Positions 1 through 54,312 of a DNA stretch of 54,312 nucleotides are shown here, in pieces. Position 1 is the first letter of the stretch; each line of letters begins with the position of its first letter. The notes under the pieces are model-generated. The model saw only the letters and a list, made by a program, of their open reading frames with translations, was not told the DNA's origin and made no database searches. Both the position numbers and the translations under genes were made by a program. This DNA comes from a virus, in the IMG/VR virus record IMGVR_UViG_3300020474_000020, positions 1 through 54,312 of that record, one strand, 5' to 3'.

Positions 1-1432
1 TAGCAACACTACTTTTACGTATTACAAATTCTCCCGGCGTAAGCATCGCAGGGACTGTATCTCTATTGCCACTACCGGGAACCATACCGCCTGTGTTAAA
101 TCCTCTTGGGCGAGCTAAACCTCCGACAAGTCCAGCAGCACCTCTGGCAATGTTTATAGCAGCAAAAGTAGTAAGCAGTGGAATAAGTGGTTTTAGCGCT
201 TCACCAACTTTAAGTAAAGCAGACGCAATATTTAAAGAGGTTTTAGCAAACAACTGAAAAGATTTACTTTCAAACACACCTCTAATTAATGCTAAAAATT
301 GTTCTCTAACTTTAGCAATCTGTACAGCCAATGCCTGCTGTGCTGTTAAAGCATCCTGTGTAAGAGAATCACCACCAGCAATTGCAACATTTAATGCTTC
401 TTGAGCTATTCTAAATTCTTGAATTAAAGGAATGACTTTACCAATCTGCCTAAAGCCACCAAGTTCTTCAGCAATTTTAATAAATGTTAAGTCACCTTGT
501 TCAAGTCCAGCAAGAGCTTCGCTCAATCTTTTAACAGCCTCAAACGGACCAACAAACTTACCATTTAAATCTACAAGCTCAACACCAAATTGTCTTAAGA
601 ATTCTATAGTTTTAGGTCTTTGTATTCTCGTAAAGATAGTACGTAAACCAGTAGCAATACTTTCTGCCGACTCTCGTGTTGTTGCTCTAACACTAGTAAA
701 TAGCGCAATCAGTTCATTTAAATCACCACCAGCAGATTTAAACACACCTCCAGTACGACGAATAACAGCAATCAAGTCACCTGCCTCAACAGCAAATTGA
801 CCAGCAACAGCATTAATAGCACCCAGCTGTTTCTCTAAAGCTTCAGCGCCTTCTCTAAACTGATTAAAGATAGCAACTGCACCTTCAGCAGTTTGTGTAA
901 TATTATCAAACGTAGGAGCTAACGTAGAACGAGCTAAAGCATCTAGTGCTATTTTCGTTTCATTAGCACTAAGACCCGCCTGAGAAAGTATCCTACTAAC
1001 CCCAATTAAAGAGCTAGAAGCAGCACCTAAAGAAGTGGATAGCCTAGTGATTTCAGAAGTAAGACCTTTAAGCTCTTGCATAGACTTGCCAGTAACTTGC
1101 GCCACCTTTACAAGCTCTCTCTGAAAATCTATAGCTTCTTGCACAGCGTTACTAAGGGTATTAGTAAATAAACTAACAGCCCTAGTAGCGATAGCTAAAC
1201 CAGCATATCTTTTGATAGAAGCAGTTAAAGCCTTACCTAACTTGTTACTAGCATTAGCTGCTTGACTTGTAGACTTAGCTATATTCTGGATCTGACGTTG
1301 AGCCTGTTGACCGCCCTTGACATTTACATTAACATTTATATTCTGCAACTGACGTTGTATTTGGTTTACAACTTGAGCAGCATTTTTGGGTGCTTGTAAC
1401 TGTATTTGTGCAGTGAGATTAAATTTAGACAT
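1..1432 (-). CDS. Tail tape measure protein, N-terminal part (runs off window)
   Basis: I translated this by hand because the frame is open to the left edge. The start is the ATG at 1432, giving a protein beginning MSKFNLTAQIQLQAP. The first 80 residues are rich in Gln, Asn and Ala and look helical. The middle resembles TP901-type tape measure proteins (many small residues, long helices). Near the window edge lies a Gly-rich segment with GGMVPGSGNRDTVPAMLTPG followed by EFVIRK, a signature I know from tape measure proteins of many siphoviruses. Such proteins set tail length and are threaded through the tail tube. The gene follows the two chaperone-like genes and tail tube, which is the standard order. 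The ribosome site is weak (AGAGAG). At least 477 codons are visible; the C-terminus is missing. Confidence 0.9.
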   Translation of the reverse strand, partial: MSKFNLTAQIQLQAPKNAAQVVNQIQRQLQNINVNVNVKGGQQAQRQIQNIAKSTSQAANASNKLGKALTASIKRYAGLAIATRAVSLFTNTLSNAVQEAIDFQRELVKVAQVTGKSMQELKGLTSEITRLSTSLGAASSSLIGVSRILSQAGLSANETKIALDALARSTLAPTFDNITQTAEGAVAIFNQFREGAEALEKQLGAINAVAGQFAVEAGDLIAVIRRTGGVFKSAGGDLNELIALFTSVRATTRESAESIATGLRTIFTRIQRPKTIEFLRQFGVELVDLNGKFVGPFEAVKRLSEALAGLEQGDLTFIKIAEELGGFRQIGKVIPLIQEFRIAQEALNVAIAGGDSLTQDALTAQQALAVQIAKVREQFLALIRGVFESKSFQLFAKTSLNIASALLKVGEALKPLIPLLTTFAAINIARGAAGLVGGLARPRGFNTGGMVPGSGNRDTVPAMLTPGEFVIRKSSVA

Positions 1433-1469
1433 AGTATCTCTCTAGTAATGCTGCACACTATCCCTTTGG

Positions 1470-2297
1470 CTATCCGTCCGTTTTTGTTTTACGAGTTTTC
1501 TTAACAGTCTCATCGACGTAATCCACAGTAGTTATATACCTACCTTCTTCGTCTAATAAGTTCCCGTCAATGTCAACTCGATCACCTTTGTCATTAAGAA
1601 AATGACCAAACTCATTTATCCTTCTACCCTCTAAATCTACCATCTTGCCTTCCTTATTAACTAAAGCTCCATCATTATTCGTGAAGTGGTGCTTATTAAG
1701 AAAAACGTTTTCTGGCAGGGATTTCTCAAAATCCTTGTCCAGAGAGTACATCATCTGTGCCATTGTTGTGGCAGCTGCTAATGCTATGTCGCTATCCGAT
1801 CTTTCATCATAATCTTCTAGTGATTTATACACTTTTTCGCCATTTTCGTAGTAAGTACAGGCAGATACTAAATAGTCAAATCTGGCATTATCAGAAAGTG
1901 ATTCTGCTGTATTTCCTTCAAGGGACAGTCTCTCTCCAATTAGATCTCTTAATTCTATCCGCTTTTCTCTAATTTTGATAGCAGTCTCTTTACCTTCAAC
2001 GGCTCTTACTCTTTTACTACCGTTTTTACCAAAAGCAAGTTCTTTTTCAAGCTCTGCAATTTCCCTGCTAATATTCTTTTCTTCTTCATCTTTGTCCTCA
2101 TTCCATATATTACGAGTCTTCATAAACTGTCGTAATTCCTTTTTAGTCATAATGCCGTCAGTTAAGCATTCGCTCCAGACTTTAGCAGCGTGTCTAGTTG
2201 CTCTATTTTGAACAGCACCAGCTGGTTTTTTGACAATAATTTTTATTTTTTTACCGTCAACACTTACCTCTACCTGTCTTTGTTTTTCCTTGTCCAT
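1470..2297 (-). CDS. Tail assembly chaperone-like protein (paralogue B)
   Basis: A 275-residue charged protein between tail tube and tape measure, where tail assembly chaperones normally sit. Residues about 45 to 165 align by eye with the 344-residue protein encoded at 2639-3673: both have an IMTKKE/IMTEKE stretch, then a short W-containing helix (NIWNEDKDEEE versus GLWSEEKEER), a Lys/Glu coiled coil, and a matching DYLV/EYLI, TYYENG/TYKNNE and LEDYDE/LYDFED block. The C-terminal 80 residues hold repeated short units (NDGALVNKEG, LNDKGDRVDIDG, LLDEEGRY) that look like beta turns. The start follows AAAGGAG with good spacing and lies 2 bases after the previous stop. The chaperone role is inferred from position and paralogy. 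Confidence 0.6.
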   Translation of the reverse strand: MDKEKQRQVEVSVDGKKIKIIVKKPAGAVQNRATRHAAKVWSECLTDGIMTKKELRQFMKTRNIWNEDKDEEEKNISREIAELEKELAFGKNGSKRVRAVEGKETAIKIREKRIELRDLIGERLSLEGNTAESLSDNARFDYLVSACTYYENGEKVYKSLEDYDERSDSDIALAAATTMAQMMYSLDKDFEKSLPENVFLNKHHFTNNDGALVNKEGKMVDLEGRRINEFGHFLNDKGDRVDIDGNLLDEEGRYITTVDYVDETVKKTRKTKTDG

Positions 2298-2298
2298 C

Positions 2299-2637
2299 CT
2301 ATTTCTCCTTTTTTGTAATTACTGGAATTGTAACTGAGTATTTTAACCATTCTACATCATACTGAGCTAGTTCCGCATCAATATTACGAGCCTGATTGTT
2401 TCCTTTGTCTAATATTTCAGATCTAATTTTTTGATATATATCTTTCATAACTTGCTGATCTTTTGTTGACTCTCCGTCGCCTTCCCATAAAAAGCCAAGA
2501 TTTTCTTCAATACTACTTAAAGCTCCAATCATAGTAGTTTGAATTTTCTTTTTAAGGATTTTAGATAGCCTTTCTCTAGAAGCTACTTTATATTTACTAT
2601 CACGGGCTTGTCTGTAATCTGTCTTTCCTTTGTCCAT
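2299..2637 (-). CDS. Small conserved tail-region protein, unknown role
   Basis: I place the start at the ATG at 2637, which follows GGAGGAAG directly. The frame could extend upstream only through a TTG. The 112-residue product begins MDKGKTDYRQARDSKYK and is Lys-rich at the N-terminus, with a predicted helix containing KILKKKIQTTMIGALSSIEE. I recognise similar proteins as small phage proteins near tail genes but know no function. It sits between two paralogous chaperone-like genes, overlaps the end of the upstream gene by signal (its ribosome site is inside that gene's last codons) and is probably translationally coupled to it. It could be part of the tail-assembly complex. Confidence 0.6.
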   Translation of the reverse strand: MDKGKTDYRQARDSKYKVASRERLSKILKKKIQTTMIGALSSIEENLGFLWEGDGESTKDQQVMKDIYQKIRSEILDKGNNQARNIDAELAQYDVEWLKYSVTIPVITKKEK

Positions 2638-2638
2638 T

Positions 2639-3673
2639 TTATCTTCCTCCAAATTTTCCTTTAAAGGCTTCCATTTGTTTGTTTTTTTGTTTCATTATTT
2701 CATCTTTGAAATCTTGCTGTTGAGCAGATCCCTTCTTCTTCATAACAGCGGCTCTTTGCTTCTTTACCATTTTGCTGTCAAGACTATTCATGTTTTCCAC
2801 CCTATGAATATCATTTTCATTTTTTGCCATAACAAATACTTCGTCAGAATTTTTTACCTTTTCATTAGTGTTATTATCAAATTCATTTTCTGCTTTTTCT
2901 TGTTCTCGTTTTTCTGCCTGTACTATAAACCAACCGTCTAGCATGTCATCATCATCTATAACTTGTTTTGTGGGACAATCCATAGACTCTTGTATATTAT
3001 CATACATTTGAGACCACATAGTAAGTGTTGTTTGATTATATGTTATGTCCTCATCATCTTTATTAAAAAATAACTTTGCACCAGACTTTTCGTATATATT
3101 CCACAATGACTTCCAAGGTTCAGTTCTGGCTAGTTCTCTACACTGTTGCTCTGTAAGTAAAGATTTGTGCCAATGAAATAAAGCTTCGTTTATACCAATA
3201 TCTTCAAAGTCATATAGTTCATTATTTTTATATGTACTATTTTCTATGAGATATTCTAGTTTTTCCGTATACGCTATCCCTTCGCAAGTATTTTGATTAT
3301 AAGAATTTTTAATTTGTAGTTCTTCGTTTAGCTGCTTTTCTCCAGCCCTGATATATTTTCTGATTCTTTCTGCTAGATCTGAATTGTTACGAGATTTATA
3401 AATTTCTACCTTAAGCTTTTCAATATCTTTCTTTAATCCATTTACTCTTTCTTCTTTTTCTTCAGACCATAGCCCATGATCCATCATCCAAGACTCTGTT
3501 TCCTTTTCAGTCATTATGTCGTCGTCGAACGCTTGCTCATAGGCATTGTTATATATAATACAAGATTCTATATTTAACTCTATTGTAAAGGGGTGTACTA
3601 CTAAACCTTTAGGTAAATATGCTTTTCCAGATCTAATTTTATAAATAAAAAACTCCCGCTCATGATGGTTCAT
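2639..3673 (-). CDS. Tail assembly chaperone-like protein (paralogue A)
   Basis: A 344-residue protein immediately after the tail tube gene. The N-terminus (MNHHEREFFIYKIRSGKAYL) leads into a beta-rich stretch, then an IMTEKE helix, a Lys/Glu coiled coil near residues 70 to 120 and a tyrosine-rich part homologous to the protein at 1470-2297. The C-terminal 90 residues are highly charged, with many Lys and Gln. Its ATG overlaps the stop of a 9-codon leader ORF (TAATG) and has its own GAGG site 7 bases upstream. The start lies in the loop of a terminator-like hairpin (3650-3697). An in-phase A AAA AAC heptamer occurs near the 3' end, but a -1 slip there ends within about 7 codons. The role is inferred from gene order. 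Confidence 0.55.
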   Translation of the reverse strand: MNHHEREFFIYKIRSGKAYLPKGLVVHPFTIELNIESCIIYNNAYEQAFDDDIMTEKETESWMMDHGLWSEEKEERVNGLKKDIEKLKVEIYKSRNNSDLAERIRKYIRAGEKQLNEELQIKNSYNQNTCEGIAYTEKLEYLIENSTYKNNELYDFEDIGINEALFHWHKSLLTEQQCRELARTEPWKSLWNIYEKSGAKLFFNKDDEDITYNQTTLTMWSQMYDNIQESMDCPTKQVIDDDDMLDGWFIVQAEKREQEKAENEFDNNTNEKVKNSDEVFVMAKNENDIHRVENMNSLDSKMVKKQRAAVMKKKGSAQQQDFKDEIMKQKNKQMEAFKGKFGGR

Positions 3674-3697
3674 TACGTAACCTCACTGCGGGAGTTT
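3650..3697 (-). terminator. Terminator-like hairpin spanning the chaperone start codon
   Basis: In the transcribed direction the arms are AAACTCCCGC and GCGGGAGTTT, a perfect 10-bp inverted repeat with a 28-base loop, followed by a T-rich run (TTTATTTAT). The loop contains the ribosome site and ATG of the gene at 3673. The upstream arm is inside a 9-codon leader ORF. It is either an attenuator that lowers transcription past the abundant tail tube gene or an RNA structure controlling translation of the next gene. Confidence 0.6.
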
Positions 3698-3702
3698 CCC
3701 AT
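3673..3702 (-). CDS. Candidate 9-residue leader peptide (MGNSRSEVT)
   Basis: A short ORF starting at the ATG at 3702, preceded by AAAGGAAAC with 9-base spacing. Its TAA stop overlaps the next gene's ATG by one base. Codons 2 to 5 form the upstream arm of the 10-bp hairpin, so a ribosome on this leader would prevent the stem from forming. This is the geometry expected for translational coupling or attenuation. The product itself probably has no function. Whether it is translated cannot be judged from sequence. Confidence 0.4.
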   Translation of the reverse strand: MGNSRSEVT

Positions 3703-3730
3703 TTGTTTGTTTCCTTTATGTTCCTAATAA

Positions 3731-3740
3731 ATTATATACT
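3731..3740 (-). promoter_or_regulatory. Candidate late-promoter motif before the chaperone leader
   Basis: Reads AGTATATAAT on the minus strand, 29 bases before the leader ATG and overlapping the end of the tail tube gene. It is one variant of the motif shared by most minus-strand gaps. This copy has AGTATA instead of GTGTATA and part of it is coding sequence, so support is weaker. Confidence 0.3.
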
Positions 3741-4764
3741 AAAGACCAGCTGGGTCGTTAGTTGAGCTAACTGTCAAGTCATTAAAGGTGCTATATGAGT
3801 AAGTAATTGTGGCATTACCTCCAGCAGCGTCACCTCCACCGTAAGTTACGGATGACAGTCTATTCTTAGTACCAAGATCGAAAGTTGTGCCGTTAAGAAG
3901 AACAACTTTAATAGTTTCCTCTGAAGTGTTAGCATCAGCGCCCTCTTCGCAAGAAACATAGTCACCAGAAATGGCAATCACTTCAAATTCAGAAGTTACT
4001 TCTACTGGGAAATTAGGCGAACGATAGTAAGGAGCTTTTCTACCAAGTTCTAGAATATCTTCACGAGCCAAGTCCGTACTACAAGTAAAGTTTTGAATAT
4101 GAACAGCTGGAGAGCCATCAAGCAAAGCATTTCCAGCTCCAGTTCCTTGAGCGCCAAAAATAGCTGCTGGTAATATAGTAGCCGAAAGGTTTACATTCTC
4201 ACGCCTAACAACACCACTTCCAGCAAATGGAGCGTCAGTACCCTTACCACCACCATCTTCTGGAATTTCCAAGGCTCTAGCAGCTGTTACAAGAGAGGGA
4301 TCATTAGTATTCCAACTTTTATCGTTTCCTACCAAGGTTACAGATTCGGTTGCATTTCCATCTGCTGGAATAGTATAAGAAATACTACTGAGATACATAC
4401 CAGACATGAAAACTTCTGCTGGTGCAGCACCAGTTACAGCATCTTGATCATCTGGGTAAATACCAAGACCAACATTACATCTAAGCTTTGATCTGTTAAC
4501 TAATGTGTTGACAGTAGCTCCGGGTGTTGCAGCGTGGTAAATAAGTGGGTGTCCATCAAGTACCTTTTCCAGCGTTACCTCAACATCTGGAAGACCTTCA
4601 ATATTTTCGTAAATTTGAATCTGACCAAGCTCAAATGCCTGCTCTAGATTAAAGTTCGTTGTAATACCCACACTTTGTACGCCATGTATTGTTCTGGGAC
4701 TGCCGTTGACAGAATTTGCAATAACTACGGCTTGGCAGGCATAAAATACTCTATTATTTGCCAT
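3739..4764 (-). CDS. Major tail (tube) protein
   Basis: A 341-residue beta-rich protein. The N-terminal part reads VFYACQAVVIANSVNG, then GVQSVGITTNFNLEQAFELG and IYENIEGLPDVEVTLEKVLD. This layout (self-declared name region, then Q/E-rich strand, then a V/T-E-V strand) matches tail tube proteins I know from many siphovirus-like metagenomic phages. The second half carries a Ser/Thr- and Gly-rich extension that could be an exposed domain on the tube surface. The start has AAGGAG upstream and a promoter-like GTGTATATAA motif 36 bases away. It lies directly before the chaperone-like genes and the tape measure, which supports the assignment. Confidence 0.75.
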   Translation of the reverse strand: MANNRVFYACQAVVIANSVNGSPRTIHGVQSVGITTNFNLEQAFELGQIQIYENIEGLPDVEVTLEKVLDGHPLIYHAATPGATVNTLVNRSKLRCNVGLGIYPDDQDAVTGAAPAEVFMSGMYLSSISYTIPADGNATESVTLVGNDKSWNTNDPSLVTAARALEIPEDGGGKGTDAPFAGSGVVRRENVNLSATILPAAIFGAQGTGAGNALLDGSPAVHIQNFTCSTDLAREDILELGRKAPYYRSPNFPVEVTSEFEVIAISGDYVSCEEGADANTSEETIKVVLLNGTTFDLGTKNRLSSVTYGGGDAAGGNATITYSYSTFNDLTVSSTNDPAGL

Positions 4765-4800
4765 TATATTCTCTCCTTGGTAAGTTGGAAAACTCTATTT

Positions 4801-4810
4801 TTATATACAC
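4801..4810 (-). promoter_or_regulatory. Candidate late-promoter motif before the tail tube gene
   Basis: GTGTATATAA on the minus strand, in the 50-base gap upstream of the tail tube start, 36 bases from the ATG. It has the same core as the copies at 11.93, 38.58, 41.62 and 51.77 kb. Confidence 0.45.
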
Positions 4811-4814
4811 AAAA

Positions 4815-5792
4815 TTAGATATTTGATTTAATTACTTCTACTGTACAACGAGCTATTCCTGCTGAAAAATTGCTATTTATGATTTCCATGCCCTGAACAG
4901 TGAAATTTGTAAACCTCATGTGATTTGACTGATAATTATCAATTAAATCTGGATATCTAAGAGCGCCAGATACGGGAACACCCCTGTAATCTATGGGAAA
5001 AGCCCCACTATTGGCTATATTATTATTATTAAATAATGTTATTGTTTTGTCATTTTGGAAAGAAACCATGTCTAACAACTGATTTCTTGTGTAAGCGTCT
5101 TCAGCTATGCAATGAAAAAGCACATCCGTATAGATATACTGACCGCCACCCAGCTGATAGCCCTTGTAGCTTCTCCTTGGAACTACTTCTATACCTATGG
5201 CGGGTAGTTGTATTCTCATTTCTGAAGGTATTTCAAATTCCCCTTTTCCATTACTAAAATTAGAAGGCACATCTAGGGTTCTATATTGAATCTCTCTAAG
5301 CCAAGGAACATTATTACCGTATATAACATTGATATATTTATAACTATGTTCTACCTGAACCTTGCTACCAGTAGGGATAGGGCTGTCAAAAACTACCCTC
5401 CCATTGAAATAATCTACCGTGTGAGCATAGTCTCCGGTGGTATCTGAAGAGTAGAATGTGTCATCTACATATACGCCAGATATACCGGGATACATATGGT
5501 TTTCGCCAACAATCGGGGCGGTCATTCCAGAAGGTGGATTAACTCCACTTTGCCAAACCCAGTTCTGCCTAAAACCATCCCAAGCTTGACCAGCGTTGTA
5601 GTGTGGATACGAAGAAAGCTTTAACAAGCTGTAATCTTGATTGCTGTGAGAAGTTTCCCCCTTGGTAACATTGAAATAATTACCTTTGCCTAACAAATTC
5701 CAATCTAGGAATTCTATAATATTATCTTGCAACTCATTGTTAAGAGTTGAGTCAAAAACGCTGTTAAAACCTTTGAGATTATTATTAGACAT
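4815..5792 (-). CDS. Virion structural protein of the connector/tail region, unknown
   Basis: A 325-residue, mostly beta protein starting MSNNNLKGFNSVFDSTLNNE. It contains many aromatic residues (YPHYNAGQAWDGFRQNWVWQ) and a YFNGRVVFDSPIPTGSKVQV stretch resembling the beta-sandwich strands of virion proteins. There is no signal peptide or membrane segment. It overlaps the upstream gene by 8 bases. Placed just before the tail tube it may be a tail terminator or neck-associated protein, but it is longer than usual terminators (typically 130 to 200 residues). I do not recognise a named family. Confidence 0.55.
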   Translation of the reverse strand: MSNNNLKGFNSVFDSTLNNELQDNIIEFLDWNLLGKGNYFNVTKGETSHSNQDYSLLKLSSYPHYNAGQAWDGFRQNWVWQSGVNPPSGMTAPIVGENHMYPGISGVYVDDTFYSSDTTGDYAHTVDYFNGRVVFDSPIPTGSKVQVEHSYKYINVIYGNNVPWLREIQYRTLDVPSNFSNGKGEFEIPSEMRIQLPAIGIEVVPRRSYKGYQLGGGQYIYTDVLFHCIAEDAYTRNQLLDMVSFQNDKTITLFNNNNIANSGAFPIDYRGVPVSGALRYPDLIDNYQSNHMRFTNFTVQGMEIINSNFSAGIARCTVEVIKSNI

Positions 5793-6414
5793 CTAGAGCT
5801 TTCCTTATAATTCTTTCTATTTCTTGTTGTTGTGGTTCTCCAACCAGCGCTCTGATAATAAAATTCTCTTCTTCTGTTCCTGAAAAACTTGGTGGTATTC
5901 TAAAAACACCTCCGGGCTTCATGATCCCACCGCCAGTTCTACCTTTATCTGAGGCTGAATATCTATAACCAATAATAATTGGAGTGTCGCCTTTTTCTAA
6001 TAACCATTCTAACCAATTTAGTTTAGAGTTAGGTACGCTCTTTATTGCCTCGGGTATGTCTCCAGCATCAACACCAGATATTATTACCTCAAGACCACCG
6101 TTTAATCTGTCGTCTACTTTATCTATATTTACTTTTATTATTCTAGTAATAGTTTTAACTAAAGCGTTTATTGCATTTAAAGCTTCTGTATTCGTAATAC
6201 CCAACATAGCCGTTAAACTATTCGGCCCGTTCTCTTCTAATAATTCTCTTACTTCTGGTTGAGCTAAAATTTGTTGCTCTACAAACATTCTAATATCTAA
6301 GTCTATTCTATTTTTCTTTCTAAACAAAAGCTGATTGAATGTTCCTGCAATAGAAGCATTAACCTTCTTAGTGAAACTAGCCACAGTGTCTACAAGATTA
6401 AGTGTGATAGCCAT
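5785..6414 (-). CDS. Probable neck/tail-completion protein
   Basis: I choose the ATG at 6414 (MAITLNLVDTVASFTKK) rather than the longer frame from 6441: AGAGGG lies 6 bases upstream and the ATG comes 1 base after the previous stop. The 209-residue product has a helical first half with a leucine-rich segment, then a basic GYRYSASDKGRTGGGIMKPG turn region and an EENFIIRAL helix at the end. Size, gene order and the Gly-rich loop suit a connector or tail-completion protein between head and tube. No family is firmly recognised. Confidence 0.5.
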   Translation of the reverse strand: MAITLNLVDTVASFTKKVNASIAGTFNQLLFRKKNRIDLDIRMFVEQQILAQPEVRELLEENGPNSLTAMLGITNTEALNAINALVKTITRIIKVNIDKVDDRLNGGLEVIISGVDAGDIPEAIKSVPNSKLNWLEWLLEKGDTPIIIGYRYSASDKGRTGGGIMKPGGVFRIPPSFSGTEEENFIIRALVGEPQQQEIERIIRKALDV

Positions 6415-6415
6415 A

Positions 6416-6898
6416 CTAAGCCCTCTTCCAAAAACATGCAAAGTATCTATCTTGTTTTAATCCTAGAGGTATGTGTTCTCCAACTCTTTCAAATCTCATC
6501 TCCTTATAATCTTTAATATCTTTATGTACCAATAATTGTTTTGCAGACAAAATTTTAGGTAAATCAGTCATGAATCCAATTGTTTGAATAGATGCGTCAG
6601 GCACGACAATCCCTTTAGTAATTCCCGTCCACTGTTTTTCATCCCAATATACTTTTAGTTTTATGTCGGTCAACACTTCGGTTTCTTTAATAGTTTTAGT
6701 TCCACGGTTATGTGTGCCGCCTCCTCGCCTGTGATTATTTATAGAGTTTTTATCTGGTACATTATCATCTGGATTATATACTATAACTTCTCTTTTTTCT
6801 ATAGATATAAGTTGACATGTAACTCCAAATATATTAAACGTGGAGTCTATCACATCGAAGTATTTATCGAACACAGATTGTGGAACATTAATAGGCAT
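6416..6898 (-). CDS. Probable head-closure/connector protein
   Basis: A 160-residue protein (MPINVPQSVFDKYFDVIDST) with a disordered Arg/Gly loop (NHRRGGGTHNRGTK, residues about 55 to 70) followed by alternating strands, including IKLKVYWDEKQWTG and the C-terminal LGLKQDRYFACFWKR. A small beta-barrel ending in an aromatic R/K-Y-F-x-C-x-W pattern is what I expect of a head-closure protein, and it lies between the helical adaptor-like gene and the tail genes. The fibre genes at 6902 and beyond interrupt the usual connector block. Assignment is by position and shape only. Confidence 0.45.
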   Translation of the reverse strand: MPINVPQSVFDKYFDVIDSTFNIFGVTCQLISIEKREVIVYNPDDNVPDKNSINNHRRGGGTHNRGTKTIKETEVLTDIKLKVYWDEKQWTGITKGIVVPDASIQTIGFMTDLPKILSAKQLLVHKDIKDYKEMRFERVGEHIPLGLKQDRYFACFWKRA

Positions 6899-6901
6899 AT
6901 A

Positions 6902-9550
6902 TCACCATGTATTTATTTGTACTCTTTTCCAGCTATTTGCGGCTACACAAACATAAATATAATTTGCATCCCACCTAATTTGACCCGGAGTTCCCGCAGT
7001 TCCTGTAGTTGCTATAGTCCCTTGTAGTGGCATATTGCCAGAAACACTATCTATCATACCAGATGTGTGTACAAGATCTGTGTCTAAAGCTATAGATGAT
7101 CCACTTTGTAATATCTCAAGAGCTTCTAACTGACCACTTACAGAGACCGTTGATGTGGGATGAGATGTTCCAATTCCTAATCTTGCACTTCCGCTGTCAT
7201 AAACAAAGTTATTAACATTTGCAAGACCTATAGCATTTCCATATCCAGATCCATCTATAAATGGTATGCCGCTAACATGGACACCTTGATCCATAGCCTT
7301 GATATCACCACCGCCAAGCTTATGTTTACCGAGCTGAACTAAAACACTACCATCAGTAGCTTCACGAACAACATAGCCAAGAGGAGAAGAATAATTAGGA
7401 ATTTCAGGAGAAGTGTTTGTATAACTTCCAGTAGCGGTCGGTGAGAGGAACAACTCGTCACCAGCAGTAAACGCTGCCGTATTAACACCACTAACTATTC
7501 CATAAGTAGTAACATATCCATAGCTATTATTTTCTATGTCGTGAGTAACTAAACCAACTACTTTAGAATTACTTTCAGAATTAGCTATAGCATACGCTAT
7601 AGTTGGCGCTGTGTTTGCATAAGATCCTGTAATTCTAACACCAGAACCATTCAAGATAGTAGAGCCAGTGCTATTATACACTCTTAAATATTCTTCTTGT
7701 CCTAATTGTTGTGCAACTTGAGATTCGTCATTATAGACAACTAGAGAGTGGCTAGTTGAATCATACCACACTCTACCTTCTGAGTGTGAAGGATGATTAG
7801 CTTGGGAGGTAAGGTTCAGATCCAAAACATTGTAAACACCACTGTCAGCAGTTATTACTCCGCTAACATCTAATGTGCTTTGGGGTATATCTGTTCCAAT
7901 ACCAATTCTATCTTCACTAGCATCTATTCTAAAAAGATTATCATTGCTAGCGCCTTCCATTCTAAGGTCTCTGTCAGCACCATTATCATTAAAAACAATA
8001 CCTACAGAACCAGCACCAACATCTAGAACACTAATCTGGCACTCTGCGCTATTACCTCCCCCTCTAATAAAAACATCAGAGCCATCTCTAGCACTTATAA
8101 AAGTATGAGTGCCACTACTAGCTATCATATAGTCAAGAGTACCAGCCATCTCCGTGTGTTTCATGCCAGCGTAAACAGTGCTAGCTGATAAAGCGCAGTC
8201 ACCAAGCATAACCCCGCTTCCATTTCTATCAGCAATTCTTATACAGTTACCGTCATCATAAACAATATCTACATCGTGTTCTGGCACTACACTGCTAGCT
8301 GCGGGCCTGTACTTACCAAGGGTAATGCCACTTTCATGTACAGAAATTTGGTGGTCATGTTTATTTCCTCCACCTCTAATATAAACATTTTTCATATCCT
8401 CTGCACTAATATATGTGTGGCTACCAGCACTCATAATCATGTACTCGTCGGCTGAGTCCATTTGAGTATGCTTTAAACCAAAATATGCACCCGGAGACGA
8501 CGCACTGTAAACACCGCTACCAACGACTAATTTAGTGCCTACTAGAATGTCTCCATTTCTAACGTCAAGTTTATAACCGTTTGATGGATTGTCAGTTCCA
8601 ATCCCAACAACCCCACCAGATTCATAAACACTACTAGCTCCTAAAGTATCATCATCGCTCCATCTAGCTAAATAGCTATGAACACCACTTGGCGTATCAA
8701 CCATCATTCCGCTTACCGCAGCTATATTTTCAGCATTGGTAACACCAGATGTCATTAATTGTCCAGAAATAAATATTAAATCTGGAACATCAGATAAAAC
8801 TAAAGTTCTAAAACTTGGTCTAGCAGGGGGACAACCAACTCCACATCCACTGGCAGGGCCAGCAAAAATTAATCCAGTATCTTGTGGCTTTAAAAATAAG
8901 TATTGATCTACAACTCCACTAAGTTCTATAACAGATTGTATATTTGCATCACCTAAAATATTTCTTTCAAAATGCTCCAGCTGTCTTCCACCAATATATG
9001 CAGGAGCAGTAGTTCCACTTGCAAATAATATGCCAGATACACCAGTGTGAATACCAGAAGTGTGAATGGTTGAAAATGCTGGAGTGCCACCAATATCAAT
9101 AGAAAAAGATGGATTTAGTTGATTGATACCTAGTCTATTATCAACACTGTTCCAAACAAAATTACTGTCATGACCAATCGTTTTATCAGAGAGCCAAAAT
9201 GTAACACCGCTTGATTTAGGAACAACTCCAGATAATGACATAACAGCATTAGTAGCTGGATAAGTGGAATAAACCTCTTTAGCTCCAGCACTAAATGAAA
9301 CTAAGTTATTACTATTACTACTAGCAAGGACGAATCTAGAAATAGTATCTGTTGAAGAGTCAGTAAATACCCCAGACCCCACTTCGTAATCAGTGCCATC
9401 AGTAGCGGCGTAAAATATTACATCGCCGTTGTCAAAACTAGATGCAAACGAACTAAAACCATTAATGCTTCCTTCTAATAGAAAAGCACTAGTTCCAGTT
9501 GTATACGAAAGCTCTTTAGTTCTATCTGCTATTTTAGGTGCTTGTGACAT
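6902..9550 (-). CDS. Large tail fibre protein, SG-rich, with internal duplication
   Basis: An 882-residue protein. The N-terminal 110 residues (DRTKELSYTTGTSAFLLEGS, then FSSFASSFDNGDVIFYA and VYSTYPATNAV) match the N-terminus of the protein at 11944-13014, so both probably attach to the same virion site. The body is rich in SG dipeptides with I/V neighbours (VSGI, GSGV, ASGT) and repeated D-x-R-LGI-x-x-P strands typical of trimeric beta-helical fibres. A unit of about 90 residues is duplicated (8020-8490). The C-terminus ends in YIYVCVAANSWKRVQINTW, a tryptophan-rich tip also common in phage fibres. Receptor binding is inferred. Confidence 0.7.
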   Translation of the reverse strand: MSQAPKIADRTKELSYTTGTSAFLLEGSINGFSSFASSFDNGDVIFYAATDGTDYEVGSGVFTDSSTDTISRFVLASSNSNNLVSFSAGAKEVYSTYPATNAVMSLSGVVPKSSGVTFWLSDKTIGHDSNFVWNSVDNRLGINQLNPSFSIDIGGTPAFSTIHTSGIHTGVSGILFASGTTAPAYIGGRQLEHFERNILGDANIQSVIELSGVVDQYLFLKPQDTGLIFAGPASGCGVGCPPARPSFRTLVLSDVPDLIFISGQLMTSGVTNAENIAAVSGMMVDTPSGVHSYLARWSDDDTLGASSVYESGGVVGIGTDNPSNGYKLDVRNGDILVGTKLVVGSGVYSASSPGAYFGLKHTQMDSADEYMIMSAGSHTYISAEDMKNVYIRGGGNKHDHQISVHESGITLGKYRPAASSVVPEHDVDIVYDDGNCIRIADRNGSGVMLGDCALSASTVYAGMKHTEMAGTLDYMIASSGTHTFISARDGSDVFIRGGGNSAECQISVLDVGAGSVGIVFNDNGADRDLRMEGASNDNLFRIDASEDRIGIGTDIPQSTLDVSGVITADSGVYNVLDLNLTSQANHPSHSEGRVWYDSTSHSLVVYNDESQVAQQLGQEEYLRVYNSTGSTILNGSGVRITGSYANTAPTIAYAIANSESNSKVVGLVTHDIENNSYGYVTTYGIVSGVNTAAFTAGDELFLSPTATGSYTNTSPEIPNYSSPLGYVVREATDGSVLVQLGKHKLGGGDIKAMDQGVHVSGIPFIDGSGYGNAIGLANVNNFVYDSGSARLGIGTSHPTSTVSVSGQLEALEILQSGSSIALDTDLVHTSGMIDSVSGNMPLQGTIATTGTAGTPGQIRWDANYIYVCVAANSWKRVQINTW
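8020..8490 (-). repeat. Tandem protein repeat in the 882-residue fibre
   Basis: Two successive copies of a unit of about 90 to 115 residues: YFGLKHTQMDSADEYMI, HTYISAEDMKNVYIRGGGN and HQISV in one, YAGMKHTEMAGTLDYMI, HTFISARDGSDVFIRGGGN and CQISV in the other. Boundaries are approximate. It is visible at protein level and is an old duplication, since the DNA differs. Confidence 0.7.
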
Positions 9551-9564
9551 TTAATTCTTCCGTA

Positions 9565-10575
9565 TTAGGTAAAGTTTTGAACAGTAATTGAAGCCTCCGG
9601 TATTACGCCACTTTGAAGTCCATACACAACTATGTCATTTCTTCTTGAATTAACAAATTCACCATTATCATTTCTAACAGCCAAGGTGAAGAAATCATCT
9701 TCTCTTACAACTATTGCTGGAGTAACTAAGTCCATACTCTGTGGTCCAGAGTTAGAAGTTGTGCCATTGCTGTGAGCAATAACTGCATAATTTGTATTAC
9801 CAGCACCTAAAAGGCCATCTTTGAAAAAGATTTTGTAGGTTCCAGCACCACTAGCATGAATAGCAGAGATGTTGTAAGAACTTGTTACGGCAATACCACT
9901 AAGCCCACTATCACTTAAAGAACCGTTAAGATATGCAGATCCATTAAAACTAACCCAAGCTAACGCATTTGTTTTAGCAGTATGGTATTCTGAATTGTCA
10001 TAATCAAACTTAAACTTAGTATAAGTATCTTCCATTCCACCGTGATTACCGCTACCAACGTGAATAACTTCTCCATACTTTGCAGTATCTGGATTGGTCA
10101 TAGAAAAATGCAATCCGTGATTGTCAGTCTCTAAAACTGTTGCTTCTCCACTATGGTTAATCCAGTTTTCAGTTACTCCACCTAAACCAAAATTACCAGT
10201 CATCATTCTTATTCCACTAACAGTAATATACTGAGTGTGTTTATCTCCCGTGTTTAAGTCAGCCAAGGTATCGTGACTAACATTACCACTGCCGGGATAT
10301 GGCTCCCATTGATATTTTTCTTCTGTAGATAAATGTGAAGTATTGTCAGTGTCAAAAAACAAACCACTGCCAACATCTATAATATTTTTAAATTTAACTA
10401 TTCCATTATCAAATGGATAAGTTGAAAAATCACCGCTAGCAGCAATTGGAACAATAGAGTCAATTATATCGACCATATTATGTCTAATGTCTAGTGCAGA
10501 AATAGCACCAGCATTGTTATCAGCTAGCTCTGAATTTATGGTACTTTTAAGATCTGTACTATTTTTTACTGACAT
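9565..10575 (-). CDS. Tail fibre/adhesin with DIRHN-type N-terminal anchor
   Basis: A 336-residue protein. Its first 45 residues (LKSTINSELADNNAGAISAL then DIRHNMVDIIDS) match the N-terminus of the 1065-residue fibre at 34614-37811, a probable shared attachment helix. A DTLADLNTGDKHTQYITVSG segment follows, a motif seen in many phage fibre shafts. The C-terminal half (YLNGSLSDSGLSGIAVTSS onwards, ending GLQSGVIPEASITVQNFT) looks like a C1q/TNF-like or jelly-roll tip with hydrophobic strands. The start has AAGGAG 7 bases upstream. The role in host binding is inferred. Confidence 0.65.
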   Translation of the reverse strand: MSVKNSTDLKSTINSELADNNAGAISALDIRHNMVDIIDSIVPIAASGDFSTYPFDNGIVKFKNIIDVGSGLFFDTDNTSHLSTEEKYQWEPYPGSGNVSHDTLADLNTGDKHTQYITVSGIRMMTGNFGLGGVTENWINHSGEATVLETDNHGLHFSMTNPDTAKYGEVIHVGSGNHGGMEDTYTKFKFDYDNSEYHTAKTNALAWVSFNGSAYLNGSLSDSGLSGIAVTSSYNISAIHASGAGTYKIFFKDGLLGAGNTNYAVIAHSNGTTSNSGPQSMDLVTPAIVVREDDFFTLAVRNDNGEFVNSRRNDIVVYGLQSGVIPEASITVQNFT

Positions 10576-10589
10576 TTTTGTAATCTCCT

Positions 10590-11108
10590 TTAATATCTAA
10601 AATATCCACCTCGATGGTCATAATCACTGTGAGTCCTAGAAACAAAATCACTACCGGGACTGTAAGGACCGAGAATAGCTTGACCAGCCAAGCTTCCTCC
10701 AGCAACATAATCGTAAACTAACTGATCGTATTTTTCACATAAGTCTTTATATAACATTGTAAGCGTAGTTGCTACACCTCTTAGGTCTATTGCAGATGGT
10801 CCATCTTTTATAGAAATTGCATTAGAAGCTTCTGTTCTCACCTCGCTACCAATTATAACACACGCGGTTTTAAGTGTTGTTAAATTTATGAACACATTAT
10901 CTTTAGGATCATCTGTAGGGTCTGGAGAAAGCGAACATTGTTCTACGTTCACCACATAATCATTAGCTAAATCCAAGTCTTCTGTCACCAACTGAGCAGC
11001 AACTAAAATAGTTGTCTCTAAACGCTTTACGGAATATTTGTAATTGGAAGGATCTACATCATTAACGATGTGTCTAACCATTGTTGAAATTTGGCCTTGC
11101 CACGACAT
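10590..11108 (-). CDS. Candidate head-tail adaptor (helical)
   Basis: A 172-residue protein, MSWQGQISTMVRHIVNDVDP then YKYSVKRLETTILVAAQLVT, mainly helical, with a LKTACVIIGSEVRTEASNA helix, an IKDGPSAIDLRG turn and a LYKDLCEKYDQLVYDY helix. Helix-turn-helix order with a short I-K-D-G link resembles gp6/gp15-type adaptors that bind below the portal, though the gene lies far from the portal here. The C-terminus is Gly/Tyr-rich. No ribosome site stronger than the average is needed to decide the start. An unrelated structural role remains possible. Confidence 0.45.
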   Translation of the reverse strand: MSWQGQISTMVRHIVNDVDPSNYKYSVKRLETTILVAAQLVTEDLDLANDYVVNVEQCSLSPDPTDDPKDNVFINLTTLKTACVIIGSEVRTEASNAISIKDGPSAIDLRGVATTLTMLYKDLCEKYDQLVYDYVAGGSLAGQAILGPYSPGSDFVSRTHSDYDHRGGYFRY

Positions 11109-11116
11109 ATTTGCAC

Positions 11117-11422
11117 CTATAAGTTACAGTGGGTTTTAAAATCATATATATCAGTATAGTATGTTCCACTTGGCAAAGCTATCTTTGCTTGAAGTTTGTA
11201 ATGTCCTGCCTCATCTAAATCGCCTGCTATTGTATCGTAATGAAATTTACCATCAGTGCCATCGCCTAAAAGAATGCCACTACGTGTAATAACTTCGTCG
11301 TCTGGTCTTTTAATATAAATAGTAATGCTGGAATTGTTAGAAATATCTACGCCGCTGCCCGTCTCCTGAACGGTCATCGAAAATCTAGTGCCAACATTAT
11401 CTACATGTATTTCGCTAGCCAT
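11117..11422 (-). CDS. Small Ig-like/BppU-type structural protein
   Basis: A 101-residue all-beta protein starting MASEIHVDNVGTRFSMTVQE, with ITIYIKRPDDEVITRSG, GTDGKFHYDTIAGDLDEAGH and YKLQAKIALPSG strands. This order of strands (bound-parameter strand, K-P-D-D-E turn, D-L-D-x-A-G-x-Y-K-L-Q-A) is what I recall from the N-terminal domain of BppU-like baseplate proteins and related small phage proteins. It is probably a single immunoglobulin-like virion domain. The start has AAGG at 7 bases, which lies inside the end of a preceding 20-codon ORF. Confidence 0.6.
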   Translation of the reverse strand: MASEIHVDNVGTRFSMTVQETGSGVDISNNSSITIYIKRPDDEVITRSGILLGDGTDGKFHYDTIAGDLDEAGHYKLQAKIALPSGTYYTDIYDFKTHCNL

Positions 11423-11426
11423 ATTT

Positions 11427-11489
11427 TTACCTTAGTAAAGTAATATCTTTTGTTCTAACTATATTTAAAATAACATTAACTGTTTTCAT
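11427..11489 (-). CDS. Possible 20-residue minigene
   Basis: MKTVNVILNIVRTKDITLLR, starting where the previous 56-codon ORF ends (overlapping TTATGA). No ribosome site is visible, so translation would depend on coupling. The product resembles the end of the preceding small ORF (LNIVRTKDI versus LNIIKTQDI), which suggests that both are remains of one frameshifted gene or a repeat of one beta strand pair. Weakly supported. Confidence 0.2.
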   Translation of the reverse strand: MKTVNVILNIVRTKDITLLR

Positions 11490-11656
11490 AATATTGCTGG
11501 ATTTTGTCTTTTTAGTTCTAGGATAATATCTTGTGTTTTAATAATATTAAGTGTGTGTGTTTTTGTACTTTTTAATGAAATATTTAAGGGGATTATACCG
11601 CCGTTAAAAAAATCCATCAAACCAGTTGAAAATGGAAATTGACTAAAAATAAACAT
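11486..11656 (-). CDS. Possible 56-residue small protein
   Basis: An ORF of 56 codons too short for routine calling. Its ATG at 11656 overlaps the TAA of the 81-residue gene by one base, so it could be translated by re-initiation; no ribosome site of its own is seen. The product starts MFIFSQFPFSTGLMDFFNGG, then turns into beta-like KSTKTHTLNIIKTQDIILEL. Without it, the 230 bases between 11423 and 11655 would be the longest gap within the structural block. Function unknown. Confidence 0.35.
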   Translation of the reverse strand: MFIFSQFPFSTGLMDFFNGGIIPLNISLKSTKTHTLNIIKTQDIILELKRQNPAIL

Positions 11657-11901
11657 TATACTTGCGGGTCCGTAATTACTGGGTTTGTTACTTGGTTCTC
11701 CAAAGTTTGTTTTAATAGGTCTAATTCATACTTTCTAACATTTTCGGATAAATATTCTCTTACAATCCTGTTGGCAAATACTGATTTGCTTTCTGGGTTG
11801 TCTAAACCATCCACCGTATCTGGCCTGTTGTAATTTACACATATAGCCTCAATTACCCGCTCGACATCCTGATCCGCTATCTCGACTGAAAATGTAGCCA
11901 T
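11656..11901 (-). CDS. Small conserved phage protein, unknown
   Basis: An 81-residue, mostly helical acidic protein: MATFSVEIADQDVERVIEAI, CVNYNRPDTVDG, then NPESKSVFANRIVREYLSEN and a C-terminal leucine-rich helix. I recognise the order 'FSVEIADxDVxRV... NPExKxxFANRxVREYLSE' from small proteins next to fibre and tail genes in many phages, but no function is known to me. The start is preceded by a GGTGAATT stretch and a GTGTATATTA motif 30 bases upstream. Confidence 0.65.
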   Translation of the reverse strand: MATFSVEIADQDVERVIEAICVNYNRPDTVDGLDNPESKSVFANRIVREYLSENVRKYELDLLKQTLENQVTNPVITDPQV

Positions 11902-11930
11902 AATTCACCTATATTCCTAGTTATCTAACA

Positions 11931-11940
11931 TAATATACAC
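11931..11940 (-). promoter_or_regulatory. Candidate late-promoter motif before the 81-residue gene
   Basis: GTGTATATTA on the minus strand in the 42-base gap between the genes at 11944 and 11901, 30 bases before the ATG. It would start a transcript covering the connectors and remaining fibres. Confidence 0.45.
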
Positions 11941-11943
11941 CAT

Positions 11944-13014
11944 TTAGTACAACTCATGTATAGACCCATTTTTGTCTTTAAATACCAATTTGTCATTATC
12001 TGAGCTGTAAAACAGGGATTTATTGGGAGCAGCCACATTTGCTACTTGCGTATCAAAAACCAACGACCCAGCTTTATCAACAGATAATAATGTATTTCCA
12101 GTACTATTCTTAAATTCTTGTAAATTAGAGGATTGGCCTAAAGCTGAATTTATCGTCAAAGGGACTTCTGTTGAAGAACTGTTATTTATGCTTACACCAT
12201 TGCTTTTAGCAACATATAATAAATTTGCACCCCTGTGCGTTATGAAGAAACCGTTCGTATAATTCATAATATAAAAATTATCTGTGTCTACCACATTGCC
12301 AATACTATCAATATCGCCATAAACATATCCGTTTGTGGGCGCATCTGCAAAAGCTGTACTATATGGTTTTAGTCCTAATTTCCAAGTTGGATCTGACTCG
12401 TCTGTTATGTGTAGTGCTACAATGTCATTATTGCTATTGTCAATATAAGCGTGGAATAAAGATCCTGCGGAACTTGAATAAAACTGAGCATCCTTTATAG
12501 AACCGCTTACGGCAAGGTTGCCATCAATATACAGAGTGCTATCTGAAGAGTCCCAAATAAAAGTGTCGTCTCCACCTATGGTATTCTCATCGCTCCAATA
12601 CGCAACATTACCAGTATTTCCAGAACCAATAAACGCTCTGGTTTGCACTAAACCATCTGGATAAGCTATACCGCTATATCTAGGAAGCAATCCAGAAACA
12701 TTACCATCGGGATTAACAAAAACAGAGTGGGTAGCAGGATATGTGCAAAAAACTGTAGAAACACCATCCAGATTAATTTTATTACCACTAGGATCTGTAC
12801 TAGTAAATATTAAATCTCTTGATAAAACGCCGTCATTAAAAGTCCCTAATCCAATTTCAAATCTTACATTATTTTCTATAGCGTAGAATGTTTCATTGCC
12901 ATTGCCGACACCACTAGCAAAAGATTGGAAGCCACCATAAGTATCATGTATGGTAACACTTCCAGAACCCTCTGTTAGTGATGTTTCTCGTACTCTGTCT
13001 GATAAATTAAACAT
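11944..13014 (-). CDS. Tail fibre protein sharing its N-terminus with the 882-residue fibre
   Basis: A 356-residue protein. The first 110 residues (DRVRETSLTEGSGSVTIHDT, then GGFQSFASGVGNGNETFYAI and TVFCTYPATHSV) are homologous to those of the protein at 6902-9550. After this anchor come SG-containing shaft strands (PRYSGIAYPDG, AVSGSIKDAQFYS) and a short C-terminus (LVFKDKNGSIHELY) of the kind that precedes a removable chaperone or ends a beta-helix tip. It is probably a shorter second fibre competing for, or alternating at, the same site. Inferred from the N-terminal match only. Confidence 0.65.
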   Translation of the reverse strand: MFNLSDRVRETSLTEGSGSVTIHDTYGGFQSFASGVGNGNETFYAIENNVRFEIGLGTFNDGVLSRDLIFTSTDPSGNKINLDGVSTVFCTYPATHSVFVNPDGNVSGLLPRYSGIAYPDGLVQTRAFIGSGNTGNVAYWSDENTIGGDDTFIWDSSDSTLYIDGNLAVSGSIKDAQFYSSSAGSLFHAYIDNSNNDIVALHITDESDPTWKLGLKPYSTAFADAPTNGYVYGDIDSIGNVVDTDNFYIMNYTNGFFITHRGANLLYVAKSNGVSINNSSSTEVPLTINSALGQSSNLQEFKNSTGNTLLSVDKAGSLVFDTQVANVAAPNKSLFYSSDNDKLVFKDKNGSIHELY

Positions 13015-13023
13015 AATAATCCA

Positions 13024-16000
13024 TTAAGTAGGTGGTGTATGTCCTATATTTTCATTTTCTAAGAAATTAATATAACCTCTTCTCATATCTTCCTTAACAT
13101 TTTTGTTTCCATCTTTGTAGAAGGTTTGTGATTCATAATAATTATTATGCCAATTATCTTCAGTCATTGCATAAGCAACTAAATCGCCGGAAGCTGTAAG
13201 ACTTATGTTGTTACATCTATTTCCTGTAAAAAATCTGATTTGACTATCCCAAGAACTAGCACTCTGTCCACTAGTCCATACGGAAATTATATAATGTCTT
13301 CGTTGATAGCCAAACCTTGCAGTAGTATTTGCCTCATAAGAATTCCTGATACTTCTTTCTGGACTTGCAATTGTCTCATCCCACTTATAGCCCCAAAGAC
13401 CTGCTATGACTGTGCCATCTTTATTAATCGCGTTGTCTATTAACAATGGGCTATACCTATTATTTTCATAGTCAATTTGGTTTATAAAGTCTTGGGTGTA
13501 GCCTATGTCTCTAAGTCTATCAAATTGCCAAGGGTTTTCCATAAAGAAATAGTTACGATATGCAAATCCACCGTTTCTTCTATAAAGTCCACTTCCAACA
13601 ACTATGCTATCTCCATCACCACTAAGTTCAAATGGTAGCGGTCTCGTAGCAAGTTTATCATTGCGTTTTTCCGTATTAACATTTTCAACTTCATGAAATA
13701 TTGATGTAATAAAATGAGGGCCGGGGTCAATTCCTTCAATTGTTGTCTCAAATAAAAGTGATCTTTGTTTATCTTTTTCCTTCAAGCTATAGTTATAATG
13801 CGAATCTGGGGTTCTTCTATATGGTGTATTAAACACATCAGCACGATGGAGCATTGTACCAGTTACGGGATGATAGATAGACGAAACCGAATCAGATGTT
13901 ATATCTCTACATCTTAAATATGCAACAACGTGACCCTGATTAGATATTGAAGTTGTTTTTATATCGCTCTTATAACCAAAATTAGCTGCTAGAGGCCCGT
14001 GGTCAAATTTTGTGTAATCATTCCAAATTATGCTACCCTTAAAATCTCGTAGTTTATTACCACCATGCTGACCACGAAGATAAGCATTTGGAGGATAATG
14101 GGTACTAAGGTAATATCTAGATTCATGTTGATTATACATCGTACTACGCTGACCCATATGAAAATCTTTTTTCTCCACTAAAACGCTTGAGTTAAAATTA
14201 TATGACGTATCTCCATTAGCGCTTAGAACAGAGCCACTATTTGCAATACGATAAGTAAGCATTGTATTTGTATATCTAGCAATTATCACTGTACCATTAT
14301 CTGCTATGCTTGGATCGTAATAGTTAGGCACATTTAGTTCTTTTTCATCAAAGTAGGTATAGCGATAAGATTCAGCACCAGAAGAATATATTAATCCACT
14401 ACCTTCGGTATATGGAAGGATACCACTTAGGTAAGCAAGTCTATCTTCATCAGCGCTTTTTCTTACCATAACGGGTCTAGTCTTAGTAAGATCTACAATT
14501 TCAATTTCACTACTTCTAGTAAAAAGATTGTTTACTCTCTCGTATCTTGGAATTTTATAACTAAATATAGCTAGAGTTCCACTTGAATTTACACTAGCTT
14601 GTATATCATCTATAGGATGATAGTTTTCAGAATGGACAATATTATATTCCGATTTAACTGCACCCAACACATCATAAACTTGTCCAAGTCCATAGTAAGC
14701 GTTATATCTTGGATCTTCTGTTTTGGTAGTGAACTGGTTTCCTCCACCCACTCCTGATATTGGAGGAGGATTGTTTAGCAATGTTTTACGCCGCCCTTCA
14801 CTGAGATTTTCATAAGCCGTATCACTAATAAAATCAGAATGCTGTGAATAATTACGGCAAAGTATAGTTCCCTTACCATTGTACAAAAATGTTGCCGCTG
14901 CTCCCGTTGGCTTTCTTGGATTCACAACTGCTATATTATGACCGGAAGCGTCCATAGAAAAGTTTCTTATTAAAGAATTATAGCTATCGTTGTCTTTATC
15001 AAAAGTATAAATCGTTCCGCTTGCAGGAATATGGTACTTCAAAGGCATTGGTCTTACGGTGGTGGTCGTAGTAGTTGTGGTAGTTGTAACTACAAAATTA
15101 TCAATTGCCACTTTTACATCATAGAAATCTACACCAACAACGTCTTTAGAATTTAAGCCCTCTTGCGAAACTGCCAGTATATTACCAGAAGCATTAAGAG
15201 AAATATCCGTTCCAAAAGTTGAAGCTCTTACGTCAGTATTTAAAGCTGCGTCCGATGTTAATCCTAATGCTTTAGGATTTGGTTCTCCAAATTCAGAAGC
15301 TAAATCATAATAAGATGCTTCATGCATGTCTGCATCAGGAGAGTACAAAAGTTCAAAGCATCCATGTTGAGCAGCACCTGAAAATTCTACTTGAGTATTA
15401 TATAATTTTAGTAAATCAAAATGATTAATCATGTAAGGGCTGTTGGTATTAGGTCTTCCGGGGTTAGAAAAAGCAACAATATTACCACTATTATTTATAG
15501 AAACTTTATTGTGAATGTGACAAAACTTAACATTACGATTAAAAACTCCATTGCCATAATCGTCCAGAACATCAGCATCATAAGGACCATTATCACCATA
15601 TTGTCTTTCTTGTAAAATAATAGGATCTCTACTATCTCGTGAAAAAGTTTTGACCCATTCGTTTTGAGATTGATTGAAAGCATGTATTTCTTGAAAATGA
15701 AAAGATTGACGACTGTGATTTCTGAATGCAACAGCTATAACATTTCCCGAATCGTTCATGTCATAATCAATATTAAAATAGTCTCTAGATAGGCTAAGAT
15801 GTTCGCTTAATCGTATTGAATGTTTATCGCCACTAGTAAAGTATCGTAGCTCATTAATTGAGCCTCCAACATCTTTAGCTCCAAGCATGTCCCATCGTTT
15901 GTCTACAGCATTATACTGCCAAACGTCTATGTAAAATCCATTTTTGTATTGAAAATCTCTACCGCCATCAACAGATAAATTTGTATTAGATCCAAAAGCT

Positions 16001-19000
16001 TTTGAATTATTATAGCTAGTATTAACGCCACCTTCTTTTAGTGTCTTGCTAAAATGTATTGATCTGAGCGCAGAGTTATTTTCATATCTTAGTCCTGCTA
16101 TCACGCTACCATCTTTATTTATTCTAATATCCTCGTATGCTTCAAAAGATACATGTCCGGGTTTTCCAATTGGAACTTCCCAAGTAGTTCCACCTATAGC
16201 TCCATTGCGAACAGAGCTACCATCTCTATCTATAATTACTATATTTGAAAAACTTCCCGGTTTTTGATGAGGGTATTGACCTGATAGTGGATACAATTGT
16301 CTAGCGTTTCCAAACCCAAACGCAAAACCTTCAATGTTTGGTGCATGTTTTATAAATTCATCAGGACTTTGAATTATAGCAAGGACTTTACCATCTTTCG
16401 ATATGGCAAACTTTTTAATTTTTGTGACAACATTTATTGGTCCCGCTTTGCTCGGACTATTATATAAATAACCAAAATCCATCTGAAGGTCAGAAAAACC
16501 ACTCCAGAAATGTTGAGTTTGCATAAGAAAATTTTTATTTGGTCCATCGCTTGGCTGATAATATAAATTTCTACCACTAGAATCAATATCAAAATCAGCA
16601 ACTTCATATCTAGCAGAATCAGGATATGAACCCCCAAACATAAGATGTGCTTTCTCAGATATGGGTATGCCAAGAGTTGGATTTGAAGCATCATAACTTT
16701 CAAGGCTATTTACAGGTTTTTCACTATAAAATCCATACTGGCGATTACCTCCACCAGCATCTTGATATTGCTGATGACTGAAGGACAAAGATCCTCTATT
16801 GGCAATCTGTCCAGCTTTTAATGTTCCAAGGTCTCCTAAGCCTGTACGGAAATCTATATACTTGTTTTTAAATATTAATAAATTACCACTATCATTTAAC
16901 TCAATTTGACTAAATCTAGGGCCAGAGTCAATCACTAAAGAACTATTTACTCTATACTTTCTTTCAAGACGGAATCTATCAAAATGAAACCTTGGTTCTC
17001 CCGGCGGCAAAGTTGTTGTAGTAGTAGTCGTGGTAGTCGTAGTAGTACCGTAAGTTATATCGCCGTCTGAAGATACAGTTTCAGAAAGATTAGAACTAGC
17101 ACAGCTTTCTGTAGGATAAATTAGTACTGAACGAGGAGTAATATCATATGTTTTTCCTTCAAAGCTCATCAGCCTTTGCATAGTAACCATTTCTATAGGT
17201 GGATTATCGTTATTATCAAAATACTTAGGAGTTATTTCTAATATTAATGATCCACTATAATAATCTTTAGCATATACTTGTCCCGTTTTCTTATTGACAT
17301 ATGAATGTGATAATGTTGATCTAACAGGCCCATCCGTTGAACCTCTATATTTAGATCTTAATACTGTTTCGTTAAAAGTTTCTCCTTCTATAGTTTTTAT
17401 AGTAACACCTTCTATGTCGTCTACTAAAAACGTAATAGGATGTGTATAAGGTATGTTAATGAATTTGTGAATTCCTACACCAATCGCAAATGATCTGCTA
17501 GGCATAGTATGGGCTATTTTGCCAAGGCGATTACTTGATGGCTGGGTGTATGTTCTTTCAATATTGTACATGCCGTCTGTAGTCAAAACATCAGTGCCAA
17601 TATATGGCTTGGTTCCAGCAAAAGAAAAATATGGCCTATATTTAAAATTATCTTCATCAATACCAGTAAGAGAATCTGGATCTGATGTGTCAACACGAAG
17701 CTCTACGCTTATGCAATTAGGAAGGCCAGTTAATGTATAAACTGTAGTAAATGGCGGCTGTTTCTCGGGATCATGTAGAGTTTGACCATTATAGTTAAAG
17801 AATGGTTGGTTCCAAGTAGTTGCTCTTATTTTTCCTTCACTATCTCTATACATATATGCTTGTCTCGCTTTGGATTTTAAAAACCCTAGCGTACCTGTCT
17901 TAAAGGATTCTATAGCTTGTATAGAAAGTGGATAATCAATTCTTAGCTCATTTGCATAAGTATAAACTTGAGTAGAGCTGTGAACAAAGCCTCGATTATC
18001 TCTTACGTAGTGACGCTTGCCTTTTTCTGGGTAGCCAGTGTCCCAGTGAGGAATACATGTTAATTCTTGATTTGGATTATTCACGCTTAATCCATCAAAT
18101 GGCTGCTCTTGCACAAGAAAGTCTAGATTTTCTTGAGCATTATAATCATAGTCACTAGACAAAGGGTTTAAAGGAGTATTTAGTGGAATATTATTTTGTA
18201 CTAATGAAGGTCTAAAAAGTCCTCCCTCATTAGCAGAATTATATTCTTTAACATCCCTTTCTGCGGAACTATTTTTGTATAGAAGAAATTTATTTGGCGC
18301 AGGTCTATACCCAACAGAGGGATTGGTCAGACAAGCTATAAATTCACCGTCCTTACTTAAACCAAATTTAGTATTTTCAAAACCTCTCATGCCTATAGGA
18401 TTTGAAGCTTGTTGCAACTTTTCTCGATTTGTATGTAAATCATTAAAATAAGAAATTTGATATTGACTTTTTTCTCCAGTGGGATCTATGTCAAAAGAAA
18501 TACGAACTTTATTATCTACCTCTTGTGTAGAAACTCTATCTATTATTTTTAAATATCCCTCTCTATAATTTGCTAATCTTGTTCTATCTGAAGTGTTATA
18601 ATTTCCAATTGATTGTTGAGCTATTAACAGCTTAGTTCCATCGTCATTAAATTCAACATGTGGAACCATGTTGTATACTAATGGATCTAATCGTTTTGGT
18701 ATTTGCTGCCCAGCTGGTAGTGTTTCATCTTTTTGTGCATTACCTCCACCGCCAGTGGCAGGAGTAGAATAAGTTGAGTAAGTACTGAGACGCTTTAATG
18801 CTTTACTATTGTCACTGGTGTGAAAAATATCATATGTCTTTTTTTCCCTGTAAACAGATCGGATAATAACCTTGTATGTAAAATTACCAAATTCTGTCAC
18901 ATTCCTTTTTAGCCTAGAGTCGTATGTTAGATATGAATAACGTATATTTTCATAATAATTGTTATTAGTTCTTTCTTCTTTTCTGTCTCCTAGAGTTACT

Positions 19001-21006
19001 AAATTTTGATATTCTCCTTTAGAGGAGCTACTTTGAATTTTACTAGCCTGACTCCACTGTGAAATCCAATTTCCTTGAGAAAAGTTAGCGATTCTTAATT
19101 TATTAGGTTTGCCAGTTTCCTCAGTAAAAACAATCTTTTGTTCATATTTATCTTGATTCCACTCTTTTAGTTTTCGATAAAAATCTTCTCGAAAAGTTCT
19201 TTTTGTAATTCCAGCCTTAGATAGTTTTAATTTTAAAGCACCAAACACCATATCTTTTATTGGATGCACTTTAATTTTATTAGCTTCCACAATTTCAAGT
19301 TCAAATATTCCAGTGTCATAAGTCGAGATTTGAATTACGCCTTTATTTTTTGGTGTTCCAAAGAAAGAAGATGTTGCATATTCACTTTTAATATCATTAA
19401 CCGCGCTACTAAATTGTCTGTCAGTGTAATCTTGAATAGTATTAATATATTGATCATATCGTCCAGCTATCGTACTATGATATATTTGTGCTTCTTCTTT
19501 CTCTTTTAAGTCTGCTTCTGCAAATGAAATATTACCGAAACGTCTAGCAGTTATAAAAACTTCTCTAGGATTGAAAACAAACTGAATTCCATTAGACTCT
19601 AAAGGTTTAGGAAAACTGGCATTTTTAAAATATATTGATTCGTTAGGAGATTTAGTAGCTGGATAATACAAAGGAGATATTTTATTCATAATAGAATTAT
19701 AGCTATAGGCTGAATCTGTTCCCGGCTTGAGAGCGTAGGTAAACCGACTCTCGCCCTCATCAATGCCCTCATTAGTAATTGAACCGGCAAAAGGTCTTAA
19801 GAAACGTTCAATTTGAACTGGGTCAACGCCAGCAAATCGACCGAAATCTACTCCATACCAGTGTTGCCAATAAACATCCCTGCCTCTGTCTGGAAGTTGT
19901 ACAAAATCAACATCTCCTGTAACTATTTTTGTAAGAGTGTCAGGAACTCTATGCTCTTCTTTTGTCTCCCAGTAGAAATAACCTCTAGTTTGTGAGTTGT
20001 CTGATGAACGAGCAATCATACTATCTTTAAGAGTTTTATATGAAAGTCTCGAAGAAGTGTAAGCACCTTTGTGTGTGTTATACTTACCAGTGTTATTATT
20101 ATAGTCGTTTAAATCTCTATAAGAAAAAGGTGGCGATAGAAGTATGTCTTCCTTTCTTAAATCATAACGACCGTCATGAAAGCGTTGACCGTTATTTTTA
20201 GTGAGTTTAAATTTACACTCCCACAGTGCTGGTAAATCATATTCTATTGTAAAGTCAGTATATAATCCTACATTGTCATTGTCAAATCTTATGTTTGAAA
20301 GTCCAAGATTACTTCTTGTTCTTTTAAGTGAATCGAAATCTGACTTTTTAATCATTATGTAAACACCACCCACTATGGTGTTTTTACCATCAGTTAGATG
20401 GTTTATATTGGAATGAGAGCCACCTCCAAAAGATGCTCCTGTTCCATAAACAACTTTTGCTTTCATTGGACCAGAAAAAGCTGGATAACCTTTAGTACTC
20501 AAACCTTCAGAAAGTTGCTCTTTAACTCTTTTTTTCAATGTATCTACATCTGTATCTCGTAAGATATCTGACTCTTTAAAAGACCTACTCTTACTAGTTG
20601 AGTCTGTAGATGAGCTAGTTGTTGGTGGCTGTATATAATTAACAATTTTTGTGGGTTGATTGAATGATTTGGTGTATGCACTTATATTTCTAATTATTTT
20701 ATTTTTTCTTGAATTCCATTTTCCGGGTTCAGCAGGTTCGCCACCGATAGATTCACGGTGAGTTTGCTTATAATAACTACTTTTAGTATCATAAGAGCGA
20801 AGCTTTTCATTTATTACGGCGGGAGGAGCATCTTCTGATGTCAAGTTTATTGGCTCTGAACTGAAACCGTATAATATAACATACGTTTCTTTTTTTAAGA
20901 GTTTAATCTTAAAATCATCAAGAGTGGGCATTGCGTTTGGATCGCCGTCTTTAATTACAATATTTTGAATTTTTCCATCATCAGATAATTTATTATAATT
21001 AACCAT
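13024..21006 (-). CDS. Giant adhesin/fibre protein (2660 residues) with beta-propeller-like repeats
   Basis: Starts MVNYNKLSDDGKIQNIVIKD, 2 bases after the stop of the 3310-residue gene. I do not recognise the N-terminal 1300 residues. From about residue 780, and densely after residue 1330, short units recur with the pattern hxx(S/D/N)G(x)hhA(h): LNASGNILAVSQEG, INNSGNIVAFSNPG, INKDGSVIAGLRYE, MNDSGNVIAVAFRN, LTASGDLVAYAMTE and others, at least 12 in all. Such spacing is typical of beta-propeller blades (FG-GAP or WD-like). Two poly-Thr linkers (12 and 10 Thr) separate the N-terminal region and two propeller-rich regions. No membrane segment or catalytic site is seen. Carbohydrate or protein binding at the tail surface is inferred. 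Confidence 0.6.
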   Translation of the reverse strand: MVNYNKLSDDGKIQNIVIKDGDPNAMPTLDDFKIKLLKKETYVILYGFSSEPINLTSEDAPPAVINEKLRSYDTKSSYYKQTHRESIGGEPAEPGKWNSRKNKIIRNISAYTKSFNQPTKIVNYIQPPTTSSSTDSTSKSRSFKESDILRDTDVDTLKKRVKEQLSEGLSTKGYPAFSGPMKAKVVYGTGASFGGGSHSNINHLTDGKNTIVGGVYIMIKKSDFDSLKRTRSNLGLSNIRFDNDNVGLYTDFTIEYDLPALWECKFKLTKNNGQRFHDGRYDLRKEDILLSPPFSYRDLNDYNNNTGKYNTHKGAYTSSRLSYKTLKDSMIARSSDNSQTRGYFYWETKEEHRVPDTLTKIVTGDVDFVQLPDRGRDVYWQHWYGVDFGRFAGVDPVQIERFLRPFAGSITNEGIDEGESRFTYALKPGTDSAYSYNSIMNKISPLYYPATKSPNESIYFKNASFPKPLESNGIQFVFNPREVFITARRFGNISFAEADLKEKEEAQIYHSTIAGRYDQYINTIQDYTDRQFSSAVNDIKSEYATSSFFGTPKNKGVIQISTYDTGIFELEIVEANKIKVHPIKDMVFGALKLKLSKAGITKRTFREDFYRKLKEWNQDKYEQKIVFTEETGKPNKLRIANFSQGNWISQWSQASKIQSSSSKGEYQNLVTLGDRKEERTNNNYYENIRYSYLTYDSRLKRNVTEFGNFTYKVIIRSVYREKKTYDIFHTSDNSKALKRLSTYSTYSTPATGGGGNAQKDETLPAGQQIPKRLDPLVYNMVPHVEFNDDGTKLLIAQQSIGNYNTSDRTRLANYREGYLKIIDRVSTQEVDNKVRISFDIDPTGEKSQYQISYFNDLHTNREKLQQASNPIGMRGFENTKFGLSKDGEFIACLTNPSVGYRPAPNKFLLYKNSSAERDVKEYNSANEGGLFRPSLVQNNIPLNTPLNPLSSDYDYNAQENLDFLVQEQPFDGLSVNNPNQELTCIPHWDTGYPEKGKRHYVRDNRGFVHSSTQVYTYANELRIDYPLSIQAIESFKTGTLGFLKSKARQAYMYRDSEGKIRATTWNQPFFNYNGQTLHDPEKQPPFTTVYTLTGLPNCISVELRVDTSDPDSLTGIDEDNFKYRPYFSFAGTKPYIGTDVLTTDGMYNIERTYTQPSSNRLGKIAHTMPSRSFAIGVGIHKFINIPYTHPITFLVDDIEGVTIKTIEGETFNETVLRSKYRGSTDGPVRSTLSHSYVNKKTGQVYAKDYYSGSLILEITPKYFDNNDNPPIEMVTMQRLMSFEGKTYDITPRSVLIYPTESCASSNLSETVSSDGDITYGTTTTTTTTTTTTLPPGEPRFHFDRFRLERKYRVNSSLVIDSGPRFSQIELNDSGNLLIFKNKYIDFRTGLGDLGTLKAGQIANRGSLSFSHQQYQDAGGGNRQYGFYSEKPVNSLESYDASNPTLGIPISEKAHLMFGGSYPDSARYEVADFDIDSSGRNLYYQPSDGPNKNFLMQTQHFWSGFSDLQMDFGYLYNSPSKAGPINVVTKIKKFAISKDGKVLAIIQSPDEFIKHAPNIEGFAFGFGNARQLYPLSGQYPHQKPGSFSNIVIIDRDGSSVRNGAIGGTTWEVPIGKPGHVSFEAYEDIRINKDGSVIAGLRYENNSALRSIHFSKTLKEGGVNTSYNNSKAFGSNTNLSVDGGRDFQYKNGFYIDVWQYNAVDKRWDMLGAKDVGGSINELRYFTSGDKHSIRLSEHLSLSRDYFNIDYDMNDSGNVIAVAFRNHSRQSFHFQEIHAFNQSQNEWVKTFSRDSRDPIILQERQYGDNGPYDADVLDDYGNGVFNRNVKFCHIHNKVSINNSGNIVAFSNPGRPNTNSPYMINHFDLLKLYNTQVEFSGAAQHGCFELLYSPDADMHEASYYDLASEFGEPNPKALGLTSDAALNTDVRASTFGTDISLNASGNILAVSQEGLNSKDVVGVDFYDVKVAIDNFVVTTTTTTTTTTVRPMPLKYHIPASGTIYTFDKDNDSYNSLIRNFSMDASGHNIAVVNPRKPTGAAATFLYNGKGTILCRNYSQHSDFISDTAYENLSEGRRKTLLNNPPPISGVGGGNQFTTKTEDPRYNAYYGLGQVYDVLGAVKSEYNIVHSENYHPIDDIQASVNSSGTLAIFSYKIPRYERVNNLFTRSSEIEIVDLTKTRPVMVRKSADEDRLAYLSGILPYTEGSGLIYSSGAESYRYTYFDEKELNVPNYYDPSIADNGTVIIARYTNTMLTYRIANSGSVLSANGDTSYNFNSSVLVEKKDFHMGQRSTMYNQHESRYYLSTHYPPNAYLRGQHGGNKLRDFKGSIIWNDYTKFDHGPLAANFGYKSDIKTTSISNQGHVVAYLRCRDITSDSVSSIYHPVTGTMLHRADVFNTPYRRTPDSHYNYSLKEKDKQRSLLFETTIEGIDPGPHFITSIFHEVENVNTEKRNDKLATRPLPFELSGDGDSIVVGSGLYRRNGGFAYRNYFFMENPWQFDRLRDIGYTQDFINQIDYENNRYSPLLIDNAINKDGTVIAGLWGYKWDETIASPERSIRNSYEANTTARFGYQRRHYIISVWTSGQSASSWDSQIRFFTGNRCNNISLTASGDLVAYAMTEDNWHNNYYESQTFYKDGNKNVKEDMRRGYINFLENENIGHTPPT
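15058..15087 (-). repeat. Poly-threonine linker (10 Thr)
   Basis: Ten consecutive Thr codons in the 2660-residue protein, using ACA, ACT, ACC and ACG, near residue 1975. Mixed codons show that the amino acid, rather than a simple DNA slippage repeat, is conserved. Confidence 0.9.
17011..17046 (-). repeat. Poly-threonine linker (12 Thr)
   Basis: Twelve consecutive Thr codons of mixed type near residue 1325 of the 2660-residue protein, followed by Leu-Pro-Pro-Gly. It divides the unrecognised N-terminal region from propeller-like repeats. Confidence 0.9.
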
Positions 21007-21008
21007 AA

Positions 21009-24000
21009 TTAATATCCTCCTCCACCGCCACCGCCACCTCCACCGCCGCCACCGTCATCACCGCCATCATAAGTATCATCAGGCGTAACGTCACCACCTC
21101 CAGTTATTGGAGAAATTGTTAAAGCAGAAGTTGATATTGGTGCTAAACTGACAAAATCTGTTTGTACTTGAATAGACTGAGAAACAGTATCATCATATTC
21201 TGGTAATAAGTTTGCGGGCATAGGGCCAACTCCATTTTCTGTATATCTAAGAACAACATTGTCCCAGCCATTATTCTTTCCTTTATAGCTTTCTATAAAA
21301 TCATTTGATGTATAGGTATTAATTTTATATCCATTATAGAGTTTATTAGCTGATACACTTGTATTAGCAATTAAAGAAACTGGCCCTTGGAAAACACTGT
21401 TTTCTGTGCTATCTATAAATTGATTAGAATACTTATTCTGCTCTAAATCTTCCCTATCAATTGGATTTAACAAATCCTCTCGTGAACGGTTTAAAGGAAG
21501 TCTAGTAGACATGACATAGGTAGTTTGGGATGAACGACCACTCCTTGTAATTACAACTTTAACCTCTCCAGAAAGAACTGGAATACTATTTACTGCCATG
21601 AAAACAATTCCATACTCATTAACATGATTAACCCATTGACCACCTCCCGCAAAGGTATCAATTAAAACTCCGTCACTACTGGCTGCTGCGCGTCTTCTGC
21701 TTCTAATTTTTAATCCCTTATGCCACCAATCAATATCAAAACTTTCGCCTGCGACCGCATTGCTAATCTTAATAGACAATACACTATTTTCAGTATAAAA
21801 TGCTGTGTCAGATATGTTATGAATATCAAATATATTCTCTACATTTGTTTCTTTTGCGAGGCTTCTAAGATTTTTTACCCTGCCTGTGTTAACAGCGAAA
21901 GGATTTGAGTTCTGTATAACATCCCTCTGCGCTCTGTTTATAATAGAATCCTCCACGCCTTTACCAAGCCTTGGAATTAATATATCCCTAGTATTTATTT
22001 GAGAAACATTATATTTGATAACATTATAAGTGGTTACTTTAGCTATATTTTCCCACCTTATGGTAATGTCGTCAACGACATCTCTTTCATCTGGTAATCG
22101 TATTATTCTATCATTTTCTTTTTTAGTCTCAACTGTTGAAGGATTATTTCCATCAGGTTTGATAAAAGTTTCTGGCTTAGAGTAATTAGCATCTCTGTCA
22201 TCTGGTAGATAGCCTTTTTGTTTAATAAAATTAAAATATGGGTTTTCAAAATCAACTCCTTCAGACAACAACTTTGGATTTAATATTCCCGTTTTGCCAC
22301 CATCTATTAAATAGACCTTAACACCTTCTAAAGAAGCTACAGCCAATAGTAGGGGCATTGAACTCCAATCATTTGGATTGAGTTGTCTTAAAGATAATTT
22401 AGATCCTGCTAGAATTGAGGTTGATTCAATTTTTGCACAAATCCTATTATTTTCATAACTTCTAACAACAATGGTTGGAAATCTTCCATACAGATGGTAA
22501 CTGTATGCATAAAAATCACCGTCTGTTGAAGTATCTTCCACGTTGACTCCAACAGGAATTTCGTCTGCGTTTTCATTATCATTAAAGATACTAGATCTAT
22601 ATACATTTATTGGGCCTAAGAAATCTGAATTATCATCTGCAAAAGAAATTCTAGTGTCGTCTTGAGAGCTAAAAGAAAAATTGGAAGGACTAGTTGACAG
22701 ACTGCTGATAGTATTCAATAACCCGCTCTCATAAACATTTCTATTTTGAGTATATGAAAATCCGTCATCTGTTGGTAAGCAGAAAATTTCTCTTGTTTTA
22801 ATAAGTCTATTTTGAGAATCAAAAAGTGTTGCAACAAACCTTTGTTCAAATTCTTCCATTCCAAAATCTAGTGTCTTATTAGTCGTATCGAAATCTTCTG
22901 GATAATCTCTATATACTACAGCTGGATTATCTACTTGATGAGCAATATTAGCAATGCCATTTATATTGGGTCGATTATGTACTGTATATCCAGAAGACAC
23001 TGAAAAAGCATCATACACGCGAACATCACGAACATCCAGACTTCTTCCGGTTTTTTCGTATTGAGGATAAAACAATGGATCAACATCATTTCTAACTACT
23101 AATTTTTTATTTGCACTAGTTTCATAATAAGATTGTAAAGTTTGCTGATTTGAAGAATTTTCATTAATTTCTGAATCTAAAAATATTCGTTTAACAGTGT
23201 GTGTTTTTGCTAAGAAATATTTGTCTGAAACTTCTAGTTTTTTTTCTTGTTCAATTTCATTTCTTAATTTAGATAAGTGATCGCTTAAGTATGTTGGAGT
23301 AGAATGATTGATACACTTGGACCTAGCTAGATAAATCCTAAATGCTTCAGCATTCCCCGTAAGTATAGAAATAAAATCCCTTGTAATAAAAGTATTACGC
23401 CCAGAGTTTTTAAGATAAGCATTAATACGGTTTTCTGGCCTACCCCCTTTAGTAATTCTTAGTATAACATTACCCCAGTACCAATCACACTGTGAATCTT
23501 CATTTGGCCTTATTGCAACTTCATCTTCACTAATATTATTTATCTTTCCATTAGCTCTATCTATTAGATATTCTTTATCATTAACAAAATAAGGTTTCAT
23601 AAATCTAGCGGTTTTTGCAGGATCTAAAGGTGCTAATTCAATATTAGCATTATCTCTAAAGTCATAGTCAGTTATAGGCTGACTTCTAGGAACATCCAGC
23701 AAATATACTTCAAATACTCCTTTTGCTCCCATGCCATCTCCCCAAGCGGCTAAATAAGTATTGCCGTTCACACCGTTTGGAGATCCCAGAAAACTGTCAG
23801 TCCAATAATCCGGTATATTATCACGATGACCAGTTATTTCTAGTTCATCGGATACAATTAAACTTCCAACATTATGAATAAATTTCATGTTTGCAATATT
23901 ACGTCTAAAATAAGGAAGGTCAGGATTTTCACTATAACGCCTTGTATTTTTTGTGTCTAGAACAATGCCATAAGGTAGACAAGTTTCTCCTTCTGGCACG

Positions 24001-27000
24001 GTTGGAAGTGGAATATATACAGGAGCAAGAGTTGTGGTTGTAGCAGTAGGGTCAATTGCAGGATCGTCTGTAGTTGTAGTCGTGGTTGTAGCTTGGTCTC
24101 TAAACCAATCTTCCCAATTATCATAACCTTCTGGAAGTGATGGATCGTTAAATATAGGATCTTCCTGATAAACAATGGGACTGCTCGTTGTCGTGGTAGT
24201 TGTCGTTGTTAAAGATGGAACCCTTGATGGTTCAGGCTCAACAAACGCTGGACAAGAGCTATCATAAACTAAATTAGCAGCCCCACCCATAAAGCCGTGA
24301 TTATAACATTCATAGCTAGCTGTTCCAAAATTATCTTTAACAGTTAGTACTATTGTGCTTGTTCCAACAGTTGCTCCATAAGCTGAATCAACACCTTGAA
24401 TATTCTTTTTAATATTAATGTTACTATGTTGAATATTATTTAATTGATACTGAAATTGAGGTCCATCAGCAAATGTAGTCTCTGCGCCCTGAGTAATCGC
24501 TAATGTTCCGTCAGCTGGATAGAAAGCAATTGGGTGTTGTGTGCTGACATTTTTAAAACGATAGACACCGTTTCTTAATTTAAATTTATGATTTACGCTA
24601 GAAAGCCCATTGAAAGTATAGTAACGTTGACTGCCAACAGTTTCAACGCCAACATCAATATCATAATCTAAACAAACTTCGTTTTTTTGATTCAGGCTGG
24701 CACAATTGAAACCTTGAGCATTCGCTTCTGCAACACCTAAAAGCGCAACATCTTTTCCGTCTATGTAATTTGGGTTAGTGCCAACTACTCGTTTAGTTGA
24801 TAATGTTAAAAAGCTTTCACCCTCCCAAGTATCATAACCCTCACGCAAGAAAATAGTAATTATCCCACTAAAATACTTTTGTAATCCAGCGCCGGGAAAT
24901 TCAAATTCCTGTATTGTCGAAGCTGTAATATGAATAAATGGATTATCTTTAAAATAATAATTAGTTAGTCTAGAACTAGTGTGAATAGTATACGCATTAT
25001 TAGGATAAACATAAAAATCATAACCGGGAATTATTCTATCATGAGCTTGGATACCATGAGGTTCTGCGTAAAATAAACCTTCTACATAATTATTTCTATT
25101 AGTACTTGGTACAGGGCTATCAGGATTAATTACAAATATTTTCTTTTGATGATTCGTAGAAACAACGCCAACATGACCCGGAGTATTAAAATCTTCTGAG
25201 GGTTGCGCATTAAGATATTCTGAATTCCAGTAAGATACAGCTGGCAAACACTTGGGATTATTTCCTACTAATGGAATAGCAGTTGTTGTTGTCGTAGTTG
25301 TTGTAGTGGTTGTGGTAGTAGTTGTAGTCGTTGTTGTTGTAGCGTCAGGTTGAGTTTCTTCTGGTTCTAAAGTTGGTGGAGTTGTATTAGTAAATGATGA
25401 TAAATCATAAACAAAAAGCTCATTTGGTACGCGAACTACGGTGTTGTTTGTAGGGAAAATTTTCTTATTAAGTACAGCACTAGCGCCTACTGCTAGCAAA
25501 GACCCATTTTCAGTCATAGCTATGGACAATCCAAATCTTTCTTCAGACCCATCACTTATTAGCTGCCCAGATTGATTACGAAGGCGAGGGAAAATATTTA
25601 CTCCAAGTTGCTCAAACGCTATTACCCATTTATTTTGCCTTGGAAGGGATCGTATGGCACTTGATTCTTCTGGACTAGAGCTAGTTGGCAATACAGTAGG
25701 TAGAGAATATGTTTCTTCTAATTTTATAACTCTAACACTTCCTTTGTCTGTCACTCTGAAAGATTCAGAATTAGCACCAAAGCACATGGCTATTATACTA
25801 CCATCTTTACTTATTTCTACATCAATTATATTTCCTTTATCTCTAATATCTAAGCCATTACCTAGTCCAAACGGTGCGCGTACATTCTGAATGTAATGTA
25901 CGTTAAATGCTTGACTAAACATCTCTATTGGAACTTCGTCATTAGCAACATCTTCTCTGCTTTTGTAGTTATCGAAATTTGGAACTGATGAAGGGTCTGC
26001 GTAAGTTACAACACGGTCGTATACTTTAATAGTCTGTGCTGTCCTCTCTTCTCCGTCAACTTCTGTAGTGGCTGAATAGGCGATGACTAGTCTCTTACCG
26101 TCATGGCTAAGTTTTGATGCAATCACACGAACTGTATACGGCCTACTGACAGTGGATGCTTCATCAAGATAAGGCGAAATTTCACCACTATCCATATCTG
26201 GATGTGTAAGTTGTATTTGATGAGTTATTAGTAACCATCGTGGTTGGGGAATAATGGTTCCTGTATCTCTACCAGTTTCAGGATTAGCATTAGGTTTTCG
26301 TGCGTCTATTCCCCACTCGTATATGTGTACTGCTTTTCCTCGAATATCAGATTCAGTATAAGTTTCTGTAAAATTCTTGTAATTATCAATAGATATAGCA
26401 ATAACTTTTCCATTACCACTTATTGCAGAAACTTCTCCCAAGTACCTACGATGAGTAACACCAAAAGCGGAAGGATAAACTGACGTTGAAGGTAGGTAAG
26501 GAATGTACCCGTGATCATGTCCATTAACACTTGGTTTACCAGTAGCCAAACGATACAAAGGGTGTTGTGGGCTATAAACTGGGAAGAGGTTGCCATACGG
26601 ACCATAAACAGAATATCTATCACTGTCATGAGTACTATCAAAGATGTCTAGTTTTATCAAATCATTTGGCTCTGTCTTATTTGAAGACTCGTCCCTTGGC
26701 GCAAGACCATGACGAACAAGTATAGATTTGCTAGACATACCACCTTGGTAATGGTCAGATAATTGTAAAGATCCATTCCTTTGGAAAACGTAAGCCTGAT
26801 TTTCGCCCCGCTGTCCCCTGTTTTTGAAAAGAGGTACAAAAAATTCAGAGCCATCAGGAAGACGCACAACATTATCATTTGCCAATGAATATAGCCTAGC
26901 ACCATTATTATTATCATTAAAAGTAAGTCTTACATGAGGATAAGCATTTTCGATTTGCAAATTTGGAAAATCTTTGTCAGCGCCCTCGAAAAGAACATCT

Positions 27001-30000
27001 TGATAATATCCATATTGAAGTTCAGATGTCTTAAATATAAGGTTGCCATTATTATCTCTTGGGATACTTTCATAAGTCTTTGTGTCAAAATTAAAATATT
27101 TACCTCTCTTTAACACCGAAACGTTTGTAGTGAAAGCGCTTTGTGAATTACTAAAACTACCTTGATTATCATGACCATGTGTAAAAGCTATGTACTCACC
27201 GTTATTACTTATTGCTATATTATCAAATTCATAGTGTCTACCGTTACCGTCAGTGCCAATAATATTTGATTCTCTTGTAGTACGATTAATACCTCTATAA
27301 TCTCGTGTTATTAAACTGTCTGCCCTAAAACGATCAAAGGGTTCAATGCCATTAGTTGCGTTGTATATTGTGCCAGTGAGTTCTGGAGCAAGCGTCGTAG
27401 TGGTTGTAGTGGTGGTGGTTGTTGTAGTTGTACTTGTAGTCGTTGTTGTAGCCTGCGTAGGAAAATTTTCTGGTATTGTATTTCTAAGTGCATTTCTTTG
27501 AGCTTCTGTAGCTGTGTGATTGAAGATCCAAAAACCATCAGCTATATGGCCTTGCGATAAACCGGCTTCGTCTCCAGTGGGCGTTCTCCAAAGAAAAACA
27601 AATACACCAACTGAATCTGGATCAAGATTTAACTCTACTTCATGTCCAACAAATATATCAACGCTACGCCCATTAAAATCTAATGTTTCAACCCTCGTTT
27701 GCCAGAACTGAGAGTTACTTCCCCCTCCGTAAAAGCCAGCTTGTCCATCTCCGTATCTACCACCATACGGCCCGAAAGGTGTAGACATAACAGTATTAGG
27801 ACTGCCATCAGGTTTCAGGGCTTCAGGATAAGCGAAACCAACAAATGTTACATCATTTTCAAGATGAAAGAAAAAAGCGTCAACCTCTCTACTATAAAAA
27901 TCAAAATATCTTGTCTTCGTCCCTCTATAACCAGCATTCCCTTTTATACTTGTGTCACGTTGACCAATATCAGACAAAGAAAGCCTGTATTTTAAAAAGC
28001 CATCAGAAGTTTTACCATAAAGCAAATCAGTATTTTCATCGTCAACCCATTGGTAAAAGTATGGCGTATGCGCAGCAAAACCAACATATCGAATCCCACC
28101 ACTCCTTAAGAAAAAACGAATATCTTTTTGAAAATAATAATGCTGTTGACTTCCCAAATACTCAGGGAATTGTGAAAAGTTTTGCCCCGGATATGGTATT
28201 ATCCCACCTGAGAAATTACCACCACCGATAACGTTTGTCACATTTCTAGTAATAAGAAATTCAGTTCCAATAACAGGTGCTACAGTTGTGGTTGTAGTAG
28301 TGGTAGTAGTAGTTGTAGTAGTGGTGGTATTTGGAATTAGCGGAGGTCTTGTCGTGGTTGTGGTAGGCATATGTTCAGGAAAAATACCGGGAACATTAAA
28401 TACTGTTGGTATTGTGAATCCATCTTTTTTATAAACCTTACAAACACCTTGCTGTCCATCAACCGTATTGTTGCTACCGGCAATAATAATATTTGCGTCA
28501 TTAGCAATATCAAAACTTTGACCAAAATTCAAACCTACATAATCTTCAGAATCGTCCAATTGTATTGTGTTTGTTGAAGCTACCCAATCTTCTATCCTTG
28601 GGTCGTATTCATAAACGCTAATTGAGCCAAATTTACCAACTTGACTAAGATCAATAGTATGTAGTGACTTAACAATTATAAATTTACCATCAGCATTTAT
28701 TTTTATTAAATCATTAGATGGTATATTACCACCGTCTCCTGTAAAATTAAGGTCAGCATTATTTCTTAGATAGTTACGAGGATTGTCTACTAAAATGTTA
28801 GAGCCTAATTGTTCGTATGTAACATTTTTTCTTTGAAAAACCTTGACTATCAAAAGACCACCATGAGTTATGGGCCAACTACCAAATCTTTCGTTTTGAG
28901 GTAGAATAAATGCAACTATATTTCCATCAGTATCTGATGCTGTATCATAAGCCTTAAAGTTGAATTTATCACCCAGCTGTCTAAAATTATTTCGCAGATT
29001 TGTATCAATCTGATTGATAGAATCACTAGAAACAAATATATTATTAATATCAGAAATAGATGTAGATAGCTCATCTGTAAAATTTTCTATTACTTTATCA
29101 TAGCTACCATTTTGACCAATTCTATATATAGAAAACTTAGAAACATACTGTCTAGGAAAAACAGAAGAGTCTTCAAGTGAATAAGAAACCGCCAAAGTAT
29201 CGCCACGAACGATATCAAACTCAACATGTAAAACATCAACAATCTTGTTTGCGCCTTGCTCTTCAACTTCTATTGACTCAAAAAGAGTCCAAATATTAAT
29301 TGATAAATCGTACTTATATAAATTTATATAATTTCCCTCACTAACAGCTAGCAAAAATCCATCACCACTTAAGGATATGGACTTACCAAAAGCAGTGCTT
29401 TGACTGCCGAATAATTCTCCGAATGTATACCAATCTGCTCCATTCCACATGTACACATATACTGATCCATACTTTTCGTCTGAATTAGAATCGCCATTGT
29501 GGTAAGGATTAGAAACTGCCACAATATTTCCAATCCTATTAACAGAAACAGCTAAACCAAATTTGCCAATATCAGGTTCAAAACCCACTGGTAGGTATGG
29601 ATCTAAAGAACCTACCTCTGAATAAGTGGTAATAGGAAGAGGCTCTGGTGTTGTAGTAGTTGTTGTAGTTGGAGCTGATGTTGTGGTTGGGGCAGATGTT
29701 GTGGTAACTTCTCCAAATAAATCTCCATTGCATAATCTGTTGGAGCTAAATTCATTTGAATAATCTGAATCAAGTAATATATCTTCTTCATCTCGCAATA
29801 TTAACCTGAAGAAAACTTCACTAAAAATTAATTTACTATGATCAACAATATTATCTAATCTAAGTATAAAGGTTTTTTCATCTTCATCAGATACATTGTT
29901 TATATCAATTGTATAAGTATCTATTCTACTAAATGTAGGATCTTCATCATCCTTTGCTTCAACGTCAACAAAAATCTTTAGGGCTGACGAACTTTGTTCT

Positions 30001-30941
30001 TTTAGTTTACTTAAAACTTGTGAAAAATTAGGTATTTTTGCATTTAAGTAAAATTCAGTGGAGGTAAAATTTTGAGGCAATGAACGATATGTAGAGTTAT
30101 CGTCTGAATTTGGATTTCTTAAAAAGTCACATTCATTTGTTTCTGGTGTTACAATTCCTAATACTTTTTCAGACTTTATATCATTATCGTAATAATAGTC
30201 ACTTACTATTCCAGCTTCAGATGTTCCTTTAATTACGTCTCCACCTTTATAAACTTCTGTACCGTCACGTAGCTGTGAAAGTAAAACATTAAATTGAATA
30301 AATTCAAAAGTTCCTACGTTTAAAATTTCAGGTGTTGGATAAGCGACTAAAGGGGCTAATGTTGTTGTGGTTGTAGTTGGGTAAGGATATTCTGTTTGTG
30401 TTAATTGAAAATTAGATTTTTCAAAGCCTTGTTCTACTTTAAAGAAATCTGTACTAATGTAGTCACTTAGGTCTCCACGAGCTGGATTAGAAGGGCCAAC
30501 ACTTCTACCGCCAAGAAACGCAAACTCAAATCTATAATATCCATAACCATGTCTTAAATATTCACTAGATCCATCTATAGCTGTAGCAACTAAAGGAGTA
30601 CTAAATTTATACTCATTTTCTGGATTCATAGCAAATGAGGAAAAAGAATGTGGCACAATAGGTGGCAATTCCATTTCTGCTAAATCATATGTAAATCTTT
30701 CAGAGGTGGTTTCGTCTGGAGTCCAAACATATCTAACCAATATCCTGCTGTTGCTTATTTCTCTTAAGGAATCTGGTATGGTATTAACCATTTCAAATTC
30801 TACTTCATCGTCTACAATAACAGCGCGAGACCCCTCAAATTGAGTACTGTGCAAACGGAAAATTTGCTGCACCAACTGGTGAGACAATATTAAATCAATG
30901 TCCGCAATGTCTGGATATTTATCTGTAAAATTATAGGCCAT
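21009..30941 (-). CDS. Giant multidomain adhesin/fibre protein (3310 residues)
   Basis: The longest gene here, nearly 10 kb. The N-terminus (MAYNFTDKYPDIADIDLILS) is not recognised. Seven Thr-rich linkers, near residues 190, 420, 870, 1175, 1875, 2250 and 2295, cut it into modules. Residues about 440 to 860 and 1200 to 1860 carry propeller-like units (VNRIGNIVAVSNP, LSGDGFLLAVSEG, ISGNGKVIAISID, ISKDGSIIAMCFG, MTENGSLLAVGAS). Residues about 2095 to 2225 look like a cupredoxin with QHPIAFYP and ECYNHGFMGG. The C-terminal 700 residues look fibronectin-like or Ig-like (several V-x-S-R-S-G strands). The protein ends in about 15 Gly and a Tyr. No signal peptide or transmembrane helix is seen. It is probably an elongated tail adhesin. 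Confidence 0.6.
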   Translation of the reverse strand: MAYNFTDKYPDIADIDLILSHQLVQQIFRLHSTQFEGSRAVIVDDEVEFEMVNTIPDSLREISNSRILVRYVWTPDETTSERFTYDLAEMELPPIVPHSFSSFAMNPENEYKFSTPLVATAIDGSSEYLRHGYGYYRFEFAFLGGRSVGPSNPARGDLSDYISTDFFKVEQGFEKSNFQLTQTEYPYPTTTTTTLAPLVAYPTPEILNVGTFEFIQFNVLLSQLRDGTEVYKGGDVIKGTSEAGIVSDYYYDNDIKSEKVLGIVTPETNECDFLRNPNSDDNSTYRSLPQNFTSTEFYLNAKIPNFSQVLSKLKEQSSSALKIFVDVEAKDDEDPTFSRIDTYTIDINNVSDEDEKTFILRLDNIVDHSKLIFSEVFFRLILRDEEDILLDSDYSNEFSSNRLCNGDLFGEVTTTSAPTTTSAPTTTTTTTPEPLPITTYSEVGSLDPYLPVGFEPDIGKFGLAVSVNRIGNIVAVSNPYHNGDSNSDEKYGSVYVYMWNGADWYTFGELFGSQSTAFGKSISLSGDGFLLAVSEGNYINLYKYDLSINIWTLFESIEVEEQGANKIVDVLHVEFDIVRGDTLAVSYSLEDSSVFPRQYVSKFSIYRIGQNGSYDKVIENFTDELSTSISDINNIFVSSDSINQIDTNLRNNFRQLGDKFNFKAYDTASDTDGNIVAFILPQNERFGSWPITHGGLLIVKVFQRKNVTYEQLGSNILVDNPRNYLRNNADLNFTGDGGNIPSNDLIKINADGKFIIVKSLHTIDLSQVGKFGSISVYEYDPRIEDWVASTNTIQLDDSEDYVGLNFGQSFDIANDANIIIAGSNNTVDGQQGVCKVYKKDGFTIPTVFNVPGIFPEHMPTTTTTRPPLIPNTTTTTTTTTTTTTTTVAPVIGTEFLITRNVTNVIGGGNFSGGIIPYPGQNFSQFPEYLGSQQHYYFQKDIRFFLRSGGIRYVGFAAHTPYFYQWVDDENTDLLYGKTSDGFLKYRLSLSDIGQRDTSIKGNAGYRGTKTRYFDFYSREVDAFFFHLENDVTFVGFAYPEALKPDGSPNTVMSTPFGPYGGRYGDGQAGFYGGGSNSQFWQTRVETLDFNGRSVDIFVGHEVELNLDPDSVGVFVFLWRTPTGDEAGLSQGHIADGFWIFNHTATEAQRNALRNTIPENFPTQATTTTTSTTTTTTTTTTTTTLAPELTGTIYNATNGIEPFDRFRADSLITRDYRGINRTTRESNIIGTDGNGRHYEFDNIAISNNGEYIAFTHGHDNQGSFSNSQSAFTTNVSVLKRGKYFNFDTKTYESIPRDNNGNLIFKTSELQYGYYQDVLFEGADKDFPNLQIENAYPHVRLTFNDNNNGARLYSLANDNVVRLPDGSEFFVPLFKNRGQRGENQAYVFQRNGSLQLSDHYQGGMSSKSILVRHGLAPRDESSNKTEPNDLIKLDIFDSTHDSDRYSVYGPYGNLFPVYSPQHPLYRLATGKPSVNGHDHGYIPYLPSTSVYPSAFGVTHRRYLGEVSAISGNGKVIAISIDNYKNFTETYTESDIRGKAVHIYEWGIDARKPNANPETGRDTGTIIPQPRWLLITHQIQLTHPDMDSGEISPYLDEASTVSRPYTVRVIASKLSHDGKRLVIAYSATTEVDGEERTAQTIKVYDRVVTYADPSSVPNFDNYKSREDVANDEVPIEMFSQAFNVHYIQNVRAPFGLGNGLDIRDKGNIIDVEISKDGSIIAMCFGANSESFRVTDKGSVRVIKLEETYSLPTVLPTSSSPEESSAIRSLPRQNKWVIAFEQLGVNIFPRLRNQSGQLISDGSEERFGLSIAMTENGSLLAVGASAVLNKKIFPTNNTVVRVPNELFVYDLSSFTNTTPPTLEPEETQPDATTTTTTTTTTTTTTTTTTTTAIPLVGNNPKCLPAVSYWNSEYLNAQPSEDFNTPGHVGVVSTNHQKKIFVINPDSPVPSTNRNNYVEGLFYAEPHGIQAHDRIIPGYDFYVYPNNAYTIHTSSRLTNYYFKDNPFIHITASTIQEFEFPGAGLQKYFSGIITIFLREGYDTWEGESFLTLSTKRVVGTNPNYIDGKDVALLGVAEANAQGFNCASLNQKNEVCLDYDIDVGVETVGSQRYYTFNGLSSVNHKFKLRNGVYRFKNVSTQHPIAFYPADGTLAITQGAETTFADGPQFQYQLNNIQHSNINIKKNIQGVDSAYGATVGTSTIVLTVKDNFGTASYECYNHGFMGGAANLVYDSSCPAFVEPEPSRVPSLTTTTTTTTSSPIVYQEDPIFNDPSLPEGYDNWEDWFRDQATTTTTTTDDPAIDPTATTTTLAPVYIPLPTVPEGETCLPYGIVLDTKNTRRYSENPDLPYFRRNIANMKFIHNVGSLIVSDELEITGHRDNIPDYWTDSFLGSPNGVNGNTYLAAWGDGMGAKGVFEVYLLDVPRSQPITDYDFRDNANIELAPLDPAKTARFMKPYFVNDKEYLIDRANGKINNISEDEVAIRPNEDSQCDWYWGNVILRITKGGRPENRINAYLKNSGRNTFITRDFISILTGNAEAFRIYLARSKCINHSTPTYLSDHLSKLRNEIEQEKKLEVSDKYFLAKTHTVKRIFLDSEINENSSNQQTLQSYYETSANKKLVVRNDVDPLFYPQYEKTGRSLDVRDVRVYDAFSVSSGYTVHNRPNINGIANIAHQVDNPAVVYRDYPEDFDTTNKTLDFGMEEFEQRFVATLFDSQNRLIKTREIFCLPTDDGFSYTQNRNVYESGLLNTISSLSTSPSNFSFSSQDDTRISFADDNSDFLGPINVYRSSIFNDNENADEIPVGVNVEDTSTDGDFYAYSYHLYGRFPTIVVRSYENNRICAKIESTSILAGSKLSLRQLNPNDWSSMPLLLAVASLEGVKVYLIDGGKTGILNPKLLSEGVDFENPYFNFIKQKGYLPDDRDANYSKPETFIKPDGNNPSTVETKKENDRIIRLPDERDVVDDITIRWENIAKVTTYNVIKYNVSQINTRDILIPRLGKGVEDSIINRAQRDVIQNSNPFAVNTGRVKNLRSLAKETNVENIFDIHNISDTAFYTENSVLSIKISNAVAGESFDIDWWHKGLKIRSRRRAAASSDGVLIDTFAGGGQWVNHVNEYGIVFMAVNSIPVLSGEVKVVITRSGRSSQTTYVMSTRLPLNRSREDLLNPIDREDLEQNKYSNQFIDSTENSVFQGPVSLIANTSVSANKLYNGYKINTYTSNDFIESYKGKNNGWDNVVLRYTENGVGPMPANLLPEYDDTVSQSIQVQTDFVSLAPISTSALTISPITGGGDVTPDDTYDGGDDGGGGGGGGGGGGGY
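24020..24210 (-). repeat. Two Thr-rich linkers downstream of the cupredoxin-like domain
   Basis: LTTTTTTTTSSPIV and QATTTTTTDDPAIDPTATTTT frame a small segment of about 30 residues (VYQEDPIFNDPSLPEGYDNW). They lie near residues 2250 and 2295 of the giant protein. Boundaries are approximate. Confidence 0.85.
24250..24665 (-). other. Cupredoxin-like (blue-copper type) domain inside the giant adhesin
   Basis: A protein domain of about 130 residues. It has a strand with NVSTQHPIAFYP (possible first His ligand), then a beta strand STIVLTVKDNFGTASYE and a C-Y-N-H-G-F-M block giving Cys, His and Met ligands in a C-x2-H-x2-M spacing. Plastocyanin has C-x2-H-x4-M, so the last loop is two residues shorter. 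I recall the same C-x2-H-x2-M-G/N ending in structural proteins of cyanophages. Copper binding is inferred from the four ligands. Confidence 0.5.
25281..25340 (-). repeat. Poly-threonine linker (20 Thr)
   Basis: Twenty consecutive Thr codons of mixed type near residue 1875 of the giant protein, separating the second propeller-like region from the module before the cupredoxin-like domain. Confidence 0.9.
27393..27449 (-). repeat. Thr-rich linker (19 codons, one Ser)
   Basis: QATTTTTSTTTT followed by more Thr and LAPEL, near residue 1175 of the giant protein. It separates a Gly/Tyr/Phe-rich domain from the second propeller-like region. Confidence 0.9.
28284..28370 (-). repeat. Paired Thr-rich linkers
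   Basis: Five Thr then RPPLIPN and about 16 more Thr, ending VAPV, near residue 870 of the giant protein, just after the first propeller-like region. Boundaries are accurate to a few bases. Confidence 0.85.
29649..29710 (-). repeat. Thr/Ser/Ala/Pro-rich linker
   Basis: VTTTSAPTTTSAPTTTTTT then PEPLP near residue 420 of the giant protein, a short direct repeat of the TTTSAP unit. Another six-Thr run lies at about 30359-30380 (near residue 190). Confidence 0.85.
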
Positions 30942-30942
30942 A

Positions 30943-32820
30943 TTAATTATCTATATTAAGATTTCCCATTTTAAATACTTCGATCTCTTCTTCTGGAACT
31001 TCTTCTACGTCGTCCACCACAGGAGGCTCAGTAGTGGTGCTAGGCGTTGGCGCTGTTACAGTGTCTACACTATTATACCCCGTAGCGCCACATAATTCTG
31101 AATAAACAAAACTTTCAGCAAAACGACGATCAAGCACATTACTGCCATCAAGTCTCATTGATTCATTCCAATCACCATTAAATAATCGAGCCTCTAAAAC
31201 TAGATTCTGCTCTTCCTGCGGCCTATCTCTAACTGGACCAAGCGTGTTGGGGAAAAAGCTTGCTTCGTACTTAGCAAGTTCATCATCTATTCTATAATAA
31301 GCAATTAGGGCTATATTGCCGGGAGAAACAAGCTCATTAAACGGACTACCTACCTGTCTAATTCTAACACTATCAATCGTAGGTCTAGTTACCTGAGCAG
31401 AAACTCCTCTACCAGAAAAATTAGCATTAGGATTGACTGTTTTAGTAGTGCCTGTAGATGCATTATACTGTTGCTCGTGTACAATTAGCTGTGGAAAAAT
31501 ACTGTATCTTCTAGAACTTCTTTCTCTGTCGTAAAGAGCTTTAGGTATCTCGTAAAGAACAGCGACGATGTGGAATTTTTCCCTATAAAAATTTATTTTG
31601 AATCCTACCCCATTCTTTTCAATGTCAAAACGAGTATCATCGGCATACAGGTACGACTCTCTATAGCGATTGTCTAAAGAAAGATTTTCTAACCCATATA
31701 AAAGCCCATAATACTCAATGATTCTATGTACGTCTGACCTTCTGTTGTAGTAATTTCTTGAGCTAGGATACTCCAAGGGTATTCCAGCAATATACTTTCC
31801 CCAATTTCGTTCTTCGTAATAATCATCAACGTAGACGACTCTAGAAAGTAAACCGTTTAAAGCACGACTATTTGCAATATTTCTATATTGACCATAAACC
31901 AGATTATGATACGAGCGTAATCTAAAGACATTGGTAGAAGAGTTTTCATTAAACATCCTTTGAAATAACTGTGATCGAGACCTTCCCGTTGCATTTACAT
32001 TAATCAACGATGCATCTGAAGGGGAAAGAATTTCTTTTACAAAACCTGAAATATCATTACGGTAACTTCCAAGTGAGATTAGATCTTCAGGACCGCTATA
32101 TCCTGTGCTTGGATCAATATAATATAAAAAATTACTGTTTGTGTTAAACATCATCCCGTTAAACAAACCCGGATAGTCCATTTTTTTATTTTCAAAAGCT
32201 GCTTGACTGCGGCTTGAGGCAAAATCGGTTATGAAAAGTGACGAACTAATATTATGCATAATGCCGTCTGGACTAACATAACTATTGCTACCAGTAGTTC
32301 TACCTTCGCGTATAAATGTAGTTCCGTCTGGATATGTAAAAATAGAATCATAATTTCTAACACTAGTCCATACATTATTGCTAGAAAGTTTATAATTAGG
32401 GCTTTCGTAGTACTCTGTATTTCTATTGGTGTCGCGCCTCATTGCATATCTCTGAACATCTGGTAATCCTTCCATAATACCAAGTATTCTAGCTGTTGAA
32501 AGATCCTCGGGACCATCTTCAGTTGGTAAAGGTGCAGGCGCAGTTGGTGCAGATGCTGGAGCAGGAGTTGTTGTCGTTGGGCGAGTAGAAATTGGACAAC
32601 ACCCTATGTTAAAAACATAGTCTGCTCTTAACATATCAAATCTACCCAAAGGATCTTCTACCACAACAGTAATAGCATACGTACCAATGTCTTCTATAGG
32701 CTTTATCATAAATAAAGTAGTGCCTTGAACTTCAAAGTAAGAAGCATATTCCCCCTCAAGCGTTAAATTAAAAACGCCTTGCAAGTTATTAGATACTTTT
32801 ATTTTTGCTACTTCTAACAT
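30943..32820 (-). CDS. Fibre-block protein with cadherin-like N-terminal domain
   Basis: A 625-residue protein. Residues 8 to 75 (GVFNLTLEGEYASYFEVQGT, then LFMIKPIEDIGTYAITVVVE) look like a cadherin or Ig-type repeat: hydrophobic strands with an E-D-P-x-G calcium-loop-like turn. A Thr/Pro/Ala linker (about 32530-32585) follows. The rest is rich in Tyr, Arg and Asn with no family I recognise. The C-terminus is acidic (DDVEEVPEEEIEVF). It lies between two other Thr-linker genes with 1 to 8 base gaps, so it is in the same operon and probably part of the same tail adhesin assembly. Confidence 0.5.
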   Translation of the reverse strand: MLEVAKIKVSNNLQGVFNLTLEGEYASYFEVQGTTLFMIKPIEDIGTYAITVVVEDPLGRFDMLRADYVFNIGCCPISTRPTTTTPAPASAPTAPAPLPTEDGPEDLSTARILGIMEGLPDVQRYAMRRDTNRNTEYYESPNYKLSSNNVWTSVRNYDSIFTYPDGTTFIREGRTTGSNSYVSPDGIMHNISSSLFITDFASSRSQAAFENKKMDYPGLFNGMMFNTNSNFLYYIDPSTGYSGPEDLISLGSYRNDISGFVKEILSPSDASLINVNATGRSRSQLFQRMFNENSSTNVFRLRSYHNLVYGQYRNIANSRALNGLLSRVVYVDDYYEERNWGKYIAGIPLEYPSSRNYYNRRSDVHRIIEYYGLLYGLENLSLDNRYRESYLYADDTRFDIEKNGVGFKINFYREKFHIVAVLYEIPKALYDRERSSRRYSIFPQLIVHEQQYNASTGTTKTVNPNANFSGRGVSAQVTRPTIDSVRIRQVGSPFNELVSPGNIALIAYYRIDDELAKYEASFFPNTLGPVRDRPQEEQNLVLEARLFNGDWNESMRLDGSNVLDRRFAESFVYSELCGATGYNSVDTVTAPTPSTTTEPPVVDDVEEVPEEEIEVFKMGNLNIDN

Positions 32821-32828
32821 TTTATATC

Positions 32829-34595
32829 CTAATTATTAGGTGTGGGAAAAGCTGGATCTGGAGTATTGTATCTTAACGTCGTGGTTCTTCCAACGCAGTT
32901 AGCTATAGTTGATGCGCCATCAGCAGTATATTCCTGACAAACATCCCATTTTCTATAACTATAATTACCACTGCTGAAACTAAACTCACCAGTATCGTCA
33001 TCGAGTAATTCATACCCAACCCAAAAACTATTATAGTCAACATGAGATGAAAAGTCCCAATATCTTCCACCGCTACAAATTACAAACACTGCTGCTCCTT
33101 TACTTCTTCCTCCATACTCGTCAGTATCGTAATTATCATCATTAGCATTCTCTGTCATTAAAACGCAGGTTGGACCAAAAGCTGCTACCTCATTTTGAAG
33201 AGCAGAAGATTTATACGTAAAGATGGCATCGCTTGTTGAACCAAATGGCCTGTTAATACTACTAGCAAAACCTAGACTAGTACTGTAACTAGCTGCATTT
33301 CCTCCAAATGTTCCATATGTTTCTGTATCAGACTGAGACATTGTAGGTATAGTACAAGTCTGTCCGTAACAAACTCCGTCGCTACTATTCTGACCACCAG
33401 CTAAACTTATCACCCCAGAACCAGCGCTATCCAAGACTTCGATCCACCACGCAGTACCAGCATTATCAGCTGTAACACAGAATTTAAGACACTCTGGACA
33501 CTTGTTAATTGTTGCTTCGTAGTAGCCGCTGGGATAACCAGTTCCGGGGAAAGATGGAGATCCAGTGCTAATTTCCCCAGTATCAAAGAGCGACACTTCA
33601 GGACTTTCGCACACATCAAATACTTCTAATTGATCGGGAATAGTATATGTTCCAAACCTTACAGTAACGGGTGGTCCAGAGCTTTGAATATCTGGACACA
33701 GAGTTGTTGTGGTAGTAGTGGTAGTTGTGGTAGTTGTGGTGGTTGTGGTGGTTGTGGTAGTGGTAGTTGTTGTGGTAGTTGTACTTGTTGTCGTTGTGGT
33801 AATAACTGGTGGCTCAGTTGTTGTTGTTGGGGTAGCAGTAGTGGTGGTTGTTGTTGTGGTAGTAAACGCATCTTCACAAGGTATAAATGTATCGCCAACG
33901 GGTAAACATCTCATATAAGATTCTACATACTCAGCGCATATGTTATCACAGATAGGCTCAACAGAAAAAACAGTGGGAAGGAAATCGCACGCAGGAACAG
34001 AGGTTCTATCACATATGCTCTTTACTTCTAATCTTAAAAATTTATTATTAAGTTTGACTTTTTTATGTATATTACTAGGAGAGAACTGTATAACGCCATT
34101 ATCTAAAATTGTTTTGTCTGTGTAATCATTTATATACTTAGTGGCTACTACTTTACCTTCTTCTGTTTTAATTATAATTTTAATAGCGCCATCTACAGTA
34201 ATTTTATTTGTAAGATATTTATCTGCAAATTTAACAGTAAGAGCGCTAAGAAAAACATCGCTGCCGCTAGTCAACACACTTGATTTAGTATTAAATTCTT
34301 GTTCGCTAGCAACCAGTACGTCCTCAGTATGCTGTAGGTCAAGAGTGTGGGTACTATTAACTATAAGAGAGCTTTCAGAACCTTTTGGGAAAAACATAGA
34401 TCCGCAAAGACATTTTAGAACTTCAACTTCTTGCTCAGTCACAGTTGTAGAAACTGGACAAGTAACTCCACTTTCTGGAATAAAGATAAATGGTGTTTGC
34501 GTAGTAGAAGTAGTTGTAGAAGTTGTTACATTTGGAACATACTCTACAAATGGGCTGCTAGGCTTATCGCATCTGGTTCTTCTTCCTCTTGCCAT
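32829..34595 (-). CDS. Cys-rich structural protein with a 27-Thr tract
   Basis: A 588-residue protein. The N-terminal 240 residues carry many Cys (VLKCLCGSMF, PICDNICAEY, RCLPVGDTFIPCED) and a beta-rich middle. About 54 residues of Thr-rich linker follow, containing 27 consecutive Thr. The C-terminal 290 residues carry further Cys pairs (CPECLKFC, CYGQTC), a GGQNSSDG turn and aromatic strands that look like a lectin or jelly-roll domain. Disulphides would form only outside the cell, which fits a virion surface protein. The N-terminus also has a short TTSTTTSTT linker. No named family is recognised. Confidence 0.55.
   Translation of the reverse strand: MARGRRTRCDKPSSPFVEYVPNVTTSTTTSTTQTPFIFIPESGVTCPVSTTVTEQEVEVLKCLCGSMFFPKGSESSLIVNSTHTLDLQHTEDVLVASEQEFNTKSSVLTSGSDVFLSALTVKFADKYLTNKITVDGAIKIIIKTEEGKVVATKYINDYTDKTILDNGVIQFSPSNIHKKVKLNNKFLRLEVKSICDRTSVPACDFLPTVFSVEPICDNICAEYVESYMRCLPVGDTFIPCEDAFTTTTTTTTTATPTTTTEPPVITTTTTSTTTTTTTTTTTTTTTTTTTTTTTTTTTLCPDIQSSGPPVTVRFGTYTIPDQLEVFDVCESPEVSLFDTGEISTGSPSFPGTGYPSGYYEATINKCPECLKFCVTADNAGTAWWIEVLDSAGSGVISLAGGQNSSDGVCYGQTCTIPTMSQSDTETYGTFGGNAASYSTSLGFASSINRPFGSTSDAIFTYKSSALQNEVAAFGPTCVLMTENANDDNYDTDEYGGRSKGAAVFVICSGGRYWDFSSHVDYNSFWVGYELLDDDTGEFSFSSGNYSYRKWDVCQEYTADGASTIANCVGRTTTLRYNTPDPAFPTPNN
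33702..33863 (-). repeat. Longest poly-threonine tract (54 codons, 27 Thr in a row)
   Basis: Between DAF and LCPDIQ of the 588-residue protein. It includes two small breaks (ATP and EPPVI, plus one Ser) and then 27 uninterrupted Thr from 33782 to 33702. Codons are mixed ACA, ACT and ACC with an occasional ACG. Confidence 0.95.
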
Positions 34596-34613
34596 CCTAT
34601 GAACCCCACATTA

Positions 34614-37600
34614 TTATTTACAGCATGTATTACAAGCTAAATCTTCGTTATTAATCCATAATGGTCTAAACTCGTTGTTAATATTAATTGCCACTACATA
34701 ATCACCGCTTGTAAGACTAGAGTGTTTATCTCTATTGGTAATAAATACCCCTTCTGATGTTGATCCATTTTGATCATATACTGTCATGAAACCACTAGTT
34801 GGACTAGTAAACAAAGGAGCTGTCCCAACATTATCTATCATGAAACCTTCTCTAAATTTTGGAAGCGTAGAAAATACAACCCCACTAACAAAAGCGCCAC
34901 TTTCAGAAAGGCTACTGATATCATCTGTGCTATCTAAAGAATCACCATTACTAAATCTGATTGATCCCAATAGCTTAATATCGCCAGAAACTCCAACGTA
35001 AGGTCTCGCCATGTCGGGTTCAGCATAGTTTGGATTAGAAACCCCAAAGCCTTTAAACCCACTCATAGGGGGTGCGGCATGATTAAACTCAACTAATCTT
35101 GCTCCACTAACAGAATGAGAAAAATCTAAACTAAGGGAATCTGGAGGTAACTGAGTTGCAGAACTGTGATTGGTTACTTTAATTAAGTTATTAGATAGAT
35201 ATAAGCTTTTGTTGTTATCTTCTTGTACAGATAATTTTCCATTTGGTAAGAATAAAACTCTGTCTGCATTTAGTGGTCCAGTACAACCACTCATCAATAC
35301 ATTGCTACTATTAGCTCCAAGTTTAAATTTATAACTTTCTCCGTTAACAGCGTTTAAAGAATTACCTATCAATAGATTATAATTACCACTAGAAGATGCT
35401 CCAGTAGCATAGCCGATTCCAATATTGTAACTACTTGCAACTACTCCGCTAAGAGCAAGAGAACCAAGGGCGGTGTTATAATCGCCAGAAGTATTTAATG
35501 CTAAAGCTCCATTACCATAGCCTACATTGTGAACAGCACTATTTAAATGTTGTCTATCTAAAGTAGATGACAAACCAGCAAAAGTATTGAAATTGCTATC
35601 TTGATAAACTAAGCCGTCGCTATGAAGAAACATGTTTCTAGTCATGTTTAATTCATTGCCAGCATCATCCATTGTAAAAGTTCTTAAGGTCTGACCAATA
35701 TTTGTAGGAGTTCCGCTAGGCATTTCTTTACAGTATATCTGACCGTGGGTTGATATTGTACTGAAAGTTGGATGCAATCCGCTTACAACATGAATAGCTA
35801 TTACGGCGTTAGGAGAACCATCATCACCGACAGTTAGATGACGATTAAGAGAGCCGCTAGACAATATACCAAAATGACCATCTTTGGTAATGTTTGCAGC
35901 GTTTATCATGCCAGAAGCATCATACATGTTAAACTCTGCAATACCACTAGCTCCACCATTATATTTAATCTCCAAACCACTAGACAAACAGTTAAGGTTT
36001 GTTAATAACTGTAGGGCTGAAGATACTTGACCAGCATTTTCAGCAGTGATTCTAGCAGCTGCATCATGATTTGTTCTAACATTAAAAGATGTTTGAGGTA
36101 TTACAGCGTCTCCACCTTCGCTGAAATTATTTACTCCTAAAATTCCACCATTACTGTGATTCTTCATAAGTATTAGATTATTAACACCATATGAAGAATT
36201 GTCGTGAGATGAAATTACAAATCTATCGACTCTAGGGCCAGAGTATATTGTATTAGAAGCATCTATATATTTATGTGTAAATCCATTTAATTTATCAAGA
36301 CTGTCATCATCTTTTTCTCTTCGTTTAGCCCCAGTTATAAATCTTTGACCAACAGTAACTCCACTTTCTAGTGATCCCACAGTTACAAAATAATTATCGT
36401 TTACTCCAGAAGGCGACAACATGTTAACGCTACCCATTCCAGATAACAGGCCACTGCTAGAACCCGGATTTATGCCAAATATTCCACCGCTGTCGGATGT
36501 AATATATAAAGCTCCACTATTTAAGTACATTCCAAACTCTGACTGACCAGAGGAATATACTACAAGGTCAAGCTCACCACTATTTAAAAGTCTTGGAGTA
36601 TGAACATGACTACCAGAAGTCGTATGCAAGCTAATATTACTTTCCCAGAAAGATCTAGAAAGACCATTATACTCTTCAAAAGAGTGGAAAGGAACTGAAG
36701 ACTCGCCGCTAGGTCTAAACAAAAATGCATAATCAACACCTTGGTCAGTACCCTCACCACTACCGCGAACAACTATACCACCACCTGAAAGTTGTTCTGG
36801 TGTTAAATAAGCCTCTGGTGGATCTCCACTAGAAGCTACGTACAAAACTTTACCTTCGTAATGATTATCTGATATTGTGTTAGTAACATCAGTGAATAGA
36901 TGACTGATATAACCGCTAGCAAAGTATGCGCTAGAAGAACCTAAGTGGTAAACTTTATTGTCGTGTGGTAATAGACTTCCAGAAACTTTTATTGCATCAT
37001 TAGAATCTGACTTAGATATTAGTACGTCACTAGATAGTATAATATTATTAGTATGTACATTTTGCCACTTATAATCTTTATGACCGATATCAAAAGTATT
37101 GCCTACAGTTGGAGAAATGGCTCCACTGGATTGAATAACACCAATAGAGTGACTATATAAAGTTCTAGTTCCAACTCCAAGTACAAGATCTTCATTTAAA
37201 AGATTTCCATATATTAAAGGAGTCAAACCAGATCCAAAAGGATTGTCGCAAACATATTCTTCGTTAGCTGGATGATTAGCAATAAATAATTTATAGTTTT
37301 CATCTTTTGAATAATAGCCAGCTCCATGCCCAATCGCTATATTAAAATCGCCAGTTTTATTTCTCGTCAAAGCATAATTACCAATACCAACATTTGCAAA
37401 GCCATTAGTATTTGCACTAAGGCTATTGACACCAAATGCAGAATTATTATCACCAAAAACATTGCAGCTAAGGGCGAAAGTTCCTACAGCGGTATTACCA
37501 CTTCCTTGATAATTATTTTTAAGAGAAGCATATCCAACAGCTGTATTGTCGTTAGTGACATAACTATCTAAATGCAGTTTGCTTATTGCTTCTTCACCAA

Positions 37601-37811
37601 CTATAGTACTTCTATTAGATGGCGTATAAAAATTTGAAGAAGTTAATTTTGCAATAGTAATATCTTTTGTGCTATCTAGCAACAAATGAACAGAGTCAAT
37701 GAGATCTATTAGATTATGACGAATATCTTCTGGAGAAATTTCTTGATTAGAATTATTATTGATATCCGCATTTATACTATCAACCAATTGGTTTTTAGAA
37801 ACAATAGTCAT
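34614..37811 (-). CDS. Large tail fibre with YadA-head-like repeats
   Basis: A 1065-residue protein. The N-terminal 45 residues (NQLVDSINADINNNSNQEIS, PEDIRHNLIDLIDS) match the fibre at 9565-10575. Residues about 70 to 150 and 765 to 835 contain short repeats with the pattern N-T-A-x-G-x-x-A-L (NTAVGYASL, NTAVGTFAL, VGIGNYALT, FNIAIGHGAG; NTALGSLAL, YNIGIGYATG), the left-handed beta-roll repeat of YadA-type heads. The remaining shaft is rich in SG dipeptides. The last residues (LACNTCCK) hold three Cys. It is probably a trimeric receptor-binding fibre. Confidence 0.7.
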   Translation of the reverse strand: MTIVSKNQLVDSINADINNNSNQEISPEDIRHNLIDLIDSVHLLLDSTKDITIAKLTSSNFYTPSNRSTIVGEEAISKLHLDSYVTNDNTAVGYASLKNNYQGSGNTAVGTFALSCNVFGDNNSAFGVNSLSANTNGFANVGIGNYALTRNKTGDFNIAIGHGAGYYSKDENYKLFIANHPANEEYVCDNPFGSGLTPLIYGNLLNEDLVLGVGTRTLYSHSIGVIQSSGAISPTVGNTFDIGHKDYKWQNVHTNNIILSSDVLISKSDSNDAIKVSGSLLPHDNKVYHLGSSSAYFASGYISHLFTDVTNTISDNHYEGKVLYVASSGDPPEAYLTPEQLSGGGIVVRGSGEGTDQGVDYAFLFRPSGESSVPFHSFEEYNGLSRSFWESNISLHTTSGSHVHTPRLLNSGELDLVVYSSGQSEFGMYLNSGALYITSDSGGIFGINPGSSSGLLSGMGSVNMLSPSGVNDNYFVTVGSLESGVTVGQRFITGAKRREKDDDSLDKLNGFTHKYIDASNTIYSGPRVDRFVISSHDNSSYGVNNLILMKNHSNGGILGVNNFSEGGDAVIPQTSFNVRTNHDAAARITAENAGQVSSALQLLTNLNCLSSGLEIKYNGGASGIAEFNMYDASGMINAANITKDGHFGILSSGSLNRHLTVGDDGSPNAVIAIHVVSGLHPTFSTISTHGQIYCKEMPSGTPTNIGQTLRTFTMDDAGNELNMTRNMFLHSDGLVYQDSNFNTFAGLSSTLDRQHLNSAVHNVGYGNGALALNTSGDYNTALGSLALSGVVASSYNIGIGYATGASSSGNYNLLIGNSLNAVNGESYKFKLGANSSNVLMSGCTGPLNADRVLFLPNGKLSVQEDNNKSLYLSNNLIKVTNHSSATQLPPDSLSLDFSHSVSGARLVEFNHAAPPMSGFKGFGVSNPNYAEPDMARPYVGVSGDIKLLGSIRFSNGDSLDSTDDISSLSESGAFVSGVVFSTLPKFREGFMIDNVGTAPLFTSPTSGFMTVYDQNGSTSEGVFITNRDKHSSLTSGDYVVAININNEFRPLWINNEDLACNTCCK

Positions 37812-37828
37812 TAGGTAGTTCTCTCAGG

Positions 37829-38536
37829 TTATTTTAAGCTAATTTCTAAAGAATTTGTATCAAATTTAATACTGTCTCCTGTAAAGATGTTTCTAGGATT
37901 TTGCAACTCTGAGTACATTAATACATTTCCAGAGCCAACAAACTCGCTGTCCGTAATAACAATTCCCGAAATAAAACCCCAATTGACATTAGCTGTTGGA
38001 AAGGCTAGTTGATTTTTATTTTTAATAAATCCATTTCCATCGTATTCAATATAACCCGGATCTGTCGAGCTATAGTCTCCAGAAACAACAAGTCCATCTG
38101 GACCGTAAAAAACTACACCGGGGTGAGTTTCTGTAAATGTATATTCAGTTGCAGACTGAACCGATTCAGTTGATTCAGATACTGCTTTAGCAGAATCCAA
38201 ATACAGAGGATAAAAGTATCCACTATTAGGTGGTAATCCAACTCCAGATTCAGAAGAATTAACTTGAAAAGGTGTTGTCGTATCAATTCCAATTTGATTC
38301 CATACGTTATTACCATCCGTGCTGTTTCCAAGATTTATTCTTCTATATCCAGTATCAACAAAAGAAGCACCCTTAAAAGCTCCAGAGGGAAGTTCTTCAA
38401 TTGTTTCTCCACTATCAATATCTGTTGGCACAGTACTGGTTAGTCCAACGGAAATGTTCGATGGGCTTGTAAATGTTTCTCCAAAAAATATATGTTTCAA
38501 TATGCCTGATTCAAGATAATCAGATAAAGCAGCCAT
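37829..38536 (-). CDS. Virion protein of the tail-fibre block (LSDYLES type)
   Basis: A 235-residue protein. The N-terminus MAALSDYLESGILKHIFFGE then FTSPSNISVGLTSTVPT and a GYRRINLGN turn matches a common phage structural/fibre-associated family (LSDYLE-x-x-x-L-x-H-x-F-x-x-x-x-x-x-x-P-x-x-x-x-x-GL). The middle is rich in Ser, Gly and Tyr. It is the first gene after the capsid terminator, with a GTGTATATAA motif 44 bases ahead and a good AGGAG site, so it probably begins the separately transcribed fibre block. Confidence 0.6.
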   Translation of the reverse strand: MAALSDYLESGILKHIFFGETFTSPSNISVGLTSTVPTDIDSGETIEELPSGAFKGASFVDTGYRRINLGNSTDGNNVWNQIGIDTTTPFQVNSSESGVGLPPNSGYFYPLYLDSAKAVSESTESVQSATEYTFTETHPGVVFYGPDGLVVSGDYSSTDPGYIEYDGNGFIKNKNQLAFPTANVNWGFISGIVITDSEFVGSGNVLMYSELQNPRNIFTGDSIKFDTNSLEISLK

Positions 38537-38579
38537 AATCTTCTCCTGTATAGAGTCCTACGAGGGTGTGATTCTACTG

Positions 38580-38590
38580 TTATATACACG
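38580..38590 (-). promoter_or_regulatory. Candidate late promoter directly behind the capsid terminator
   Basis: CGTGTATATAA on the minus strand starts at the base following the terminator's T run. It is 44 bases upstream of the next ATG. It has the same core as the other gap motifs. Confidence 0.5.
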
Positions 38591-38626
38591 AAAAAAGCCA
38601 CCCCCAAGCAAATGAGGGCGGCTTTT
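38591..38626 (-). terminator. Rho-independent terminator after the major capsid gene
   Basis: Minus-strand arms AAAAGCCGCCCTC and GGGGGTGGCTTTT form a 13-bp stem with two G-U pairs and an 8-base loop, followed by six T. It lies 22 bases after the capsid stop, the classic place to protect and end an abundant capsid transcript. Confidence 0.85.
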
Positions 38627-38648
38627 CGTTCTGTGCTATTGGTACAGA

Positions 38649-39656
38649 TTAGAATGAGCCAAGGATCACTCTACGGTTGTCCAATACGCCAAAGCCAAGC
38701 TCTGCAAAGCCGTAATATCCAGCTCGCTGCTGACGATGAAGAGTAGGATCTTCAAAGACTTGCAACTGCTCCTTAACAGGCATTACGAAGCTATCACTAG
38801 CGGACTGATCAAGACCAACGACTAGCTCAAGGTCGCTAGTTTGAACAGCACCAGAAAGTTCGCCAGTGAAGAAAGTCTGATATTCCTGACCTTCTCCAAG
38901 CTCATCAAGATCATGAAGATTAACACCAAAGATCCGTGTGATGGGAGCGCCACCTTCTGGAGCAGTGTAAATCTCACGACGAGTTACCTCGTCAACCTGA
39001 TCGAGACCCCAATTGCGAACATCCTCAAGGGCTTCTGGTGAAACGTAGATGTCAGTAAGACGACCACGACCAGTTGAAGCACTGTTACCACCAGAGTTCC
39101 TACGCATAACTGTTTGCATGAGAGAAACAAGTCTCTTGCTAAACAATCCAGCGGTTGCGTCACCGTCGAACACGAGAATGTTACGGTCAACGCCAGCAGC
39201 GAGGATCGTGTGCCATCCATCGTCGTTCATCTTCTTAGTGAAACCAGCTTCCATGACCTGCATGGCGCGACCAACAATGTCCCAACGAGCTTCACGGGCA
39301 TATCGGAGGAGATAATCAACCGAAGATGCAATGCTGTACGTTGGGATCATTACGTAGTCACCTTCAACCGAACGCTCTGGAATTCTACCATGACCGGGAT
39401 TGGTGTAAGCTACATGCTCACCTTCAAGTCCGGGGCTGATAAGATCAAGAGGAAACTCGGTTGTTGAACCAGCTTCTACGTTGATGGTTTCAAAAATATC
39501 GCCAAGGATGTTACCGACAAGCACACCCTTGCGAAGTGGAAGCTCAAGTGCTTTAGCGAATTCTCGCTGTGCAGCTTGTGCTACGTTTACATCACCATCC
39601 CCTGATTGCTTCAGGAGACTAATGAATTCATCACTAGGTCTTTCATTAATAGGCAT
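38649..39656 (-). CDS. Major capsid protein (HK97 fold)
   Basis: A 335-residue protein. The first 20 residues are hydrophilic and end near a possible cleavage zone. The body contains DIYVSPEALEDVRNWGLDQV (typical of the A-domain) and ends YYGFAELGFGVLDNRRVILG, a C-terminal block characteristic of phage major capsid proteins. Length is in the normal range (300 to 400). It follows the decoration protein and prohead protease/scaffold genes in the standard order and is followed by a strong terminator. A good AAGGAG site precedes the ATG. High translation is expected. Confidence 0.9.
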   Translation of the reverse strand: MPINERPSDEFISLLKQSGDGDVNVAQAAQREFAKALELPLRKGVLVGNILGDIFETINVEAGSTTEFPLDLISPGLEGEHVAYTNPGHGRIPERSVEGDYVMIPTYSIASSVDYLLRYAREARWDIVGRAMQVMEAGFTKKMNDDGWHTILAAGVDRNILVFDGDATAGLFSKRLVSLMQTVMRRNSGGNSASTGRGRLTDIYVSPEALEDVRNWGLDQVDEVTRREIYTAPEGGAPITRIFGVNLHDLDELGEGQEYQTFFTGELSGAVQTSDLELVVGLDQSASDSFVMPVKEQLQVFEDPTLHRQQRAGYYGFAELGFGVLDNRRVILGSF

Positions 39657-39683
39657 ATTTAATTCTCCTTTAATATGTTATGT

Positions 39684-40130
39684 TCAGGGAAGGTTGACTT
39701 CGACTTTGGCGTAACCGTCTTCATCCTTAGAAGACAACCATCGTCCAACTTGATGAGTTCCAGCCATAGCAAGCGCACCAGCAGAAGCAGTACTTGCATA
39801 AGCTCCAGATCCAGCTACAGGATCTTGACCGTTAATGTCATTAGTAACAACGTAACCCTTGCGAAGAACAGTTACCTTGCCACCCTTTTGTACTTCATCT
39901 TTGTGCTGATTAAGATGTGTACGAGTAAGATCCTTATTAACTACATCATTGAGAAGGATACCAACTGGAACGCCAGCCGTATGCTTCTTCACAAGGTTAA
40001 CACCCTGATCCATTGCAGCACCTGAACCAGCTGTATCATGAACGACGACGCAACCACGGGTGGCTGTGCCAGCATTATAGAAAAAGCTGATATCAGTTTG
40101 AAGTTCGTATCTATCTGATTTTAAAGCCAT
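39684..40130 (-). CDS. Capsid decoration/stabilisation protein
   Basis: A 148-residue protein between the prohead protease and the capsid gene. MALKSDRYELQTDISFFYNA then GCVVVHDTAGSGAAMDQGVN, GVPVGILLNDV, GGKVTVLRKGYVVTNDI and a C-terminal GRWLSSKDEDGYAKVEVNLP strand make a small beta-barrel of the kind found in lambda-gpD-like or head-fibre-like decoration proteins. Ala/Gly-rich turns lie near residues 105 to 120. The AGGAG site has good spacing. The position is strong evidence; the fold is inferred by eye. Confidence 0.75.
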   Translation of the reverse strand: MALKSDRYELQTDISFFYNAGTATRGCVVVHDTAGSGAAMDQGVNLVKKHTAGVPVGILLNDVVNKDLTRTHLNQHKDEVQKGGKVTVLRKGYVVTNDINGQDPVAGSGAYASTASAGALAMAGTHQVGRWLSSKDEDGYAKVEVNLP

Positions 40131-40150
40131 AATTATTTTCTCCTTTAAAA

Positions 40151-40819
40151 TTATTTGCTGAGTACGTTTGATTCAAGCCATTGAGCTACACTCGCTCTGG
40201 TGGCCTCTAGTTCATCTGTTTCGTCAGAAGCATCAACTAAAGTAGCTTCAGTTGTTTCTACTTCTTCTAGAGCTTCTTCAGCAGCGACTTCTGCTTCAGC
40301 TTCTTCAGCTTCTACTTCTTCTGCTTCTTCAGCTTTTGGTTTTTCCATCTTTGCTTCTTCGTCTTCTTTCTTTTCCATCTTGCCATACTTCTTTTTCATT
40401 AAAGCTACAAGAGTGTCGAAAGAGTCGTCGTCAAGAGCGTCATAAGCTACAAGTGATTCTTCAGCTTCATCAGCTTCAAAACCAGCTTCAACCAATGAAG
40501 CCTTACGAGATTCGGCTTTTTTCTCGTCCTTCATTTTCTTCATTTCTTTCATCTTTTCGATGAACTCGTTATTCTTAGCTTCAAGACTTTCTTGAAGTTC
40601 AGTAATTGCAGCATCCTTAGCCGTGACAGACTCTTCAAGAGTCTTAATTGCTTCAGCTTGTGCAACAATGTCACTTTCAAGCTTTGCAACCGCTTCGGTA
40701 TGTTCTTTTGAAGTTGCTTCGTCGAGAGAAGCTTGAAGAGTAACACACTCTTCTTTAGCAGATGCTAGCTCACTACGAACTTCAGCAAGCTGCTTTTCTA
40801 ACACATTAGTATCACTCAT
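40151..40819 (-). CDS. Nested scaffold protein (internal start in the protease gene)
   Basis: An in-frame ATG (residue 261 of the protease, sequence MSDTNVLEKQLAEVRSELAS) is preceded by a perfect AGGAGG with 7 bases of spacing (40827-40832). The 222-residue product is almost wholly Glu/Lys/Ala-rich coiled coil, ending in an acidic EEAEEVEAEEAEAEVAAEEA tract and a short C-terminal helix, as expected of a scaffolding protein. This is the lambda C/Nu3 arrangement, where scaffold starts within the protease gene. Strong evidence from the ribosome site; expression not tested. Confidence 0.75.
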   Translation of the reverse strand: MSDTNVLEKQLAEVRSELASAKEECVTLQASLDEATSKEHTEAVAKLESDIVAQAEAIKTLEESVTAKDAAITELQESLEAKNNEFIEKMKEMKKMKDEKKAESRKASLVEAGFEADEAEESLVAYDALDDDSFDTLVALMKKKYGKMEKKEDEEAKMEKPKAEEAEEVEAEEAEAEVAAEEALEEVETTEATLVDASDETDELEATRASVAQWLESNVLSK

Positions 40820-41599
40820 ATCTGAGCCTCCTAAAGTTAATAAATCTTCGTTAACACTATTTGAACTAGCTCTGCTAGCATCCAAGATTACACTTCTGGG
40901 ATTGGCAGGTTTGGAGACCAAACCTTTTCCCGAAAAAGAAATGTTTTGTAAAGAGCGACCAACCTTTTTTCCTTCATACTCACCGCTACCGCCATACGCT
41001 CTTAAATGTTTTGTTAAAAATGCGGAACCTTCATTTCTTTGCAGAATGCTAGCTTTGCCAAACTCATCTGTAAGAGCATAGTTAAAGCCAGCAAACAAGC
41101 ATTCCATAGAAACAAACCATTTGCCCTCTTCTATCTCAGCAATAATTTGTTGCATTCTTTCTCTATTTTCTGGATCTGTCCAGCTATTGTAAAGAACGGC
41201 TTCTGAGATAATATCAAAATCTGTGGGAGCTTCTTCAGCTTCTACCTTGTTTCCATCTTTGTCTATTACATAGCTTCCAGTAATATGACCTATAATGTCA
41301 TTTTCATTGTGCATAAAATTAAATTGTTTATCTTCTGGCGTATTTCTAGCTGCGAATGTAGCTTCTGGAGTAAACACATCGTCGTTTTTATTCCAACCAG
41401 TAGAAACAAGAATTGACTTGATATAGTACAAATCAAGTTGTTTTGGATTGGCACTTTCCGCTTTAACTTTTTCAGCAAAAGCAATTGTTTCCGCATCCCC
41501 ATTAGAGCATAATATAGCAGGCGCACAATAGGCCAAACTTGCACTAGATTGTACAAGATCGGCTACGCCATCAGATATTTCTTGTGGATATATTTTCAT
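40151..41599 (-). CDS. Prohead maturation protease fused to scaffold
   Basis: A 482-residue protein. Residues 60 to 245 resemble HK97/T4-gp21-type prohead proteases: STGWNKNDDVFTPEATF, then FNFMHNENDIIGHITGS with His97 and KWFVSMECLFAGF with Ser164 as the likely catalytic pair. A flexible part (residues 205 to 260) links it to a C-terminal coiled-coil scaffold that also has its own internal start at 40819. The protease digests scaffold and trims capsid protein after assembly. It lies after the portal gene with a promoter-like motif between them and an AGGAG site. Confidence 0.8.
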   Translation of the reverse strand: MKIYPQEISDGVADLVQSSASLAYCAPAILCSNGDAETIAFAEKVKAESANPKQLDLYYIKSILVSTGWNKNDDVFTPEATFAARNTPEDKQFNFMHNENDIIGHITGSYVIDKDGNKVEAEEAPTDFDIISEAVLYNSWTDPENRERMQQIIAEIEEGKWFVSMECLFAGFNYALTDEFGKASILQRNEGSAFLTKHLRAYGGSGEYEGKKVGRSLQNISFSGKGLVSKPANPRSVILDASRASSNSVNEDLLTLGGSDMSDTNVLEKQLAEVRSELASAKEECVTLQASLDEATSKEHTEAVAKLESDIVAQAEAIKTLEESVTAKDAAITELQESLEAKNNEFIEKMKEMKKMKDEKKAESRKASLVEAGFEADEAEESLVAYDALDDDSFDTLVALMKKKYGKMEKKEDEEAKMEKPKAEEAEEVEAEEAEAEVAAEEALEEVETTEATLVDASDETDELEATRASVAQWLESNVLSK

Positions 41600-41616
41600 T
41601 GTTACTCCTCAACAAC

Positions 41617-41625
41617 ATTATACAC
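41617..41625 (-). promoter_or_regulatory. Candidate late-promoter motif before the protease/head genes
   Basis: GTGTATAAT on the minus strand, 18 bases before the protease ATG in the gap after the portal gene. It would drive protease, scaffold, decoration and capsid genes up to the terminator at 38.6 kb. Confidence 0.5.
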
Positions 41626-41643
41626 AAAATAACAAAAATATCA

Positions 41644-43644
41644 TTAATCGTGCATTTTGTGGTCAATATATGAACCAATTACATATTTTCTGTACGTATC
41701 TATATTCATACTTTCAATGTTTACATTTTTGCTTTCAAGATCTTTTGTGAACTTTTGAGGAGCTTTAACATTGTTTTTTAAGGACTTATAAATGCTAGCT
41801 TCAGAAACATCGTCACCAATATCAAAATTAGTAAATATGTCTAGCTTTAATTTTTCTAAATCAGCGAACTGAGCTTTAGTTAGTTGTCTCATATTCTTCT
41901 TTTGATTAACTTCAAGAAAAGCCTTCGTAACAACCTCTGATATTTTAGACCAAGACTCTTCCGCATACACAAAGCACTCTGCGACTGATGGCTTAGATCT
42001 TGGTTTTTCTACCCTTTTTTTTCTTGGCCCATCATCCTGCTTAAATAAAGGTCTGCCACCTTGAACTTCTATATCTGTAGTTTTGTCATCGGGAGCTGGC
42101 TCATCCTTTGCGGGATTTGACTCTGGTTTTTCTGGAGGAGGAGGTGGGTGGAAAGGTCCAGCTTTTTCTGGCCCAACAGTATCTCTCTTGCTAAGTTCGC
42201 GTTTAATCCTAATATTTTCAATCTGAGGAATTTCTTTAAATCTCTCAAGAAGAGTTTCATGGCTGATAATATCTCTGTCAGCAAGCTGAATAAGAAGATT
42301 CTTTTCAGAGGCTTCATCAGATAGAGTCATTTGATCAAACTGAATGTGAGCTTTATATCTGAAGCCCATAGCCTTACGGACTATCTCTAATTCCTTTTCC
42401 CAAAATTTAACCAATCTATCTCTACCGTATTGCAGTCTTTCTACTAATGTTTTTAATGATATAAAGTTATTAGTAAATCCACCACCATTTCCAGCCATAC
42501 CAGTAAGTGTGGGAGGAACACCTAGACCAGCATATATACTATTAAGAACAGAAGTATATTTTTCTGAACCTAAAAACTTATGGACATCTGTACTAGATTC
42601 TTGGAATGAAAGCTCTGGACCCCAAACCAATTCCATTGTACCGCCACCCACATTACTAGCTAAAATATCACGTAGCTTATTTATAGCAGCTTTATTGGGA
42701 AGAATCTTATGATCAAGGCTACCCAGAGTCCATAGTCTAATATTAGAAATAGCTCCATCAAGGGCAGAAAGATCTGCTAGTCTCATTTTTTCAAGCATTA
42801 TAATATCATCAAGAATGGCGTAGATCATGGGATTAGCCCACTGTCGCCAATCATCTTTCTTGTAGTAGAACATGCTTAAACGTTCTGGATCTAAAGGTAT
42901 TTCTTTTTCTCCACGTATAAGACTTTGTTTTACATTTGGTGGCAAAGTTTCAAGAACGTGATTTGGAATGTCTCCAGCCTTGAACTTGTCGAAAAAAGAA
43001 TTAGTAGTAATAGAATGATTCTTATAACCCATAAATAAAGATAAGTTACCGTCGTGATTTTTGACAGTCAAGGGGTTGAAGAAATTGTAACGCCACGGTA
43101 TTTCATTCTTGGTTAAGTTAGGCACTTCTACTTTAATGTCTGAAGACAAAGCCTTCATGTAGTTATTAAGTTGAGGAGTAACTTTAGCATAGCTACGATA
43201 AATAATTACATTTCCAGCTTTATACAGATTGTTCAGGAACCTTTCAGATCTTTCCTTACCGTTCACATTTCTAAACCATTGTTGATAGAACTTTTCAACG
43301 CTTTTATCGCGGTGTACGATGTTAATACCTTGACTGCCAAAATCACCCATCAAATCAATAATATTGCGAATGATTCCAACTTTATCATATGCGTCCATGC
43401 ACATCTTGATAATCCTACGCTGCTGATTGGGAACTGCTTCGCCGGGACGAAATGCATAATAATCATTAGCGTTAAATCCGGGTCTTACTGAGCGGTTTGG
43501 CTCGATATCTATAAAATGCCTATAAGTACTACCCTGAGTCTTGCCTAAGCCAGTATAAGCATCTACGCTATCTGACATTTTAGACATAGCATCTGTTTTG
43601 CTTTGAGAGTCGTCGTCTGACCAAGTAATCATGTCGTCGCTCAT
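41644..43644 (-). CDS. Portal protein
   Basis: A 666-residue protein downstream of the large terminase. It has the portal layout: an N-terminal acidic region, then DAYDKVGIIRNIIDLMGDFG, ERFLNNLYKAGNVIIYRSYA and a clip/stem region, then GLGVPPTLTGMAGNGGGFTN and a helix RLVKFWEKELEIV, which I recognise from portal proteins of large marine phages. The C-terminal part is rich in Pro/Lys (PPPPPEKPESNPAKDE) and probably disordered or within the capsid. The length is on the large side (usual 450 to 600). It would form the dodecameric ring through which DNA enters. Confidence 0.85.
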   Translation of the reverse strand: MSDDMITWSDDDSQSKTDAMSKMSDSVDAYTGLGKTQGSTYRHFIDIEPNRSVRPGFNANDYYAFRPGEAVPNQQRRIIKMCMDAYDKVGIIRNIIDLMGDFGSQGINIVHRDKSVEKFYQQWFRNVNGKERSERFLNNLYKAGNVIIYRSYAKVTPQLNNYMKALSSDIKVEVPNLTKNEIPWRYNFFNPLTVKNHDGNLSLFMGYKNHSITTNSFFDKFKAGDIPNHVLETLPPNVKQSLIRGEKEIPLDPERLSMFYYKKDDWRQWANPMIYAILDDIIMLEKMRLADLSALDGAISNIRLWTLGSLDHKILPNKAAINKLRDILASNVGGGTMELVWGPELSFQESSTDVHKFLGSEKYTSVLNSIYAGLGVPPTLTGMAGNGGGFTNNFISLKTLVERLQYGRDRLVKFWEKELEIVRKAMGFRYKAHIQFDQMTLSDEASEKNLLIQLADRDIISHETLLERFKEIPQIENIRIKRELSKRDTVGPEKAGPFHPPPPPEKPESNPAKDEPAPDDKTTDIEVQGGRPLFKQDDGPRKKRVEKPRSKPSVAECFVYAEESWSKISEVVTKAFLEVNQKKNMRQLTKAQFADLEKLKLDIFTNFDIGDDVSEASIYKSLKNNVKAPQKFTKDLESKNVNIESMNIDTYRKYVIGSYIDHKMHD

Positions 43645-43670
43645 TATTTACCTCAATTGGAATGTAATTG

Positions 43671-43680
43671 GATTATACTA
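43671..43680 (-). promoter_or_regulatory. Candidate late-promoter motif before the portal gene
   Basis: TAGTATAATC on the minus strand, 27 bases before the portal ATG, in the 37-base gap after the terminase stop. It is a variant of the shared motif (AGTATAAT). Confidence 0.35.
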
Positions 43681-43681
43681 A

Positions 43682-45661
43682 TTAATACACGTTTTTCATG
43701 CCATCTTCAAACCAAGAAGGAGCGGTGTACATCTTCTCATCTTTTTTGCTAGAATGCCCACCAGTTGCAAAACCTCCGTAAAATGAGGGCTGTGCAACAG
43801 TAGGCATTCTACCTAGAGTTCTAGCAGCCATGTTAGCCATTAACAAAGCCGAATACCTATCTTTACGTAATTTCTTTTTACGCCCAGTTCCTATGACAAC
43901 CTCTGGCGTATCCCACCTATCCCTACCGCTAGTTGTTTGAGTAATCTGTATCATAGATAATTCATTTTTTAATTCTTCAATATCTGTAACACACTCTTCT
44001 AGTGTATCATATATTCTGTTTTTCATATTATCTTCATGTTCAGATATAGCTATACTGACAGGATCAAAAAATGGAAAAAGTAATACTTTATCTTCAAAGT
44101 CTTTTCTCATCCCGTGATTTGCCTCTGCTAACCAATCATACTTAGCGAATTGACACATCTCTAATATATGCAGTCCGCGCTCTCCATCAGTATCTTTTTC
44201 CTTATTATCATCTATAGTAGGCCATATGAGATGTTCTCCTTCTTGAACCTTATCTTTGTCATGCAAAGCCTCCATGACAGCCACACCTCCACCCTGAGCA
44301 TCTAGCGCTATATGAATACATGGAAATAGTTTCATCAAATCTCTAATCTTCCTTGCGCAGTATGAATAGAAATCTGTTTCTCTGGCATATCCCTTTTTAA
44401 CTTTTTCTTTATGTTCTGTTCTAGTTGTAGTCCAACAATGTACTATATTTCTATGGTCAGAGTTTACCTCTAATACTACAATACTAAAATTGTCTACTTC
44501 AGATGCTGGATCAACTCCAAATATATATTTCTTATCCTTCTGACCTTTCAACTGAGCTTGAAATATAATATCATTACCTTGCCTATCTTTAATCGTTTCC
44601 TTGTCATTAACGACACATGATTCTATCAAAGAACGTTTAAAGAAACCTTGAGAATCGGTAGTAAAACAAGCTCCGTATTCCATTTGATATATGCCAGTAT
44701 GAACGGTAGCTTTAGATCTAGCGACTTGATCAGAATCCATAAAGCCTTTAGGTAATAATTCGTAGGGCATACGTATGATAGAATACTGAGTCCAATCAAA
44801 ATCCTCTGGAGGTTCCTCTCCAAAAATCTCTTTTAATTTAGATAGCTCTCCACGGCTTTTTATAATAGACTTCCATTTTTTCCAGTAAGTGGCAAAATGA
44901 TTAAAATCATAGTAAGCAGTTCCTGATAGAACAATTTGATTATCTTTACTTTGTTCTTTCTGCTCTTCCTCTAGTGTCAGTCCTAATTCTTTTGCTTTCT
45001 TTTCTGCTGCTACTCTTTTTACGTTTGCTACTGGGTCAGAACTTACTGCTGCAAAACCAGCTACAACATTTTCAAATATTTCTCTAGGTATAGATGCAAA
45101 TTCGTCAGCAATAATGTCGTTAGCTCTTTGACCTCTAATCTTCTGACCATCACCTAAAGGTAAACATGTAACAGTGCTATCGTTTAAACGAAGGGTACAC
45201 CTGTCTGTGTCTCTACGTGGACCACTATCGCTATCACATATATCTCTAAGCATAGGAGAATTTCTCCAGATAGTCTCCATATATTCAAACAAAACTTTAG
45301 ACTGTCTAAACGCAGCTCCTACAACAACTATCTTACGTCTAGGTAATATCAAAGCTCTTAATATAGCATATAAAGATAACATAAATGATTTACCAAAACC
45401 TCGACTTGCGACGAGCATAGGAAACTTTCTCTGCCATACTTCGTTCAAGAAAAGAGATTGAGATGGTAGTAATTGTATATTAAGTATATGATGAGACATA
45501 AAAGATAAATACTCTGGCCTAATCATAAGCCAAGCAAGCTTAAGATTAAAATCATCTTCGTCTGGATTTAACATGGACATTGGATTGAACATCTGAGAAT
45601 CTACAGAGTCCAAGCCAAGCCAAGCCTCATCAATTTGTTTTATCTTTTCAGTTTTTGCCAC
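43682..45661 (-). CDS. Terminase large subunit
   Basis: A 659-residue packaging ATPase/nuclease. Walker A is VASRGFGKS (residues 84 to 92), Walker B DIIADEFASI (182 to 191), and a coupling motif IVLSGTAYYD lies near residue 243. The C-terminal RNase H-like nuclease has FGVDPASEVD (Asp384), HIALDAQGGG (Asp454) and a final RKDRYSALL motif, giving three probable metal-binding Asp. It overlaps the ClpP-like gene by 22 bases. All key residues are present, so it should be active. It packages DNA through the portal encoded next. Confidence 0.93.
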   Translation of the reverse strand: MAKTEKIKQIDEAWLGLDSVDSQMFNPMSMLNPDEDDFNLKLAWLMIRPEYLSFMSHHILNIQLLPSQSLFLNEVWQRKFPMLVASRGFGKSFMLSLYAILRALILPRRKIVVVGAAFRQSKVLFEYMETIWRNSPMLRDICDSDSGPRRDTDRCTLRLNDSTVTCLPLGDGQKIRGQRANDIIADEFASIPREIFENVVAGFAAVSSDPVANVKRVAAEKKAKELGLTLEEEQKEQSKDNQIVLSGTAYYDFNHFATYWKKWKSIIKSRGELSKLKEIFGEEPPEDFDWTQYSIIRMPYELLPKGFMDSDQVARSKATVHTGIYQMEYGACFTTDSQGFFKRSLIESCVVNDKETIKDRQGNDIIFQAQLKGQKDKKYIFGVDPASEVDNFSIVVLEVNSDHRNIVHCWTTTRTEHKEKVKKGYARETDFYSYCARKIRDLMKLFPCIHIALDAQGGGVAVMEALHDKDKVQEGEHLIWPTIDDNKEKDTDGERGLHILEMCQFAKYDWLAEANHGMRKDFEDKVLLFPFFDPVSIAISEHEDNMKNRIYDTLEECVTDIEELKNELSMIQITQTTSGRDRWDTPEVVIGTGRKKKLRKDRYSALLMANMAARTLGRMPTVAQPSFYGGFATGGHSSKKDEKMYTAPSWFEDGMKNVY

Positions 45662-46287
45662 GTATTGATTACCTCGTCTGCGAAACCATAATAAACAGCT
45701 TCATCTGCTGTAATATACCAATCGCCAGATTTTAATTTACGATATAAGAAATTTTTAACCTTGTCAACTTCTGGCTTAGATCCATACTTATCTTTAAAGA
45801 ATTTGCCACCAACGCAAGAGTTGGCGTATATGTCCATCATAATATCACATATCTGCTTTTCATATTTTACCCAGTTCTGAACATTTAAATACTCACCACT
45901 AGCACCCGTAGAACCGTAGTGAGCCATGAAATATGTATTCTGTGTGATGAGTCTGGAATCAGCAGATTGAAAAATAATACTACTCATAGATTCTGCTTGA
46001 CCATAAGCTACGATGGTTACGTGACACCTACACATAGATATAGCATCGTATATAGCCATACCATCAGACCACTCTCCACCAACGCTTTGCATGTGTATGA
46101 TAATTGGATTAGATGATTTTAGTTCCAATGCTCGTAAGTTTTTTAAGAATGTGTTAGACATCTTATATTCTACACCCGGATTCTCTTCATCATTAGAACC
46201 GTAATGGTTGTGTAAAAATATTTCTCTGCTATCTATGTTAGCATTATAGTTATGTAAATCGTATAATATATCTTTGTCATGTATCAT
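45640..46287 (-). CDS. ClpP-like serine protease
   Basis: A 215-residue protein with a ClpP fold: SVGGEWSDGMAIYDAI near residue 68 corresponds to the ClpP oxyanion loop, then AYGQAESMSSII with the nucleophile Ser100, FMAHYGSTG with His123, and GDWYITADEAVYYGFADEVI with Asp189 as the probable third member of the triad. Spacing agrees with ClpP. The phage has a separate prohead protease, so this could be a maturation protease or a regulator acting with host ClpX. There is no signal peptide. The gene is followed by terminase with overlap, which suggests a morphogenesis role. Confidence 0.8.
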   Translation of the reverse strand: MIHDKDILYDLHNYNANIDSREIFLHNHYGSNDEENPGVEYKMSNTFLKNLRALELKSSNPIIIHMQSVGGEWSDGMAIYDAISMCRCHVTIVAYGQAESMSSIIFQSADSRLITQNTYFMAHYGSTGASGEYLNVQNWVKYEKQICDIMMDIYANSCVGGKFFKDKYGSKPEVDKVKNFLYRKLKSGDWYITADEAVYYGFADEVINTWQKLKR

Positions 46288-46288
46288 A

Positions 46289-46792
46289 TTACGATTTCCT
46301 TCCGATTGTGTACATCTCGTTAATCCTTTTAAATATACTGCTTACAGCTAAAAAGGCGGTATGCTTATCGCCACAAAACAAAACGTGTACGTCGTTATAT
46401 AATTCAAATTCAACTAAACATTTTAACATATATCTACCAGTAATTTTTACAGACGCTTTATTCTTTATTGGTATTCTAGTTTCTTTTGGAAACTTAAGTA
46501 AGTCTTCTAAAGAAAATTCCAAAACTAAATATTTGTGAGGAAAATCTTTCATCCTTTCTATCTCATTCATAAAAGCATGTTTCTTAGAACCAAGATTTAT
46601 TGCAAGCTCTTCTACACATCCTTTTCTTTCTATGCATATTTTATCTTCAAATCCTTGTATAGAATAATCTCCAGTGTCAAGCTTATGCTCTATCATACCA
46701 GCACATGTATTAAACTTACTAAAGTAATATCCGTCTTGCTCACGGGTATCTTTAATAACAGTAAATTCTGGTGCTTGTTTATATTTAGCCAT
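46289..46792 (-). CDS. ERCC4/XPF-type nuclease domain protein
   Basis: A 167-residue protein with FTVIKDTREQDGYYF at residues 10 to 24, KLDTGDYSIQGFED at residues 37 to 50 and ICIERKGCVEEL near residue 53. This D-T-R-E-Q/G-D-Y-S/E-R-K set is the ERCC4 nuclease signature, with Asp42 and Glu55-Arg56-Lys57 as probable metal site. The usual Asp four residues after the last Lys is a Glu here. Such small phage nucleases are thought to act on recombination or branched DNA intermediates. It sits beside HNH and terminase genes, which suggests a role in DNA trimming for packaging. Confidence 0.75.
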   Translation of the reverse strand: MAKYKQAPEFTVIKDTREQDGYYFSKFNTCAGMIEHKLDTGDYSIQGFEDKICIERKGCVEELAINLGSKKHAFMNEIERMKDFPHKYLVLEFSLEDLLKFPKETRIPIKNKASVKITGRYMLKCLVEFELYNDVHVLFCGDKHTAFLAVSSIFKRINEMYTIGRKS

Positions 46793-47042
46793 TTATAATT
46801 TCTCTAAAAAGTAATTGATAGTGGGATTCTTTACCAGTTATAGATTGGTGACATTTTTTGCATAGTGTAATTCCATTTGACGGTTCATATCTCAAAGCAG
46901 AAGCATTAGACCAAGTTTGTATGTGGTGTACATTTAAATTTTTTTTCGATTTGCAGTTAGGCATACGGCATTTAAATTTATCTCTCTTTAACACCTCTGT
47001 TCTAAATTTTTTATAATTTGGATCGTCATAATTACGTTTCAT
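46785..47042 (-). CDS. Small HNH endonuclease
   Basis: An 85-residue HNH protein: a Lys/Arg-rich start, KCRMPNCKSKKNLNVHHIQT (first Cys pair and the His-His), then EPSNGITLCKKCHQSITGKE (Asn, second Cys pair and final His). All core residues (C-C, HH, N, C-C-H) are present. It overlaps the ERCC4 gene by 8 bases. HNH proteins next to terminase genes are often required for DNA packaging in other phages, which may be its role here; homing cannot be excluded. Confidence 0.8.
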   Translation of the reverse strand: MKRNYDDPNYKKFRTEVLKRDKFKCRMPNCKSKKNLNVHHIQTWSNASALRYEPSNGITLCKKCHQSITGKESHYQLLFREIING

Positions 47043-47290
47043 AGTTGTTCTATTTTATCTACCCTTATAAATTTTCTTATTTTTCTACATATAATTCTAG
47101 TTTCTAAAGTCGGCTTTTGTCTCATAATCTTTTTCATTAATCTTTTCATGGCTTCGTGACACGCTGTGTCTGGATTAGATGCCTCTATAAAACACATAGC
47201 AAAAGGCATTGAGTATTCGCCAGTTAGTACGTAGTTTTTTAGATCATTTTGTAAATCGGATAAATCTATCGAAAGTCTATAGTTTGGCAT
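47039..47290 (-). CDS. Unknown 83-residue basic protein
   Basis: MPNYRLSIDLSDLQNDLKNY followed by a FAMCFIEASNPDTACHEAMK helix and a C-terminal basic part (KKIMRQKPTLETRIICRKIR). It overlaps both neighbours by a few bases, so it is likely translated as part of the chain. The CxxxC-like pair is not a standard zinc motif. I do not recognise a family. The basic end would fit nucleic-acid binding, but this is only a guess. Confidence 0.5.
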   Translation of the reverse strand: MPNYRLSIDLSDLQNDLKNYVLTGEYSMPFAMCFIEASNPDTACHEAMKRLMKKIMRQKPTLETRIICRKIRKFIRVDKIEQL

Positions 47291-48323
47291 CTAACATAAG
47301 TTTGATTAACCCCTCCAAGTCGTACTTTGGTTTCCACCCAAGTTCTTCTCTGGCCTTAGAACAATCTCCTCTTAAGTAATCTACTTCTGAAGGTCTGTAG
47401 AATTTTGGATCAACTACTACGTAATTTTTCCAATCACCTATACCAGAATAATTAAATGCTATTTCTAGGAACTCTTCTATAGTATGAGTTTCTCCTGTAC
47501 ATACAACGTAGTCATCTGCGTAATCTTGCTGTAACATCAACCACATTGCTTCTACATAATCTCCAGCATATCCCCAATCTCTGTAAGCATTTAAATTACC
47601 AAGTCGTAGCTTTGGGAAGCGATTGCCCGTATCTCTATCGCAGTATATATAGTCATCATTATAAGAAGTTGATCCTACGCATACTTTGTCTTTCCATGTT
47701 TTGTAATTTTTAATCCAGCTAACTATTTTCTGCGTAACAAAATTCTCACCCCTTCGCGGTCCTTCGTGATTAAACAGAATACCAGAACTAGCATGTAAGT
47801 CGTAAGCGTCCCTAAAAAGACGAACGCTGTAATGAGCAGCGCACTTAGATATTGCATAAGGTGAGTTAGGCATAAACTTAGTTTGTTCATTTTGATATTT
47901 CCTTCCTTGTTCATCAATATCATAGGAACTTCCAAACATTTCACTAGAAGAAGCTTGATAGAATTTTACTCTAAACATCGCAAGGTCTACTAGAGACTGT
48001 AGGAGATTTATGCATCCTTTGCCAGTAATATCCCAAGTTAAAGATGGCTGATTAAATGAGCTTGCTACATGCGACTGTGCCGCTAGATTATAGACTTCAT
48101 CTACATTCTCGTTATTTTTAAATATATTTATAACACTACTTACATCTGTAATGTCTCCCTCGATTAATTTGAATCTATCAAAGTCAAGTAGATGCTTAAT
48201 TCTCTCTGTTGTGTCTACACTGCACCTTCTAGTTACTCCTATAACTTCATAATTCTTTTCAAGGAGTAAATCTGCAAGATGGCTTCCATCCTGACCCGTA
48301 ATGCCTGTGATTATTGCTTTCAT
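47277..48323 (-). CDS. gmd: GDP-mannose 4,6-dehydratase
   Basis: A 348-residue SDR enzyme. It has a Gly-rich NAD site (ITGITGQDGSHLADLL, residues 5 to 20), QASSSEMFGSS near residue 126 and PYAISKCAAHY with Tyr156 and Lys160 as catalytic pair. GILFNHEGPRRGENFVTQKI is the standard GMD substrate loop. Between that block and LRLGNLNAYRDWG lies an extra stretch of about 20 to 25 residues relative to the GMDs I recall, with a CVGSTSYNDDYIYCDRDTG core. The enzyme makes GDP-4-keto-6-deoxymannose, precursor of GDP-fucose or related sugars. No reductase for the next step is in the window. Translationally coupled (ATGA) to the upstream gene. Confidence 0.88.
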   Translation of the reverse strand: MKAIITGITGQDGSHLADLLLEKNYEVIGVTRRCSVDTTERIKHLLDFDRFKLIEGDITDVSSVINIFKNNENVDEVYNLAAQSHVASSFNQPSLTWDITGKGCINLLQSLVDLAMFRVKFYQASSSEMFGSSYDIDEQGRKYQNEQTKFMPNSPYAISKCAAHYSVRLFRDAYDLHASSGILFNHEGPRRGENFVTQKIVSWIKNYKTWKDKVCVGSTSYNDDYIYCDRDTGNRFPKLRLGNLNAYRDWGYAGDYVEAMWLMLQQDYADDYVVCTGETHTIEEFLEIAFNYSGIGDWKNYVVVDPKFYRPSEVDYLRGDCSKAREELGWKPKYDLEGLIKLMLDAKL

Positions 48324-49084
48324 GTTATCCTTTCGACCTTTCCATTTTTTATATCTATTCGATTATCTTTATTCTCTAATAAATCTTTCTTTATTGTTTC
48401 TATACTTAAATGAGGATTCCTAGTCTCGCCCACTCCAGACTTATCACTAACATTAAAAACAAACTCCTCTGTCTCTATAGTAAAAGGAGGGTTGTAATGA
48501 AAATAAGCGTTAATATAACTTTCGTCGTTAACTCCCGGTTCATATGGTATTTCCTTGTCTATAAGTTGCCACTCTCTCAGCGTCCTACAAAAATTTAAAA
48601 CTCTATCTTTTTCTCCACCAAAGAACGCCCCGTAGTAATACATTTGTTTTAACGGCGTATCGTATGGTACGTATGATTTAGATCTTGGGTTTCTGTCAAA
48701 TGCTTTCTTATCACGCATCCACGTTCTGTTTCCAAAGTGTTCGCCCCCTACCAAATTGCCAATAAACCAATCCGTTGTAAATGGCCTGCTAACACTAGTA
48801 TCTGCATCGAAGTAATAAATATAGTCAATATCCTCGTCTTCCATAGTAAGTATATTTTTAAATTTTGAATTAGTTCCGTCTGCCCACCTTTTGTGATGTT
48901 CTGGTATATATTTAACATTTAGTCGCGGATCATTTGGTAGATAGGGCGCTGGGTCTGTATCTGAGAAAAAATAAAACGTTACCTTGTCATGGCCTGTATT
49001 AAAGAATGTAAATTGCTTTAAGAACTTTACTCCCAAAGCAAAATATGCATTCGTCGCTATAACTACTATTCCTATTTTTCTCAT
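48320..49084 (-). CDS. Family 6 (ABO-like) glycosyltransferase
   Basis: A 254-residue retaining-type glycosyltransferase. It has YIYYFDADTSVSRPF with the metal-binding DAD at residues 93 to 95, LVGGEHFGNRTWM, MYYYGAFFGGEKDRVL and GVNDESYINAYF. These blocks match the family of blood-group A/B and alpha-1,3-galactosyltransferases (W/V-x-DES-x-x-N-x-Y-F). Bacterial members usually have NxN instead of DxD, but I recall a cyanophage protein with DxD. It overlaps the GMD gene by ATGA and is preceded by a 33-residue membrane peptide. Likely donors are UDP-Gal or UDP-GalNAc; the acceptor is unknown. Confidence 0.8.
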   Translation of the reverse strand: MRKIGIVVIATNAYFALGVKFLKQFTFFNTGHDKVTFYFFSDTDPAPYLPNDPRLNVKYIPEHHKRWADGTNSKFKNILTMEDEDIDYIYYFDADTSVSRPFTTDWFIGNLVGGEHFGNRTWMRDKKAFDRNPRSKSYVPYDTPLKQMYYYGAFFGGEKDRVLNFCRTLREWQLIDKEIPYEPGVNDESYINAYFHYNPPFTIETEEFVFNVSDKSGVGETRNPHLSIETIKKDLLENKDNRIDIKNGKVERIT

Positions 49085-49182
49085 TCTTTATCTCTAGCTA
49101 TATATATAAAAAGAAACACTATAGGTAGCTCTACCATTAGAGCAACAGACCAGCACATCAATATATCAAGCAATGTTGGCAT
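49081..49182 (-). CDS. 33-residue membrane peptide in the sugar cassette
   Basis: MPTLLDILMCWSVALMVELP plus IVFLFIYIARDKE. The start has AGGAGG with 6-base spacing, one of the best ribosome sites in the region. The ORF begins inside the end of the upstream glycosyltransferase gene and its stop overlaps the next ATG (ATGA). A single hydrophobic segment of about 25 residues with a charged C-terminus is compatible with a membrane anchor. Being placed between two glycosyltransferases, it could tether or support a sugar step; this is a guess. It is a real gene by translation signals, below usual size limits. Confidence 0.65.
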   Translation of the reverse strand: MPTLLDILMCWSVALMVELPIVFLFIYIARDKE

Positions 49183-49822
49183 TTATGCCCTCCTGTTTAC
49201 ATATATTATAGAAGTCTTCTGTGAATTTACCTTTACGACACGCCTCTAAATACCACGGCTTTTCTTGCATTGCGAAAAAGATTCTATGTAAGCAATTGTT
49301 ATTCAAACGCTGACTTCCTTCCACTTCAAACTGCCAAGGGTCTTCTTCGTTATCTTTATCAAAACAGCTATATAGAAAATTAGCATTCCAAAAGGAAGCC
49401 TGTAAGGATATTGTATATAAGCTTTGTTGGTGAAACTTATAGATGTTTTTATATACGGGAAGCTTTGCGTAGAATGCGCTATCGTCGTGTATTCCAAATC
49501 GCCCCGCACTATTAGAAATAAAGAAATCATAATAAGCCTGCATTTCCTCTAGCAATATATAATTTCTAAGAAAGTAATCATCTTGTAACCATAGGATGTT
49601 CTTTGGTTTAATTTTATCTATAGCTTTTTTAACGCCTATACTAAAAGTGCCATTCTTTACCTTTATAGTTTCAAATTTATGTAGTCTAGCGTCCGTCTCT
49701 TGTGTTATAATATATTTCTTAACGTCTATAGAATTATCCCAATACTTGTGGAATAGATAATTAAAATGATTCCACAGATAATGGTACTTATCACAGGAGC
49801 CAACTAATATAACAAAATCCAT
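49166..49822 (-). CDS. Putative glycosyltransferase
   Basis: A 218-residue protein of nucleotide-sugar transferase type: FVILVGSCDKYHYLWNHF (Rossmann-like start), then a GVKKAIDKIKPKNILWLQDD segment with Asp81-Asp82 in the place of a DxD motif, and an EDPWQFEVEGSQRLNNN stretch that resembles the end of phage glycosyltransferases with W-Q-F-E. The C-terminus has a short helix and Gly/Asn-rich end. No membrane segment is present. Its place directly before the membrane peptide, GT6 and GMD genes forms a cassette. Substrate unknown. Confidence 0.65.
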   Translation of the reverse strand: MDFVILVGSCDKYHYLWNHFNYLFHKYWDNSIDVKKYIITQETDARLHKFETIKVKNGTFSIGVKKAIDKIKPKNILWLQDDYFLRNYILLEEMQAYYDFFISNSAGRFGIHDDSAFYAKLPVYKNIYKFHQQSLYTISLQASFWNANFLYSCFDKDNEEDPWQFEVEGSQRLNNNCLHRIFFAMQEKPWYLEACRKGKFTEDFYNICKQEGINANIA

Positions 49823-49824
49823 TA

Positions 49825-50610
49825 TTAATCCTTTACAGTATCTGGCGTAAGGAATGGTTGATCAATAGTTCCATCTTCATATTTATGATAAACAGAAAGT
49901 CTTGCCTTTTCATTCTCCATAGCTAGTTTCATTTTCTCCATCTCTATGCCATACTTCTTCATTATTTCTGGGTCTTGCATTATAGTGCCAACCCATGCAG
50001 TAAAGCTAAGTTTACTGTCCTCTAGTCGTTTAATTCGCTGCTCTCTCGTGCCTTTCATTTCTTTTAGCATAGAACTCTTCTTGGCCTGCAACTCGCGGTA
50101 ATCCTTATTCAAACTTTCCTGCGAAGCCCTAAGTGAAGCCACCTGTCTTTCTAAGTTAATAATATAGTCTATGTCTTGTTGATCTTTGTCTCTAGCTCGT
50201 TCGTCTTGTATCATGTGGTCATATGTGTTAATTTGTTCGATGTTTTCTTTATTACCTTTTAAACATCTATTCATAAGTAATTCAAGTTTTATGGTATCTA
50301 CTATCTGTACTTCTTCTGTAGGTAGTACGTCATTCTTAAACTGGGAGACCATGCGGGACCAATGATATTTAAATAGTTCTAATTCTTCATCTGTAAACTG
50401 TTGTCTAAGTTCTTTGTAATAGGGGCGATTCTCTAGTGAATAAGCTGCTTGCTCTTCTCTAGATATACCTACGTTAAATTTACGTTTAATAAAGTTTACA
50501 ACAGATTCAGTATCACGATCTAGTTGAATGGCAATGTCTTCAGGTGTCATGCTATTAATAAGACGACCAATAGTTCTTTCTTCTTCTTTGGAGAATCTAC
50601 CCTTTTTCAT
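49825..50610 (-). CDS. Helix-turn-helix/coiled-coil protein, candidate small terminase
   Basis: A 261-residue protein. The first 48 residues (MKKGRFSKEEERTIGRLINS, MTPEDIAIQLDRDTESVVNF) form a SANT/Myb-like helix-turn-helix. Residues about 140 to 215 are a Gln/Lys/Glu coiled coil and the C-terminal part is helical (EIMKKYGIEMEKMKLAMENE). A DNA-binding head plus coiled coil fits the usual small terminase plan, although the gene is 4 kb from the large subunit. It overlaps the sigma-like gene by 14 bases. Alternatives are a transcription regulator acting with the neighbouring sigma factor. Confidence 0.45.
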   Translation of the reverse strand: MKKGRFSKEEERTIGRLINSMTPEDIAIQLDRDTESVVNFIKRKFNVGISREEQAAYSLENRPYYKELRQQFTDEELELFKYHWSRMVSQFKNDVLPTEEVQIVDTIKLELLMNRCLKGNKENIEQINTYDHMIQDERARDKDQQDIDYIINLERQVASLRASQESLNKDYRELQAKKSSMLKEMKGTREQRIKRLEDSKLSFTAWVGTIMQDPEIMKKYGIEMEKMKLAMENEKARLSVYHKYEDGTIDQPFLTPDTVKD

Positions 50611-51085
50611 GTATCAACTCCTTTATAATTTCTATGACTTGTTCTCTACGTTTTTTAGAAACATAAACATCATTAAGCATTTTAAGATAATCAGCTCTAT
50701 GTTCAGCTGGTAAGTGTTCATTTATAATATTCTGTATTTGTGAGAAGTCTACCTTTTCATCTAAACATAGTTCTTCTTGTGGGATGGAAGCTTCGTAAGC
50801 TAGCTGTTGTGGACAAAGGACATTACGTTTCTTTTCGTCTTGTCCGATATAATAATTATCACGTATGAAATTTTTAAGTCTATTGGAAAGATTAACAGAA
50901 AGAAAGTTTTCTAATGGGCGTTTTTGGTCGTATCTATTAAGTGCATCCATACATATCATAAAAGCTTCTTGTTTTATATCATCAAGATCGTAACCGTGAA
51001 ATGTATACTTGGGCGATATCCTATTGACAACAAGGTTAATTTTATCAAGTACCTCTTCTTTGGTCATGTTCTTGGGTATATTCAT
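50597..51085 (-). CDS. Sigma-70-like factor (probable late sigma)
   Basis: A 162-residue protein. Residues 28 to 80 (YTFHGYDLDDIKQEAFMICM, DALNRYDQKRPLENFLSVNL, NRLKNFIRDNYY) correspond to sigma region 2: the D-I-x-Q-E-A-F start, the RYDxxRP turn and the F-x-x-x-L-x-N-R-L-K end. Residues 115 to 160 are a helical C-terminus that might be a short region 4-like part, but no clear region 4 is seen. A similar size and layout is known from T4 gp55 and phage relatives, which direct host polymerase to late promoters. This fits the recurrent GTGTATAWW motif before structural genes. Overlaps its neighbours by 4 and 14 bases. Confidence 0.75.
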   Translation of the reverse strand: MNIPKNMTKEEVLDKINLVVNRISPKYTFHGYDLDDIKQEAFMICMDALNRYDQKRPLENFLSVNLSNRLKNFIRDNYYIGQDEKKRNVLCPQQLAYEASIPQEELCLDEKVDFSQIQNIINEHLPAEHRADYLKMLNDVYVSKKRREQVIEIIKELIHEKG

Positions 51086-51636
51086 AAATACCTCTTAAGC
51101 AAGCCAGCGAATTCCTCTAGGGTTACAGATGCTAGTTCATTATTTATACATACTAAAACAGAATCATTTTCAATTTTTATGGGAGAAGGAGGTCCATCAG
51201 TATTAGACTTAAGCAATGAGTTAGGTTCTTCAAGTGTTACTTCTGCACTAGGGGGATTATAACTTTTAACAATTAAAGTTTGAGTGCGATCTCTTTCAGC
51301 AAAAGATAGGAAATTACCGTCACTCGAAGATAAAGAGTTTTCAGTAAACACAGCAGATGCAGATTCACGTACTAATAGAATTTTATCATTAGAAGTAGCT
51401 AGGTGGCCTATACCTATCTCTGCAATGTTTTCTTCTACTTCGCAGTTTAATTCTGCAATGTAGTAAAAAGAGTTTTTCTTACCAAAAACCTCTAGGAAAG
51501 TATAGAACTCGTCCCCTGTAGTGTTTTTAGGTAAGTTTTCAGTTCCAAGTAATTCTAACGCTTTCGATCTATCTTGTACTGGTCTAAAGTTCTCTGTCGC
51601 TATCTTGTAACTTGTTTTCAGCGGCTTCTTGCTCAT
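51082..51636 (-). CDS. Unknown 184-residue protein
   Basis: MSKKPLKTSYKIATENFRPV then a beta-rich body with FYYIAELNCEVEENIAEIGI and LLVRESASAVFTENSLSSSD, and a C-terminal CINNELASVTLEEFAGLLKR helix. Its start follows AAAGGAAC with 7-base spacing and lies inside the 55-residue gene upstream. Not recognised. It overlaps the sigma-like gene by 4 bases, so the two proteins are probably made together; a role as a sigma partner is possible but unproven. Confidence 0.5.
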   Translation of the reverse strand: MSKKPLKTSYKIATENFRPVQDRSKALELLGTENLPKNTTGDEFYTFLEVFGKKNSFYYIAELNCEVEENIAEIGIGHLATSNDKILLVRESASAVFTENSLSSSDGNFLSFAERDRTQTLIVKSYNPPSAEVTLEEPNSLLKSNTDGPPSPIKIENDSVLVCINNELASVTLEEFAGLLKRYL

Positions 51637-51751
51637 CCAGTAGTTCCTTTAGTGGGCGATCTTCTTGAGCGAAATCTTTTATGACTTCATCACGCAGTCC
51701 TGCTGTAGCCTTGCAATCTAATTGACATTCTAATTGTTTCGATTTATTCAT
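51584..51751 (-). CDS. Small acidic 55-residue protein
   Basis: MNKSKQLECQLDCKATAGLR, then a Glu/Asp-rich helix. The ATG at 51751 has an AGGAG site 7 bases upstream and a GTGTATAAT promoter-like motif 20 bases upstream of the start. It overlaps the next gene by 53 bases in another frame. It is below the usual size limit but has good translation signals. Function unknown; the two Cys (CQLDC) are not a zinc motif. Confidence 0.6.
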   Translation of the reverse strand: MNKSKQLECQLDCKATAGLRDEVIKDFAQEDRPLKELLDEQEAAENKLQDSDREL

Positions 51752-51950
51752 ATTGTATCTCCTATTAGGGATTATACACTATTAACAAGAATAATACCAC
51801 CTAATTGTAACTGTTAGGTGCGACAGGGGAGGATTGGGTAATACATATACACTTAGATTTAAAATTGCGTAACAACCACCCCCCGCCAATCGAGGGGGTA
51901 TACGCTCGTACAGCTACAAGATAAAACCCCCCCAACGCGGGGCGTGCAAA
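51752..51950. promoter_or_regulatory. Control gap: two promoter-like motifs and three hairpins
   Basis: This 199-base gap has no ORF I can support. On the minus strand it contains GTGTATATG (51844-51852) and AGTGTATAAT (51771-51780). Between them lies a 7-bp hairpin, CACCTAA and TTAGGTG (51798-51820). Further up are two GC-rich hairpins: ACCCCC/GGGGGT (51878-51899) and a CCCC/GGGG stem with a T run (51923-51943), the latter a good terminator for the 59-residue gene. The 51771 copy sits 20 bases before the small gene's ATG, so it is the likely start of the large late transcript. Confidence 0.6.
51923..51943 (-). terminator. Terminator after the 59-residue gene
   Basis: On the minus strand a GCCCC arm, GCGTT loop and GGGG arm are followed by a short T run (TTTTAT). 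It starts 8 bases beyond the stop at 51951. Short but GC-rich stem, so it would end the small-gene transcript. Confidence 0.6.
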
Positions 51951-52130
51951 TTATTTTGTAATCTTAAAATCTTGCATCTTGTCTTCATACATGGCACGAT
52001 AACCCTGCTCAGTTTTTACAGTCAATAAGATACGATCATTAACGACTTGCATTTTTTCTACCATGCCTGTACGTGGTTTGTTATTGTAAACGCAAGAAAT
52101 TGTAATGCCTTTTTTTGTCATGTTTACCAT
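51951..52130 (-). CDS. Small 59-residue protein
   Basis: MVNMTKKGITISCVYNNKPR then a VEKMQVVNDRILLTVKTEQG beta part and a basic C-terminus (MQDFKITK). The start at 52130 has AGGA 7 bases upstream; a second in-frame ATG three codons later has no ribosome site. The length is just below routine limits, but the gene is bounded by a good terminator. Strand-turn-strand pattern suggests a small beta fold. Function unknown. Confidence 0.6.
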   Translation of the reverse strand: MVNMTKKGITISCVYNNKPRTGMVEKMQVVNDRILLTVKTEQGYRAMYEDKMQDFKITK

Positions 52131-52181
52131 TGTAATATTCCTAAGTGTAAAGAGTGAAAAGTAAAAGTAAGAAACACGATC

Positions 52182-52361
52182 TTAACCAGCCCCGTAAAAA
52201 TCTAGGCTGGCTTCAAAATGTACTGCTTCCGAATCATCGAAGTCTACCCGATTCTCGATAACTTCACAATGCTCATAACAAGTGGGGCAAATTTGTGCAT
52301 CGGACTGAACATAGGAACCGCAGCAATCGGAGTGATAAGTAATTTCAAAATTGTTTGACAT
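52182..52361 (-). CDS. Small zinc-ribbon protein
   Basis: I choose the ATG at 52361, which has AAAGG seven bases upstream (the longer frame begins with TTG). The 59-residue product MSNNFEITYHSDCCGSYVQS contains CCGSYVQSDAQICPTCYEHC, i.e. a C-x(1-2)-C...C-x2-C zinc-ribbon pattern, followed by an acidic tail. Such proteins occur near early or regulatory regions of phages; it may bind nucleic acid or protein. It begins the minus-strand block beside the divergent promoter region. Confidence 0.6.
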   Translation of the reverse strand: MSNNFEITYHSDCCGSYVQSDAQICPTCYEHCEVIENRVDFDDSEAVHFEASLDFYGAG

Positions 52362-52574
52362 GTTAAAACCTTTCAAAGTGTTGTTTGTTATACCTTAAGT
52401 ATATATATTTATTCGGCCTTGTCCAGATAAATCTTGAGAAAATCCAAATATAGTTTCATGCCAAACGAACATAAAAAACAAGAAAAAAAGATAATGTATT
52501 ATTTCTAAATTTTGTGCTTGCAGCGGTCGATGATATAGATTAGACTGTTATTATTAACCCACGAGGAAACAATA
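52362..52574. promoter_or_regulatory. Divergent control region between the two strands
   Basis: This 213-base, AT-rich gap has no ORF. On the plus strand TTGTGC (52512-52517), 16 bases and TATAGA (52534-52539) make a fair sigma-70 promoter, 35 bases before the HNH start. On the minus strand a TGGACA and TACTTA pair lies about 40 bases before the zinc-ribbon start, weaker. TATATATA tracts make it easy to melt. Confidence 0.5.
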
Positions 52575-53018
52575 ATGCGAATCAAAAAACACAACAACGC
52601 AAAATTCCGCAAACTAATTCTTGACCGTGACAACAACCGATGCCGTGCTTGTGGTATCGGTGATGTCGATAGTCTCGAATGTGATCATATCGTACCAGAG
52701 TCGAAAGGCGGTAAGTCTATCCTGTGCAACATGCAAACCCTATGCCATACTTGCAACATTCGCAAGGGTGAAACAAATGTTGGCGAGTTGCCGATACGTC
52801 CCCCTGTCGAGGGGTTCGGTGATTACAGTGAAGTGATGCAAGCTAGGCAAGATTTCCTAGTTATGGTAAATGACGCAAGGCAGGCAGAAATTGACGATCT
52901 GGTAAAACAGGTAAAACAGTGGAGGCAGGCAGGCGTGAAGGGTTGGGTAATCAGCAACCGACTAGGCAAGATGACAACATCAGGCAAGGCACACAAGATA
53001 CTCCAGATGACAAGGTAG
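52575..53018 (+). CDS. HNH endonuclease
   Basis: A 147-residue protein with RDNNRCRACGIGDVDSLECD (first Cys pair), ECDHIVPESKGG (Asp-His), then Asn and CHTCNIRKG (second Cys pair), a complete HNH site with a zinc ribbon. The C-terminal half (residues 75 to 147) is a helical, Gln/Arg-rich extension with WVISNRLGKMTTSGKAHK, a helix-turn-helix-like end that may bind DNA. The AGGA site is 8 bases before the ATG. The gene is clearly richer in G+C than its neighbours, a sign of recent arrival or mobile behaviour. Confidence 0.8.
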   Translation: MRIKKHNNAKFRKLILDRDNNRCRACGIGDVDSLECDHIVPESKGGKSILCNMQTLCHTCNIRKGETNVGELPIRPPVEGFGDYSEVMQARQDFLVMVNDARQAEIDDLVKQVKQWRQAGVKGWVISNRLGKMTTSGKAHKILQMTR

Positions 53019-53023
53019 GGCAA

Positions 53024-53058
53024 GCGGGGTGTCCTACGCAAACCCCGCCCATCGGGGT
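53024..53058 (+). terminator. Overlapping GC hairpins after the HNH gene
   Basis: GCGGGGT (53024-53030) can pair with ACCCCGC (53042-53048), and ACCCCG (53042-53047) can pair instead with CGGGGT (53053-53058). The two stems exclude each other. There is no T run behind, so this is an imperfect terminator or a switch-like structure. Confidence 0.45.
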
Positions 53059-53116
53059 AGGGTAGGAGGTCTGGGCAAGATGGGCAATGTGGAGGATGGT
53101 GTACGTATGTATTATC

Positions 53117-53132
53117 CTATCCTATAGGATAG
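53117..53132. promoter_or_regulatory. 16-bp perfect palindrome (possible operator)
   Basis: CTATCCTATAGGATAG is a perfect palindrome lying about 50 bases before the -35 of the early promoter. A symmetric site of this size suits a dimeric repressor or regulator. Confidence 0.5.
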
Positions 53133-53146
53133 AGGGATATGAGGGA

Positions 53147-53169
53147 GTCAGCGTCAGCGAGGGTCAGCG
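53147..53169. repeat. Three GTCAGCG direct repeats
   Basis: GTCAGCG occurs at 53147-53153, 53153-53159 (sharing one G) and 53163-53169. The last is 11 bases before the -35 element. Possible activator or repressor binding half-sites, or replication iterons; the AT-rich stretch behind them holds the promoter. Confidence 0.55.
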
Positions 53170-53180
53170 AAAAAATATAC

Positions 53181-53209
53181 TTGACAGATTAAAGATAGTA
53201 CTGTACAAT
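53181..53209 (+). promoter_or_regulatory. Strong sigma-70 promoter
   Basis: TTGACA, 17-base spacer, TACAAT: nearly consensus. The transcript would start near 53217 and run into the small-ORF cluster, with the ATG at 53238. It is the clearest host-type promoter in the window, in line with early transcription. Confidence 0.85.
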
Positions 53210-53237
53210 GTCGATATACTTATTAAGGAGGAAAGTT

Positions 53238-53330
53238 ATGCGAGAATCAGACCAAGAATTACTATTGATTGTTGTTGTGTTGTGTGTTATAGTGGTATCA
53301 GTGTTCAGCAGTTACACCCCGTGCATTTAA
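53238..53330 (+). CDS. Small membrane peptide (30 residues)
   Basis: MRESDQELLLIVVVLCVIVV then SVFSSYTPCI: one hydrophobic segment of about 16 to 20 residues after a charged start. The AAGGAGG site is 6 bases before the ATG. The first gene behind the strong promoter, it is probably inserted in the inner membrane. Many phages make such peptides early to alter host membrane or protect from superinfection; this is a family-level possibility only. Confidence 0.6.
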   Translation: MRESDQELLLIVVVLCVIVVSVFSSYTPCI

Positions 53331-53340
53331 GGAGAATAGA

Positions 53341-53475
53341 ATGTACAATTTTGAATACTTTGCAGAGTTGGAATCATACGAAGCCCGTCGAGAATATGAG
53401 GCTTGGCTTGACGAGCAGGAAGATAATATGGTAAGATTGCACGAACAGGAAATGTCGCCGGAGGTAGTAGAATGA
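53341..53475 (+). CDS. Small acidic protein (44 residues)
   Basis: MYNFEYFAELESYEARREYE then helix-forming Glu/Asp/Arg residues and an MSPEVVE end. AAGGAG lies 6 bases before the ATG. Its stop overlaps the next start (ATGA). It is almost fully helical and strongly charged. Function unknown. Confidence 0.55.
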   Translation: MYNFEYFAELESYEARREYEAWLDEQEDNMVRLHEQEMSPEVVE

Positions 53476-53630
53476 ATGAATACAAACAAAAATCTTTGTA
53501 TGATGAACTTGACAAGTTTACCACAGATAAATTACAATGCTATTTGTTGGCCTGTCAAGAACACAAGTATGATGACGAGGTACGTGTAGCCGCTAACATT
53601 TTACGAGTACGATATATTAACGAGGAATAA
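53472..53630 (+). CDS. Small helical protein (52 residues)
   Basis: MNEYKQKSLYDELDKFTTDK then LQCYLLACQEHKYDDEVRVA. It starts within the stop codon of the previous gene (ATGA) with GGAGG 8 bases upstream. Two Cys five apart are not a clear metal site. Function unknown. Tight coupling shows it belongs to the same early transcript. Confidence 0.55.
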   Translation: MNEYKQKSLYDELDKFTTDKLQCYLLACQEHKYDDEVRVAANILRVRYINEE

Positions 53631-53631
53631 A

Positions 53632-53844
53632 ATGAGCATTTTTGAAAACGCAGATTTCGACAGTATCCTAGCCGGTATCGTTTATGACAGTCGGGTACAA
53701 TCGCCTGATTGTGATGTTATCGAGTCTATTGAAGTAGACGAGTGGGAAGATGACGGACAGCCAACCCACTACGAAGAATGTCAGGACTTGTATGGTGGGG
53801 ATGATTACATAGAACAATGGGAGGATGATTATGGGGATTATTGA
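53632..53844 (+). CDS. Small acidic protein (70 residues)
   Basis: MSIFENADFDSILAGIVYDS then strongly acidic DEWEDDGQPTHYEECQDLYG and a D/E/Y/W-rich end. GAGGAATAAA precedes the ATG. An acidic mimic-like protein of this kind may bind a basic host protein, but no family is recognised. It overlaps the next gene by 14 bases. Confidence 0.55.
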   Translation: MSIFENADFDSILAGIVYDSRVQSPDCDVIESIEVDEWEDDGQPTHYEECQDLYGGDDYIEQWEDDYGDY

Positions 53845-54019
53845 AATGGATTTACAGTCTATCGTGATAGGATACATGGTAGGCGTTGCGTTGATGTGGT
53901 CACTTTGTGAAACGTTGTACGGAGACAACAATGAAAAAAGAGCAGAAACGGATTGTAAGAATACTCGCCCTCGCTATGATCGCCGGTATCATATGTTGTA
54001 CGGTGATCCACCTGAATGA
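53831..54019 (+). CDS. Small membrane protein (62 residues)
   Basis: I choose the ATG at 53831, 6 bases behind GGGAGG (the frame could begin at 53825 with no spacing). MGIIEMDLQSIVIGYMVGVA then LMWSLCETLYG gives one hydrophobic segment, then a charged C-terminus (residues 35 to 62). That C-terminal part is read in another frame by the overlapping ORF at 53931. Function unknown. Confidence 0.5.
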   Translation: MGIIEMDLQSIVIGYMVGVALMWSLCETLYGDNNEKRAETDCKNTRPRYDRRYHMLYGDPPE

Positions 54020-54068
54020 ATGTCCACCAGAGATTCCATGCTTTGATTTACCCCAAACCCCCTCTTAA
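53931..54068 (+). CDS. Overlapping small membrane or secreted peptide (45 residues)
   Basis: MKKEQKRIVRILALAMIAGI then ICCTVIHLNECPPEIPCFDL: a basic start, a hydrophobic segment of about 17 residues and a Cys/Pro-rich tail. GGAG precedes the ATG at 6 bases. It lies mostly within the 62-residue gene in another frame. The pattern resembles a signal anchor, and could be a small envelope protein; the Cys pair does not give a clear lipobox. Confidence 0.5.
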   Translation: MKKEQKRIVRILALAMIAGIICCTVIHLNECPPEIPCFDLPQTPS

Positions 54069-54090
54069 GGGGGCGCGGGGCGCGCCGCGA
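54058..54090 (+). terminator. GC-rich hairpin and GC-only stretch
   Basis: CCCCCT, loop CTTA, AGGGGG form a 6-bp stem (54058-54073) whose loop contains the stop codon of the 45-residue ORF. A GC-only run (GCGCGGGGCGCGCCGCG) with a GGCGCGCC palindrome follows. No T run, so termination is uncertain. Confidence 0.4.
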
Positions 54091-54130
54091 AACGCTAAGT
54101 CCTTTGTCAGTATAGACTTACATATTTTTC

Positions 54131-54190
54131 TATAATTATATAAAGTATATCATGTGGAGTGTCGATATATAGTATATAAGGAGAAAAACT
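54131..54190 (+). promoter_or_regulatory. Leader of the last gene, with repeated TGTCGATATA
   Basis: TATAAT at 54131-54136 could be a -10, but no clear -35 lies 17 bases ahead. TGTCGATATA (54160-54169) is also present at 53209-53218, each 20 to 22 bases before an ATG. AAGGAG precedes the start at 54191. Confidence 0.4.
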
Positions 54191-54312
54191 ATGTTGACAA
54201 CAATTACATTTTTAAGTATGTTCGTGGGTTTCGAGGGCTATCTAAATGGTAAATTATACGTTGGTATTTATACCCCTAATTGTGAGTATGGATACGTGAT
54301 AAAAAATAATGA
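54191..54312 (+). CDS. Partial small protein at the right edge
   Basis: The ORF from 54191 reads MLTTITFLSMFVGFEGYLNG then KLYVGIYTPNCEYGYVIKNN and runs off the window. AAGGAG lies 7 bases upstream. Not recognised. Confidence 0.45.
   Translation, partial: MLTTITFLSMFVGFEGYLNGKLYVGIYTPNCEYGYVIKNN

Follow-up and report, generated by a model that had tools for sequence, protein, structure and literature searches.

In the 54,312-nt record of an uncultivated virus (IMG/VR record IMGVR_UViG_3300020474_000020, positions 1 to 54,312, analysed whole and referred to here as the window), the transcript of the major tail tube gene appears to end in an intrinsic-terminator-type hairpin that is fused to the start of the gene that follows, a reading that we hold with moderate confidence from comparative sequence analysis. 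The net function of this element is probably to hold the output of the next gene low relative to that of the abundant tail tube. Siphophages require tail tube in large excess over the tail-assembly and tape-measure proteins, all of them products of neighbouring genes, and if the reading is correct, one RNA of 60 nt that ends most tube transcripts and hides the next start would be a compact device for setting such a ratio. The phages bearing the element are an uncultivated long-tailed group, and its retention in dozens of phages for which no close cultured relative was found makes it a reliable marker of the tail module. No element of this form was described in the literature searched; each of its parts belongs to a known kind.

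All window features discussed here lie on the minus strand. The gene at 3739–4764 encodes the 341-aa major tail tube protein, whose AlphaFold model matched siphophage major tail proteins in a fold search (8xan, E 1.2e-9; T5 pb6; the P74-26 tail tube). No cultured relatives were found for this protein, and only distant ones for the terminases. The following gene (2639–3673) encodes a 344-aa helical protein with a confident fold prediction (pLDDT 89), and it occupies the position of a tail chaperone, between tail tube and tape measure. Sequence or fold kinship with a known chaperone was not found: the protein had no match in PHROGs, PDB sequences or a viral fold library, and its Pfam hits were at chance level. 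A preliminary description of this DNA had named the two genes as tail tube and chaperone; the former identity is upheld by the fold, whereas the latter is positional, and we infer a chaperone role from gene order only. Downstream lies a 112-aa gene (2299–2637), for which a programmed frameshift of the G/GT type out of the 344-aa gene was considered and rejected, since it has its own Shine-Dalgarno sequence (GGAGG) and ATG at 2637. The next gene (1470–2297; 275 aa) encodes a product that shares 26% identity with the 344-aa protein across 116 residues, which suggests that these two genes, flanking the 112-aa gene, arose by an old duplication. The start of the tape measure gene, named by its sequence character and position, occupies 1–1432 and runs off the window; the complete start is present in a 96%-identical relative (L002).

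Shortly after the tube stop codon (3741–3739) comes a Shine-Dalgarno sequence, AAGGA (3712–3716), followed by a 9-codon leader ORF at 3673–3702 (MGNSRSEVT*; ATG GGA AAC TCC CGC AGT GAG GTT ACG TAA). Its ATG is at 3702–3700 and its stop codon TAA, at 3675–3673, shares a base with the ATG of the 344-aa gene (3673–3671) in a TAATG overlap. The 5' arm of the stem, AAACTCCCGC (3688–3697), pairs perfectly over 10 bp with the 3' arm, GCGGGAGTTT (3650–3659), which encodes E-R-E-F. A U-rich tract, TTTTTTATTT (3643–3652), begins inside the 3' arm and continues past the stem. Within the hairpin lie the Shine-Dalgarno sequence of the 344-aa gene, GAGG (3681–3684), and, in the loop, its start codon (3671–3673). 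The observation of a leader with its own ribosome site that ends on the next start, of a perfect stem followed by a T-rich run, and of a start enclosed by that stem is thus confirmed on this strand, with two corrections. The 5' arm, said to consist of leader codons 2 to 5, does overlap the leader, but codon 2 supplies its last base only; and the ribosome site and ATG, said to sit in the loop, are both inside the hairpin, but the loop of the window's fold is not open, as GAGG itself pairs with codons 2–4 and leaves 8 nt unpaired.

The stem is stable and G+C-rich, as expected of an intrinsic terminator. The element strand folds at −32.9 kcal/mol, far below the −18.0 ± 3.2 kcal/mol of 200 shuffles (z −4.7), none of which folded as well, and the hairpins of 52 relatives have energies of −17.9 to −29.4 kcal/mol. 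When 27,128 segments of 56 nt from both strands were folded, just three other sites equalled or surpassed the element, placing it among the four strongest hairpins of the window; one of the three is a textbook terminator 3' of the putative major capsid gene. Two further very stable hairpins lie toward the right end of the window (54045–54104 and 51865–51944).

Relatives were gathered along two routes. A search with the window's tube protein sequence yielded 48 loci, whose junction sequences were read directly, and a search of the downstream-protein alignment with patterns from the C-terminal half, which is blind to the element, yielded 79. The element was found in 71 of these 79 loci (61 distinct sequences, counting the window), and the eight loci without it are fragments or distant relatives, plus L123; among genome-assembly matches, four of six carry it. 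L123 is the only close homologue with its gene start covered that lacks the stem. At L123:2900–3045 the whole hairpin is missing between two AAC repeats and the reading frame is broken at that spot, which reflects either a genuine deletion or an error of assembly at so strong a hairpin. A covariance model found one strong copy per record in 32 of 32 phage records, always at the homologue of the 344-aa gene; these records had been picked for carrying the element, so the figure measures copy number rather than prevalence, and the constancy of the site supports the terminator model. Second, weak hits of the model were the opposite strand of the same site, except for one at chance level. Rfam gave no match for the window region at E ≤ 1, and none for the relatives at the gathering score.

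Among 52 representative sequences (<80% protein identity), the hairpin has two helices, the outer with up to 11 pairs and the inner with four, and 92.2% of the cells in the 15 pairs counted are paired. The covarying stem pairs that the preliminary description proposed to look for are present: eight of the 15 pairs are altered on both sides, and cells changed on both sides number 47, where shuffles give 20 ± 2.8 and slid registers no more than 21. Sliding the partner along the sequence lowers pairing to 37–57%. Pair variants include GCUCCCG/CGGGAGC, AUCCCGC/GCGGGAU, UAUG/CAUA and GUG/CAC, and the base preceding the 5' arm tracks codon 7 (U with UAU, A or G with UUU). Tree-aware covariation nearly always runs in the same direction, with too few independent changes for significance; the test is underpowered and was counted against the terminator model. 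That the hairpin is a functionless coincidence of coding constraint and codon bias has a negligible probability: the 3' arm does encode a conserved protein motif (H-E-R-E-F), but the 5' arm lies outside the gene, has leaders of all three frames running through it and keeps its complementarity, and because this complementarity is conserved the explanation is already contradicted.

The start codon of the next gene lies within the hairpin in every aligned element (ATG, with GTG in two representatives), and its ribosome site does so in nearly all, the (U)GAGG site being retained in most relatives and shifted or weaker in some. In most relatives the loop inside the inner helix measures about 15–20 nt, larger than the roughly 3–8 nt typical of an intrinsic terminator, which was counted against the terminator model; simple terminator scans did not list the site. 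Other phage mRNA operators provide a precedent for regulatory-protein binding sites, and a conserved hairpin with a start codon in its loop, present once per genome, would suit an autogenous translational operator bound by the tube or the 344-aa protein. Conservation of the loop is, however, confined to the ribosome site, the ATG or codons, and no RNA-binding family was recognised in the gene products, so that we regard an operator as very improbable.

The sequence after the stem reads UUUUUUAUUU in the window, and relatives carry 4–8 U per 9 nt. The tract is U-rich directly past the stem, as in intrinsic terminators, but is broken in many relatives (UAUUUUGU; at worst UAUCUCAU), which also counted against the terminator model. 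Since the tract is coding (F/Y-F/L-V/I), synonymous choices in the 52 representatives were compared with each gene's own codon usage. The four codons past the stem showed a synonymous excess of U (z 4.6, 2.8, 2.2 and 6.3), which was not found in codons 11–29 after the stem nor in the early codons (6–10) of 196 control genes. These controls rule out plain codon usage or an early-codon effect, and the tract is, by this codon comparison, richer in U than the protein demands; a further bias at codons 8 and 10 beyond the stem shows that the constraint is not limited to the tract.

This bias bears on the possibility that control is translational only, the hairpin hiding the ribosome site and start until leader ribosomes open it, with no stop in transcription and with the U-rich stretch reflecting a need for weak structure. 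In nearly every element the loop contains both ribosome site and ATG, which fits such an arrangement, as do the leader start in 46 of 52 representatives and the leader stops near the ATG (−5 to +11) in 39 of 46; phages f1 and MS2 provide well-documented cases of coupling of the unfolding type (PMC12548453). It leaves unexplained both the synonymous U bias just past the stem and the ordinary terminators found at the same junction and after the capsid gene, and we judge it unlikely, although it is the most plausible of the alternatives.

The leader itself is a regular companion of the hairpin. A ribosome site with ATG or GTG 24–41 nt upstream of the start codon is present in 46 of 52 representatives, versus 7 of 189 control genes, and the leader stops fall at −24 to +11 relative to the next ATG in all 46, near or overlapping the downstream start as in translationally coupled pairs, and always upstream of the U-tract. 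The frequency of the leader start and the constant position of its end before the U-tract support the terminator model, while the absence of a leader in 6 of 52 counted against it. In most relatives the 5' arm is made up of leader codons; the peptides differ, range from 1 to 17 codons (the shortest, in L074, being ATG TAA) and use all three frames through the 5' arm. Five of the 46 are in frame with the downstream gene, each with its own stop before the ATG. Traced on the gene tree, with absence scored as a state, the leader shows at least 16 changes of frame and about two losses. Because peptide and frame vary while the start site is kept, the role of the leader would seem to lie in placing a ribosome rather than in making a peptide. 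The expectation of a conserved leader is thus borne out for its ribosome site and start, but not for its peptide, its frame or its universal presence. Homologues lacking stem or leader, which the preliminary description took as evidence against its reading, do exist (the six leaderless representatives; L123 and distant homologues for the stem). The combination of leader, stem, enclosed ribosome site and start, and U-tract recurs in dozens of divergent phages.

The preliminary description had proposed attenuation, in which formation of the terminator depends on whether the leader is translated. Leader codons do make the 5' arm in most relatives, and a ribosome at the leader start would cover that arm. 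Classical attenuation with a competing antiterminator was nevertheless rejected: the longest upstream complement of the arm is 4.25 nt, versus 4.72 nt in shuffles, and no conserved, mutually exclusive structure was found. Neither sensing codons nor a peptide is conserved, given the frame changes and losses just described, and in E. coli a terminator loses only about 10% of its efficiency to a start codon placed 30 bp before it (PMC4824070). Leader-controlled attenuation is accordingly not sustained, and we consider it improbable. A strict translational coupling between tube and chaperone, also proposed, is unlikely as well, the tube stop lying 35–137 nt before the stem wherever the upstream gene is adjacent; any coupling would run from the leader to the next gene, not from the tube gene. 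The same distance supports the terminator model, since a stop at least 35 nt from the stem is beyond the reach of a few base pairs attributed to trailing ribosomes (PMC4824070). In E. coli, terminators perform well when placed in the opening 100 bp of a coding sequence, and termination is abolished only with a stop codon a few bp away (PMC4824070). These measurements support the feasibility of termination at the present site.

Ordinary terminators occur in the same phages and at the same junction. A classic intrinsic terminator (38590–38627) follows the putative major capsid gene (38649–39656) in the window and in 16 of 16 relatives (L173–L188). Among relatives by gene order, one group has classic intergenic terminators at the tube junction, and another lineage (L019, L020, L024, L032, L039 and L041) carries a hairpin of about 11–17 pairs, flanked by U-rich sequence, within the opening codons of the gene after the tube, with apparent compensatory changes. 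A comparable terminator at the tube junction was not found in the group L021–L038, which was counted against the terminator model. In Listeria phage CKA15, an intrinsic termination site has been mapped after the tail tube gene (PMC12282133).

A promoter-like motif, TTTTGTGTATATAA, lies upstream of the tail tube gene at 4801–4814; together with the classic capsid-gene terminators of the same genomes, its presence before the tube gene supports the terminator model. The GTGTATA core was found in about 28 of 33 relatives, lying 48–53 nt upstream of the tube start codon in the majority of the element-bearing clade and 46–79 nt upstream elsewhere, and a conserved GTGTATAATA-like motif is also found 3' of the putative capsid-gene terminator. 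GTGTATAWW recurs upstream of structural genes (4801–4814, 38581–38589, 41617–41625 and 11932–11940), with a count for the whole window of 7 versus 3.8, only modestly over chance, and it is a candidate phage promoter. GTGTATAATA is present as well within the coding sequence of the 275-aa gene homologue, which precedes the tape measure gene, and encodes V-Y-N there (L164, L075, L094, L111 and others); this copy could be an internal promoter or reflect coding constraint.

Between the tube stop and the leader, most relatives carry a second structured RNA, with an invariant GCGAUAG...GGA...GCRAGU core enclosed by a strongly covarying outer helix (L109:2886–2952, L101:2886–2951, L097:2887–2952 and about 35 further relatives). 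It occurs once per genome; of 25 records searched, 16 have it directly abutting the hairpin element and one more gave a weak hit, while the window phage lacks it and keeps the core hairpin unit. It had no significant Rfam match, L109 giving weak sub-threshold matches only, and is a candidate new RNA family. In a distant relative (L195:3906–3983), seven T follow the outer helix, and the second element itself resembles a terminator. We tentatively entertain a wider reading in which the second element (UUGCGAUAGC ... GGA ... GCRAGU), the leader start and the start-enclosing terminator form a composite, lineage-specific cis-regulatory RNA, without a match in Rfam, that would jointly set the ratio of tube to assembly protein through transcription and translation.

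For the hairpin itself, termination is favoured because the pairing is conserved, the U-tract is selected and terminators occupy the same junction in other lineages. RNA polymerase would pass the tube gene and make the hairpin and U-tract, where a large share of transcripts would terminate, leaving a read-through minority to carry the tail-assembly and tape-measure genes. On these, the same hairpin, whose pairing is evident from its conservation, would mask the ribosome site and ATG of the first downstream gene. A ribosome at the strong leader site, which lies at the base of the stem, may cover or unwind the 5' arm and, on stopping at −24 to +11 of the next ATG, could re-initiate. The outcome would be plentiful tail tube and a low yield of downstream protein.

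Intrinsic terminators follow highly expressed structural genes in other phages, such as Tφ after gene 10 of T7 and the terminator between coat genes VIII and III of the filamentous phages (f1 VIII/III). Like these and the site of CKA15, the present element places a hairpin and U-tract right after an abundant structural gene, and its downstream genes would need read-through; unlike them, it wraps the ribosome site and start codon of the next gene, has a coding 3' arm and U-tract, and shares its 5' arm with a leader ORF. With attenuators of the trp/his/pyrBI type it shares a short ORF that has its own ribosome site and overlaps a terminator stem, but it is without conserved regulatory codons or an antiterminator, some relatives are leaderless, and its terminator encloses the structural gene's own start. 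The MS2 coat/lysis and f1 VII/IX pairs (PMC12548453) resemble it in having a hidden start that an upstream ribosome can open and an overlap of stop and start. In contrast to those pairs, the upstream ORF here is not a gene but a leader of 1–17 codons and changing frame, and the hairpin precedes a selected U-tract.
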